Origin: Planctomycetota bacterium
GTDB taxonomy: Bacteria; Planctomycetota; Planctomycetia; Planctomycetales; Planctomycetaceae
Assembly: GCA_027618475.1 (NCBI GenBank)
Contig: JAQCEJ010000034.1
Span: 1-50,138 of the forward strand
DNA: 50,138 nucleotides
Direction of reading: 5' to 3'
The notes under the pieces were generated by a model. The model was given only the letters and a program-made list of their open reading frames with translations, ran no database searches and was not told where the DNA came from. Shown one piece after another: positions 1 to 50,138 of this stretch (position 1 is its first letter; each line of letters begins with the position of its first letter). Both the position numbers and the translations under genes were made by a program.

Positions 1-64
1 GGCCCTGTCAGAGAACGCCGTATCCGGGAAGTGAATTTCCCGTATCACATCGATCGACCAAGAA

Positions 65-1414
65 TCACGCCAGTTCCGGTAACGGTTTGTGCCCTTCGAT
101 GATATACTGTGGCCGGCCGGCCAGATCGTTCATTTTGAGTTCGGGGTCGATACCCAGGAACCGATGCAGACTCGCATGAACTTCCGCAAAGTGGACCGGA
201 CGGTCGGCAATCGTCGCACCGAGTCGATCGGTCGCTCCGATCACCTGACCGGTACGGAACCCGCCGCCGGCGATCAGTCCGCCGCCGACCTGCGGCCAGT
301 GGTCGCGACCGGCGTCTTTATTGATCTGCGGCGTGCGGCCGAATTCGCCCCACGCGACAACGGCGACGTCGTCTCCCATACCGCGTTCGTAGATCTCTTC
401 GATCAAAGTGGCGAGCGCCCGATCGAAAATCGGAAGGTGCGTATCGCGGGCCTGACTGAAGTTGCTGCTGTGAAAATCCCAGCGGCCGAAGTTGAGCGTC
501 ACCACACGGGCACCTGCTTCCACCAGTCGACGGGCCAGCAGAAAATGTTCGGGATTGCGCGGAGCTCCATCACCGTATCGTTTGGGATCACCCGTGCCGT
601 ATCGCTCGCGAACGGCGGGGTCTTCTTTCGACAGGTCGAAGGCGTCGGCGAGCTGGCTCGACGTAAGAATATCGAGTGCCTGCGCATTGATCGCATCGAG
701 CCCCTCCAGAGTGCCGCTGGCGTCGATATCTCGACGGAGGTTATCGAGGTAACCCAGCAGGCTGCGACGTTCTTTCAAGCGGTCTTCGCTAATACCGTTG
801 AGTACCATGTCGGCCTGAGCAGGACCGGACGGACGAAACGCGGCGTGGCCAACACCCAGAAATCCGGGATGCCCCGGTGAACCGTACGGCGGATGTCCGG
901 CATCGGGAGCCAGACCGATAAACGGCGGTACCGACGGATCCGCAGCCCCCAGCACCTTTGAGGCAATCGAACCGATTGCCGGCCACCCTCCCGGCGGCTG
1001 ATTGACGAACGATCGCCCCGTGTAACAAATGAACGAATCGTGTGCACCGTTCGGTGAACCAAAAACCGATCGCAGCGGGACACAGCGATCCATGATCTTC
1101 GCCATGTACGGCATGTGTTCGCAGATTTGAATGCCCGGAACGTTGGTATCGATGGGAAAGAACTCGCCTCGAATTTCGGAGGGAGCGTCCATCTTCAGAT
1201 CATACATGTCCTGATGCGGAGGAGCGCCCACCATGTAGATCATGATGACCGATTTTTTCGATTGAAGAATTCCTGCCGCCTGTTCTGCGCGCAATAACCG
1301 AGGAAGCGAAATGCCTCCCATCCCGAGCGCACCAATTTGCAGGGCGGTTCGGCGGGTCATTCCGTCACACAGGCGATGTTTCGATCCCAAAATCGGTATC
1401 ATCTGAGGTTCCAT
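65..1414 (-). CDS. DUF1501 domain-containing protein, Tat-exported
   Basis: The 449-residue product begins with a twin-arginine signal (R21-R22 followed by TALQIGALGMGG and a helix break), so it is probably exported folded by Tat. The remainder matches DUF1501, a family very abundant in Planctomycetes and related to the alkaline-phosphatase/sulfatase fold. Visible hallmarks are PPHQDMYDLK near the N-terminus, WDFHSSNF in the middle, WGEFGRTP and GRDHWPQVGGG near the C-terminus. No reaction is established for the family. It is usually found next to a DUF1549/DUF1553 cytochrome-type partner, but none lies on the right side here and the left side is outside the window. The start is uncertain: neither M1 nor M5 (1402) has a good Shine-Dalgarno sequence. 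Base calls 25-42 form a weak 6-bp hairpin just after the gene. Confidence 0.9.
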   Translation of the reverse strand: MEPQMIPILGSKHRLCDGMTRRTALQIGALGMGGISLPRLLRAEQAAGILQSKKSVIMIYMVGAPPHQDMYDLKMDAPSEIRGEFFPIDTNVPGIQICEHMPYMAKIMDRCVPLRSVFGSPNGAHDSFICYTGRSFVNQPPGGWPAIGSIASKVLGAADPSVPPFIGLAPDAGHPPYGSPGHPGFLGVGHAAFRPSGPAQADMVLNGISEDRLKERRSLLGYLDNLRRDIDASGTLEGLDAINAQALDILTSSQLADAFDLSKEDPAVRERYGTGDPKRYGDGAPRNPEHFLLARRLVEAGARVVTLNFGRWDFHSSNFSQARDTHLPIFDRALATLIEEIYERGMGDDVAVVAWGEFGRTPQINKDAGRDHWPQVGGGLIAGGGFRTGQVIGATDRLGATIADRPVHFAEVHASLHRFLGIDPELKMNDLAGRPQYIIEGHKPLPELA

Positions 1415-1604
1415 CTAACAACGAAATTATAAAGTACCCCGATACTTTCATCGGCAATTACATCAACGGTTGTTGATTGTTTTAAGTTTAGCTCAAGTTT
1501 ACCCCATGCTCAAGAGTGATCACCGGTCTAAAAGCTGAATAGCAATCGACGGAAGTGCACGTTAGAGTGAACTCTTGAGTTCAACGATCGTTACGGAGGT
1601 TTAA

Positions 1605-3080
1605 GTGTCCGAACCGATTTATTCCCCGCCCCCCGAAATTCTCACGCGACCGAGTCTGCGGCACATCTTGCGGTATCTCGGGCCGGGAGTGATTATCGCG
1701 TCGGTGACGATCGGCAGCGGCGAACTTGTTTACGCCTCGCGATCGGGGGCGATTTTCGGTTACAGCCTGCTCTGGTGTTTTCTCTACGCGGGATTGTTCA
1801 AGGCGATTCAAGTCTACACCGCTGCCCGGCACATCACTCTCACCGGCGAACACCCGATGGTGGCGTGGGTTGACCTCCCCGGTCCTCGTGGCTGGTTTCC
1901 GCTGCTCGTCGCCGTCCCCGCGGTGGTCCTCATGCCGATCGCCTTTTCAGGGATCCCCGAAATTCTCGGCGGATTTGTACATCGACTGACCGGCATGTCG
2001 ACGAGTGGTCCCGACATCGGTCCGTGGAATCATCTCGAATTCTGGATCAACGTCTGGAGCGGTTCGCTGCTGACGGTCTGCCTGATATTGGCCCTCGGCT
2101 CGTCGTATCAGGTGCTCGAACGCGTTTCGACTGTCGTGCTCGCGGCGATTGTGCTGTGCGTCGGCGTTTCGGTCGTTGTTTTCTGGCCCGATATGTGGAG
2201 TCTGTTATCAGGACTCTTCGTTCCTCGAACTCCGGTTTACCCCGAATGGCTCACGTCGTCCGATCGATACGCCCATGAATTTCGCGATCGCAGCCCCTGG
2301 CTCGAAATTTCAATCTATCTGGGAGCCGTCGGCGGAGGAGCATACGACTACATCGGCTATATCGGGATGCTCCGCGAAAAGAAATGGGGACTCGCCGGAC
2401 GCGAACCGGTTTCGCGTCGGCAGCTCGATGATGCCGTAGCTCAAGATAATCCCGCGTCTGCAACGACAATCGCCCGTGGTCGTCAATGGGAAAGAGCCCC
2501 CTTGTACGATACCACGGCGTCGTTCTTTTTTGTCATACTCGTCACGTTATTGTTTGCTGTTCTCGCGGCACTGGTGCTTCATTCCGATCACGCCGTCCCT
2601 GCCAACAACGATCTCCTCAATGAGCAAGAGACGTTTCTCAGTAAGCTGCATCCCGAATTGCGCTGGGTCTATCGCATCGGCGTGTTTCTCGCCTTCATCG
2701 GGACGCTTTACGGAGCATTCGACGTCTATCGTCATACGTTCGTCGAAAGTGCTCGGGCGATCGCTCCGAAGTATTCGACTCCCGCACGCCGCCCCTGGAT
2801 GCGTCGCGGCATCGTCGCATATTGTTTCATCGGAGGATTGACGATGATCTGGCTTCCGGAAAACGTCGCCGGAACGATCATCAAGCGAATGACATTCGGC
2901 AGCATCATCAGCGGAGCGACGACGTGCGGTTTATGGTGTTTCGTCATGCTCTGGACCGACCATGTCCGCCTCCCTCCGCCGTTGCGAATGAGCCGCACGC
3001 TGAAAACCTTAACCTTCGTTTCCGGCCTGGTGATGACGACACTTGGGGTGATAATCACCATCGAGTATTTCGGAGGCTAA
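1605..3080 (+). CDS. NRAMP-related divalent-metal-transporter-like membrane protein
   Basis: The 491-residue polytopic membrane protein starts with GTG, supported by GGAGGT at 1595-1600 four bases upstream. About eleven hydrophobic helices are visible. The first helix region (GPG at 26-28, then ASVTIGSGELVYASRSG) has the layout of NRAMP/MntH helix 1. The canonical metal-binding DPGN is replaced by T-I-G-S-G-E, and no MPH motif is seen in the region equivalent to helix 6 (GGGAYDYIGYIGM). By family knowledge such proteins belong to the APC/NRAMP superfamily. The missing motifs mean the substrate cannot be called as Mn or Fe. A long cytoplasmic-looking insert (about residues 255-305) separates two helices. 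It is a stand-alone gene, convergent with a DUF2200 gene. I am confident of the transporter fold but not of the substrate. Confidence 0.8.
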   Translation: MSEPIYSPPPEILTRPSLRHILRYLGPGVIIASVTIGSGELVYASRSGAIFGYSLLWCFLYAGLFKAIQVYTAARHITLTGEHPMVAWVDLPGPRGWFPLLVAVPAVVLMPIAFSGIPEILGGFVHRLTGMSTSGPDIGPWNHLEFWINVWSGSLLTVCLILALGSSYQVLERVSTVVLAAIVLCVGVSVVVFWPDMWSLLSGLFVPRTPVYPEWLTSSDRYAHEFRDRSPWLEISIYLGAVGGGAYDYIGYIGMLREKKWGLAGREPVSRRQLDDAVAQDNPASATTIARGRQWERAPLYDTTASFFFVILVTLLFAVLAALVLHSDHAVPANNDLLNEQETFLSKLHPELRWVYRIGVFLAFIGTLYGAFDVYRHTFVESARAIAPKYSTPARRPWMRRGIVAYCFIGGLTMIWLPENVAGTIIKRMTFGSIISGATTCGLWCFVMLWTDHVRLPPPLRMSRTLKTLTFVSGLVMTTLGVIITIEYFGG

Positions 3081-3131
3081 ATGCCTCTGCACTTGGCACG
3101 CTTCTCATCTCTTCGTGACTCCGGTGAAATC

Positions 3132-3157
3132 AGTAGTTCGCCTGAAGACGAACTACT
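3132..3157. terminator. hairpin between convergent NRAMP-like and DUF2200 genes
   Basis: A perfect 9-bp inverted repeat, AGTAGTTCG and CGAACTACT, surrounds an 8-nt loop. It lies about 50 bp after the NRAMP-like stop and overlaps the stop codon of the opposing DUF2200 gene. There is no strong T-run on either side, so a bidirectional terminator is likely but not proven. Confidence 0.5.
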
Positions 3158-3503
3158 CCCGTAAAATCTTTTCCATCGCCTTTCCCTTTGCCAATTCGTC
3201 GATCAACTTATCCAGATAACGGATTTCCCGCATCGTCGGTTCTTGGATCTCTTCAATACGGACGCCGCAGATCACACCTTTAATTAACGTCCGTGACGGG
3301 TTGAGCTGGGGCGCTTCTGCCAAGAAGGTTTCGACGTCGGTTTGCTTTTTAAGTTGAGATTCCAGTTTTTTCTGGGTGTAACCTGTCAACCAGTGAATAA
3401 TATGATCGACTTCCTCTTTCGTGCGTCCTTTCTTCTCGGCCTTTGTGACGTAATGAGGATAGAGACTTGCGAAGCTCATCGTATAAATGCGATGTTTTGT
3501 CAT
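3153..3503 (-). CDS. DUF2200 family protein
   Basis: This 116-residue soluble protein opens with [17 protein letters not shown] and contains [19 protein letters not shown] and [20 protein letters not shown], the characteristic blocks of the DUF2200 family. The length equals the usual family length, so the gene appears complete. The final helix ([21 protein letters not shown]) is also conserved. No biochemical function is established for the family. There is no signal peptide or membrane segment, so it should be cytoplasmic. The upstream 383 bp contain no other gene, and no clear ribosome-binding site is visible before the ATG. It is probably transcribed alone. Confidence 0.88.
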
Positions 3504-3886
3504 GGTGCGTACTCGATTTGGTTCTTGTCGTTATCCGGCAATTACGACTTACGACGCGATTGTATGGTTGATAAGCCGACGACCAACCGAGCGACGTTGA
3601 GTTGAAAAGCACGGTCGTGACCTTATTCCTTGGGCATGTCAGACACTCCATAAAAGTGATCATCATAATCTAACTTCCAAGTGTCCGAAATTCATGAGAC
3701 AGGTTGCATACGCTCACGAATTTTGGAATGCCAACAGGAAAGTTACGGGATCAGCCCTCCGGGCCAATACAAAATGAACGCCGCCGCAATCTGCCGATTC
3801 GACAGGCTGCGACGGCGTTGCCTCCGACTGAGTCGGGAATTCCTCCGTGACACCTCCGTGATTGATCAGGACACGCACGTTTAGGG
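3504..3886. other. 383-bp intergenic region
   Basis: It separates the DUF2200 gene start from the 3' end of the PRC-barrel gene. Apart from the hairpin at 3777-3819 I see no convincing coding potential or repeat. It should hold the DUF2200 promoter, but no confident -35/-10 pair could be picked. Confidence 0.5.
3777..3819 (-). terminator. probable terminator hairpin after PRC-barrel gene
   Basis: AACGCCGCCGCA (3777-3788) pairs with TGCGACGGCGTT (3808-3819) over 12 bp with one non-Watson-Crick position, and a smaller CTG/CAG stem sits in the loop. On the minus strand it lies about 70 nt beyond the PRC-barrel stop and is followed by CATTTTGTATT, a modest T-rich tail. Confidence 0.5.
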
Positions 3887-4513
3887 CTATTGCCCATTTT
3901 TCTGTGAGTCGACGTCGATCTGGATCCCGTTTCTTCCCTCGATATTGACGTCCACTTTAGATCCGCGTTTTCGTGCTTTATCACGCTTTACACCGTATCG
4001 ATGGTCGACCTCGGTGGTAAACGTTGGGTCGGAAAAATCGGGCCAATGTTCTTCATCGAACCCGATGGCACCTTCCATCTGCTCTTTTGACATGTCGAGC
4101 ATCAGGATATGCCGATCGGGATATTGAGGATCGTTTTGAACCGTGAAGGCTTCGAACGGAACGGCGAACATCTTATCGCCCAGTCCGAGGAAGCCGCCAT
4201 ATGTTACAGCGGCGTATCGTACGTGTCCCGCATCGGCATCGATGACGAGATCATTGATTTCACCGACTTCCGCCCCCTGGGCGTTCTGAATGCTCATCCC
4301 GATCAGGCGGCTGGCGCGAATATTGGCACCGGTCGTTTTGTCGTCCAGTTGACCGGCTTCTGATCGATCAGGTGATGTGGCGGCATTGGTTTCAGTCTCT
4401 TTTCCGTTGATTCGTTCTTGCCGGGCCGTTCGCTGAGCGTAAACGTCGGCGACGACAACGACGATGCACAGACCGAGTAAACTGGTTCCTACTATGGTTG
4501 CGATGCGATCCAT
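3887..4513 (-). CDS. PRC-barrel domain protein with N-terminal membrane anchor or signal
   Basis: With the start at 4513 (MDRIATIVGTSLLGLCIVVVV), the protein is 208 residues. It has a hydrophobic N-terminus that could be a signal peptide (VYAQ as a possible cleavage site) or an anchor. The upstream in-frame extension to 4567 adds a polar segment in front of this helix and is less likely. Residues about 65-165 match a PRC-barrel: ASRLIGMSIQNAQGAEVGEI, then VRYAAVTYGGFLGLGDKMFAVP. The C-terminal tail is basic and polar. PRC-barrel domains occur in photosynthetic reaction-centre H subunits, RimM and many stress-related exported proteins; the last is the best parallel here. The CsbD gene lies 124 bp upstream on the same strand, and this pairing suggests an envelope or general-stress role (inference). 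Confidence 0.82.
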   Translation of the reverse strand: MDRIATIVGTSLLGLCIVVVVADVYAQRTARQERINGKETETNAATSPDRSEAGQLDDKTTGANIRASRLIGMSIQNAQGAEVGEINDLVIDADAGHVRYAAVTYGGFLGLGDKMFAVPFEAFTVQNDPQYPDRHILMLDMSKEQMEGAIGFDEEHWPDFSDPTFTTEVDHRYGVKRDKARKRGSKVDVNIEGRNGIQIDVDSQKNGQ

Positions 4514-4637
4514 GATTTGTACTCCGTTTGGGTTTTGATCTGGTACTGACCCGCACGATGATTTCAATCACATAGTCGCCACGAAATCGATTCCCGATGG
4601 AATGGCGCTGTCGAAAGGTTGTCTCCCTTCTGCGCCG

Positions 4638-4841
4638 TCAGCAATGACAGGTGGATTCGAAATCTTTCACCTGCTTTTCGGCTTCGTCTCTGGCCACACC
4701 ATAGAGTTCCTGAACTTTGCCGACGAGTTGATCTCGTTTACCGTTAATGACATCAAGATCGTCGTCAGTGAGCTGGCCCCATTGTTGTTTAGCGACACCT
4801 TTGGTCTGTTTCCATTTTCCTTTGATCTGGTCCCAGTTCAT
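4638..4841 (-). CDS. CsbD family stress-response protein
   Basis: The 67-residue product begins MNWDQIKGKWKQTKG, the standard CsbD opening, and continues with LTDDDLDVINGKRDQLVGKV. The length is typical for this small hydrophilic, helical family. The start is fixed by AGGAGG (complement of 4847-4852), five bases before the ATG at 4841; a second ATG at 4844 is only two bases from it. CsbD is a general-stress protein in Bacillus, and bacterial homologues are commonly stress-induced, but its molecular action is unknown. The end is slightly unusual, with two cysteines (CHC). It precedes the PRC-barrel gene on the same strand and may share its transcript. Confidence 0.88.
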   Translation of the reverse strand: MNWDQIKGKWKQTKGVAKQQWGQLTDDDLDVINGKRDQLVGKVQELYGVARDEAEKQVKDFESTCHC

Positions 4842-5152
4842 CATGTCCTCCTGTCGTTCATGTTCGAGTTCCTCGGTAATGCCCGCTGACCCTCGTACAT
4901 TTGTCAGGTTTCGCAGGATCCATGCCGAACGATGTGGAATCGCAACTGCAGCTAGGTTAATTGACGTAACCTGTTGGTTAGTTCTATACAATTCGCGACG
5001 TTGGCAAGTCTTGTGACATGATGGGCGAAATGTTAAGTCGACACCGATGAGCACCAATGAGTGCAGATAAGTGGATACGTATCACGAGGAGTGGTGCAAA
5101 ATCGTACGTATCGGTAGCGAATTGCGACAAAAGACCGTTGTTCATAACGGCA
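4842..5152. other. 311-bp intergenic region
   Basis: It holds the CsbD promoter region and the 3' flank of the second DUF1501 gene. A weak stem (CCGTT 5135-5139 with AACGG 5146-5150) followed on the minus strand by TCTTTT may be a minor terminator for the DUF1501 gene. Nothing else is evident. Confidence 0.4.
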
Positions 5153-6601
5153 TTACAGCAACTCAAGCAACGGCTCGCCTTCTTCCTGCAAGTGATACGG
5201 CCGGCCCTGATTATCTTTCGCCCACAGATCGGTGATCCCCATCGTGTGGTAGACGGTCTTCGCGATATCGGCCGGCGTGACGCGGCGCTCTAATGGATAT
5301 GCACCTTGCTTGTCGCTGCTACCGTAGGTTTGGCCGCCGCGAATGCCTCCGCCGGCAAGAATGTCGGTGAGGCAGAACGTCCAGTGATCACGTCCGGCCC
5401 CCGATGCGCCCCCCGAACGCGGATCGCCGATCTTCGGCTGCCGTCCCATTTCGCTGGTGATCAGAATCATCGTCGAATCGAGCAGTCCTCGGTCGGACAA
5501 ATCGTCGAGCAACGCCGAGAAGCCCTGATCGAACTGCGGCAACAGCATCTTCTTGAGGCATTCAAAATTATTACCGTGTGTATCCCAACCGCCGGCGCTC
5601 GCACAATTGAGTTCGCTGCCACGCTTGCGATCCTGCATCCAGTAAATGGTGATGAATGGCACTTCGGCTTCGACAAGCCGGCGGGCGAGCAGCAGGCTCA
5701 TGCCGTTGACCGATTGTCCATATCGCTCGCGGAGTTCAACCGGTTCTTTTTCGAGATTGAACGCATCCGAGGTATTAACCGATGCCAACAGCGAAAAAGC
5801 CCGCTCTTGATGCGTTTGCCACGTCTGCGTTTCGCGATACGCATCGAGTTCGCGACGAGTGCCGTCAAGCTGTTGGAGTAACGACCGGCGATGCTGCAGT
5901 TTCTCGGCGGTTAAGTCTCCTTCGAGAACGAGCGCCGGCGCTTGAAACGACAGGGGTGTATCGTGATTTCCCAAGACATACAGCGGATCGTGCTCGAGTC
6001 CGAGTTTTCCGGCGAACTGCCCCGCGCGAATATCGGGCGGGTTTTCTGGTATCCACGGGAATGAAATTGCATTGGGGAGTGCCCCCCGCTGCGGTAGCTT
6101 CGATGCGACAACCGATCCGATAAACGGCCAATCGTCGCGCTGTTGACGCCGCTCCCCCACGACAAAGATCGAGCGCGGATCGAGTTCGTGTCCCGTGAGG
6201 TGGCGGTAGTATCCGAGATGCGAATTTGTGGGATCGGTTCCGTCCACCGAATTGATCACCGCGAGATGATGTGCCCGTTGCGCGAGCAACGGCAGATGTT
6301 CGCACAAACGAACGCCGGGTGCCGAAGTTGTGATAGGTTGAAATTCGCCGCGGATTTCGGCCGGGGCGTCGGGTTTCATATCCCAGGTATCGATTTGTGA
6401 AGCACCGCCCGAGAGAAAGAAGAGAATGGTCGATTTGGCGGTCGCACCGATGGGATTCGCGTTGGCCGCTCGTATTGTGGAGGGCCTCAGGCCGAATGGC
6501 AGTCCGACGAGCCCGGCACCAGAGGCAACCAGCAATCGACGTCGCGAAATTGGCGTCGTTATATGGCGATCAACCGAATGACGTAGCGAGGGAGATATCA
6601 T
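5153..6601 (-). CDS. DUF1501 domain-containing protein, Tat-exported
   Basis: This 482-residue protein carries a clear Tat signal: S-R-R-R-L (residues 19-23), then LVASGAGLVGLPFG. The DUF1501 landmarks are GGASQIDTWDMKPDAPAEIR near residue 70, GGWDTHGNNF in the middle, TSEMGRQPKIG, and GAGRDHWTFC near the C-terminus. It is more typical of the family than the first DUF1501 protein. The family lies in the alkaline-phosphatase-like superfamily but has no assigned reaction; in Planctomycetes it is widely linked to DUF1549/DUF1553 proteins. Here the neighbours are CsbD and a 78-aa small protein, so the gene is an orphan copy. The start at 6601 has only a weak ribosome-binding site (GGTGGA). Confidence 0.92.
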   Translation of the reverse strand: MISPSLRHSVDRHITTPISRRRLLVASGAGLVGLPFGLRPSTIRAANANPIGATAKSTILFFLSGGASQIDTWDMKPDAPAEIRGEFQPITTSAPGVRLCEHLPLLAQRAHHLAVINSVDGTDPTNSHLGYYRHLTGHELDPRSIFVVGERRQQRDDWPFIGSVVASKLPQRGALPNAISFPWIPENPPDIRAGQFAGKLGLEHDPLYVLGNHDTPLSFQAPALVLEGDLTAEKLQHRRSLLQQLDGTRRELDAYRETQTWQTHQERAFSLLASVNTSDAFNLEKEPVELRERYGQSVNGMSLLLARRLVEAEVPFITIYWMQDRKRGSELNCASAGGWDTHGNNFECLKKMLLPQFDQGFSALLDDLSDRGLLDSTMILITSEMGRQPKIGDPRSGGASGAGRDHWTFCLTDILAGGGIRGGQTYGSSDKQGAYPLERRVTPADIAKTVYHTMGITDLWAKDNQGRPYHLQEEGEPLLELL

Positions 6602-6782
6602 TCCACCACTTTTGATGACGAAGAAGAGGTTAAGTCACATCAGTCAGCGTGCATGTATTGTAGCGGAGGGTGGCGTTGTTTCCTAGTCACGAATTGAGAT
6701 TCGCGGGATGACCTGCATTGGAAATTTGGCATTGAATAACGACAGATTTCGGCACGAAGAGCAGGGAGTCCCAATAACGACG

Positions 6783-6808
6783 ACGCCCCGCAGATGAGGG
6801 CGGGGCGT
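6783..6808 (-). terminator. GC-rich hairpin after the 78-aa protein gene
   Basis: ACGCCCCGC (6783-6791) and GCGGGGCGT (6800-6808) form a perfect 9-bp stem with an 8-nt loop, about 70 nt downstream of the minus-strand stop at 6876. The tail on the minus strand (CGTCGTTATT) is only weakly T-rich. Confidence 0.5.
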
Positions 6809-6875
6809 GTGAATGGAACGTGGACGCGACATTCTCTGGCGTCGGAACGGTTTATCACAAGTTCGAACGTCACTG

Positions 6876-7112
6876 TTACTTGTGATAGCCGAGCGAGGCA
6901 ATCACATTGTAGAGTTCGTCAAACGTAATAAACCTACGGCGGTGACACAGCTTGTACTGGTCTATCGCTTCGGCCAGCTCGCTGACTTCCGGGCGAAAAC
7001 TTTCGCGGGCATCGCTGAACTGACGGCGTTCGCTCCCATCGGAACGGGATTCACCGCTGTGGTTCCGTCGATCGACAAATGCGTTCGGTGTGTTTTGAAT
7101 CAGTGAAGGCAT
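6876..7112 (-). CDS. small conserved planctomycete protein of unknown function
   Basis: The 78-residue product has a variable polar N-terminus followed by a compact C-terminal block: ERRQFSDARESFRPEVSELA, then EAIDQYKLCHRRRFITFDEL and YNVIASLGYHK. I recognise this tail pattern (QFS...LSPE.REL..AIDQYK...RRRFI...E.L.VI.SLGY) as a recurring short planctomycete protein, though no function is attached to it. The block should form two or three helices; the basic RRR segment could contact nucleic acid (speculative). It has no signal peptide and no cysteine pair suggesting a zinc finger. It stands alone, with a GC-rich hairpin downstream. The coding assignment rests on this recalled pattern rather than on length. 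Confidence 0.7.
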   Translation of the reverse strand: MPSLIQNTPNAFVDRRNHSGESRSDGSERRQFSDARESFRPEVSELAEAIDQYKLCHRRRFITFDELYNVIASLGYHK

Positions 7113-7224
7113 AATTTTACTCCAGGGTTTTTCCGATCCATTAAGACCCTAGGTTGCAATCGCAAAGACGGTCAAACAGAACCGACAAAATTAGCAACGA
7201 TCGACGAGTGAATGTTAATCGGTT

Positions 7225-7479
7225 ATGCCCCACAAATGGTTTAGTCCGATTTTGAGAGGCACCGAATGCAAGATCACGCCACGACCGATTGTCAAAACTC
7301 AATGCCTCTCGCAAACTTTCCAAATCGAGAGAATTGAACGGCTTCGAGGTCATTCGGTTGAGAAATGCGTTGAGATCTCTCGTCAGTTGGCAGATGGGAT
7401 CGATCTTGTTGTAATGACGGACGACAAAGGTGAACTGCGCACAAGACGATTACTACCATTTAACATCGGTTGCTCATGA
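7225..7479 (+). CDS. candidate 84-codon ORF overlapping the gpsA start
   Basis: This open frame ends in the ATGA overlap with gpsA (ATG 7476-7478, TGA 7477-7479), an arrangement typical of translational coupling. The C-terminal half looks protein-like (IERLRGHSVEKCVEISRQLA, then DGIDLVVMTDDKGELRTRRL). The N-terminal part does not, and no Shine-Dalgarno sequence precedes the ATG at 7225. An internal start is possible. I recognise no family. It may be a real small gene, a decayed one, or chance; without it the 363 bp from 7113 to 7475 hold no gene. Confidence 0.3.
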   Translation: MPHKWFSPILRGTECKITPRPIVKTQCLSQTFQIERIERLRGHSVEKCVEISRQLADGIDLVVMTDDKGELRTRRLLPFNIGCS

Positions 7480-8471
7480 AAACAAAAATTACGATTTTGG
7501 GCGGCGGCGCAATGGCAACGGCCTGTTCGATTATTCTGGCTGAGCAGGTTGAGACGGATGTTACGCTCTGGGTACGTAACGCCGAATATGCCCTTGCAAT
7601 GACGAACTCACGGGAAAACAAACGTCTCCTTCCGGGAATCATGATCCCCGAAAAAGTCAACATAACGGCCGACGTCGAGGCAGCACTTGCAGGAACCCAG
7701 GGAGTCGTACTATCGATCCCAACGAAATATCTGAGGGACGCACTGAGCGATCTCGCGGCGTGGTTGCCGGTTGATTGTCCCATCATCAGCGTGATCAAAG
7801 GGATAGAGAATGAGACTTTTATGGTCCCCAGTCAGATCATCGAGGACGAATTGGGATCAAGAGATATTGTGGCGCTGAGCGGCCCCAGTCACGCTGAGGA
7901 ATTTGCCCGGCGACTTCCCGCAAGCGTCGTAGCCGCGTCCCCGGACAATGAACTAGCCAGATGGGTGCAGTCGTTATTTACAACCGACCGGTTTCGCGTT
8001 TATACCAACCCCGATCTCATCGGCGTTGAACTCGCCGGGGCTCTCAAAAACGTGCTTGCCATTGCCGCGGGGATTTGTGACGGTCAGGGCTTCGGCGATA
8101 ATGCCAAAGCCGCGTTAATTACCAGAGGTATCGCAGAGATCTCTCGTTATGCGGCATTGCATGGAGCAAATCCACAAACATTTTCGGGACTTGCAGGTAT
8201 TGGCGACCTGATTGCCACCTGCACCAGTCGGCACAGCCGAAATCGACTGGTCGGAGAACGACTCGGCAAAGGGGAGACGAAAGAAGAAATCGCAGCCACA
8301 ATGGTGTCGGTCGCTGAAGGGGTGAATACGACGCGCAGCGTTTATGCCGACGCGAAAAAACGGGGACTTGACCTGCCGGTGACAACGGAAGTTTATCGAG
8401 TGATTTTCGAGAGGAAATCCCCTGTTGATGCCAGCGAGACGTTGATGATGCGACCAGTAAAGGACGAATGA
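7476..8471 (+). CDS. gpsA: NAD(P)-dependent glycerol-3-phosphate dehydrogenase
   Basis: GpsA reduces dihydroxyacetone phosphate to sn-glycerol-3-phosphate for phospholipid synthesis in the cytoplasm. With the ATG at 7476 (a TTG lies six bases earlier), the protein is 331 residues, the usual length. The N-terminal Rossmann motif is ITILGGGAMATACSIILAEQ. Other landmarks are VISVIKGIE, ALSGPSHAEEFARRLP and the catalytic-lysine region GVELAGALKNVLAIAAGICD, followed by GLAGIGDLIATCTS and SRNRLVGERLGKG. All these match the family, so the enzyme should be active. No strong ribosome-binding site is seen; coupling to the overlapping upstream ORF is possible. It is convergent with folP, with a hairpin terminator between them. 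Confidence 0.96.
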   Translation: MKTKITILGGGAMATACSIILAEQVETDVTLWVRNAEYALAMTNSRENKRLLPGIMIPEKVNITADVEAALAGTQGVVLSIPTKYLRDALSDLAAWLPVDCPIISVIKGIENETFMVPSQIIEDELGSRDIVALSGPSHAEEFARRLPASVVAASPDNELARWVQSLFTTDRFRVYTNPDLIGVELAGALKNVLAIAAGICDGQGFGDNAKAALITRGIAEISRYAALHGANPQTFSGLAGIGDLIATCTSRHSRNRLVGERLGKGETKEEIAATMVSVAEGVNTTRSVYADAKKRGLDLPVTTEVYRVIFERKSPVDASETLMMRPVKDE

Positions 8472-8498
8472 CGGGATCGCATGATGCAGGGGGGAATG

Positions 8499-8520
8499 CT
8501 CTCATCCAAGCGGATGGGAG
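8499..8520 (+). terminator. gpsA terminator hairpin
   Basis: A 9-bp stem (8499-8507 with 8512-8520, one G-T pair) with an AAGC tetraloop lies 28 nt after the gpsA stop and is followed by TCTTC. It overlaps the last codons of the convergent folP gene, so it may also act on that transcript. Confidence 0.55.
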
Positions 8521-9371
8521 TCTTCATGAAGCTGCGTCTTTCGAACTGTATGCCAGGCGATGAGGGCGTCGCGGTGAGCGGTCACATCGTGGACACGCAG
8601 AATGTCGGTCCCCTGTACGGCCAGTGCGATCGAGATCCCGACTGAGGCAAACGTTCGTTCGTCGACCTGGCGATCGATGACTTTTGCAAGAAAACGCTTT
8701 CGCGAATGACCGATCAGAACGGGACGGCCGACTTCGTGAAACCTGGAAATGTGGGACAGAATCTCCAGATTGTGTAAAGCCGTTTTCCCAAATCCGATAC
8801 CGGGATCAAACACAATCCGCTCTGCAGCAATTCCTGATTTCACGAGCTCTTCGAGTCGCTGCTTGAAGTAACCTGAGATTTCAGTAACGACATCGCTGTA
8901 GCGCGGTTCGTTTTGCATCGTCTGTGGCGTCCCCTGGATATGCATGCAGATGACCCCAGCATCGGAATCGCGGCAGACGGCGAGCATTTCCTTATCGAAA
9001 TTAAGTCCTGAAATGTCATTGACGATGGTCGCTCCGGCGTCAAGAGCACGTCGTGCGACCGTTGCCTTGTACGTATCGATAGAAATGGGGATCGATGATT
9101 GCCGCGCCAAGGCTTCAATCACCGGTATGACTCGATGGATTTCGTCCTCGACGGTAACCGACTCGGCTCCCGGGCGGGTTGATTCTCCCCCAATATCGAT
9201 GATTTGTGCGCCTTGTTCGACTAGCGACAGGGCATGCTGGACGGCGAGTTCGGTCTCAAAAAATTGTCCGCCATCCGAAAAGCTGTCGGGAGTGACGTTC
9301 ACAATTCCCATGATCAATGGCAGTTCGCCGGGATGAAATTCGATATTCGCAAACTTCCAGACTCGTGACAT
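8502..9371 (-). CDS. folP: dihydropteroate synthase
   Basis: FolP condenses para-aminobenzoate with 6-hydroxymethyl-7,8-dihydropterin pyrophosphate to give dihydropteroate in folate synthesis. The 289-residue TIM-barrel protein shows the two family signatures: MGIVNVTPDSFSDGG near residue 20 and IIDIGGESTRPGAE near residue 58. It also shows IVNDISGLN, the DPGIGFGKT block and the C-terminal GHSRKRFL that binds substrate. AAGGA lies about eight bases before the ATG at 9371. The length is normal and no key motif is missing. Planctomycetes often carry both folate and tetrahydromethanopterin C1 carriers; this gene serves the folate side (inference). It is transcribed towards gpsA. Confidence 0.96.
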   Translation of the reverse strand: MSRVWKFANIEFHPGELPLIMGIVNVTPDSFSDGGQFFETELAVQHALSLVEQGAQIIDIGGESTRPGAESVTVEDEIHRVIPVIEALARQSSIPISIDTYKATVARRALDAGATIVNDISGLNFDKEMLAVCRDSDAGVICMHIQGTPQTMQNEPRYSDVVTEISGYFKQRLEELVKSGIAAERIVFDPGIGFGKTALHNLEILSHISRFHEVGRPVLIGHSRKRFLAKVIDRQVDERTFASVGISIALAVQGTDILRVHDVTAHRDALIAWHTVRKTQLHEDSHPLG

Positions 9372-10060
9372 GTTATTTTCCTTCGTTTGCGTTATGTGTT
9401 CTTATGTTTACATTTTTGAGACGGGATATGTGTTGCAGAGTTGTGATTGAAATTTCGCATGATTATACTGATTAAGAAGAAAATATCGATTTCGTCGAGT
9501 TTGCAACTGGGAGCAACTGGGAGAAAGTCCAGTACTGAGGCAGAAACCAAACGCATTGCGAGAGACTTAAGGGCTAAGCAATCCTGCTGGGGCTTCAGGT
9601 TCAAACCGGGCTAAGGGCTATACTGCCGAGGGGAGATTGAATTGCACGTGTAATGATCAGGCGATGCATGATCGCAAGCGGCGTCTTTATGGCGAAGCCT
9701 GCATGTTAAAACTCGCAATCTGGTCATTTGCTCCCAATTTGGTGATTCCATCCTGGACACAGTCTCTGGGTTCGTGGCAGAAAAATTTGGGTGAATACCT
9801 GATTTTTCCACCTCACAGCCTTCAAAAGCGAATTCATAAATGGCTACAATCCCACCAAACACCTTAAATTGATTTGACAACGCAAATTGTTTATCTCGTT
9901 TTAGCAGTGTATAACAGATAATCGGAAAAGTTGGTTTTTTCTTGAGTGGCAGTTTGATAAATAGATTCGAAAAATGGTCTGTCACCCCAGCGTATATGGG
10001 GCAGAGCCAAAATTGTGTTGGCGGATAAGTTCTGTGTTTCTATTGTCTGAGGAGGACAAC
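9372..10060. other. 689-bp intergenic region
   Basis: It lies between the diverging folP and Cys-rich protein genes and should contain both promoters, but I cannot place a convincing sigma-70 site. The only structure noted is a 10-bp direct duplication, GCAACTGGGA at 9503-9512 and 9513-9522. The longest open frame here, on the minus strand, has random-looking composition and is not called. Confidence 0.5.
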
Positions 10061-10486
10061 ATGAGTCGAAAAGTGTTAGGTTTGATCTGTGTGGCCGCGA
10101 TGGCCATCGTGTTCAGCGCTCAAGATGCGAGTGCCGGACTGTTGTTCAATCGCGGTGGCAACTGCTGTGAGCCCCGTCAACGTTGTTGCCGTGAGCCCCG
10201 TGAACGCTGCTGCCGTGAACCACGTCAGCGTTGCTGTCGCGAGCCCCGTGAACGCTGCTGCCGTGAGCGTCGTGAACGCTGCTGTCAGCCGAAAACGTGC
10301 TGCAAGCCGAAGACCTGCTGCGAGCCTAAGCGCTGCTGCGAACCGAAGCCGTGCTGCAAGAAGACTCGCTGTGAGCCGAAGCCTTGCGGTTGTAGTGGAT
10401 CGCATGATGATGGTGCACACGATTCTCCGGAACCGGCACCCGCTCCGGCCGTCGAAGACGCTCCTCCTCCGCCAGCTGCGGCCTAA
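10061..10486 (+). CDS. secreted cysteine-rich repeat protein
   Basis: The 141-residue product starts at 10061, fixed by GGAGG at 10051-10055. A signal peptide (MSRKVLGLICVAAMAIVFSA) probably ends near DASA. The mature part is dominated by CC pairs. Four near-identical 8-residue units, R-C-C-R-E-P-R-(E/Q) with the last being RCCRERRE, give way to shorter 6-residue units of CC(K/E)PK(T/R/P) type, then CGCSGSHDDG. I count 23 cysteines after the signal. A Pro/Ala-rich acidic tail (PEPAPAPAVEDAPPPPAAA) ends the protein. No family is recognised. Regular CC pairs in an exported protein suggest disulfide cross-linking or metal binding (inference), for example in the proteinaceous planctomycete envelope. 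The gene is single and closed by a strong intrinsic terminator. Confidence 0.85.
   Translation: MSRKVLGLICVAAMAIVFSAQDASAGLLFNRGGNCCEPRQRCCREPRERCCREPRQRCCREPRERCCRERRERCCQPKTCCKPKTCCEPKRCCEPKPCCKKTRCEPKPCGCSGSHDDGAHDSPEPAPAPAVEDAPPPPAAA
10162..10290 (+). repeat. 24-bp in-frame coding repeats of the Cys-rich protein
   Basis: About four tandem 24-bp units encode the RCCREPR(E/Q) octads. Successive units alternate between E and Q as the last residue, giving a 48-bp higher-order period, which suggests growth by duplication of pairs. The units differ mainly at synonymous positions. Confidence 0.75.
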
Positions 10487-10573
10487 TGAGTATTTCGGGA
10501 TTGAACTCCCGAAGTCTCTGAAAATCGAGGAGATGGCCGGTACAAAGAGTCTCGGCTGTCTCAAAAACATTGA

Positions 10574-10606
10574 GGTTCATCTCCTGTACGGAGATGGACC
10601 TTTTTT
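10574..10606 (+). terminator. intrinsic terminator of the Cys-rich protein gene
   Basis: GGTTCATCTCC (10574-10584) pairs with GGAGATGGACC (10590-10600) over 11 bp with one G-T pair, has a TGTAC loop and is followed directly by six T. It stands about 90 nt after the stop. On the other strand a T-rich tail (TCAATGTTTTTG) also follows, so it may additionally serve the convergent membrane protein gene. Confidence 0.88.
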
Positions 10607-10623
10607 GTTAGTCATGACAACAG

Positions 10624-12534
10624 TTATTCGCCTGAGCGAAGTTCCCGCCAATGAAGTGTTTGGGCATCCAGCAAGTACAATGATCGTCCCGGGAAATATT
10701 TTTCCAGTCGATCAAGATCGTGGGCAAATTCAGATTTCCAACGGGCAACCAATATCGGACTATTCAATTGTGGCGTATTTGTCACGAAGTCGATGTGGCG
10801 ATCGGTTTCATCAGGGCGAACGAAGATAACGGCGGGCCTCTTCGTCACGCCGCGTTCGACGACCTGCTGAAATGCGGCGTATTTCAGACGCGAAAAGCCA
10901 ATGTTGTTTACCCCCATTTCGATCTTTGACACATTCCAAAACGGTGACAGTGAAGTGAAATTAACGAGCCATGCCACCAGAAACATGGCTTTCCAGCTCA
11001 TGCTGATCATGTTGATTTCCAGCTGGCGTGACGATTCACTGACGTGAATCATCGCCACCGCGGCAATCAGCATCCATAATGGTGCCGTCTCGAAGACGTA
11101 ATGCCAGTGCAAGATCCCGTCGTACCAGTATGGGATGTGCACCAGATGCAGGCTGATGATCGCAGCTACGACTAACCAGACATTCGGATCGCGACGTCCC
11201 GTTTTTCCAAGAGCGAATTCAAATCCCACAACAACTACAAATGACAACGCCAGAGGGACGAGACCCCATGTCCATTGACCGCTGGCAAGCAGTCGATGGT
11301 AGACGTTCTTTTGCGCCAACGTCCAATCGAGATTTTCTGCCCACTTGTCGTAATTGGCTAACACTTTCGGCCCAAGATTTCGTTCACCCCGTTCGACGTT
11401 GTTGAAACCATATACGTGTCGGGGAGTGTAGGTATCGGTATAAAGTTGATACGGCGTTTCGGTCCATTGACCGGTGATCGAATGATTATACGACAGCATA
11501 ACGATCATCCCTGCCAGCAGTGGAAGGCCCATTCCCGGTATCAATTTCCATCGGGAATTACGATAAACCCACCAGATAAACCACACACCGAATGGAAACC
11601 CGAACCCGGCAGCCGTCATCGGTCGGCAAAGCATGGCGAAACTCAATCCGCAGCCGGCGAGCAAGGTCGCCGTTGTGGTTGCGGTTCGTAACATTCGCAG
11701 GTATTGCCACAGGAAGAAGAACAAGCCAACCAGCGTCGGATGATGCGACAGCAGCAAATTGCTGAATAACGCCATTCCGGGAGAGAACGCTGTCAGGATT
11801 CCCCCCCACCAGGCGATCGCTCTCCCGCCAAGTTCCCATCCTGCCAGAAAGACGAATGCTGCGGTGAGCCCCGCCGCAAGCCAATGTCCCCAATGGGGAT
11901 GGCCGATGGCCAGAAACGGGGCGATCCACATACCTGTCCCCGGAAAATAGCGACTGGCAAATTTTCCATCATTGAGGACGTGGACTTGATCAAATATTTC
12001 GGGATGTTCCGCGTAACTTGGAAACCACGTCCGTCCGGCAAGAAACGTCTCAGCCTGAAACAGATAACTGTATTCATCATGATATGCTGGCGGAAGGTCG
12101 CCAAATCTGCTCACCGGCTCCCCTCCCAGCGGCTGCCAGGCGACCCACCAACTGACCAGCACCGACAAGATTCCTACACTCACTGCGCCGACAAATGGTT
12201 TTCTTTTTTGTTCATCGTGCGAAGAAACCAGAGGTTTTTGGGTCGATGACAGTTTAGGTGGCGGCGGGCGCCACTGCGCCAAAACCCCTATCAGCGGAGC
12301 GACGATCAATAACAGAAAATACGGGGTCGTATCGACATTCCAGTCGAAAAACCACCCCGTCACGCCCGCAGGTAACGCCGCCAGCTGGCGAATACGGAAC
12401 CATTCTACCGGACCAGTAATCGCCATCCCTGTTAACCAGGCCACCAAGACGATCGCGAAATACGCTCTTCGCGTAGGACGCATGGACTCCGAACTCTCCG
12501 TCGACTCTGGTATCGTCGGCGTAATCGGTGTCAT
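10624..12534 (-). CDS. polytopic membrane protein, GT-C glycosyltransferase-like
   Basis: This 636-residue protein has a short polar N-terminus and about a dozen hydrophobic helices. The first extracytoplasmic loop contains PPAYHDEYSYLFQAETFLAG, an acidic pair followed by a Y/F-rich stretch, as in GT39/ArnT-like GT-C enzymes that use polyprenyl-phosphate sugars. A long soluble tail (residues about 540-636) follows the last helix. It is probably an inner-membrane sugar transferase, but donor and acceptor are unknown. The start at 12534 is preceded by AAGGA; M18 at 12483 is an alternative. It is divergent from GDP-mannose 4,6-dehydratase with about 108 bp between starts, which fits a role in surface polysaccharide (inference). 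Confidence 0.75.
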   Translation of the reverse strand: MTPITPTIPESTESSESMRPTRRAYFAIVLVAWLTGMAITGPVEWFRIRQLAALPAGVTGWFFDWNVDTTPYFLLLIVAPLIGVLAQWRPPPPKLSSTQKPLVSSHDEQKRKPFVGAVSVGILSVLVSWWVAWQPLGGEPVSRFGDLPPAYHDEYSYLFQAETFLAGRTWFPSYAEHPEIFDQVHVLNDGKFASRYFPGTGMWIAPFLAIGHPHWGHWLAAGLTAAFVFLAGWELGGRAIAWWGGILTAFSPGMALFSNLLLSHHPTLVGLFFFLWQYLRMLRTATTTATLLAGCGLSFAMLCRPMTAAGFGFPFGVWFIWWVYRNSRWKLIPGMGLPLLAGMIVMLSYNHSITGQWTETPYQLYTDTYTPRHVYGFNNVERGERNLGPKVLANYDKWAENLDWTLAQKNVYHRLLASGQWTWGLVPLALSFVVVVGFEFALGKTGRRDPNVWLVVAAIISLHLVHIPYWYDGILHWHYVFETAPLWMLIAAVAMIHVSESSRQLEINMISMSWKAMFLVAWLVNFTSLSPFWNVSKIEMGVNNIGFSRLKYAAFQQVVERGVTKRPAVIFVRPDETDRHIDFVTNTPQLNSPILVARWKSEFAHDLDRLEKYFPGRSLYLLDAQTLHWRELRSGE

Positions 12535-12642
12535 TTTCAGCGATCCTTACACTTCACGTTCTGAAATAGGAGACCTTCATTGACGTCTCCGCAGAATGTC
12601 TATCATACTATCAACCGCACAAGACAAAAGGGAAGAAGTTAC

Positions 12643-13617
12643 GTGTCACAGATTGCATTGATTACAGGAGCCTCCGGGCAGGATGGGTGGTATCTTACCG
12701 ACTGGCTCATCGGCCAGGGATATGAAGTTCACGGACTCATTCCCTGTCGGGCACCCGGCAGCGGCGATGCTCGACTCCGGCTGCACTACGGCGATCTCTC
12801 CGACGGCAGCAATCTCATACAACTTCTCGACGAGATTCAGCCCGACGAAGTCTATAACCTCGCCGCTCAAAGCTACGTCGGGCTCTCGTTCGAACTTCCC
12901 GTTTATACCGGTGATGTAACGGGCCTGGGAGCGCTGCGTCTGCTCGAAGCGGTCCGGCTCCATATGAAGCGAACAGGACGCTTCGTTAAATTCTATCAGG
13001 CGTCATCGAGCGAGATGTTTGGCAAGGTCGAAGAATCGCCCCAGAACGAGCGAACTCCATTTCACCCGCGCAGTCCCTATGCCTGCGCGAAAATCTATGC
13101 TCACTTGCAGACGATGAATTACCGAGAAGCCTACGGCATGTTTGCATGCAGTGGAATTCTCTTCAATCACGAATCCCCCCGTCGGGGCGAAAATTTCGTG
13201 ACGCGAAAAATCACGCGGGCCGCCGGGCGGATCAAAGTCGGACTGCAAGAACGGCTGTCGCTCGGCAATCTCGACGCCAGCCGCGACTGGGGCTTCGCCG
13301 GTGATTATGTGCGGGCGATGTGGCTGATGCTTCAGCACGACAAACCCGACGATTACGTCATCGGCACGGGGGAAACACATTCGATCCGAGAATTTCTCGA
13401 TGAGGTTTTCAGTTACCTCGAACTCGACTGGCACGACTACGTCGACGTCGACCCGAAATACTTTCGTCCCGCTGAAGTGGACATCGTCTGCGCCGATGCG
13501 TCGAAAGCGAAGCGCGTACTGAAGTGGGAACCGACCATCAGTTTTCGCGAGTTGGCCAGAATGATGGCAGATCACGATTTGGAATTAGCCCAGCGGGATC
13601 TCCGTCTTGGAAAATAG
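12643..13617 (+). CDS. gmd: GDP-mannose 4,6-dehydratase
   Basis: Gmd converts GDP-D-mannose to GDP-4-keto-6-deoxy-D-mannose, the precursor of GDP-fucose, GDP-rhamnose and related sugars. Using the GTG at 12643 gives 324 residues beginning [18 protein letters not shown]; the longer frame from TTG at 12580 adds a non-conserved leader. GGGAAG at 12630-12635 could serve as ribosome-binding site. The short-chain dehydrogenase signature is complete: G9-x-x-G12-x-x-G15, the ASSSEMFG active-site serine region, and Y146-x-x-x-K150 in [30 protein letters not shown] and [17 protein letters not shown] are typical of Gmd. It is slightly shorter than many homologues (about 345-370). It is convergent with an MFS gene, only 10 bp apart. 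Confidence 0.93.
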
Positions 13618-13627
13618 GTGTCATCCA

Positions 13628-15193
13628 TTATGACGGTATCGCTGTTTCGCCTTCCGGCATCCCAGCCACTTTTCCCGGTTGTGACGGCAAGAAGATTAAC
13701 GCGATTAACAGTCCCAGCATCATCACACCGGCGCAGACGGCGAAGCTCATCACGAAACCGAACTCCGATGACGTCATCCCCCCCCAGGTGATGTTCTCCT
13801 CACGTATTGTCTGTGCAATATCGCCGAACAAAAAACCGATCGGGGCGGCCGGGGCCATCAGCATTGTCATGAACGCCATGTTCCGTCGCATTTCGTTTGG
13901 TTTCGACGCCGACAAAAGATAATTCGGTCCGTAGGCCCCCACGAGTTCCCCCGCGCCGTAGATGCCGAAGGCGATCATGAACCATTTGTCGGGGGCAAAG
14001 ATTGTCCAGAACTGAGCCAGCGTGAAAATGGCTCCGGTGACGAGCAAGCCGACTTTCGGATTCGTTTTCGTCAGCAACCAACCATAAAAGAACCCGGCTA
14101 TCATCTTAAAACTGAAGCGATACGTATTTTGAATTCCGGAGAATTTTTCGGGTTCCTCCCCCAGTACCAGCCCGGTGTAAAGATTCATATTCGAGGCGAT
14201 CGTATTTCCTGCATACAACAGCACGATCACGATGGTCGCCAATAGAAAAATTCGCTGTGACAGAATGTCGCGATAGTCGTAGAGAACGAACAACGCAGCG
14301 ATCAGCATCAACGGAACTCCGATGTGAACGCTCCAGAATCCCAAATTCAAAGTCAATGGAACGGCATACCCGCTGAGAATCAAATTCGTACCGACCTCAT
14401 TACGGGCGAGCGCTGCGGGGTCAAGTCGAAACTGCATGAGCAGTAACGCCAGGAATCCCAGAAACAAACCCAACGACAACGGAGCGACTTTCTTCCACGG
14501 AATCGGAGTGGTCTCCGATGCGGGTAGAGGCACTATAAAACGTGTTGCGAGAAACGATGCGAATGCCAGCATCGGTGCGGTGATGCCATAAAGCGTTACG
14601 TAGCTCCACGGATGCGAAAACCCTTGCGGTTCCCAGCCAAACAGGTTTCCTCCGAGCAGATAAACTTGTATGAGCGAACCAACGACAGCCAGAAACGGCC
14701 CTGCACCAAAAGCCAGACTGAGTGCCAATCCTCGCTTCGACTCTTCCGAGCCGCGTCCGATTACCTCCCACAAAAACGCAATCGCCGCCGGCATGGCAAT
14801 GCCGTTGATCCCCGCCTGGATGATCACCATATTAATCTGCAGTCGCGGCCAGAACGACGCCTCGGGCATCACTCCCCATGCCGGCAGCCAGAGAATCAGT
14901 GCCATGAGTGCCGTAAAAAACGCATTCATGCCGTAACAGACGGCCAGATTTCGTTTCAACTGCCATACGCGTGGGAACAGATAGGCGAGCAGCGCCGGAG
15001 CGGCCGTCATTCCGAAGTAGGCCGTCGCCGGCAGGTTGGACTGCACCGTCGTTGCCTGCAGCGTCTTCAAGAGAGACGCCTGCGTAATTCCAACATACGT
15101 AATCGGCGCAGACAGATATTGCAGTCCGGTGCAACAGGCAAATAAAAGCAGATTTCGTCGCTGCTCCGGCCATGTCAAAGGGCAAGTATTCAT
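13628..15193 (-). CDS. MFS transporter
   Basis: The 521-residue protein has about twelve to fourteen hydrophobic helices and the general layout of a major facilitator. A basic stretch (RVWQLKRN) follows the second helix and KTNPKVG lies before a later helix. It lacks a fully canonical loop-2/3 motif, so subfamily and substrate are not assignable from sequence alone. A GGAAAG ribosome-binding site lies about eight bases before the ATG at 15193. The gene follows the Gfo/Idh/MocA oxidoreductase on the same strand after 62 bp, suggesting an operon in which the transporter imports a sugar or polyol that the oxidoreductase acts on (inference). This two-gene arrangement is common in Planctomycetes. 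Confidence 0.8.
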   Translation of the reverse strand: MNTCPLTWPEQRRNLLLFACCTGLQYLSAPITYVGITQASLLKTLQATTVQSNLPATAYFGMTAAPALLAYLFPRVWQLKRNLAVCYGMNAFFTALMALILWLPAWGVMPEASFWPRLQINMVIIQAGINGIAMPAAIAFLWEVIGRGSEESKRGLALSLAFGAGPFLAVVGSLIQVYLLGGNLFGWEPQGFSHPWSYVTLYGITAPMLAFASFLATRFIVPLPASETTPIPWKKVAPLSLGLFLGFLALLLMQFRLDPAALARNEVGTNLILSGYAVPLTLNLGFWSVHIGVPLMLIAALFVLYDYRDILSQRIFLLATIVIVLLYAGNTIASNMNLYTGLVLGEEPEKFSGIQNTYRFSFKMIAGFFYGWLLTKTNPKVGLLVTGAIFTLAQFWTIFAPDKWFMIAFGIYGAGELVGAYGPNYLLSASKPNEMRRNMAFMTMLMAPAAPIGFLFGDIAQTIREENITWGGMTSSEFGFVMSFAVCAGVMMLGLLIALIFLPSQPGKVAGMPEGETAIPS

Positions 15194-15255
15194 CGCCGTG
15201 CTTTCCGTCGATATGAATTAAGCGAGCATCGTTGACTTACGCGCATCAGTTCTGT

Positions 15256-16296
15256 TCACGACTCTAAAGGCAACGTTACGGCTTCGCCCCGTTCGGCACT
15301 GATAAGGCACGCTTCGCAAATTTCGACAGCGGCGCGCCCTTCCGCTCCGCCGATCTTGGGTTGTCGCTTTTCAGCGATACTGTCGACGAACTCCTGAATG
15401 ACCCCAATGTGCGGGTACAACCGGATCGGTGATTTCGGCTCTTTGAGATAATCAAAGCGTTCGGGGGTATAGATTCGCTCCCATTTGCCATCTTTACCGA
15501 AGTCGAGAAATTCGAAGTTTTCGATGTCGAGAATGCCGTCGCGTCCCACGACTTGAAATCGAACTTCGCTCGAAGGAATACTTGGCGCCGGAAACTCCGA
15601 CGATATCCACATATGGGCCATCGCCCCGCTCTCGAATTCAATTTGCGCCATGACGCTGTGATTGGGACCGGGTAAATCGCTAAACGTGTGTGTTTTCGCA
15701 AAAACTTTCGTCGCGTTGGAATTCGCCATCCAGCGCAGAAAGTCGGCATTGTGCGATGCGATACCAAAGAACAAACCGCTACTATTGGGGTCGAACATCC
15801 ACTGGCGCGTCGTCGAAATCTCTTCCGTCACCGGTCGGGGAAAACTCGAAATCGTTCGCATCATCCAGACAGGTCCGATGCCTCCTTCGTCGACAATTTG
15901 CTTCGCTTTCTGAGTCAGCTTGCGAAAACGTTCGGTTTTCACGACCGCGAGGTTCACTCCGGCTTTGTCACAGGCTTCGATCATTTCGTCACACTGTCGG
16001 ATATTCGCCGCCATGGGTTTTTCAGCAAGGACGTGCTTTCTCGCCTTCGCCGCGGCGATCGTCAATTCTTTTCGAAACTGGTCGGGGGTGGCGAGAACGA
16101 CGGCGTCGATATCGGGCCGCGCCAGCAGCGCATCGGCGGAGGGTTCTGAAGGGACATTGTATTCCTTTGCCAGATCAGGGGCCCTCGATCCTCCGGTAAT
16201 CGCTACGAGATGTGCTCCCTTCAGGTGATTTGCCACCACCTCGGAGTATGTGAGTCCCATAAAACCCGAACCAATCATACCGACGCCGATGCTCAT
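15256..16296 (-). CDS. Gfo/Idh/MocA family oxidoreductase
   Basis: The family catalyses NAD(P)-linked oxidation or reduction of sugars, inositols and related compounds. The 346-residue protein starts at 16296, where GAGG lies eight bases upstream; the in-frame ATG at 16329 is less likely. The Rossmann fold opens with VGMIGSGFMGLTYSEVV. The EKPMAAN block near residue 90 contains the family's catalytic-type lysine, followed by a C-terminal alpha/beta domain with HNADFLRWM and HIGVIQEFVDSIAE. There is no Tat or Sec signal, so it is cytoplasmic, unlike many planctomycete paralogues. The MFS gene follows 62 bp downstream. Substrate is not predictable. Confidence 0.92.
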   Translation of the reverse strand: MSIGVGMIGSGFMGLTYSEVVANHLKGAHLVAITGGSRAPDLAKEYNVPSEPSADALLARPDIDAVVLATPDQFRKELTIAAAKARKHVLAEKPMAANIRQCDEMIEACDKAGVNLAVVKTERFRKLTQKAKQIVDEGGIGPVWMMRTISSFPRPVTEEISTTRQWMFDPNSSGLFFGIASHNADFLRWMANSNATKVFAKTHTFSDLPGPNHSVMAQIEFESGAMAHMWISSEFPAPSIPSSEVRFQVVGRDGILDIENFEFLDFGKDGKWERIYTPERFDYLKEPKSPIRLYPHIGVIQEFVDSIAEKRQPKIGGAEGRAAVEICEACLISAERGEAVTLPLES

Positions 16297-16400
16297 ATTG
16301 ATGTTCCTCTGTTGATACTCTCGTGTCATAAACGTGAACTGTGAAGGGTTTCACCGTAATGCATACTCGTTGTGTTGCAACAAAACGCAGTGACTGATCA

Positions 16401-17336
16401 TCATCCGGTTTCAGGCAGGAAGGAGGGAAGGTTCACACCGCGAAACGGTTGATACTCACCACGAACCTGACAGAAATGCAATTCACAGTTTCGTGCTCCC
16501 CAATCATACATTTGACGGACCAGTTGATCTCGTTCGACGGGAATCAGGAAGACCGGAGTGCGACCGGGATAGCAGTTAAGTGCGGTCAGCAATAATCCCG
16601 CAGCCGTGTCGTCGTCGCGCGTGACCCCCGGACCGAGAATGTTGACCGCCGAGTGCCCGCTGGATATCAGGAAGCCGTCGAGCCCTCCGTTTGCATTTAC
16701 GGCAACATGTGTCTTCCAGAATCCATTTTCATTTTCGAGACAGTAGCGATAATCAACCTCGCGGGTGATGCCACTGATCTCGTTTTCGAGTTCGACCATC
16801 GCTTGGATGTCTTCCAAACGCGCGGGGCGAATGCATTCTTGAACCCGCAAAGTGACGGGGAGTCCCGATTCAGGAACGGCGAGAAACATATCCTGATACG
16901 CATGCCGCGGCACAAATCCCGCGCGGTTATAGAGAGAAAACGAATCGAGATTACATGCACTTTGTGTCAGCCGCAGAGATTTATAGTTGTGCTTTTCGGT
17001 GAATTCGATAATTGCATTTAACAGACCGCTGCCGACGCCCGCTCCCTGATAATTCGGATGGACCGTCATGATACCGAGCGAGACATGTTCGGGTCGCGGG
17101 TGATAAAAGCACGACCCCATGATTTGTTGCGTGCGCGGGTTTTCGGCGATAAAACAACAATCAGGATCGATGGCTTGGTAGACGTCGAAAAAAACTTCGG
17201 TAACGTGCGGCCCACCTTGAAAAATCGGCGGAAAACCATGACGCGAATACCAGACGTTGATCGACGTGTAAATCAACTCGGCGATGGCATAGCGATTGTC
17301 TGGCGTCGATGGGCGAATTGTGAACTGGGAAGACAT
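16401..17336 (-). CDS. tandem GNAT-family N-acetyltransferase
   Basis: The 311-residue cytoplasmic protein carries one complete GNAT domain at residues about 1-155. It has the acetyl-CoA loop VHPNYQGAGVGSGLLNAII (a Q/RxxGxG/A signature) and the terminal NLDSFSLYNRAGFVPRH. The second half (from about residue 165, IRPARLEDIQAMVELENEIS) begins like another GNAT domain but lacks a clear acetyl-CoA loop, so it is likely a degenerate, structural repeat. Such double GNAT proteins are known, and the acceptor is unknown. No ribosome-binding site stands out. It is upstream of, and in the same direction as, the Gfo/Idh/MocA gene with 104 bp between; a shared transcript is possible. Confidence 0.83.
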   Translation of the reverse strand: MSSQFTIRPSTPDNRYAIAELIYTSINVWYSRHGFPPIFQGGPHVTEVFFDVYQAIDPDCCFIAENPRTQQIMGSCFYHPRPEHVSLGIMTVHPNYQGAGVGSGLLNAIIEFTEKHNYKSLRLTQSACNLDSFSLYNRAGFVPRHAYQDMFLAVPESGLPVTLRVQECIRPARLEDIQAMVELENEISGITREVDYRYCLENENGFWKTHVAVNANGGLDGFLISSGHSAVNILGPGVTRDDDTAAGLLLTALNCYPGRTPVFLIPVERDQLVRQMYDWGARNCELHFCQVRGEYQPFRGVNLPSFLPETG

Positions 17337-17628
17337 GATCTATTCGAGTCGTCATTCTACAGTGTCAGGTGAATCGTTTCGTGGGTCTGACGAGACAGGA
17401 CCGATTCTACCGGGTAATGCGTCTGATTTCAGTCGTCGCGAGCCGAGTTTAGCAGTCCGTCACAAAATCTTCTGGCTCACAGGCAATCTAAGCCCGCGTC
17501 ATGATTGAGAGTCGAGCGGCAAATGGATAGGCTGAAGTTTACATGATAGGGCTGGATGATCCGGCCACTCAGGTTGTTGGCGTTGGTTCTACCATCATCG
17601 TATTGATACCGCTTTGCAGGAGACACCC

Positions 17629-18744
17629 ATGAATTATCCCCATAAGGTTGTTCGAGATTCACAATTCTTCCCCGGCGTGATGGTTCTGTCGCTTCTGATG
17701 TTGTCGCAGGTTCTAGGTGTCGCGATCTCCGACGATAAACTTCCCCAACCGACCGGGGATTTGATCGTCTCACCCGATGCGACGTGGGAGTTGTTGTTTA
17801 CGCGTTCTGCACCGATTGAAGGTGGGCTTACGGAAGGGCCGGCGGTGGCTCCTGATGGCAGCATCTATTTCTCGGATATTCCCTTCGGCGAAGATAAAGG
17901 AATGATTCTACGCTACGATCCCAAGACGAATGAAACGACCGTATTCACGAACGACAGCGGCAAGTCGAATGGGTTGACATTCGATAAGGAGGGGTATCTC
18001 GTCGCCTGTGAAGGGTCCGATCTCGGCGGGCGTCGCGTCTCACGCTGGAACATCGAGACAGGTAAATCGGTGACCGTCGCCGACAGTTATATGGGAAAAC
18101 GCTTTAATGCCCCGAACGATATTGTCATCGACAGTAAAGGACGCATTTATTTCAGTGACCCGCGTTACCTGGGAACCGAACTTCAGGAACTGAAATACAA
18201 AGCGGTCTACCGCATCGATACCGACGGTACGGTGCACGAGGTCACACACGAAGTCACCAAGCCGAACGGAATCGCGCTCAGTCCTGATGAAAAGACATTG
18301 TATGTGGCCAACCACGACAATGGGACCGACCAGATCGGTGGACCCGATAAGAATCCGAAACTCGGTATCATGACAATTTACGCGTTTCCGCTCGATGATG
18401 ACGGGCTTGTCGACGGAAAGCGAAAAACACTCGTCGATTTCGGGAACACTCCGGGATGTGACGGAATGACCATTGACGAGCATGGTCACATCTATCTCAC
18501 CGCACGCAGTCCTAAGAGGCCGGGCGTAATGGTCATCGACAGCACCGGTAAGGAAGTCGCCTTCATCCCGACCGGTCTGCCGAATCAGAAAGAGGGTGAT
18601 CCCGACCATCCTCTGGTCGGTATTCCCAGCAACGTCGAATTTGGAATCGGAGACGAAGCCAACGTGCTTTACGTCACGGTCGACAAAAGTTTGTATCGGA
18701 TCGCGCTTAAAGTGAAGGGATTTCACCCCGAACATCAGAAGTAG
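17629..18744 (+). CDS. SMP-30/gluconolactonase family protein, secreted
   Basis: The start at 17629 is supported by GCAGGAGA at 17617-17623; a TTG at 17614 lies inside that region. The 371-residue product has a hydrophobic segment (residues about 16-31) consistent with a signal peptide or anchor. A six-bladed propeller of the SMP-30/LRE family follows. Metal-ligand positions expected in the family are visible: E in LTEGPAVAPDG, N in NAPNDIVIDSKG, N in KPNGIALSPDEKTLY and D in GCDGMTIDEHGHIYL. Members hydrolyse sugar lactones or organophosphates; the natural substrate here is not predictable, but a periplasmic lactonase is the best guess. It is a single gene, divergent from the GNAT gene. Confidence 0.88.
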   Translation: MNYPHKVVRDSQFFPGVMVLSLLMLSQVLGVAISDDKLPQPTGDLIVSPDATWELLFTRSAPIEGGLTEGPAVAPDGSIYFSDIPFGEDKGMILRYDPKTNETTVFTNDSGKSNGLTFDKEGYLVACEGSDLGGRRVSRWNIETGKSVTVADSYMGKRFNAPNDIVIDSKGRIYFSDPRYLGTELQELKYKAVYRIDTDGTVHEVTHEVTKPNGIALSPDEKTLYVANHDNGTDQIGGPDKNPKLGIMTIYAFPLDDDGLVDGKRKTLVDFGNTPGCDGMTIDEHGHIYLTARSPKRPGVMVIDSTGKEVAFIPTGLPNQKEGDPDHPLVGIPSNVEFGIGDEANVLYVTVDKSLYRIALKVKGFHPEHQK

Positions 18745-18982
18745 AGACTCCGATTGATGCCGTGACCCGCTGAAGGATCATTACCGTAATTGACGTGAGT
18801 ACGTTTCGTTGACGTTGCCGTTTAGCAACGGACATTGCCGTTGTGTGGCATTGTCGCAACGTACAGGAGAATTTACGTACGTAAAGCGAATGAAACGGGC
18901 AATTTGCGGATTGGCATCTCTCTTGCATGACTTACGTGGCAACGGAAACGTATTGATCCCGCGCCATGTCAGGAGCAGGAAT

Positions 18983-20164
18983 ATGAATGGTCTCGTCGAA
19001 ATTCACGATCACACATCGCTCGAACAATTTCGCATCACTTGGGACGAACTTTGGCACCAAACGTCGTCGAAATCGTTCTGTTCGTCGTATGCCTGGTTTT
19101 CGGCGTATGCGCATCACTTTCTGCCGGAAAATTCGCTTCGAGTGATGGTCGTGTCGGTTAACGGAAAAACTCTCGGGATAGTCCCGCTCGTCATTCGACC
19201 GGTTCAAACCAGAGTCGGTACGCTGAGGATGTTGACTTATCCCTATTGTCGCTGGGGTTCGATCGATCGTCCGATCGGCCCCCACCCGACGGCGACGATC
19301 ATGCTGGCCTTACGACACTTGCAGCGGTCGCCGGCCGATTGGGACTTCATCGACCTTCGTGAAATTCGTGATACCGGAGGCAATCATTCGCGTCTGTCAA
19401 ACTCAATGAGGCAAGCAGGACTGGCGTTTCGTCAGAGAAACTGGGAATCACTTTCGACCGTCAATTGCGACACCGACTGGTGGGAATACTGGGCGAATCG
19501 ACCGGCATCGTTAAAGGAACATGCTGCTGCCATGTATCGAAACGTTTCCCGTCAGGGAGAAATTGAACTCATCCGGCAGCGCGATGCGACACCGCAATCG
19601 CAAGTACGCAGTCGACAGCACGAGTCGAGTATGGGCCGCAGGCAAAATCCCATCAGCGGCATCGATTTGTGGACTCAATTCGAAGCGATAGCCGATCTGC
19701 CTCACAAGGATCTGGCCTTTCTAAGAGAGATCCACCCCAAAGCATCACAACTCGGAATGGCCGATCTGACCGTTCTGCGAGTCGACGGCAAGCCGGTCGC
19801 CGCAGGTTATGGTTTTCAATCCGCCGGCGATGTTTTAAATTATTGGCTGAGCGACGGGATTGGACCGACAAAATCGGTTCGTACGTTATTGACCGAAATG
19901 CTGTTGCAAGACAGCTTTGCTCGTGGTGATCGTCAAGTGCTGCTACGAGGAGATGAATACCCGGAACGAGTCGATTGGGAAACCGATCACATACAATCGG
20001 GACGATTCACGCACTTTTCTACGACCAGTCCCAGGGCGCAAGCATTGAGGTTCAATCAATTCATCCGGCGATTCTCGCGGAACGAAGAACAGACTTCGGC
20101 GGAGAGAAACTCACAACCAAAGTCGGATCTCGGGCAGTTTCCGAGATTGCATGTCGCAGGATAG
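18983..20164 (+). CDS. CelD/BcsL-type GNAT acyltransferase
   Basis: The 393-residue protein starts at 18983, where AGGAGCAGGA precedes the ATG; the frame open from 18809 adds a leader of non-coding character. The first half (TWDELWHQTSSKSFCSSYAW, then LRVMVVSVNGKTLGIVPLVI) and second half (LTVLRVDGKPVAAGYGFQSA, then LNYWLSDG) match the CelD/BcsL family, which is related to FemAB. A positively charged linker (residues about 200-230) separates two GNAT-like folds. Family members are encoded beside polysaccharide synthesis genes and may acylate sugar polymers; the actual acceptor is unknown. No signal peptide is seen. It is convergent with the 596-aa protein gene, 14 bp apart. Confidence 0.82.
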   Translation: MNGLVEIHDHTSLEQFRITWDELWHQTSSKSFCSSYAWFSAYAHHFLPENSLRVMVVSVNGKTLGIVPLVIRPVQTRVGTLRMLTYPYCRWGSIDRPIGPHPTATIMLALRHLQRSPADWDFIDLREIRDTGGNHSRLSNSMRQAGLAFRQRNWESLSTVNCDTDWWEYWANRPASLKEHAAAMYRNVSRQGEIELIRQRDATPQSQVRSRQHESSMGRRQNPISGIDLWTQFEAIADLPHKDLAFLREIHPKASQLGMADLTVLRVDGKPVAAGYGFQSAGDVLNYWLSDGIGPTKSVRTLLTEMLLQDSFARGDRQVLLRGDEYPERVDWETDHIQSGRFTHFSTTSPRAQALRFNQFIRRFSRNEEQTSAERNSQPKSDLGQFPRLHVAG

Positions 20165-20178
20165 AGGCACGTATTTGA

Positions 20179-21969
20179 TTATCGAAGATTCTGCGCTGAG
20201 AATTCGGCAACGACTTTGCCGATCATTCGCATGAAGCCCTGGTGGGCGCGGAACTTCGCTTCGGCTCGATTTTCAACGCGGGCAATCGTAAAGGTAACGA
20301 CATCTTCGTCGGCGACGAAAGACGACTCGATCAATTCTCGAAACTTCTCGTGCGTCGATTCCTTTGATTTATCGGCGTTCAGGTCGATCCACGGTTTGAC
20401 CTGTAGATAGAAGTCGAGCACGACAGGGCTGATCTCTTGTGGAGAATCGGCACTCTCTTCTTCCTTCTGATCGTCAGCTGGTTTTTCGGCATCGTCTTTC
20501 GGTTCGTCAGCATCTGCGTCCGTTTTGGCATCCTCTGCATCGGTCTTTGTCTCTTCGCTTGTGGTTACACCGTGGACGAGTTGAATGGCAGCTTTCAGTC
20601 GTTCCTGAGCATCGGCCCCTTCAGCGATCCAGGCGGTCTTTGGTCCTGTAGCGAACCAGACGTCGACGTCGCTTCCGAGCCATTGTTCGAGGCTTGCGAT
20701 GCCGCTGAAACCGATGTGCGCTTTGTGCAACGCGACATCCCCTACCATCTCGACGTCAAATTCGACAGTATTTCCTTCTTTCATTTCAGGAAACTGTGCG
20801 AAAATTTCGCGGATCGTCTCGGCCCCATTTTCCGGGAGCTGAATTCCGCCGAGCAGACCATGCTTTTTATCATCTTCGGGAGTCACCTCGGCGTAGGCAT
20901 CGATGATTCCCATGTTGGCTCCGTCCGTCAGCAGTGTGATGAATAGTTCGAGAGCCTTTTTAGAGGCAGCCTTCCCCGAGTCGCTCAGTCCCTCGATGCC
21001 GTCGATATGCTTTTCTCCGACGGGTTTAGCCTGATTCAATGTGGCAAGAATGTGTGACTGCCGCATCGGATCGATCGGGAAATTCGACTTCACACTCATA
21101 ATGGCGTTTTCGCTGCGAGTCATTTCCTGAAACAATCCCCGTTTCTCGGCGAGCTGTTGAATGCTCAAATCGAGCGATGTTCCAACGAGCGCTGTGAGAT
21201 CGAAATCAACGGCGGCGACTTGTTTTTCGACGTCGGTTGTCCATCCGACAATCAAATCTTCTGATTCGACCACAAAACGCTCGACTTCGTCGAACTGATG
21301 TTCTGAGAGAAGTTTGCGTAAGGCAAACTCTTCAGCTCCTTCATTCTTGAGTGGCTTGAGAAGCGCAAGGAATTCCTTACGCAACTCGGCAAACGCATCG
21401 CGGCGTGCCTGGAGATCAGCGGGATCTTTTTTGGTATTCGTCACGTGAGCGGCGAGATCGAAGTTTTTCGCAGTCAGTGCGGCTAATGCAACAGCAGGAT
21501 CGGAAGCTTTTGCGGGGACGTCGTCCGCCTTTTCGGCAATGGAAACATAACCGTTGTCAAAACGCATGAACCCAGAAAAACCTGCGCCTTTAATTTGCCA
21601 GTAATTCCGTCCCTTGCGAGAAGAATTGATACCAAACGCTACGAGATTCTCTTTCAGGAAGACATTGATATCGTTGATCGGGAAATGTGAACGGAAGCCG
21701 AGTTTTTTGTCGTCCAACAGGAGGTCAATGCGGATCGGTTTTTCTGATTCGATACCAGGAAGAAACGTATCGAGCGTCGCTTCGAGATTTTCCCACTGTT
21801 TCTTGTCTTTGGCGTTTCCCAATTCGACCATGAACTTGAGATCTCTTTTCAGTTCGTCGGCCCCTGAAATCATGGTGGTGATCGTGGGAAGCGCGCTTTG
21901 TGCGAACGCAGAAACCGCAGAACTTAAGACGATTAAGCCAACCACACAAAAACGTACAACTCCGTTCAC
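20179..21969 (-). CDS. secreted protein of unknown function with acidic linker
   Basis: The start is probably GTG at 21969 (MNGVVRFCVVGLIVLSSAVSAFAQ): AGAGGAG (complement of 21976-21982) is six bases before it, whereas it directly abuts the ATG at 21975 and leaves no spacing. The 596-residue product has a clean Sec signal peptide ending AFAQ. The mature protein is mostly helical and beta mixed, with ALTAKNFDLAAHVTNTKK and VEKQVAAVDFDLTALVGTSL. A highly acidic, Ala/Asp/Glu/Lys-rich stretch lies at about residues 470-513, probably a flexible linker, before an 80-residue C-terminal domain. I recognise no named family; the overall style resembles large planctomycete exported proteins. The gene is monocistronic. 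Confidence 0.8.
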   Translation of the reverse strand: MNGVVRFCVVGLIVLSSAVSAFAQSALPTITTMISGADELKRDLKFMVELGNAKDKKQWENLEATLDTFLPGIESEKPIRIDLLLDDKKLGFRSHFPINDINVFLKENLVAFGINSSRKGRNYWQIKGAGFSGFMRFDNGYVSIAEKADDVPAKASDPAVALAALTAKNFDLAAHVTNTKKDPADLQARRDAFAELRKEFLALLKPLKNEGAEEFALRKLLSEHQFDEVERFVVESEDLIVGWTTDVEKQVAAVDFDLTALVGTSLDLSIQQLAEKRGLFQEMTRSENAIMSVKSNFPIDPMRQSHILATLNQAKPVGEKHIDGIEGLSDSGKAASKKALELFITLLTDGANMGIIDAYAEVTPEDDKKHGLLGGIQLPENGAETIREIFAQFPEMKEGNTVEFDVEMVGDVALHKAHIGFSGIASLEQWLGSDVDVWFATGPKTAWIAEGADAQERLKAAIQLVHGVTTSEETKTDAEDAKTDADADEPKDDAEKPADDQKEEESADSPQEISPVVLDFYLQVKPWIDLNADKSKESTHEKFRELIESSFVADEDVVTFTIARVENRAEAKFRAHQGFMRMIGKVVAEFSAQNLR

Positions 21970-22423
21970 GGGCATCTCCTCTAAATCTTTTGAGTGGCTA
22001 TTTCGGGACGAGCTGTCGCCGGTAACCGATGAAGCGAATTCTGCTTTGTCCCGCGATTCTTAATGCGACATTTTTCGCAGCGAGTCAATTCAGCCTTTTG
22101 CTAAACTTTGGGGACAACCTCAATTATTCATCGTAGTTGGAAGGATAGGGGATTCCATTACCATTTGGCAAGCTGGACCGCTTGATCGAAGACTAAACGG
22201 GGGGTTGAATGATGGGATGTGGTCGAAAGTGCAGTATCAGATCGGGGCGATTGTCCATTTTTTCCCGTGTTTGTTACCGCCGTTCCAGAGGTAGGGTTTC
22301 GGTATTTTGGGAAAGCAACCTTGAGTTTCGACAATTCTCTGAGCAGATCAGGTGCAGGGGGAAGTATTTGCCTGATCGGCAGTCTCATCGCGCCCGTATC
22401 AGTTTACCAGACTCAACTGGGAG
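21970..22423. other. intergenic region of about 450 bp
   Basis: It lies between the start of the 596-aa protein gene and the terminator of the glycoside-hydrolase-like gene. Only the ribosome-binding site near 21976 is identifiable. Short open frames on both strands look random. Confidence 0.5.
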
Positions 22424-22455
22424 AAAAAAAATGGTGGGATGTTGATTTCCCATCA
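22424..22455 (-). terminator. intrinsic terminator of the GH32/43-like gene
   Basis: On the minus strand an 8-bp stem (22448-22455 with 22432-22439, one G-T pair) and an 8-nt loop are followed immediately by eight T (complement of A-run 22424-22431). It begins about 28 nt beyond the stop at 22483. Confidence 0.85.
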
Positions 22456-22482
22456 TGACAAACACGGGTTCCGATACCAACA

Positions 22483-24003
22483 TCAGGGGACAAACCGGAA
22501 TGAATACAAATCACCATCACTCAGCACGATTCTCAGCCGCACTGGTTTTCCCGAGAGTGAACTGACATCGGATTGATTTTGCCACGTGACCGAGTGTGCT
22601 ACCGAGTCTCCGTATTGTTCATCGGCATCGGCCAAAGCGAAGCCGGGGTAGGCAATGCCGTTGGTGTCTTGAAGTTCGATTTTCAGACTTCCGGCAGCGG
22701 AGGTCGCGTAGTTTACTTCGAGAGTTTTTCCATCGAAAATCAGCGGTTGGGTAATGACTTCACCGCCGGCGTAGGGAGCATTTATCGAGACGAACCCGTC
22801 CAACCGAATCGTGTACCGTCTCAGACGGTGCTCTTCGTCGCGCCACGAGCCTTCATTAAAGTGCATCGAGAGTTCATCTGGAGCACCGGATGTTTCAGCA
22901 GACGTTTCAAATAAGCCGTAACTCTGGTACATGTCGCCGTAGACCCAACGGCCTTCCTTTTGAGGGCCGGGACGTAGAAACGCCTCATCCCAGCGGTGGA
23001 ATGACACACCATCACGACTCGCCATAAACAGGCCATCAGTGAGATCGGTACCGACACGCTCGTAAACGCTCGTGAGCAAAGTCCGGAGCGGAACGGGGTC
23101 GAGTTTCTTCACGTGTTCGGTTAACGGTCGTGCCACGTAACGTGTCGGGAAACCCATGAAAATGTGCGGAGCACGAATGTAAGGTGCAATCTGGTTTGTA
23201 TACATCTGCTGGGGTGGCGAATTCGGGTATTTCACTTCAAGGGGATCGGTCCACGTCAGCATATCGGGTGAATACGCCGTCCCGATCAGCCGCAATCCTT
23301 TGAATTCCGCTTCGCTGAAGTAACGGAAAAACATCGTATAACAGCCTCGGCCCGCATCCCAGAAGCAGGTATTGTGCGAATCGAATACTCCTTTGGTAAA
23401 GACCGGCTCATCAGCCATCTTTGTCCAGTGAATGCCGTCCGGCGATTTGAAGGCCAGAAGTCCCTTGCTCGTGATTGTACCGCCGATTGCTTTATAACGT
23501 GCATCGGCAGGACATTCGGGGTTGGTGTCGATGAATGGTGCGAAGTTATGCGCTTCGGGGGCACCCATCCAAATGATGTTGTTTTCTTTTGATCCGTTCC
23601 AGGGCCAGAGTCCGAGGTTTGGTTTCGTCCAATGAATACCGTCACTGCTTTCGGCGTAACAGACCACTTCGGATTGTGCCTGTTCAAGTTTTTTGTCTGT
23701 CACGATATAGCGGTGACCGCGATACCACATTTTGTAGCGATCGCCATCTTTGAGTACAGTCGGGTACCCACTCGCGTTACCTTCCCACGGCTGGTCGAAG
23801 AAAAATGCGACCTCGCGGGCGACCGGACTATGCAATTTCTGCGTTGCTTTACCTTCGAAGTGATCGATCAGGTATTCGTCGACGAACAACTCTCTTCGGG
23901 ATCCAATGTCGATGGGTTCTTCGGAATTGTTCTCGGCAGCATTGGTACTTACGCAGAACACACCCAATATGAATAAAGTCAAAACGTGAACAATCGACGG
24001 CAT
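22483..24003 (-). CDS. secreted GH32/GH43-like beta-propeller protein
   Basis: The start at 24003 is supported by AGGAAAG six bases upstream and by an immediately following signal peptide (MPSIVHVLTLFILGVFCVST, cleavage near NAA). The 506-residue mature region reads like the five-bladed propeller of the GH32/43/68 clan. It shows RELFVDEYLIDHFEG, DGDRYKMWYRGHRY, two SxDGIHWTK blade repeats and FDSHNTCFWDAG, where Asp residues could be catalytic. A beta-sandwich-like C-terminal region ends with VRLRIVLSDGDLYSFRF. Similar proteins are frequent in Planctomycetes and Verrucomicrobia, but I cannot name a substrate. The catalytic triad is not certain. It is preceded on the same strand by the FG-GAP propeller gene (84 bp gap), so both may share a transcript. 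Confidence 0.78.
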   Translation of the reverse strand: MPSIVHVLTLFILGVFCVSTNAAENNSEEPIDIGSRRELFVDEYLIDHFEGKATQKLHSPVAREVAFFFDQPWEGNASGYPTVLKDGDRYKMWYRGHRYIVTDKKLEQAQSEVVCYAESSDGIHWTKPNLGLWPWNGSKENNIIWMGAPEAHNFAPFIDTNPECPADARYKAIGGTITSKGLLAFKSPDGIHWTKMADEPVFTKGVFDSHNTCFWDAGRGCYTMFFRYFSEAEFKGLRLIGTAYSPDMLTWTDPLEVKYPNSPPQQMYTNQIAPYIRAPHIFMGFPTRYVARPLTEHVKKLDPVPLRTLLTSVYERVGTDLTDGLFMASRDGVSFHRWDEAFLRPGPQKEGRWVYGDMYQSYGLFETSAETSGAPDELSMHFNEGSWRDEEHRLRRYTIRLDGFVSINAPYAGGEVITQPLIFDGKTLEVNYATSAAGSLKIELQDTNGIAYPGFALADADEQYGDSVAHSVTWQNQSDVSSLSGKPVRLRIVLSDGDLYSFRFVP

Positions 24004-24087
24004 GGTTAACTTTCCTAAAAAATACGGCGACATCTCTTTTTTTCGGGCTTTACCGTAACGAATGGCGTGCGCACGGGCAACACTCTT

Positions 24088-25395
24088 TCATGGTATGTTT
24101 CGCCACCAGCGAATTTCGCTTGAACTTCCTGTCGACCCCGAGATGAGATCGGGACGGCCATCGGCGTCAATATCTGCGGAGATGATTTGATTCGCCCGCG
24201 GCCAGTTTGCCTTTACTTCGTGACGATTCCATTTTGGGTTCGCATCGCCAGAATTCTCGTACCAGAATACACCACCGTGCGGACTGGCGTAACTCGTTGC
24301 AGCAACATCAACATGACCATCACCATTGATATCGACGGCAATTGCTTCAAAGGCTTCGTCGACATCATCACCAATAACGCGTTTTCGCCATGTCGTGGCA
24401 TCGCCCGGTTTTCCCACGTTTTCGTACCAGACGATCTCTCTCGTGCCATTCTCGCCATTTTGACGTCCCATGCCAAGGGCCATTACGACGTCGAAATCGC
24501 CGTCGGAGTCGATGTCCGCCGGCATGCCATGGCCGGGTTCCAGTGAGATGTCGTCGATGTTGTGCCTGGTCCATTTTGCCGCATCGGAATGACCAGGATT
24601 CTCGTACCACATCACAACATTGGCGGTTAACGCCGTGCCGAGCAAATCAGGAAGGCCATCGCCGTTGAAGTCTGCGATGCGGACGGTTCGTGGTTCGGCG
24701 ATGTTTTCTTCCATCAGATGTAATTTCCATTCGGCACTATTTTCCGGATCTCCCGGGTTTTCAAACCAGACGAATTTATTACTCAGTCTCCACGTCGAAA
24801 CGGCAACATCGCTGTCGCCGTCACCGTCAAAATCGGCGAGTGCGACATCATACGCTCCGGGGATCGCTCTATTTGTGATCGTGAACTTTGTCCAAAGAGA
24901 ATCATCGCGCGGCGTACCACTGTTTTTGTACCAGTAAACGCTGCCAAAGAGATTCTCGACAATGACCACGTCGATACATCCGTCGCCGTCGACGTCGCCG
25001 TTCATCAGGCGTTCGAGCCGAGGTGTTTTGAACCATCGATTGGAGACATCATCACCCGCTGTCGCCTTTGCGATGGCATCACCGGTGATATCTCCGAAGA
25101 TTTGCAATCGATCGCCGTCTTCAATGAGGTGTTCTGTGAACTCACCAATGCCGTTGTTCTCGAACCAATAGAGTTTGAAGTTGCGCGTATCGCAACCGGT
25201 CAAGTCAAGATCGCCGTCGCCGTCAAGATCTGCAGCATCGATGCCAAATGAATATGACATGTCAGATTTGATGACGTATTCTTCGAATGTGATTTCTCGC
25301 CCGGGGCGATCGTTACTCATAATGCCGGCCGTTGGTATCGCTGCCGCGAACAAGAACGACAGTAGTCCACAGAATGCGCATCGCGTGCTTGTCAT
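24088..25395 (-). CDS. secreted FG-GAP/VCBS repeat propeller protein
   Basis: The ATG at 25395 (a TTG lies just before it) begins a signal peptide, MTSTRCAFCGLLSFLFAAAI. The 435-residue product then contains seven repeats each opening with a calcium-binding D-x-D-x-D-G-x-x-D loop, such as DLDGDGDLDLTG, DVDGDGCIDVVI, DFDGDGDSDVAV, DFNGDGLPDLLG, DIDSDGDFDVVM, DINGDGHVDVAA and DIDADGRPDLIS. Each is followed by a W-[FY]-E-N type strand. Seven repeats correspond to a single seven-bladed integrin-like propeller that fills the whole mature protein. Such proteins act in extracellular binding; no enzyme domain is present. The MITE-like repeat lies about 145 bp upstream of its start. It may be cotranscribed with the downstream propeller gene. 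Confidence 0.9.
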   Translation of the reverse strand: MTSTRCAFCGLLSFLFAAAIPTAGIMSNDRPGREITFEEYVIKSDMSYSFGIDAADLDGDGDLDLTGCDTRNFKLYWFENNGIGEFTEHLIEDGDRLQIFGDITGDAIAKATAGDDVSNRWFKTPRLERLMNGDVDGDGCIDVVIVENLFGSVYWYKNSGTPRDDSLWTKFTITNRAIPGAYDVALADFDGDGDSDVAVSTWRLSNKFVWFENPGDPENSAEWKLHLMEENIAEPRTVRIADFNGDGLPDLLGTALTANVVMWYENPGHSDAAKWTRHNIDDISLEPGHGMPADIDSDGDFDVVMALGMGRQNGENGTREIVWYENVGKPGDATTWRKRVIGDDVDEAFEAIAVDINGDGHVDVAATSYASPHGGVFWYENSGDANPKWNRHEVKANWPRANQIISADIDADGRPDLISGSTGSSSEIRWWRNIP

Positions 25396-25540
25396 CAAGG
25401 AGAATCCTTTGAAATCGAATACGAATATGGAGCCTCAAAATGGATTACAGTGCTCGAACGGAGGAGAAATTCAGAAAAGTCAATTTCATTAAACGTGGAG
25501 ACGCAGCGAGACCGTAATTATTTCAAAAGCGATCGATTGT

Positions 25541-25633
25541 CTAGAACTGGTTTCATAACCCGTTTGGCGACGGAATAATCATCCAAATTGTCCGGAATTA
25601 TCCGCCGTCCAGAGGGTTATGAAACTGCTTGTA
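25541..25633. repeat. 93-bp palindromic (MITE-like) element, copy 1
   Basis: It spans from CTAGAACTGGTTTCATAACC to GGGTTATGAAACTGCTTGTA and matches 43811-43903 with five mismatches and no indels (about 95% identity). The ends are inverted (GTTTCATAACCC / GGGTTATGAAAC), and the inner arms (TGGCGACGGA / TCCGCCGTCCA) also pair imperfectly, so the whole unit can fold as one long hairpin. No coding capacity. It sits between two minus-strand genes, just after the TPR-like gene and upstream of the FG-GAP gene. Next to it GCTGGC-GAC-GCCAGC (25670-25684) forms a small hairpin. Confidence 0.85.
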
Positions 25634-25695
25634 ATGAAGCCGAACGATCAATACGGAGTGATTTGAACTGCTGGCGACGCCAGCTACGAACAAGG

Positions 25696-28600
25696 TTACT
25701 TTCTCTCCTCCGATAGAGATTCTTGTAAAGCCGTTTCATATTGTTGCTGTAATTGTCGAAGTTCTTCCGCCTCTTCTTCGTCGGCAAGCGGCAGCGCCGT
25801 CCGGATGAAGTCGACCGCCTGCTGATAGTTATGTTGACCAAATTTCAGCCGCGCCTGGTATTTTTGGGAAAGACATTCTTCTCCGTTGTATTTTAGAGTG
25901 CGCGCCAGGTATTCAACACCCTCCAACATTTCCGGCGTGGCCTCTGAATCGGTGAGAACACGTTCGACTGCCGCCATTGCATTCACGGCTTCGTATCGAT
26001 CGAGGCTTTCCGCCAATTTTAATTCCGATTCCCCTTCCTCTCGTTGTCCTAAGATGAATAGTCCTGCCGCCAGAAGAGAGTGCATTCCGTTTTTATCCGG
26101 TTCGGCTTCCAACACGCGACGGCAAAGTTCAACCGTTCGTTCTGGTGCCGAATGTAACAAGCATTTCGCCAATTCACGCATGGCGAGGTAATCGGCAGAA
26201 TCCTCATCAATCCGCTGTTGCCAATACGCAATTCTTTGACTTTTTCTGACAGACTTGTCAGGAATGGGGGTCGTTGTCAATTTGCGGACGCGGACGTTTC
26301 CCAGTGAAAACTCGCCATTGTCCTTCGAGTGGTAATAGCTATTCGAAGCCATTTCTCCAAACGTTAGAAACCATGTCGGATCAAGTGGGCCCCAAAGCGG
26401 TCCACAATACGAGAACTGATTGACGTGAAACTCACAAGCCGTTTCCCACAGTTTCAGTCGAAGTTTCTGTGCCGGTTCAAGCTGATTTGTTGGACCATAA
26501 TTTATCCAGTTGCGATCACGTGGGTATGTCGCCATGACACCCATACTGTCGGCGTAAGTGATTCCGAACAGGAAATACGCGGGCTCCTGTTTTATTTCTT
26601 TGTCCTTTTCTCGCCTATCGATTCGCGGGGGAGACCAGGCAATTCCTTTTACGAGGTCGTTGAATGAAAGATTTGGCATCGCTGGGACAGTGGCATCCAT
26701 TTCAACTTCCAGAGGGAACTGCAACGCAATGAGCGGCCTTCCCCCGGTGGGATGATGGAATTGATCGTTGCCGCGAACCGTCCAAAGCTGGGTTGACTCA
26801 TTGTAGGACACTTCCTGGCCGTAAAACTCCCATCCGGAGGATTCCGGGCCCTTCAGCAGGTCGACCCATTGACCGAGTGAAAAATCTTTGCGCTGCTGGA
26901 TCATCGTTTCGATATGTTTAAGGAACGGTTGTGCTTTGGGATCTACGGTATTTTCTTTTATTACTGACCAATCTGCATTCAGTTGGTTTTGTGCCTCTTC
27001 TGACAGCGTTATAGACCTGTCAAAAAGAAGTGTGTGTTCCACACGTTCGATCGGTAGGCGCGTGGTATCGGTCATGGCTTTCAATTTTGCGACTTCATAT
27101 GCTCCGTCGTGGTATAAATGCAGCGGCCATTGTGGCTGGTAATTGTCTGGTGCTGTCAGGGCGGCCTGTTGAGCGGCCCGAGGTAGCTGATAGGCCAAGT
27201 ACCATTCGATAGGGCGAGCGGGAAATGCCGGCGGCGTACACATTTTCTCAGGATCGTTATTTTCACGCAGCCAGTTTGCCCGGTTCAGGCATAAGTCATC
27301 GAGCAGCAACTTGGCAGCCGGTATATCGGTGAAGAGTCGATCCTTTGGATGTTTCTCGAAATGTTCAAGCTTGTAAATGACTTCAAGTGCATTGTACGGA
27401 ACATAAGTATCGAAGCGACGGGTCGCCACACAATCCTGTCCGAACGCCAACATGGCGGCTTCACTTCCTCTCCAGCGTGGCAGTAGCGATAACAAATATT
27501 GGCTATAGGCCGATTCGTAGTCGAATTGTGCATCGATTGACTTTTGAAACCAATCGGCGGTTGTGCGATTCTCGTCGGAACCTCCCATCGTGGCCCTGAT
27601 CATCAGCGATGCGGCAAAGGGATAGTCTGGGCGAAGCAGCCAGGCGCGGCGCAGATGGACCTTCGCCAAGTCGTTATAGTTATTGAATTTTGACCATTGG
27701 TCACGTGTGACATCGTTCGCATACTTTGTGCCGCGCGCATATCCGGCGTAATCGAGGTAATACTCTCCGGCCAGAACGTGCTGGATATATCGAGGGAGTT
27801 CTCGATCATTTGCGATATGCCACATAACATTCCCTGGGCAGGGATGGCCTGTGATTTCAAACAGGCGACGTGTTATGCAACGATGCCATTGGGCGTCAGG
27901 AGCTTCGTCTTTTATCCATTTCACGATGGACATGTTCAACGACTCTAATCGTTGAATTTTGACGATATCGTCACTGCTGGTTCGTCGCTTGAGTATGTGT
28001 CGCAAACTCACTTCTGCAAACGGAGGATAAGTCATATTCAGGAGTTGTGCGAGTGATGCAAGAACTTCCTTCTCGATACGATCTTTTAATGACTCGTCAC
28101 CGTTATCTGAGTATATCCATTCCAGGGCGCGTCCCCGCAAAAACGGATCGGATGTGGGACTGCTCAAGATTTCTTCAGCGAGATGTTCCATCTCCTTTGC
28201 CGTTGGAGCGGTCTTATTCTGAAATTTGCAGGCGTGAGATTTACGGAAGAACGCTTCTCCCCGTTCTTTGGATTCACCCTGGTCTGACGTATGAGTCAGA
28301 TATAATTCGATATCACGCGCGCAGTAGCGTTCATATTGTTCATTGTACTCGGCTGTCGTCGTAGCCTTCGGATTGGGAACTACCAACGCCCGGAGACGTC
28401 CCGAAGGTCCAAATGCTAACTCAAATTCGCTATGGGCGTCGTTTGCTTCGTCGTAGAGCCATTCCAGTCGTTCATTCAGCTGGTACGTCAAATCCTGGTT
28501 ATGACGACTTATCGCTGCTTGCAGTTGCTCTACCGTCATGGGAGAGATTGGATCCGGTTGTAGATTTCGACGTTGAATCGTTTCTAACAACCTTGATCTT

Positions 28601-28749
28601 TCATTTTGACGATTGGAGACATCAATCTCCTGACGTTCGAGGTCTATTTGCCTGCGCTGAAAGTAGAGAAGCGTTGAAAGTCCCCCTAACAGGGACAAGA
28701 GTAAGACCGGTTTCACCCAGCGGTTTGTTTTTGGTGCAGACTTTGTCAT
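25696..28749 (-). CDS. large membrane-anchored TPR-like protein of unknown function
   Basis: The start at 28749 has AGGAG eight bases upstream (the frame is open nine codons further). The 1017-residue protein has a basic N-terminus, one hydrophobic helix (KPVLLLSLLGGLSTLLYF, residues 13-30) and a charged, coiled-coil-prone segment (RRQIDLERQEIDVSNRQNER). The long central region is largely helical and contains several W-rich blocks (WLLRPDYPFAASLMIRATMG). A beta-type domain lies around residues 640-850. The C-terminal 170 residues are TPR-like: YLAMRELAKCLLHSAPERTV, VLEAEPDKNGMHSLLAAGLF. It is probably anchored to the cytoplasmic membrane with the bulk outside. I recognise no named family beyond the TPR-like end. 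It is a single gene, with a MITE-like element after it. Confidence 0.78.
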   Translation of the reverse strand: MTKSAPKTNRWVKPVLLLSLLGGLSTLLYFQRRQIDLERQEIDVSNRQNERSRLLETIQRRNLQPDPISPMTVEQLQAAISRHNQDLTYQLNERLEWLYDEANDAHSEFELAFGPSGRLRALVVPNPKATTTAEYNEQYERYCARDIELYLTHTSDQGESKERGEAFFRKSHACKFQNKTAPTAKEMEHLAEEILSSPTSDPFLRGRALEWIYSDNGDESLKDRIEKEVLASLAQLLNMTYPPFAEVSLRHILKRRTSSDDIVKIQRLESLNMSIVKWIKDEAPDAQWHRCITRRLFEITGHPCPGNVMWHIANDRELPRYIQHVLAGEYYLDYAGYARGTKYANDVTRDQWSKFNNYNDLAKVHLRRAWLLRPDYPFAASLMIRATMGGSDENRTTADWFQKSIDAQFDYESAYSQYLLSLLPRWRGSEAAMLAFGQDCVATRRFDTYVPYNALEVIYKLEHFEKHPKDRLFTDIPAAKLLLDDLCLNRANWLRENNDPEKMCTPPAFPARPIEWYLAYQLPRAAQQAALTAPDNYQPQWPLHLYHDGAYEVAKLKAMTDTTRLPIERVEHTLLFDRSITLSEEAQNQLNADWSVIKENTVDPKAQPFLKHIETMIQQRKDFSLGQWVDLLKGPESSGWEFYGQEVSYNESTQLWTVRGNDQFHHPTGGRPLIALQFPLEVEMDATVPAMPNLSFNDLVKGIAWSPPRIDRREKDKEIKQEPAYFLFGITYADSMGVMATYPRDRNWINYGPTNQLEPAQKLRLKLWETACEFHVNQFSYCGPLWGPLDPTWFLTFGEMASNSYYHSKDNGEFSLGNVRVRKLTTTPIPDKSVRKSQRIAYWQQRIDEDSADYLAMRELAKCLLHSAPERTVELCRRVLEAEPDKNGMHSLLAAGLFILGQREEGESELKLAESLDRYEAVNAMAAVERVLTDSEATPEMLEGVEYLARTLKYNGEECLSQKYQARLKFGQHNYQQAVDFIRTALPLADEEEAEELRQLQQQYETALQESLSEERK

Positions 28750-29183
28750 GCCGACCACTCCTGTCAGTGGACACATTCACGCCCATTATCGATCGGAAAT
28801 TGACCGACGGGCTTCGCTTTCAATCGCACTTTCAACCAATGATATCCATAATCGCAATGTCGTTCTACGATTGGGACAATTCAAATTGCTCAACGCTCTT
28901 CATACTTCTTTTTGTATTTGAAAACCAAGGATCATGTTTTTCCGATTTTCGAAATGTTGTGTAATATTTTCAATGCTGGGTCGTTCGTCCGTTCTTCTTC
29001 TGCTTCCGCTCTGGACATAAATCGCCGGATTCGTACAATCCCGCAGATTCTGCCGGTGTACCATTCGTGCGCAGCGGTGGAATGATCTCAGCTCCTTGAG
29101 TCCACTCCCAAGTTCGATCTCTTCTTAACTCTCTCTCCCCGCAATCTCAGCGATATCGATCCTCCCCGCGAAAGGACCACGAC
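28750..29183. other. 434-bp divergent intergenic region
   Basis: It holds the promoters of the TPR-like gene and the lipoprotein gene. No repeat, hairpin or small gene is convincing; the ribosome-binding site AAAGGA for the lipoprotein lies at its right end. Confidence 0.45.
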
Positions 29184-30056
29184 ATGAAACCTCTGGAATG
29201 GACTGTACTCATCCTCATGGCTGGCGTTAGCTTGTCCGTGACGGGATGTTATTCCAGCTCCCCTTATACTCCTTATGGTTACGGCAATCCCTATGCTGTT
29301 CCCCCGGGAACGACAATGCCGAATGGCAGTTATGTGATGCCGCCGACGCAACAATATCCAGCGGCTTCACCCTCAGGAGCTGTGTTGGGGCCACCAACCA
29401 CTTTTGCTGTTCCTGGGAGCATTCCGCAAGCGACTAACCCGAATGCATCGGCGCAAGATTGGCAGTCGAGTTCGCCTGCGTCGTCATCCCCCGAGCCCGC
29501 GACTAATCCCGATCAAAAGGTTCCCTTTTATCCAAGCGAAGAACAGGGGAGTCTCGATACGTACTCCAACGGTCCGGCACTCGTGTCGGGTCAAATTCCG
29601 GAAACGTTCGATCCCGATCCTTATGCACAGCCGGTTCGACGAGTTGCGAACAGCATGATCACACAGGCATCGGGACAACAGGCTTCATCGGAAACCGTCG
29701 TTACGGCGTCCACAGAAGAGTTCCCGGGGGCATTATCGGTCGATCAATCCCCTCAAGCATTGAACGATACACACTTCGGGCACGATTCGCAAAACTTTCG
29801 CTGGTTGCGTGGGGTTGTCGATTACGATGAAGAGACCAAGTCGTGGAACATCATTTATGATCTGCGTCCCTCGGCAGAAGACAACTTCGGCGGAAGCCTC
29901 GTCCTCGTCGATCATCCAGGTTTGCAGGAACTAAATACCGGTGAAGTGGTTCAGATCGAAGGTTTTGTAGACGAACACGAAACGGATCGCCGGGGTAAGC
30001 CGCTTTATCAGATCGAATCGTTCAGCCGAATTCCGACACTGCAAGCCTCTCGTTAA
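29184..30056 (+). CDS. Pro/Ser-rich lipoprotein of unknown function
   Basis: The 290-residue protein has a lipoprotein signal (MKPLEWTVLILMAGVSLSVT, then G21-C22; lipobox S-V-T-G-C), so it should be lipidated and membrane-attached. Residues about 23-120 are low-complexity, rich in Tyr, Pro, Ser, Gly and Gln (SSSPYTPYGYGNPYAVPPG), and look unstructured or surface-exposed. A compact C-terminal domain (residues about 205-285) begins FRWLRGVVDYDEETKSWNII. It contains FGGSLVLVDHPGLQELNTGE and VVQIEGFVDE, a strand pattern resembling a small OB-like barrel (inference). I recognise no named family. Start and ribosome-binding site (AAAGGA) are good. It is convergent with the 291-aa gene, 11 bp apart. 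Confidence 0.8.
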   Translation: MKPLEWTVLILMAGVSLSVTGCYSSSPYTPYGYGNPYAVPPGTTMPNGSYVMPPTQQYPAASPSGAVLGPPTTFAVPGSIPQATNPNASAQDWQSSSPASSSPEPATNPDQKVPFYPSEEQGSLDTYSNGPALVSGQIPETFDPDPYAQPVRRVANSMITQASGQQASSETVVTASTEEFPGALSVDQSPQALNDTHFGHDSQNFRWLRGVVDYDEETKSWNIIYDLRPSAEDNFGGSLVLVDHPGLQELNTGEVVQIEGFVDEHETDRRGKPLYQIESFSRIPTLQASR

Positions 30057-30067
30057 ATCGTCTTGAT

Positions 30068-30943
30068 TTAATTCTCTGCTCGATGTTCCGGAAATTCTTG
30101 CTCGTACAGCTTCACCAGGGCCTCGACGTCGGCAGGAACGATGTAGAGTTTGCCGCGGATTGTCTTCGATTCTCCCGGTTTGAGTCCGCCGATGCGGAAG
30201 TCGGCATGTACGCAGTTGGCGACGCCTTGAAATAATTCCTGATAAGGATGCCATGCACTGGCGAGAATCATCGATTCGTCGCTTGAAAAGCATCCGATCA
30301 ACCCATTCGACGGGATGTCGTCACTCAACGGCCGGGGATTGACATCGTTGCGGTTGACACCTTGAGGACACCATACCTGACCTGGAGTATAACGGGCTTT
30401 GGTGGCCCAGTTCGGCGTTGGCATCCGTGTCAATTCATCGTCGAGAAAGACGAAAAGTTTTTCAAGGTATGTTTTCTGATCGCGTCCGGTAAAGCGATCG
30501 ACGCGCACGCAGGGCTGAGCCCAGTCGGCTAATGAAGCCGTTTTTGTCGGATTCGTTGCCTTCAGGTCGAACTGCACACCGTCGGTGACGGCCGTAATCT
30601 TGTGCGTCACGATGACACCATCGTTGAGAGTGCACTTGAGGCGAATCGTTTTACCATCTTCCGATGCGTCGACAAGTTCGGTCATGTGGCCGATTGTGGT
30701 TTCTCTCCAGTCGCGATCGGTCGAACCAGGACGGCAGTATGCTTCGAGATACATGACGGTGATTTCCCCACCGGGAATCGAATCTCCTGAAATCGTGAGG
30801 AAGTTTTTCTCCCACACCAGTCGAAATGATGACGGTTTGGTTTTCGTCGATGCCGTATTGGCGTCATCACCGTAAATCGTTGAATTCATCGATAGAAACA
30901 ACGCGAGAAATCCCCATGTCATGAGTTGGGTTCTAGAATTCAT
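30068..30943 (-). CDS. secreted protein of unknown function
   Basis: The 291-residue product has a Sec-type signal peptide (MNSRTQLMTWGFLALFLSMN, cleavage probably near IYGDD). AGGA precedes the start. The mature part is predicted to be mainly beta strands: SSFRLVWEKNFLTISGDSIP, EITVMYLEAYCRPGSTDRDW, IRLKCTLNDGVIVTHKITAV. Together with conserved Trp residues (WAQPCVRVDRFTGR, GQVWCPQG), this recalls a carbohydrate-active beta-sandwich, but no catalytic residues can be assigned. Similar exported proteins occur in Planctomycetes; no family name is recalled with confidence. It is divergent from the giant haem protein gene, with 194 bp between starts. Confidence 0.75.
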   Translation of the reverse strand: MNSRTQLMTWGFLALFLSMNSTIYGDDANTASTKTKPSSFRLVWEKNFLTISGDSIPGGEITVMYLEAYCRPGSTDRDWRETTIGHMTELVDASEDGKTIRLKCTLNDGVIVTHKITAVTDGVQFDLKATNPTKTASLADWAQPCVRVDRFTGRDQKTYLEKLFVFLDDELTRMPTPNWATKARYTPGQVWCPQGVNRNDVNPRPLSDDIPSNGLIGCFSSDESMILASAWHPYQELFQGVANCVHADFRIGGLKPGESKTIRGKLYIVPADVEALVKLYEQEFPEHRAEN

Positions 30944-31137
30944 GATGTTTTCCTTATGAATTGCGGGTTCGCTCGTGTGTCACACGATTACGGTGATTGT
31001 CGGCATTCAGTTTACTTCAAGTGGTTACGGGACAACAACCAATCGACATGGTTGCAAACTCTTGCGGTGTTCAGGAAACTGAAGGAACGGAGATATCCAC
31101 AACTCAATAGTCCTTGACCGATTCGATGGAAGATTTC

Positions 31138-34100
31138 ATGCATATGAATTGGCGACGATCAAAAGACGATGTTATGTCATGGAGAGTCTGTGCTTTGGGA
31201 TTGTTCCTCTTGTGGGGGTGGTTTTATCCTGCCGCCGCGCAAGAATCCTCCTCGCTTGTTGTAAAGCCAGGAGATGAAATTCTTTTTACGCCTGCTGGCT
31301 TCGATGCTGCTGGTCTTCCCGCCGTGGCAAGCGGCAAGAACACCGGCCGCGTTCGAATTCGCGTGTACGATGAATCGACCGGTGAACCAACCTGTTGCCG
31401 TATCAACGTCATCGGATCTGACGGTCAATTCTACCAGCCGGCCAAGAATCGTCTTTCCGAATATGGATTCACCGGATACTGGCCTGGCGAAGGGCATCGT
31501 GCCAATCGCGCTGAGAAGGCCCCCATTCGTTACTACGGCTGGTTTTTCTATTCAACCGGTGAAGACGAGGTTGTCGTTCCTGCGGGATCAACCCGCATTG
31601 AAGTCTATAAAGGGTTTGAGTTCTCTCCGTTGAAATTCACAGCAGAAATCGATGCCGAGTCGACTTGTGAAGTGGAATTGACGTTGCGGCGTACCCTGGA
31701 TGCAGGAGAGTTTGGCTATTATTCGGGCGACCCACATCTACACCTCACCCGTTCGACTGAAGACGACGAGCAACTCATCTTCGACCTCCTCGAAGCGGAA
31801 GACGTCCGTTACGGCAGCATATTAGCCTACAACGAGCCGGCTGGTCCCTATTTCGGACTGATGGATCGTATGGACATGCCGCAAATGCGCGGATTCGGGA
31901 GTGAGTCGATCGTGGAACGTAACGGCTACGTCATGATGTCGGGACAGGAATACCGAAGTGGCACGTACGGACATCTCAATTTATTTCAACGCGATGAACT
32001 CGTGCTTCCAGGGCAGAATGTGAATGCAGACAATTGGCCCCTTTACGGTGAAGTAGGACGGCAAACTCAAATCGACGGCGGTTACGCGATGTATGCCCAT
32101 GGAGGCTACTCGCAATCGATCTATGCCGACTTCGTTCAGCGAACCGTCAACGGGGTCGAACTATTGCAATTCGGTGTGTATCGTCCTATCGGCCTCGAAG
32201 ACTGGTACAACATTCTCAATATTGGATATCGATTTCCCGCCAGTGGTGCCAGCGATTATCCGGCGTGCCGGGCCTTCGGAGATTGTCGCACCTACGTCTA
32301 TTCGGCAGAAACACCGTCGATGAGTGAATGGCTGAAAGGCCATGCCGAGGGACGGAGCTTCATGACGACTGGTCCCGTGTTACTGCTGACCGTCGACGAC
32401 GAACATCCCGGTAGCACCATTTCCCACAAGGGAGACGAACCACAAAAAGTACACATCAATCTCTGTGCCCGTTCCGACGTCGCGCCTATCGAAACACTGC
32501 AACTCATCATCAATGGCAATGTCCACGATGTATGGGAGATCGACGAATCTGACCGACTGGGATCATGGACGAAAAAGGAGCTTGACCTCGAGTTGTCGGC
32601 TTCTGCCTGGATTGCGGCGAGGGTGTTTTCGACGTCGTCCGACGGTCGCCCCGATGCCGATGCACACACGAATCCGGTTTATGTCTACCGCAACGATCTT
32701 ATGCCGTACCAAGCCGAGTCGCTCGATACGATTATCGGTAAACTCGACGGTCAGATTGACAGACACCAACAGCGAGATTTTCCCGAGAGGGGAATGGTTC
32801 TCGATTATTTCAATCGGTCGCGAGAAATACTCGCCGAAATAGGTAGAGACAAGGGGATGACGTTCGAAGACTGGAACGCATTCGATCTCGAATCGAATGC
32901 GTTTGCAAAAAGCAATGATGTTGCCATCGATGTCAGCAAACGCGAGCACACCGACGAAGAACTGAAAGCGTTTCTACAACCGGTGCCTCCGAAATCACCT
33001 GAGGAAGCGCTTAAGACATTCGAGATGCTCCCCGGATTTCACATGGAACTCGTTGCCAATGAACCGCTCGTCGTTGACCCGATCGCCGCGGCATTTGATG
33101 AATCGGGAAATCTGTATGTCGCCGAAATGCGCGATTACCCCTACTTTCCCGCCGAGGGTAGCAAACCGCTCGGCACCGTGCGGATGCTCCGCGACATCGA
33201 CGACGACGGCACCTTCGATGAAGGGCATCTCTTCGCCGATGAACTTCTCTGGGCTGCAGGAATCGCACCATGGAAAGGGGGCGTATTTGTGGCAGCTCCC
33301 CCTGACATCTGGTATCTCAAAGATACCGACGGCGACTTCAAAGCCGATATCAAACGCAAAATCTTTACCGGTTTTGGAACACAGAATCAACAGGGAATGC
33401 TCAACAACCTGGTTTACGGCCTCGATCACCAGATTTATGGATCGACCTCTGTCAATGGGGGATCGATTCAGCACGTCGAGCATCCCGAAATCCCGCCGAT
33501 GAATCTATCGGGGCGTGATTTCCGCTTCGACCCCGTCACCGAGCGACTGAGTGCGATCAGCGGGACCGTGCAATTTGGAAACACATTCGATGACTGGGGC
33601 AACCGCTTTACGTGCAGCGAATCGCAACCCCTGTTGCATATCGTGCTGCCGCAGGATTATCTCGAACGCAATCCCTATTTCCCTGTTCCGAATGCGATTC
33701 ACAATATTGCCGGCGGTAATGTCCCGATTTTTCGTATCAGCCCGCTGGAACGTTGGCGGGAAATTCGATCGGCACGGCGGATCACGCACGGAGAACGTTC
33801 ACCGAACTCCGCCGGTGCGAGCCATCATGTGGCCGATGCCGCAGCGGGTGTGACAATCTATCGCGGAGTTAGCTATCCGCAGGAGATTTACGGCAATGTT
33901 TTCGTTGGAGATGCCCAAAACAACCTCGTACATCGCCGCGTACTTATTCCAAACGGGGTTACGTTCGATTCGCAGCGTGTCGATGAAAACACCGAATTCG
34001 TACGGTCATCGGATAACTGGTTCCGCCCGGTGAATTTTGTGAACGCACCGGATGGCACGCTCTACGTGCTCGACATGAGCCGGGAAATTCTCGAAGCCAT

Positions 34101-35928
34101 TCACATTCCACTTGATGTGGTCAAACACCTCAACCTCAAGAGCGGAAGAGAACATGGGCGGATTTACCGTATGGCACCTGACGGCTACAAGTATCCCGGT
34201 CGGCCAAAGCTTGGCGAGGCGTCGACCGATGAGCTTGTGACGTATCTGGAAAACCCGAACAGCTACTGGCGCGAAACGGCTCACCGGTTGTTATACGAAC
34301 GGCAGGATGCCTCTGCCGTCCCTGCGCTCCGAAAACTGTTGAACGAGAGTCGCGTGCCACAAGCTCGATTACACGCCTTATGGTCGCTGCACGGATTGAA
34401 TACGCTTAACAGTGACGACGCGCTGCGGGCATTAAACGACGAGATACCGTACATTCGCGAACATGGTTTACGCTTAGCTGAACCGTTTCTCGATCAATCG
34501 AAACCAGTTCTAGTGCGAACGATCGATCTGCTGAACGATCCTGATCCGCGAATTCGGTTTCAGCTGGCTTTTACGTTGGGGGCCTCAACAGATCCGGCAG
34601 CCATTGCGGCACTGGCCGTTTTGGCGAAAAAGGATGATCTCGATCACTGGACACGTACAGCAGTCATGAGTTCTGTCGCCGAGGTTGCCGATAGTCTGTT
34701 CGCGGAGTTGCTGGCTGATGAATCCTTCTGGAAAACCGGCAATGGTGTGGCGATGCTCGAACAATTGTCACAAGTCATCGGCATTCGTCACGATTCCAAG
34801 GAAATCCATCGCGCTCTGACTGCCGTGGCGGAGCATAAACCTTCGGAAGAGAACCTCGCTTTTCGCCAGAATATCATTTTAACAATGGGCGAGGGGATGC
34901 TCCGATCGAATGAATACTATGTGGTGACAGACCCACCGACAACGCCGAAGGACGAACTGCTATTGAAGGAGTTTACGAGAAATGCAGCGATAGCTCAGAA
35001 TACCGAAGAAGCGGACGATAAACGTATGCGTTCGTTGCGCGTGTTGAGTTGTTTCGAGTTCGAGAAATCCGAATCGATTCTGAAATCGCAGTTGAATTCT
35101 GAAAATGCTGTCGCAGTGCGTCAGCAGGCGATTCTATCGCTTTCCGGTTACGGCAGAGACGAAACGGGAGATTTTCTGCTTGAATATTGGGAGGAATATC
35201 CCGCCGAGTTGAAATTATTTGTCATCAATCAACTTTCGAGTCGTGAACTGTGGACACTCTCGCTGCTCTCGGCAATTGAAAATCAAATCATTCCTTCTGC
35301 GATTATCGAACCGGCCAAACGATCGCTTTGGGTGAATCACCGTCTCCCGGAAATTGCCAATCGAGCCAGATCGTTATTTGCCGATGATGCGAATAATCCG
35401 CGCAAGGACGTGATTGCGACATATCAGGAAGCGTTGACGCTAAAGGGGAACACAAAAAACGGATCGCAACTCTTCGAAAAGCATTGTTCTGTCTGTCATA
35501 AGATTGGTGAAAAAGGTACCGAGATCGGGCCAAATCTGGTTTCATCCCCCAACCGTGAACCAGCTGCGATTCTGCTGCATATTCTCGACCCGAACAATTA
35601 CGTGTTGCCGAAGTACATGCAATACGTCGTTGTTGATCTCCAGGGACGCAGCTACTCGGGTATGATCGCTGCCGAGACGGCGACGAGCGTCACGATTCGC
35701 AAAGATAAGGAAAAAGATCTGACGCTGTTGCGAAATGAGATCGATGAGATGGTTAACACGGGGAAATCGCTGATGCCCGAGGGAATCGAGAAACTGATCG
35801 GCATCAATGAGATGGCCGATCTGCTCGATTATCTCGTCAATGTGCAGGCCTCAGATGAAAGCCCCGCCGGTCCGCCAAAACTCGATGTGGGGACGAATCC
35901 CGGACTCGTCGAACCTGACAAAGAGTGA
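31138..35928 (+). CDS. fusion of CehA/McbA-like metallohydrolase and PVC-type haem-binding (CxxCH) protein
   Basis: The 1596-residue secreted protein has four regions. After a signal peptide (MSWRVCALGLFLLWGWF...AAAQ), residues about 45-185 look like a beta domain. Residues 190-540 match a CehA/McbA-type PHP metallohydrolase, with the metal motif GDPH200-L-H202 and later TYGHLNLF and YAMYAHGGY. Residues 620-1015 match the PVC N-terminal propeller (TIGR02604-like: FEMLPGFHMELVANEPLVVD, GNLYVAEMRDYP). Residues 1020-1420 form HEAT repeats. Residues 1435-1590 are a PVC C-terminal cytochrome c (HC1450SVC1453H1454K, then IGPNL). The start is ambiguous: 31138 has the best ribosome-binding spacing (GGAAGA), but 31114, 31126 and 31144 are possible. 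Function unknown; the haem end implies redox activity in the periplasm (inference). Confidence 0.87.
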   Translation: MHMNWRRSKDDVMSWRVCALGLFLLWGWFYPAAAQESSSLVVKPGDEILFTPAGFDAAGLPAVASGKNTGRVRIRVYDESTGEPTCCRINVIGSDGQFYQPAKNRLSEYGFTGYWPGEGHRANRAEKAPIRYYGWFFYSTGEDEVVVPAGSTRIEVYKGFEFSPLKFTAEIDAESTCEVELTLRRTLDAGEFGYYSGDPHLHLTRSTEDDEQLIFDLLEAEDVRYGSILAYNEPAGPYFGLMDRMDMPQMRGFGSESIVERNGYVMMSGQEYRSGTYGHLNLFQRDELVLPGQNVNADNWPLYGEVGRQTQIDGGYAMYAHGGYSQSIYADFVQRTVNGVELLQFGVYRPIGLEDWYNILNIGYRFPASGASDYPACRAFGDCRTYVYSAETPSMSEWLKGHAEGRSFMTTGPVLLLTVDDEHPGSTISHKGDEPQKVHINLCARSDVAPIETLQLIINGNVHDVWEIDESDRLGSWTKKELDLELSASAWIAARVFSTSSDGRPDADAHTNPVYVYRNDLMPYQAESLDTIIGKLDGQIDRHQQRDFPERGMVLDYFNRSREILAEIGRDKGMTFEDWNAFDLESNAFAKSNDVAIDVSKREHTDEELKAFLQPVPPKSPEEALKTFEMLPGFHMELVANEPLVVDPIAAAFDESGNLYVAEMRDYPYFPAEGSKPLGTVRMLRDIDDDGTFDEGHLFADELLWAAGIAPWKGGVFVAAPPDIWYLKDTDGDFKADIKRKIFTGFGTQNQQGMLNNLVYGLDHQIYGSTSVNGGSIQHVEHPEIPPMNLSGRDFRFDPVTERLSAISGTVQFGNTFDDWGNRFTCSESQPLLHIVLPQDYLERNPYFPVPNAIHNIAGGNVPIFRISPLERWREIRSARRITHGERSPNSAGASHHVADAAAGVTIYRGVSYPQEIYGNVFVGDAQNNLVHRRVLIPNGVTFDSQRVDENTEFVRSSDNWFRPVNFVNAPDGTLYVLDMSREILEAIHIPLDVVKHLNLKSGREHGRIYRMAPDGYKYPGRPKLGEASTDELVTYLENPNSYWRETAHRLLYERQDASAVPALRKLLNESRVPQARLHALWSLHGLNTLNSDDALRALNDEIPYIREHGLRLAEPFLDQSKPVLVRTIDLLNDPDPRIRFQLAFTLGASTDPAAIAALAVLAKKDDLDHWTRTAVMSSVAEVADSLFAELLADESFWKTGNGVAMLEQLSQVIGIRHDSKEIHRALTAVAEHKPSEENLAFRQNIILTMGEGMLRSNEYYVVTDPPTTPKDELLLKEFTRNAAIAQNTEEADDKRMRSLRVLSCFEFEKSESILKSQLNSENAVAVRQQAILSLSGYGRDETGDFLLEYWEEYPAELKLFVINQLSSRELWTLSLLSAIENQIIPSAIIEPAKRSLWVNHRLPEIANRARSLFADDANNPRKDVIATYQEALTLKGNTKNGSQLFEKHCSVCHKIGEKGTEIGPNLVSSPNREPAAILLHILDPNNYVLPKYMQYVVVDLQGRSYSGMIAAETATSVTIRKDKEKDLTLLRNEIDEMVNTGKSLMPEGIEKLIGINEMADLLDYLVNVQASDESPAGPPKLDVGTNPGLVEPDKE

Positions 35929-35935
35929 GCACGAA

Positions 35936-37762
35936 TCAGACCGTTTCTTTCACCCGGCCCGACTTCTTCCGTTCGTTTTCGGTTCGGTGAACTTTTCTTA
36001 AACGGATGATATTCGGCGTGACCTCGACGAGTTCGTCGTCTTCGATGTATTCAAGGGCCGCTTCGAGGCTCATCGCACGAGGGGGTTTGAGCAGGATGTT
36101 TTCGTCGCTTCCCGAGGCACGCATGTTCGTCAATTTCTTCTCTCTGATCGGGTTGACGACGAGGTCGTTGTCTCGCGAGTTTTCACCGACGATCATTCCC
36201 TCGTAAACATCGTCACCCGGTGCGACAAACAGCTCTGCACGCTCCTGAAGTTTGAACAGGGCATACCCGACGGCTTGACCATGTTCTTGCGAGACGAGTA
36301 CGCCGTTCAGCCGATGAGGAACTTCTCCCTCACAGGGATTGTACGAATCGAAGCGGTGATGAATGACCGCCTCGCCACGAGTGGCGTTGAGCAGACGGGT
36401 TCGCAGGCCAATCAGTCCTCGAGCGGGAATGCTGAAACGGAGGTGACTCGACCCGTTGGGGCTCGACTGCATGTCAACGAGTTGACCCCGGCGCGCACAG
36501 ACCAGTTCCATCACCGAACCGACGACCTCGGTCGGAACGTCGATCGAGAGAATTTCAAACGGTTCACAGACTTTGCCGGCGATCCGTTTGCGAATGACCT
36601 GCGGCTTTCCGACCGAGAGTTCATAACCTTCACGACGCATTTGTTCGATCAGGATCGACAAGTGCAATATTCCGCGTCCGGAAACCGTGAACGCATCTTT
36701 GTATTCTTCGGCTTCCTCAACCCGTAATGCCACATTGGATTGCATTTCACGTTCCAGGCGACGCCTGAGATGCCGGCTCGTAAGGAATTTTCCGTCCTGC
36801 CCCGATAACGGCGAATCGTTAATTGTAAACAGCATCGACAACGTCGGTTCGTCGATACTGATGCGCGGTAAGGCATTCGGAAATTCAGGAGAGGCAATCG
36901 TGTCGCCGATTTTAGGATCGGGTAACCCGATGATCGCGACAACGTCTCCCGCCGCCGCTTCGTCGATTTCAACACGGCCCAATTTTGCGAACGACTCAAG
37001 CGTCACGACCTGCCCGGCGACCTTGCTTCCGTCAGCTTTAAGGACAACGATCTTTTGGCCGGTCTTGACCTTGCCGCTGACAATACGCCCGACGGCGATG
37101 CGCCCGACGTAGTCGGACCATTCGAGTGTGGTGACCATCATCTGCAGCGGTGCTTCGGGATCTCCTTCAGGCCCGGGAACTTTATCGAGCACGACATCGA
37201 GCAAAGGTGCGATGGTCGGCGTAACGACTTTGGGGTCGTGAGTGGCATAACCTTCGCGCGCACTGGTGAAAATGTACGGAAAATCGAGAATCTTGTCGTC
37301 CGCTCCCAATTCGACGAACAGGTCAAAGGTTTCACTGAGGACAACGTGCGGACGACAATCGGGGCGGTCGATCTTGTTGATCACAACGATTGGTTGCAAT
37401 CCTGCCTCGAGAGCTTTTTTGAGAACATAGCGGGTCTGCGGACGTGGGCCTTCAAATGCATCTACCAGCACCAGAGCACCGTCGGCCATCTTGAGCACCC
37501 GTTCGACTTCTCCACCAAAGTCGGCGTGACCCGGCGTGTCGATGATGTTGATTTTGATTCCGTTGTACATCAGAGCGATGTTCTTGGCGAGAATTGTGAT
37601 GCCTCGTTCACGCTCCAGGTCGTTGGAGTCGAGAATGCAGTCTCCTACCAATTGCGTGTCGCGGAACAAGCCGCTTTGCCTGAGCATGCAATCGACGAGA
37701 GAGGTCTTGCCATGGTCAACGTGAGCAATGATCGCGATGTTACGGATGTCGTTGCGGCGCAT
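35936..37762 (-). CDS. typA: translational GTPase TypA/BipA
   Basis: TypA is a ribosome-associated translational GTPase of the EF-G/LepA group involved in 50S assembly and stress adaptation. The 608-residue protein has the usual length and begins [20 protein letters not shown], containing the P-loop. The switch motifs follow: [25 protein letters not shown] and NKIDRPD. Domain 2 ([18 protein letters not shown]) and the BipA-specific C-terminal part ([40 protein letters not shown]) are complete. No ribosome-binding site is obvious before the ATG. It is convergent with the haem fusion gene, 7 bp apart. Confidence 0.97.
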
Positions 37763-38419
37763 TATTTGTTGCTTGAATAGAGAAATTGAACGGGTTGTAA
37801 AGTCGGAAGGCAGATCGAGCGCAGTCGGTGTGAGTCGCTGGGGAAGGAAGCGGGATGGATTGCCGGAGGAAACTATGTAATTCTCGTCATCGTGGCCAAG
37901 ACTTCAATCGATCTTTGCTTCAACCCTGTTTGTCAAAAGAGTTGGATCCTTTACCGACGAAGTAGCCAGTTGTCTCAGATTGAGATTATCCTCCGATAAC
38001 CCATGTCGTAACCATGATGCAGACGTGGATTGTATTCAAACCGATCCCCCCTGCAGTACAGGCGGGAATTCACCATCGTGGAGAATATCATACGCATCCG
38101 GTGATGGGAAGAGAAGAGCAACTTTCTACCATGTTTGGATTTATATCGTACTGGATGTCGAACTGGCGGTATTCGATGAGCACGGACATTGATCGTCTTT
38201 ACTCTTCAAGAGTTGAAGTCGATGCGATTTGCATTTTTGACGGGCGATGGATTTAGCAGGAAATATGCCATAAAAGATTGTAGTGATATGACTTATGTTA
38301 TATGGATGGAATTGAAGGGCAGGTCCCTTGTTCATCTCTGGTTAAACAATTATTAACGTGTGGTACTTTGTGGGCCGTTATCAGAAACTTTAAATTGCGA
38401 CACTGAGGAACCGCTCTCG
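37763..38419. other. 657-bp divergent intergenic region
   Basis: It separates typA from the amidohydrolase gene and must contain both promoters. Short open frames (for example 38014-38256) have no recognisable features or ribosome-binding site. The right part (38270-38400) is AT-rich, and GAGGAA at 38405-38410 is the ribosome-binding site of the next gene. Confidence 0.5.
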
Positions 38420-40036
38420 ATGACGATTTCACATTTCCGAATTCCCGTTCATCTGATCGTTGTCATATTCGTCTGCTTAGTCGAATTTGGCTTACTGACG
38501 CCAACCGTTTCTGCCGACGATGTATCCCTTGCGACTGCCGATGTCGTACTGCGTAACGGCATCATCTATGACGGTTCTGATAAACCGGGCCGTAAAGGTG
38601 ATGTCGCGATCAAATCGGGTCGTATTGTCGCTGTTGGAGAGTTGACCGTCGAACGTATCGACGTCGAAATCGATTGTCAGGGGCTGATTATTGCACCTGG
38701 CTTCATCGATTTGCACAACCATAGCGACAGGCAGATTCTCGATGAAGCAACGCGAAGTAACCTGAATTACCTCACTCAGGGATGTACAACCATCGTCACG
38801 GGGAATTGTGGGTCGGGCCCTGTGAATGTCGGTGAATATTATCAGAAAATCGACGAGCAGGGAGCAGGAACGAATGTGTTACATTTGTTGCCGCAGGGAT
38901 CGCTCCGCAATGACGTAATGGCGACGGCCAATCGAGCGCCGACCGATGTTGAGCTGTTGGAAATGCAAAGGCTTGCCGCCAAGGCCATGCAGGAGGGCGC
39001 CTGGGGAATGTCGACCGGGCTCATCTATGTTCCCAGCTCCTATGCGACAACCGACGAGATCGTCCGAATCGCGGAAGTTGTTTCGCAGTCTGGCGGTATT
39101 TACGTCAGTCACATTCGTAGCGAAGGGCCGGAATTGCTGGTCGCGGTCAATGAAGCCCTCGACATCGGACGCAGCGCGCGATTGCCAGTCCATATTTCAC
39201 ACTTCAAATCGAGTGGTCAAGAGTCGTGGGGACTGGTTCGTCGTGCAGCGACAATCATCGAAGACGCACAGAAACGGGGAGAACAGGTCTCGGCCGATCA
39301 ATACCCCTATACGGCCTCCAGCACGTCGCTAGAAGCAACATTGATCCCCGCATGGGCACGTGCAGGAGGAAACCCCGCACTGGTGAAGCGATTAAATGAT
39401 CCTGAGACGTCTGAGAGGCTGATCGCAGAAATCACCGAATCTCTTAAGAGTAAAGGGGATGGTGCACCGATTTTCCTGGCCCGCTATTCAGCACGGCCGG
39501 AATGGGTGGGCAAGAATGTTTTTGAAATTGCTCACGAACAAAAGACCGAACCGTTGGATATCGTGCTGCAGATCACCCGCAACGGAGGTGCCTCCATCGT
39601 TAACTTCGGTATGAGTGAAGATGATGTTCGGCATGTGATGTCGCTTCCCTGGGTTGCCACGGCATCCGATGGGCGCGCCTACATTCCCGGTTCCGATCGT
39701 CCCCATCCCCGCAGTTACGGGACGTTTCCCCGCAAGATCGGCCATTATGCCCTTCATGAGAAGGTCATCTCGCTGGAACACGCTCTTCGCAGCGCAACCA
39801 GCCTTCCCGCGAAGATCATCGGTTTGACCGATCGTGGATGGATCAAACCCGACTACGTCGCCGACATTGTGGTATTCGATCCACAACAATTCATCGACAT
39901 AGCGACTTTCGAAAAGCCGCACCAGCATTCGCAAGGTGTTGTACACGTTTTTGTGAACGGGAAAGCGGCGATCAAGGATGGTGTACCGACCGGGCTTCTC
40001 GCGGGGCGATCCGTGCGACATGTCGTGTCCGAGTAG
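38420..40036 (+). CDS. D-aminoacylase-like amidohydrolase, secreted
   Basis: The start at 38420 (GAGGAA nine bases upstream) gives a 538-residue protein with a signal peptide (MTISHFRIPVHLIVVIFVCL, cleavage near VSA). The mature part is a composite metal-dependent hydrolase of the N-acyl-D-amino-acid deacylase family. It shows ADVVLRNGIIYDGSDKPGRK, then the metal motif GFIDLHNHSD, the NCGSG block, and GGIYVSHIRSEG and PVHISHFKSSG histidine blocks. ADQYPYTASSTSL and TASDGRAYIPGSDRPHPR follow. The C-terminal strand region (GWIKPDYVADIVVFDPQQFI) is also typical. Such enzymes release D-amino acids from N-acyl forms; a periplasmic role in peptidoglycan-derived or protein-derived D-amino acid turnover is plausible. 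The MfnB homologue begins 71 bp downstream. Confidence 0.92.
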   Translation: MTISHFRIPVHLIVVIFVCLVEFGLLTPTVSADDVSLATADVVLRNGIIYDGSDKPGRKGDVAIKSGRIVAVGELTVERIDVEIDCQGLIIAPGFIDLHNHSDRQILDEATRSNLNYLTQGCTTIVTGNCGSGPVNVGEYYQKIDEQGAGTNVLHLLPQGSLRNDVMATANRAPTDVELLEMQRLAAKAMQEGAWGMSTGLIYVPSSYATTDEIVRIAEVVSQSGGIYVSHIRSEGPELLVAVNEALDIGRSARLPVHISHFKSSGQESWGLVRRAATIIEDAQKRGEQVSADQYPYTASSTSLEATLIPAWARAGGNPALVKRLNDPETSERLIAEITESLKSKGDGAPIFLARYSARPEWVGKNVFEIAHEQKTEPLDIVLQITRNGGASIVNFGMSEDDVRHVMSLPWVATASDGRAYIPGSDRPHPRSYGTFPRKIGHYALHEKVISLEHALRSATSLPAKIIGLTDRGWIKPDYVADIVVFDPQQFIDIATFEKPHQHSQGVVHVFVNGKAAIKDGVPTGLLAGRSVRHVVSE

Positions 40037-40107
40037 TCAGTCGATCGGGGAGTAGGGTTTCGATCGTCTCATTAAATTATGCGAGAGGTCGCGATAGGAA
40101 GTTATTC

Positions 40108-40902
40108 ATGGATGAGCTGCGGTCTTTGCATGTAAGTCCGCCACGATTACTTGTCAGTGTGCGCGATGCCGTCGAGGTCGCGGCGGCGATCGAGGGGGGG
40201 TGCGATATCCTCGATGTGAAAGACCCCAAGCGAGGATCGTTAGGGCGTGCCGACCTCCGTGTGTGGAATACAATCACTGCGGAAATGCAAAAGCTGGCAT
40301 CTCCAATCCCCTGTAGTGCAGCGCTCGGTGAAATTATCGAAGAAACAGAGTTTGCAGATGCACTCCGTCTCCCTCTCTGTTGGAACTTTGCGAAACTGGG
40401 TACCGCTGGTTTGGGACGTGATGACAATTGGCAATCCCGAGTCGCCGATGCACAATCAAGGTGGAGACAACGCGCGTCATCGAACTACCGGTGGATTCTT
40501 GTGGTCTACGCAGACGCAAAACTGGCGGGATCGCCATCGTTGACCGACGTGCGAGATCGACTTCCGGAGCTCTTGTCGAACGATTCCTGGGATGGAATCC
40601 TCATCGACACCTTTACAAAGAATGGAAGCTCGCTGTTTGACTTCGTCGAGAGTTCTCAACTCATTGAACTCGGCGAAGTTGTCAGGCAATCGGGTAAATT
40701 GTGGTGCGTTGCAGGAAGTTTGCGCGCCGAAATCTTGCCCGAAGTGTTATCGCTCTGTCCCGATATTGTCGGTATTCGCACGGCCGGATGCCGCGATGGA
40801 CGTCGCGATCAGCCGATCGTCGCCGACGCTGTCAAACAGTTTCGCGACGCGATGCAAATAGGGTTTGAAGAAAAGTTCATTTCCCCGGCGGTTCAGAGAT
40901 GA
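40108..40902 (+). CDS. mfnB: (5-formylfuran-3-yl)methyl phosphate synthase homologue
   Basis: MfnB makes 4-(hydroxymethyl)-2-furancarboxaldehyde phosphate from two glyceraldehyde-3-phosphate molecules, the first step of the furan moiety of methanofuran or methylofuran. The 264-residue protein starts at 40108 with AGGAA eight bases upstream. The TIM-barrel active-site residues known in M. jannaschii MfnB have counterparts: D36 and K38 (ILDVKDPKRGSLG), K96 (NFAKLGTAG) and K171 (ILIDTFTKNG). Planctomycetes are known to carry H4MPT-linked C1 genes, so a formyl-carrier cofactor is plausible. No other C1 gene lies in the window. It is on the same strand as the amidohydrolase, 71 bp apart, and convergent with the thioesterase. 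Confidence 0.87.
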   Translation: MDELRSLHVSPPRLLVSVRDAVEVAAAIEGGCDILDVKDPKRGSLGRADLRVWNTITAEMQKLASPIPCSAALGEIIEETEFADALRLPLCWNFAKLGTAGLGRDDNWQSRVADAQSRWRQRASSNYRWILVVYADAKLAGSPSLTDVRDRLPELLSNDSWDGILIDTFTKNGSSLFDFVESSQLIELGEVVRQSGKLWCVAGSLRAEILPEVLSLCPDIVGIRTAGCRDGRRDQPIVADAVKQFRDAMQIGFEEKFISPAVQR

Positions 40903-40959
40903 CGCACGGCAGGGTTAAAAAATAATTAGCTCGGCATTCTCAGCGGTGTATGCATTGCA

Positions 40960-41364
40960 TTACGACGAAAATTCTTCCCATGCCGGGCCGAGAACTTCGG
41001 AAATGCGTTGAATGTTTCCGGCGCGGTCGAGGCAACCGAGCACACTGCTGGCAGAAGCAATCAATGTCCCGTCGCGGTAGAGCTTGTATTCATGTTCGAG
41101 TTTGGCGGGACTGAGCCGTGTGACGCGGGTGTTGAGTTGCAGCAGATCGTCGTATTTGGCCGGTGCATGAAACTGGGTGGTGAGTTTTGCGACGACGAAA
41201 AAGTAACCACGCTCTTCCATCTCGCGATAATTGCCCCCTTGTGCCCGAAATAATTCGGTGCGTCCCATTTCGAAAAACGGGGCATAATTTCCATGATACA
41301 GAAAACCCATCGCATCGGTTTCGCTGTAGCGCACGCGGAATTCGATTGTGTGTTCGCGGAGCAT
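40960..41364 (-). CDS. YbgC/4HBT-type acyl-CoA thioesterase
   Basis: The 134-residue protein starts at 41364 (MLREHTIEFRVRYSETDAMG); the longer frame overlaps the purF stop and is not conserved in style. It is a single hot-dog-fold domain with the 4HBT active-site signature: YSETDAMGFLYHGNY, where the aspartate is the catalytic acid, then YAPFFEMGRTELFR. Length fits the YbgC/4-hydroxybenzoyl-CoA thioesterase family. It should hydrolyse an acyl-CoA in the cytoplasm, but the acyl group is unknown. The gene follows purF by 46 bp on the same strand and is likely cotranscribed; no functional link is evident. No ribosome-binding site is clear. Confidence 0.9.
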   Translation of the reverse strand: MLREHTIEFRVRYSETDAMGFLYHGNYAPFFEMGRTELFRAQGGNYREMEERGYFFVVAKLTTQFHAPAKYDDLLQLNTRVTRLSPAKLEHEYKLYRDGTLIASASSVLGCLDRAGNIQRISEVLGPAWEEFSS

Positions 41365-41410
41365 GGCCGAGACTGTTTCGTTCGAAGAGGCAGATGACGT
41401 AATGAGCCCG

Positions 41411-42997
41411 TTACGTCCTCGTCGCGGTGGCGACCGGGAGATCGTACGTGCGGGCTGTATTTTTATCGCCCCGTACCGAGATGTCGAGTGCAATCTGATA
41501 GAGTTCACGTCCCGACTCCGTCGGATAGTCGCCGTCGATGCAGGCCTGACACAATTGTTGGCGGTCAAGTCCTACGCAACGGGCAATCGATTCGATCGGA
41601 AGGTACCGCAAACTGTCAGCGCCCAGAGCAGCAGCCATTTGTGCTTCGATCGCCGGTGTGATTGCTTCTCCTTTCAGAAACTTCGGAGCGAACAGTTCAT
41701 CCACGGTCGACATGTCGATCCCGTAAAAGCAGGGAGCGACAATCGGCGGACAGGCAACGCGAACGTGTACTTCTCGAGCCTTGCCCCGTTCTTTGATTTG
41801 GCTGATCAGTGCTTTCATCGTGGTCGAACGGACGATGGTATCTTCGACGAGGAGTATTTTTTTCCCCGCAAGAACTTCCGGAAGCGGCGTGTACTTTGCA
41901 CGGGCTTTGTCGGCCCGATTGCCTCCTTCGATAAATGTTCGTCCGACATATCGGTTGCGAATCAGTCCTTCAAGACAAGGAACGTTCAATTGATATGCCA
42001 TACTTGCGGCGGCAGCTTTCGCCGTGTCGGGGACGGGAACGACGATCGTCTCTTCGTCGACCTGGTCTTCCATCCGCGCCAATTCTTCGCCAAGGCTCTT
42101 TCGCGTCAGATAGACGCTGCGATCGTCGAGTCGACTCGCCACGTTTGCAAAATAAATCCACTCAAAAAAACAATGGGCCCGATTGGGGCTCGGGGCATAT
42201 TGTTTGATCTCCAGTTTATTGTTTTGAATGATGACGGCAGACCCTGGGGGAAGATCCTGAATCGATTCACTGGAAAACCCCATGTTATAAAGCGCAACGC
42301 TTTCGCTCGCCGCGGCGAACAGCGGTCCTTCAACCGCATAACAGAGCGGGCGAATGCCCAGCGGATCGCGTGAAACGAACATGTCTCCCATCGCATTGAG
42401 AAAAACGATGTTATATGCCCCGTCCAGACGTTGATTCAAATGAAACAGCAGGTCGAACAAGTCACTCGAACCGCGCACGGCAATTTCCTGAGAAATCAGG
42501 TGCATCAGAATTTCGGTGTCGGTCTCGCGAGCCAGATGAAAATCGTTGCTCGACAGAATTTCGTCGCGCAGTTTCTGGTAATTCGCAAGCTGGCCGTTAA
42601 ATGCAAAGCTGAACCATTTCGATTTTTGAATGTGATGCCGTTCGAACGGCTGGGCATAGCTTCGGTCGTCCTTGCCGCAGGTGGCGTAGCGAACGTGCCC
42701 GATCGCTGCCGTACCGGCGTATTTCTGCATCAGTTTTTCGCAAATATCGGGGTGACTGCGATGGAAGACTTCAGTGACGGTTCCGACATCCTTATGGGTG
42801 TCGATCAACTGATTTCGGTCAGGGTTGTATGAGGTCATCCCCGCCGCAAGTTGTCCGCGGTTCTGAATATTCATCAGCAATTCGGGGATCAGCCGTGCCG
42901 TCTCAAAGGGGTTCTGCCGAGGGACAAAGCGACTGACGCCCCCCTCGCGCATGTGATAAACCGCTGCGACGCCACACTCGTGATATAATTCCGACAT
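41411..42997 (-). CDS. purF: amidophosphoribosyltransferase
   Basis: PurF transfers the glutamine amide nitrogen to PRPP, giving 5-phosphoribosylamine, the first committed step of purine synthesis. The start at 42997 gives MSELYHEC8GVAAVYHM: Cys8 should become the N-terminal nucleophile after propeptide removal. GAGGG lies about seven bases before it. The frame further upstream is non-conserved. The glutaminase half ([26 protein letters not shown]) and the phosphoribosyl half with the PRPP loop [16 protein letters not shown] are both complete in 528 residues. It differs from the short canonical type in several spacers ([17 protein letters not shown]), as in a deeper PurF branch. The thioesterase gene follows in the same unit. 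Confidence 0.94.
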
Positions 42998-43412
42998 TGA
43001 TGATCCCTCAAACAATCGGTGAACTGGTGGTACAGAGCAGGAATAACGCTTATTCGTACCGCTATTCCATGAAGTCATTGCGCAGACGGCGACCGGATAC
43101 CTCGAACTAAAATTCAACTTCAAGCGATGCCCGGGACGTCGTCACTCGTTCCTTCATCGTATCTTAACGGAATTGGATCCAGCATCCAACTCATCGAGTC
43201 CAATCACAAGTCGGATTCGGTTCAATTGACGATTGTCAATGCCGTTTCGAAGGACCCGTCTTCTAAATCGTTATTTTGCTGAATCGAGGAGAAGGGATTT
43301 TCGATAGGCGCAAACACGATTGGGTTGCGCGCAACGTTTTTCAAACCATTTTGTGTCGGCGTGATCGTTCAAAATGCATCGATGTTTATGAATGTGTAAA
43401 ACCGTGTAGAAA

Positions 43413-43451
43413 GCGCGCATTTTTAGCGCAAAAATCGCGAAAAATGCGCGC
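43413..43451. repeat. perfect 12-bp inverted repeat
   Basis: GCGCGCATTTTT (43413-43424) and AAAAATGCGCGC (43440-43451) are exact reverse complements separated by 15 nt (AGCGCAAAAATCGCG), itself partly symmetric. It could be a hairpin, a protein-binding site or a piece of a dispersed repeat. No gene is nearby on either side within 400 bp. Confidence 0.7.
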
Positions 43452-43810
43452 GAGAGGTTGCGAAACCCCAATTTGGCGCGATTTCGAGCCTGTTTCGTGA
43501 CCTGTAAACAAGACTCGTCAAAAGCGCAACCGGTGTCGTAAGAGGCTTGAATTTTCCCGGTTTTTCGGGGCTTTGCGCAACGGCATCAGGGAAGGTGCCG
43601 AGGAAATGAACGGCGAAATGCGAAAACAGCGAAACGATAATCCCCATCAGCAAGAGACGCCGCATGATCAAATGACTTACGACCGCGGAAAAACGAAAAA
43701 GAAGACAGACTCTTTGAGGATAATCACGTTATTATCAGCTCCTCACCGGCGGTAAATTCCGATGAAATGTCGTTTCGCTCTTTTCTCCCCACTTGGTTTT
43801 CGAGTAATTT

Positions 43811-43903
43811 CTAGAACTGGTTTCATAACCCGGTTGGCGACGGAAGAATCGTCCAAATTGTACGGAATTATCCGCCGTCCAGAGGGTTATGAAACTGTTT
43901 GTA
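43811..43903. repeat. 93-bp palindromic (MITE-like) element, copy 2
   Basis: It matches 25541-25633 with five substitutions and no gaps, and carries the same inverted ends (GTTTCATAACCC / GGGTTATGAAAC). It is in the same orientation and ends 117 bp before the proB start, so it lies in that gene's leader or promoter region. Two copies 18 kb apart with non-homologous flanks show that it is a discrete mobile or amplified unit. Confidence 0.85.
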
Positions 43904-44020
43904 GTGTCTTCACCCCGTATCGCGAGAGTGAACGTCAGGGCACACTGCACTGTCGGATGTCATAATTGTGGTAATCATCTTCAGGTCGGATCCTCGTACT
44001 CAAAAAAGTTGTCTCGCGGC

Positions 44021-45163
44021 ATGGATACATCGTCACTGTCAGTTCGGCGGAAGCTCGTTCATCAGGCACAAACTTTTATTGTCAAGGTCGGGACGAACGT
44101 GTTGTCGGACGCATCGGATCAAATTGATCCTGAGCGTATTGCCAACATTTGCGAACAGATTATCGCACTGCGTACTGCGGGCAAACGGGTGATTCTCGTC
44201 TCCAGTGGTGCAATCGGCACGGGGATGAGCCTGCTGGGACTTTCGAAACGTCCGAAGGATTTGCCGCACCTGCAGGCTGCCGCCGCGACCGGACAGGCGC
44301 ATCTCATTCATCTCTATGATCTCTGCTTCCGCAAGCATGGCCATCATGCGGCACAACTGTTACTGACCGCCAATGACATCAAACGCCGGCAGCGTTATCT
44401 GAATATGCGGAACACGCTGTACACGCTTTTTGAGTACAATGTCATCCCCATTGTCAACGAGAACGACACTGTCAGTATCGACGAAATCAAATTCGGCGAC
44501 AACGATCAACTCGCCGCAATGGTCAGCCATCTCTTGCCGAATCCGCTGCTGGTGATTCTCTCGGTGATCGATGGCTTGTACGATGGCGATCCCGCACTGT
44601 CGTCGAGCAGGGTTATATCGTTCGTTGAGCATTGGGATAAACAGTTGCTCGATCTGGTCAGCGAAAAGAAAAGTTCGCGCGGCACGGGGGGAATGGCGTC
44701 GAAACTCGATGCCGTGCGTATGGCGACTGCAGTGGGTGTTCCCGCAGTCATCGCCAACGGAACGATCCCCGATGTCTTGCAGAGAATACTTGACGGGCAG
44801 GATGTAGGCACAATGTTCTTAGGCAAGGGAACGTCGATGTCCGCCCTGAAACGCTGGATCGGTTTCACCGTCAGACCCAAGGGTAAATTCTTCATCGATC
44901 AGGGAGCGACCTCGGCGATCGTCAAGTCGGGTAAATCGTTACTGCCGATCGGGATAATGAAAGTCGAAGGCGAATTCACTGAAGGAGAAGTCGTCTCAAT
45001 CTGCGATGAACTGGGCAACGAACTTGCACGCGGCCTTTCCAACTACGCCGCCACCGCCGCCCGGCAGATCGTTCGCAAGAAGTCCGCAGACATTGTGAAG
45101 GTTTTAGGGTCACTTCCGTACGCGGAGGTGGTTCACCGGAATAACCTGGTCGTCATTCGTTAG
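44021..45163 (+). CDS. proB: glutamate 5-kinase
   Basis: ProB phosphorylates L-glutamate to gamma-glutamyl phosphate, the first step of proline synthesis. The ATG at 44021 gives 380 residues (MDTSSLSVRRKLVHQAQTFI); the frame open from 43889 runs into the palindromic element and is not used. The amino-acid kinase domain shows IVKVGTNVLSD, VSSGAIGTGMSLL, NENDTVSIDEIKFGDNDQLA and LSVIDGLYDGDP, and RGTGGMASKLDAV. The C-terminal PUA domain (residues about 285-375, GKFFIDQGATSAIVKSGKSL) is present, as in the long ProB type. Length is typical. A proA partner is not in the window on either side. No clear ribosome-binding site is visible. Confidence 0.96.
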   Translation: MDTSSLSVRRKLVHQAQTFIVKVGTNVLSDASDQIDPERIANICEQIIALRTAGKRVILVSSGAIGTGMSLLGLSKRPKDLPHLQAAAATGQAHLIHLYDLCFRKHGHHAAQLLLTANDIKRRQRYLNMRNTLYTLFEYNVIPIVNENDTVSIDEIKFGDNDQLAAMVSHLLPNPLLVILSVIDGLYDGDPALSSSRVISFVEHWDKQLLDLVSEKKSSRGTGGMASKLDAVRMATAVGVPAVIANGTIPDVLQRILDGQDVGTMFLGKGTSMSALKRWIGFTVRPKGKFFIDQGATSAIVKSGKSLLPIGIMKVEGEFTEGEVVSICDELGNELARGLSNYAATAARQIVRKKSADIVKVLGSLPYAEVVHRNNLVVIR

Positions 45164-45201
45164 GGTACGACTTCAGAGCATCTGAGGTTCGGGAAAGAAT
45201 T

Positions 45202-45355
45202 TGTCGATTGTCGACGCTGGGCGGCGTGTAGCTACGATCTGATGGCCCTTGGGGGGTGGCTCCGGGGTGTATTACTAGCATGTCGATTGTCGACACTGGG
45301 TGGCGTGTAACTATGATCTAATGGACTTTTGAGTTGGTTCTGGGGTGTATTGCTA
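45202..45355. repeat. imperfect tandem duplication, period 79 bp
   Basis: Two direct copies begin TGTCGATTGTCGAC at 45202 and 45281. They share GGCGTGTA, GATCT, GATGG/AATGG and GGGGTGTATT blocks, with about a dozen substitutions, mostly transitions, and one indel. Neither frame codes. It lies just after proB and 370 bp before the DUF1559 gene. A small 7-bp hairpin (45171-45187) precedes it. Confidence 0.8.
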
Positions 45356-45723
45356 AGTCCGTGGCGTGATCGGATAAGAAGATATATTTATCGGAAAATA
45401 TTCATTTATCCACTTTCAATTTGGAATTTGGCTGGCTATATTGTGAGTGGTAGTAAACAAAATCTATTTAATCCAGCATTTTACTGGTCGTTACCGTTTT
45501 TATCATCTTACCGGTAACAAAATAAGAATATTGCTAGCGAGTTGGCGTTCCGTTTTGTTCACTTCGAATTCGTACTCGTCTCACGGGCAGTTCAGGCTCT
45601 TTGCAACAGCATGTGATGATGCGGATATTTTAATAAATTCCAGTTTTTGAGTTTCAGGCAGGGTTGCATTCGTTCTGTTATTTCGAGTTCTGCCATTTTT
45701 TGTTTTTTTACAGAGGAGGTTCT
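45356..45723. other. AT-rich region before the DUF1559 gene
   Basis: It is noticeably more AT-rich than the rest of the window (for example 45380-45540) and has no recognisable gene. It ends with GAGGAGGT at 45713-45720, the ribosome-binding site of the next gene. Confidence 0.5.
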
Positions 45724-46659
45724 ATGAACAGGCAATTGAAACGAAGAGCGTTTACGCTGATTGAGTTGTTGGTGGTGATTGCGATCATCGCCGTGTTGAT
45801 CGCCCTTTTGCTCCCCGCCGTGCAGCAGGCGCGTGAGGCGGCTCGCCGCACCCAGTGCCGGAATAATCTGAAGCAGATGGGGCTGGCGGTTCACAATTAC
45901 GTCGATGCGCACTTGGTCTTTCCCCCCGGCGAAATGAATGGGATGGGGCAGACCGGTGAATTGGGTTTACCCCCGACTTCGGCAAGGAATTTGAATGGAC
46001 TGGTCTTTTTGCTTCCATTCATCGACCAGACCAACTTGTACAACACGGTGAACTTTAGTCTGCCTTTCGGAAAGTACAACGCTGGTTCTGCACCTGTCGT
46101 CACGCCAGACCCTGCGAATGCTGCGCTTGCTGCGAAGCAGATGGTGCCATATGTTTGCCCATCCGACTCCGCCAGTCCCTTCGGAAACACCGATGGGACC
46201 TATTATGGATGTGGCACAAGTGGCCCTTACTTCTTTTCGTCGTATCATTTCATCGTGAATGCTACTCACATGCAAGGTGTTTGGTCGAATATCGGTATTA
46301 CGGCTCGGCCCGTGTTCGGCGGGAATTCCAGGTGTAGTATTCGTGACATTGCGGATGGGACCAGTAACACGGCGATGATTTGTGAGACCGTCTTCTTAGC
46401 CAGCAGTGGCGAAATCTCACCGTGGTCGTGTGTTCAGCATGCAGGGACAGGTGTCAGAATGACTAGCGGCATTAACAACTTCCTGCCAGGTACTCAGACC
46501 TTGGTAAACTATTCTGCCAATGCGAGTTCGGCGCATGCCGGTGGCTGCCATGTCACGATGGCGGATGGTGCAGTGCGGTTTCTCAACCAAAGCACCAATC
46601 TGACCGTGCTGGGCTATTTGTCCTATGTCAAGGACGGAGCAACAATCGGTGAATTCTAA
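45724..46659 (+). CDS. DUF1559 domain-containing pseudopilin-like protein
   Basis: DUF1559 proteins are highly multiplied in Planctomycetes and carry a type IV prepilin-like N-terminus. The 311-residue product begins [19 protein letters not shown], with a prepilin peptidase site before Phe10, then a single long helix ([20 protein letters not shown]) and [20 protein letters not shown]. The globular part ends with the DUF1559 C-terminal signature [17 protein letters not shown]. The start at 45724 is supported by GAGGAGGT. Role unknown; a pilus- or secretion-system-like envelope component is inferred. A small lipoprotein follows, the usual genomic companion. A hairpin after the stop (46700-46731) may terminate or attenuate. 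Confidence 0.95.
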
Positions 46660-46699
46660 TCCCTGCTGCGGGCTTTGAGGGGACACTGAGTTTTTAATT

Positions 46700-46731
46700 G
46701 GATACGCGCGGATTTGTGTCCGCGCGTATCC
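46700..46731 (+). terminator. perfect 13-bp hairpin after the DUF1559 gene
   Basis: GGATACGCGCGGA (46700-46712) and TCCGCGCGTATCC (46719-46731) pair perfectly around TTTGTG, 41 bp after the stop. Only a short GTTATTAT tail follows, so termination may be partial and allow read-through to the lipoprotein gene. Confidence 0.7.
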
Positions 46732-46843
46732 GTTATTATGGATTCGGGACAATTTTCAACAGGCCTTTGTTGCGATTGTCGTGGATTGGCTTTTTGAATC
46801 GTGTATGACACCAGATTTTGAACCGAAGAATTGGAGCACCGGA

Positions 46844-47326
46844 ATGTCTCTTCGCTCGTTGCTGTTTGTCTCCGGATTGATGTCAGTTTGTTTTGTGGTG
46901 GGGTGCGGGGATGGAGGTGTTCCCAATGAGGCGTTGGTTCCTGTAGGGGGGACATTGCTCGTCGATGGCAAGCCATTGGATGGAGTAGACGTGACCTTTA
47001 TTCCCGAGAAGTCCAAGAATCGACGGGGAGGGACTGGCACGACTGACGCCAGCGGCGCTTTCACCATCACTGATCTCGAACAGAATGAACCCGGCCTCCC
47101 TGCCGGCAAATACACGGTCGTCTACTCGAGAATGCGGTTGCCCGATGGTTCGGCTGGACCCAAACCCGGCGAAGGGGCACCTGCAGACCCCGGAATCATT
47201 CGGGTCGAAACACTGCCGCCACATTTGACGGTACCACCAGATCCATCAATACCGACGAATCAATTGGAAATTCCGCAGAGCGGCAATTCCAAATTGGAGT
47301 TGAAAGTCAGCACCACGCCAGGTTAA
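46844..47326 (+). CDS. small lipoprotein, carboxypeptidase-regulatory-like, companion of DUF1559
   Basis: The start at 46844 (GGAG seven bases upstream) gives 160 residues with a lipoprotein signal: MSLRSLLFVSGLMSVCFVVGC, lipobox V-V-G-C. The mature part is one beta-sandwich-like domain, VPVGGTLLVDGKPLDGVDVT, FIPE, GTGTTDASGAFTITDL and LPAGKYTVVYSRM. This matches the transthyretin/CarboxypepD_reg-like pattern common in planctomycete lipoproteins. A Pro-rich tail follows (ETLPPHLTVPPDPSIPTNQL). Such small lipoproteins routinely lie right after DUF1559 genes; a joint envelope role is inferred, not known. It is separated from the DUF1559 gene by 184 bp with a hairpin between. Confidence 0.85.
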   Translation: MSLRSLLFVSGLMSVCFVVGCGDGGVPNEALVPVGGTLLVDGKPLDGVDVTFIPEKSKNRRGGTGTTDASGAFTITDLEQNEPGLPAGKYTVVYSRMRLPDGSAGPKPGEGAPADPGIIRVETLPPHLTVPPDPSIPTNQLEIPQSGNSKLELKVSTTPG

Positions 47327-47483
47327 TCCGGATTCCGTTTTTCGACTGTGTTCTCACGAATTCAGTTGGTGCAATTTCGAGTGGCTTGAATGAACTCTTA
47401 ACGTGTATAACATTGTGATCAGCGATGTTCGTGCCTGAACTGCCTTCCGATACACAATGATCCCGCGCTCAACGAGTTCAGTT

Positions 47484-49277
47484 ATGTCTCTCAGCACTCG
47501 GATACGGATTTTTTCCCTACTCTTCGGTTTGATGGCTGTTGGCGTCGTTTGGTATCTTCGTTCCACTCCCCCTTTAAACGTGTTGCTGATCACGCTGGAT
47601 ACGACACGTGCCGACCATTTGGGGTGCTACGGCTATTCGCTCGCCAAGACGCCGGTGCTCGATCGGTTGGCAGATCGGGGCGTGCTCTTTGAACGAGCTT
47701 ATGCTCCTGTCCCACTGACATTGCCCTCTCATGCGTCAATTTTGACGGGGTTGTATCCCCCCGAACATGGCTTACACAACAATGGCCAGGCAGCCTTGCC
47801 ACAGGGAATTCCTACCCTGGCCACCGAATTGCAGGCCGCCGGCTACGACACCGGGGCCTTTGTCGCCGCGTTTGTTCTGGACCACAAGTTCGGTTTGCAG
47901 CGGGGGTTCGAAACGTATAACGACGATCTGTCACAGGCCGATCCGAGTTTAGAGGGACATCACCAGTATCGCGATGGAAGCTTTGTCGTGAATGCCTCGA
48001 TTGCATGGTTGCGTTCGCGGACCCGGAAGCCGTTCTTCTGTTGGGTACATCTGTTCGATCCGCACTATCCTTACCTCGCCCACGAAGACCGGTTCGGAGA
48101 CCAGTTCGTGGAGCGTCCTTACGATGCCGAGATTGCCTATGTCGATGAGCAGATTGATCGATTGATCTCGTCGCTTGAGAAATCTGGTGATCTGGATCAC
48201 ACGATCATCGTCGTGGTTGGCGATCATGGCGAGAGCCTCGGCGAACATGGGGAACTGACTCACAGCATGACCGTCTATGACGCGACGCTGCAGGTGCCGT
48301 TATTGATAACATCGCTTGAGTCGAGTCGCCCCGGGCATCGAGTTGCCGAGCCGGTATCGCTGGTTGATCTTGCACCGACACTGCTGGATCGTCTGGGACT
48401 GCGGCCACTTCCGAATGCTAGCGGGCGGTCTTTATCGGCCGCGCTGGAAGGCGAGCCGATAAGTGCGCTTCCCTGTTATGCAGAGACGGACGAGCCGTAT
48501 CACGTGGGACACTGGTCGCCGCAGCGGGCGTTGATTACCCCCCAATGGAAGTACATTCGCAGTCCTCAGCCGGAGCTATACGATCTGAAGGCCGATCCTC
48601 ATGAGTTACAGAATCTGGCGGAGGAAGCTCCTGACCAACTCCAGGCGTTGGAAGACGAATTGGCGGCATGGGAAGAGCGCATGAATCAACGTCTGGCAGA
48701 CAACGTTGCCTTGACCGAACAGGAACGCCGTACCCTGAGCGGTCTGGGATACGCGTCGTACCGCGAGTCGATTGGTGAGGACGATCGCCCGCTTCGCGAT
48801 GTGAAAGAGATGCTCCCCTATTTCTACAAGCTGAACGATGCCGATGCGATGATGGATGTGGGACGTTACGACCTTGCGGAACCGGTATTGCGCGAGGTCT
48901 TATCGGCAGATGATCACTATTTCGCAGCGCACGGCGAATTGGGGCGTTGCCTGCTGAAACTGAACAACCTTCCGGAAGCCGTGCAGCATTTAAGGCGTGC
49001 GATGGAACTCGATCCGGGGGCCGACCGGGTGCAATCGATGCTGGGGGCCGCGTTGCTTATGCACGGTGACTATGCTGGCGCAATTGAAGCGTTGGATATG
49101 GCGATTCGGTTGAATCCTGAGATGATAGAAAATCACTTTAATCTTGGTATGACCCTGGAGAAGCTGGATCGAACCGAAGAGGCTGTTGAACAGTACAACA
49201 TCTGCTTAACACAGGAGCCCCGATTTGCCCCCGCCCGCGAACGTCTAAATGAACTCGCGAAAAAATCTACGAAATGA
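47484..49277 (+). CDS. sulfatase-like (alkaline phosphatase superfamily) protein with C-terminal TPRs
   Basis: From 47484 the product is 597 residues; 47457 is an alternative start and neither has a clear ribosome-binding site. An N-terminal hydrophobic helix (IFSLLFGLMAVGVVWYL) suggests a membrane anchor. Residues about 35-400 match sulfatase: NVLLITLDTTRADHLGCYGY, the active-site loop T79-L-P-S-H-ASILTGLYPPEHG and the metal motif VGDHGESLGEHGE. At the nucleophile position of the CxPxR motif there is Thr, and the arginine is His, so a formylglycine sulfatase is unlikely; a phosphodiesterase or transferase using Thr is possible. Residues 445-590 form about four TPRs (YFAAHGELGRCLLKLNNLPE). 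Neighbouring DUF1559 and lipoprotein genes are on the same strand. Confidence 0.9.
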   Translation: MSLSTRIRIFSLLFGLMAVGVVWYLRSTPPLNVLLITLDTTRADHLGCYGYSLAKTPVLDRLADRGVLFERAYAPVPLTLPSHASILTGLYPPEHGLHNNGQAALPQGIPTLATELQAAGYDTGAFVAAFVLDHKFGLQRGFETYNDDLSQADPSLEGHHQYRDGSFVVNASIAWLRSRTRKPFFCWVHLFDPHYPYLAHEDRFGDQFVERPYDAEIAYVDEQIDRLISSLEKSGDLDHTIIVVVGDHGESLGEHGELTHSMTVYDATLQVPLLITSLESSRPGHRVAEPVSLVDLAPTLLDRLGLRPLPNASGRSLSAALEGEPISALPCYAETDEPYHVGHWSPQRALITPQWKYIRSPQPELYDLKADPHELQNLAEEAPDQLQALEDELAAWEERMNQRLADNVALTEQERRTLSGLGYASYRESIGEDDRPLRDVKEMLPYFYKLNDADAMMDVGRYDLAEPVLREVLSADDHYFAAHGELGRCLLKLNNLPEAVQHLRRAMELDPGADRVQSMLGAALLMHGDYAGAIEALDMAIRLNPEMIENHFNLGMTLEKLDRTEEAVEQYNICLTQEPRFAPARERLNELAKKSTK

Positions 49278-49890
49278 GCATCGTATTTGGAGAACGCTAC
49301 CAGTCTGGCAAGTGTCGGCCCCGAGTGTAAATCTTGCAGCATCAGACTCGATTTGATCTTGGGTAAAAATTCACCAGCAAATTCGCTCGATACGACGAAC
49401 TTGCCTTGTGTGATGTCAACAAAGATATTGTTGCTTTTTCCAGTCGACGACAAAATTCAGCGGTTCCTTGTACTTTTGTTTTTTTTAATTGTTAAAATCT
49501 CAATACGGAAGATACTGATCTTTACATTTTATTCCCAGAGGAACAATTGGGGGGGACCAAGTCTGTTCTGATAATAGCGTGTGGTTCTTCATACGTTTTG
49601 TCGAACGAAGCCAGTTGCGTTCATGAATAAAGCCTGAGAATCGTTATCCGACATTTCCCATATGGGTTGAGCCGGGAGACACTCCAGGCTCGCAATGGAT
49701 CGCATTTTAACATCGCGCCCCCCCCATGTCGAGCGCACGGCAAATTCTTGCCTGTTTTCCGACTCCGGATCCGGCCGAAAACCAGGCCAGGGTGCCAACC
49801 GGAGCGTTTTCCAGCGTCTATCTCTGGTTCTGCGCAGACCTTCTCTGTCGGGAACCTCGTGTTCCACTCTTTGATCCGCCCCGAGTCACG
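49278..49890. other. 613-bp region between the sulfatase-like gene and the transposase
   Basis: No gene is supported. The stretch 49440-49540 is AT-rich. The 3' untranslated part of the insertion sequence must lie here; a candidate boundary near 49605-49640 (around TTCATGAATAAAGCCTGAGA) is only a guess. The open frame on the minus strand at 49589-49867 has no recognisable features. Confidence 0.4.
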
Positions 49891-50138
49891 TCATGTGACC
49901 AACGGCGGCGGCGCCAGCCGCGTAATGCGGTCGAGGATCGCGGCGAACAAGTTTCGCGTCACGGCCACTTCAGCCAGTTGAAACGTCACATACTTCGCGT
50001 GCCGAGTGACCTTAGCTCCGATCTTGATCAGCTTCTCCCGCAGCGTCGTCAGTGACCAGTGCCGCACTGGTTTCGGCAGGGCCAGTCGCCGCAGGAAGTT
50101 GCCCAGGTTGTACGCCAAGGCGAAGAGCTGCAAGCGGG
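49891..50138 (-). CDS. IS1380-type DDE transposase, C-terminal fragment (runs off the window)
   Basis: The gene enters from the right edge and ends at 49891-49893. The last 80 residues are seen, reading LQLFALAYNLGNFLRRLALP, then HWSLTTLREKLIKIGAKV and RHAKYVTFQLAEVAVTRNLF, AAILDRITRL. This is the conserved C-terminal end of IS1380-family (DDE group 1) transposases: the YNLGNFLRRL and WSLTTLREKLIKIGAKV blocks are characteristic. The catalytic residues are beyond the edge, so integrity cannot be judged. The frame has no stop up to the edge. It marks an insertion sequence inserted downstream of the sulfatase-like gene. Confidence 0.85.
   Translation of the reverse strand, partial: RLQLFALAYNLGNFLRRLALPKPVRHWSLTTLREKLIKIGAKVTRHAKYVTFQLAEVAVTRNLFAAILDRITRLAPPPLVT

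Follow-up and report, generated by a model that had tools for sequence, protein, structure and literature searches.

The window, by which we mean the whole stretch of 50,138 nucleotides that was analysed, carries on its plus strand, at 31138-35928, one open reading frame for a protein of 1,596 amino acids. From the N- to the C-terminus, this protein is composed of a signal-like N-terminus, a beta-sandwich, a PHP-type metallohydrolase domain with a second beta-sandwich, a propeller, a HEAT solenoid and a c-type haem domain; the metallohydrolase part is called the head in what follows. The features at the locus are listed below.

31138..35928, + strand: whole open reading frame, 1,596 amino acids, ATG at 31138 and stop codon ending at 35928
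31174, + strand: alternative in-frame start ATG, 36 bases downstream of the ATG at 31138
31174..31242, + strand: probable signal peptide, residues 13-35, from hydropathy and inference
31339..31701, + strand: N-terminal beta-sandwich, transthyretin/carboxypeptidase-D-like, residues ~68-188, from the predicted model (Z 8.9 to 1qmu)
31711..32370, + strand: PHP-fold metallohydrolase domain of the CehA/McbA family, residues ~192-411, from NF038032 and a fold match
31735..31743, + strand: HxH metal motif H200/H202, in 41/41 close and 29/29 other aligned rows
31948..31974, + strand: E271 and H279, likely metal ligands, from the alignment
32098..32100, + strand: H321, likely metal ligand, from the alignment
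32254..32256, + strand: D373, likely metal ligand, in 41/41 close and 23/29 other rows
32371..32697, + strand: second beta-sandwich with the conserved H510, residues ~412-520, from the predicted model (Z 10.2 to SoxYZ 2ox5)
32995..34179, + strand: PVC beta-propeller (TIGR02604 / DUF7133), residues 620-1014, from profile matches and fold
34228..35397, + strand: HEAT-repeat solenoid, residues ~1031-1420, from HEAT_2 and the helical repeat in the predicted model
35446..35838, + strand: c-type haem domain TIGR02603, residues 1437-1567, from the profile match and homology to Kustd1711
35485..35499, + strand: CxxCH haem attachment, C1450-H1454, in 36/36 covering rows of alignment A4
35773..35775, + strand: M1546, the likely distal ligand of the haem, opposite M292 of Kustd1711 in the alignment

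The hydropathy maximum of the entire protein falls at residues 12-26, and the ATG at 31174, located just before this hydrophobic signal-like stretch, may be the true start. The genes on both flanks (30068-30943 and BipA, 35936-37762) lie on the minus strand, which suggests that this one is transcribed on its own. The earlier note on this DNA had described one polypeptide combining a PHP-type metallohydrolase with an HxH motif, a PVC propeller, HEAT repeats and a CxxCH cytochrome, and profile matches to NF038032, TIGR02604, DUF7133, HEAT_2, TIGR02603 and Cytochrom_C confirm all of these parts in the order claimed.

The head was recognised by the NCBIfam profile NF038032 (CehA_McbA_metalo) over residues 193-516, with 149 bits against a cut-off of 80. 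A model of the head built with AlphaFold2 from the window sequence and 40 relatives reached a mean pLDDT of 90.5 and a pTM of 0.92, and in this model the head has a PHP fold: among the VIA-align matches listed, the best was 2anu (Z 15.0, 191 residues aligned, 3.3 A), with further PHP-type matches to 3e38 (Z 13.6), PsfC 7rty (Z 13.1) and EndoQ 5zb8 (Z 13.0), and the best non-PHP fold scored Z 10.2. PsfC also ranked second among the Foldseek matches listed. The resemblance of the modelled N-terminal sandwich to 1qmu is middling and may reflect a common arrangement only. A phmmer search of PDB sequences with the head alone returned no significant match (best E 0.78).

The PHP-like metal site that the note had placed within residues 190-540 is borne out by this predicted fold and by the conserved HxH, E, H, H and D residues. 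In alignment A2, which comprises 70 rows (41 close and 29 more distant), the residues H200, H202, E271, H279, H321, D373 and H510 are conserved in all 41 close rows; across the 29 distant rows, H200, H202, E271 and H510 are kept in every one, and H279, H321 and D373 in 23. The seven are likely residues of the metal site. The six divergent distant rows (L057, L060, L062, L066, L067 and L068) carry Ala, Lys and Ala in the H279, H321 and D373 columns and retain the HxH, the E and the last His, possibly representing another metal site or a misaligned stretch. Three-metal PHP sites require further histidines, namely that of a second TDH-type motif and that of a final D-x-H. These third-metal histidines appear to be absent from the close rows, where Y-N-E/D and D-Y/F/W-P stand instead, a criterion that speaks to the three-metal subtype only, and their absence makes a two-metal PHP site the likely form of the head.

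CehA and McbA share with the head the PHP-type domain and the HxH, E, H, H and D residues, whereas they are stand-alone proteins of ~770-800 amino acids, devoid of propeller, HEAT repeats or haem, and only ~21-23% identical to the domain in the window. H279 aligns with CehA H453 and McbA H467, and H321 with CehA H495 and McbA H504; passages of a review describe these four histidines as important or crucial for hydrolysis (PMC8292978). The same passages list McbA H477 as crucial, and its counterpart is absent from the window protein, which has V289 at that place. The review's CehA His313/His315 are not histidines in the CehA record, where the HxH is at 351/353, so that the comparison with CehA was limited to H453 and H495. 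The CehA/McbA motif given in part of another paper, W-X-S-[AGST]-D-X-H-[ILV]-H-[AIL]-X(3)-[APST] (PMC5141477), was compared by eye with residues 194-207, and every position fits except the first, where Tyr replaces Trp. According to the same portion of that paper, carbaryl and 1-naphthylacetate are substrates of McbA, and the amide is left uncleaved (PMC5141477).

The propeller was matched by NCBIfam TIGR02604 (residues 633-1016, 273.3 bits against a cut-off of 122.2) and by Pfam DUF7133 (residues 620-1014, 394.5 bits). Residues 596-1596 were modelled with a pLDDT of 85.5 and a pTM of 0.77; fold matching of this model speaks to the propeller, the HEAT and haem parts being barely covered. The predicted six-bladed-type propeller fold found its best Z, among the matches listed, with the PQQ sugar dehydrogenase 3a9g (Z 26.2, 286 residues, 3.1 A), followed by 2ism (Z 25.1), 7cgz (Z 24.4) and 6i1q (Z 23.8), a set that includes PQQ sugar dehydrogenases and AA12 proteins. 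At Z ~21-24 the same list contains AA12, hedgehog-interacting protein, DFPase and NHL propellers, and the propeller fold alone indicates no function.

In soluble glucose dehydrogenase, PQQ is contacted at six positions: a His, an Arg-Asn pair, a Lys and an Arg-x-Arg. These positions were located in the window propeller by hhalign against a profile of 30 sequences around E. coli YliI, an alignment that is weak (probability 72%, E 3.4e-5) and on which one of the six contacts, R963, is kept. The catalytic His corresponds to a gap near N756/N757, Arg-Asn to V811 or a gap, Lys to Q927/N929 and one Arg to W961. A search for PqqE found no match above its cut-off in the window's own genome, nor in any of 14 control genomes, so that this search has no positive control; PQQ can, moreover, be taken up. 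With five of six contacts not kept on a weak alignment, and with the PqqE result read alongside, a PQQ enzyme appears unlikely, and the candidate assignment as a PQQ dehydrogenase propeller was set aside as unsupported.

The HEAT solenoid was recognised by Pfam HEAT_2, with four stretches in the protein, and the C-terminal domain by NCBIfam TIGR02603 (residues 1437-1567, 95.1 bits against a cut-off of 68.15) and Pfam Cytochrom_C (27.3 bits against 21.3). The protein contains a single CxxCH, at residue 1450, as does each of 30 four-part relatives. In A4, C1450, C1453, H1454 and M1546 are present in all covering rows (36 of 37). The TIGR02603 domain is homologous (E 4.9e-13) to each haem domain of Kustd1711 (7zs0), with the Met ligand aligned; Kustd1711 differs in consisting of two haem domains and no enzyme domain. 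Its haems are described, in excerpts of PMC11791136, as His/Met-ligated with potentials near +350 mV. By alignment, the window haem is probably His/Met-ligated too, and such an apparently six-coordinate haem points to an electron relay; no substrate site is evident.

With TIGR02604 and TIGR02603 both above their cut-offs and a single CxxCH, the window protein has the marks of a PVC-type heme-binding CxxCH protein and shares with that group the order of propeller, HEAT repeats and C-terminal CxxCH, although the usual representatives are near 1,000 amino acids and lack a metallohydrolase head. One protein of this general build, Lac161_ORF7 (AGW45552; TIGR02604, HEAT_2 and TIGR02603), has been purified from a heterologous expression host, and excerpts of the report describe it as a beta-galactosidase that hydrolyses lactose with a Km of 1.8 mM, assayed by glucose release (PMC5342196). 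It is the only purified protein with a propeller-HEAT-haem build found in the open-access texts searched, and it is likened to the window protein by domain description.

The alignments and frames show that the fusion is real and inherited. Profile scores well above the cut-offs, together with the recurrence of the domain order in other genomes, make chance or an assembly artefact very unlikely. Among 99 genomes including the window's own, the four-part protein is present in at least nine (own, G037, G015, G036, G023, G046, G090, G047 and G072), the G072 copy being frameshifted inside the propeller and not at a domain border. A thinner sampling of the phylum, with 392 genomes, gave a head match of some kind in 97 and a close one (>480 bits) in five (G000, G037, G090, G402 and G018). 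The head is fused in G000, G037 and G090, and in G402 as judged from frame length alone (1,998 amino acids). In G018 (606-aa frame) and in another G090 copy (700-aa frame) it is free-standing.

A scan of named genome contigs yielded 46 loci related to the window gene, eight of them on contigs that agree in length with those of relatives in the 99-genome set, so that the two sets overlap. Fourteen loci are truncated at a contig edge or carry a frameshift, and of the 32 uncut ones 30 encode head, propeller, HEAT repeats and haem in one frame; the loss of the fusion in all relatives, which the note had named as a refuting outcome, is thus not seen. The two exceptions are L079, a head alone, and L084, an esterase with a head. 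Most of the organism labels read Planctomycetota. Verrucomicrobia, Verrucomicrobiales, Verrucomicrobiia or Opitutaceae is the label of five MAG contigs, a kind of contig liable to misbinning, and one of these five (L107) ends before a propeller could show. Two loci come from cultured Singulisphaera strains, among which L073 is a full-length relative in Singulisphaera acidiphila. The fusion is not described in what was seen of the open-access full texts searched, and nothing on DUF7133 was found in open-access full texts.

The same frames reveal a recurrent link to an esterase. An alpha/beta-hydrolase homologous to BT1017 is encoded in frame at 13 of the 32 uncut loci, at the N-terminus in 12 (L072, L076, L077, L078, L080, L081, L082, L084, L087, L092, L110 and L114) and at the C-terminus in one, L108:5529-11522, where it follows the haem domain and a conserved tail in a 1,998-aa frame. 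The domain of L003, which shares its contig with L072 and was the sole member compared, matches BT1017 (6goc) with E 1.2e-62, and its Ser/Asp/His triad aligns with that of BT1017 at a fixed difference of 6 in residue number. In alignment A5, made of 15 added esterase domains with L078 and the frameshifted L096 excluded, the Asp and His are present in 15/15 domains and the Ser in all 14 covering rows, mapping to S282/D352/H388 of BT1017. L078 lacks the GxSGGG motif and its hydrolase domain looks degenerate. BT1017 itself, a Bacteroides thetaiotaomicron enzyme that we take to belong to family CE19, also has a DUF3826 domain, and differs from the window protein in having no PHP domain, propeller or haem. 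According to excerpts of PMC7939467, it is a pectin methylesterase dependent on S282, D352 and H388.

By Pfam and NCBIfam, the BT1017-like domain is absent from the 1,596-aa window protein, and none is in frame at 17 of the 30 uncut loci that have all four parts. The window's own genome encodes separate homologues of this esterase, the best 44% identical. In L102 and L103 a second, more distant esterase type, also absent from the window protein, is encoded directly downstream; in the 5'-cut L112 this type follows the head within one fusion, with no propeller. In the head tree, the distribution of the N-terminal esterase requires at least four changes (gains or losses), and L108 stands apart from the main esterase-bearing group; the tree is midpoint-rooted for drawing, has one very long branch (L046) and several weak forks, and scores L100 as esterase-free, though the contig of L100 is cut there.

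Other heads are also found on the propeller-HEAT-haem body. In 10 proteins chosen from about 21 further long-frame relatives among the matches listed, the heads were polysaccharide deacetylase in three, ceramidase-like in three, alpha/beta-hydrolase in two and none named in two; the loci with a named head are, in that order, L161, L163 and L164; L162, L168 and L169; and L167 and L170. The own genome has 18 DUF7133 frames above the cut-off, and the six long ones scanned gave a GDSL domain in one, ThuA in one, PA14 in one and nothing further in three, with no named hydrolase in four of the six. Individually, L195:548-5800 (contig C190, 1,751 amino acids) combines a GDSL acylhydrolase, a DUF7133 propeller, HEAT repeats, an F5/8 type C domain, a plastocyanin-like copper domain and a cytochrome c; L194:1552-6780 (contig C194, 1,743 amino acids) combines ThuA, propeller, HEAT repeats and cytochrome c, with an isochorismatase match below its cut-off; and the PA14 frame has its cytochromes in a different order.

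The reading we favour, as a tentative one that stops somewhat short of being probable, is that the window gene encodes an exported multi-domain enzyme for decorated carbohydrate, in which an esterase head is mounted on a glycan-processing haem scaffold. The protein would be exported and would work outside the cytoplasm. Its head, a CehA/McbA-like hydrolase with a PHP fold and probably two metals, would cut an ester (or carbamate-like) bond, while the propeller-HEAT-haem part would be a conserved scaffold that binds saccharide and may itself cleave it, with the haem acting as electron relay. In relatives, the scaffold would bear an additional BT1017-related esterase or quite different deacylating heads, and the natural task would likely be to strip off ester or acyl groups, an activity tethered to the handling of a glycan backbone. 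Sequence directly demonstrates the fusion, its conservation, the motifs and the recurrent esterase link; the PHP and propeller folds come from structure prediction, and export, ester hydrolysis, the glycan substrate, a propeller acting as glycosidase and the role of the haem are inferred. The repeated joining of deacylases to one body, together with the report on Lac161_ORF7, leads us to favour such a tethered glycan-processing enzyme over one that cleaves a single small molecule and oxidises it. A wider version, in which the PVC haem proteins as a class would be modular glycan enzymes with a constant backbone-cleaving body, perhaps a redox step with the haem as electron sink, and interchangeable heads that take off the ester or acyl decorations beforehand (CehA-type, BT1017-type, polysaccharide deacetylase, ceramidase-like and GDSL), with the window protein as the CehA-headed member, is unlikely.

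The earlier note had proposed cleavage plus oxidation within one periplasmic protein. Its hydrolytic half agrees with the PHP-type metal site; the coupling to oxidation is unsupported as stated, given that five PQQ contacts are not kept on the weak alignment, the lack of a PqqE match in a search with no positive control, the relay-type haem and a purified protein of the same build that excerpts of PMC5342196 report as a beta-galactosidase instead. In the most explicit form of that proposal, the head would cleave a substrate and the propeller-haem part, working as a PQQ-type sugar dehydrogenase, would oxidise the resulting product and deliver the electrons to the haem. The top propeller matches listed, all PQQ sugar dehydrogenases and AA12 proteins, and the c-type haem fused in the same chain are consistent with this, yet propellers of unrelated function score 21-23 in the same list, R963 is the one contact kept, and the own genome yields no PqqE above the cut-off (though neither do the 14 controls), so that we consider it quite unlikely. 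Oxidation might also be placed in the head. PsfC has oxidative character, and a dinuclear iron PHP centre of this type could supply the haem on the same polypeptide with electrons; 7rty is within the five best PHP matches listed and second among those of Foldseek, but its Z is tied with that of EndoQ and lies under those of plain PHP phosphoesterase-like proteins (15.0 and 13.6), and CehA and McbA, the closest characterised sequence relatives, are esterases. This makes a redox head very improbable.

A head that catalyses nothing, serving in ligand binding or structure, has its model in the PHP domain of E. coli DNA polymerase III, as portrayed in excerpts of PMC3666897. The apparent absence of the canonical third-metal ligands would suit such a role, as would the lineages in which the head is lost or separate; against it, all seven residues are kept in 41/41 rows, including the propeller-less L079 and L084, and we regard it as decidedly unlikely. 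Family membership is what suggests a carbamate or xenobiotic detoxification enzyme, like the CehA and McbA of pesticide degraders, but the gene is widespread in Planctomycetota MAGs of varied sources, and the head is held on a fixed tether to a saccharide-type scaffold and linked to a pectin-methylesterase-like domain, which renders this explanation extremely improbable. If the favoured reading of an esterase tethered to a glycan-processing propeller is true, it would represent a new layout of carbohydrate-active enzyme. Planctomycetota encode many large haem proteins without an assigned role, and their esterase and deacetylase heads would offer the first concrete hint of a substrate, namely decorated polysaccharides.

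Regarding the gene neighbourhood, a shared operon was considered and rejected: ten neighbours at related loci (nine same-strand next genes, from different loci with a flank, and that of L080) have no common theme or carbohydrate pathway, their matches being lipoate-ligase-like, CDP-alcohol transferase, PRAI, DUF389, Abhydrolase_7 and isochorismatase, with nothing for one. Within the window, a 1,026-aa open reading frame with a weak DUF4034 match only lies nearby on the minus strand (25696-28776), and one of amidohydrolase family 3 on the plus strand (38360-40036).
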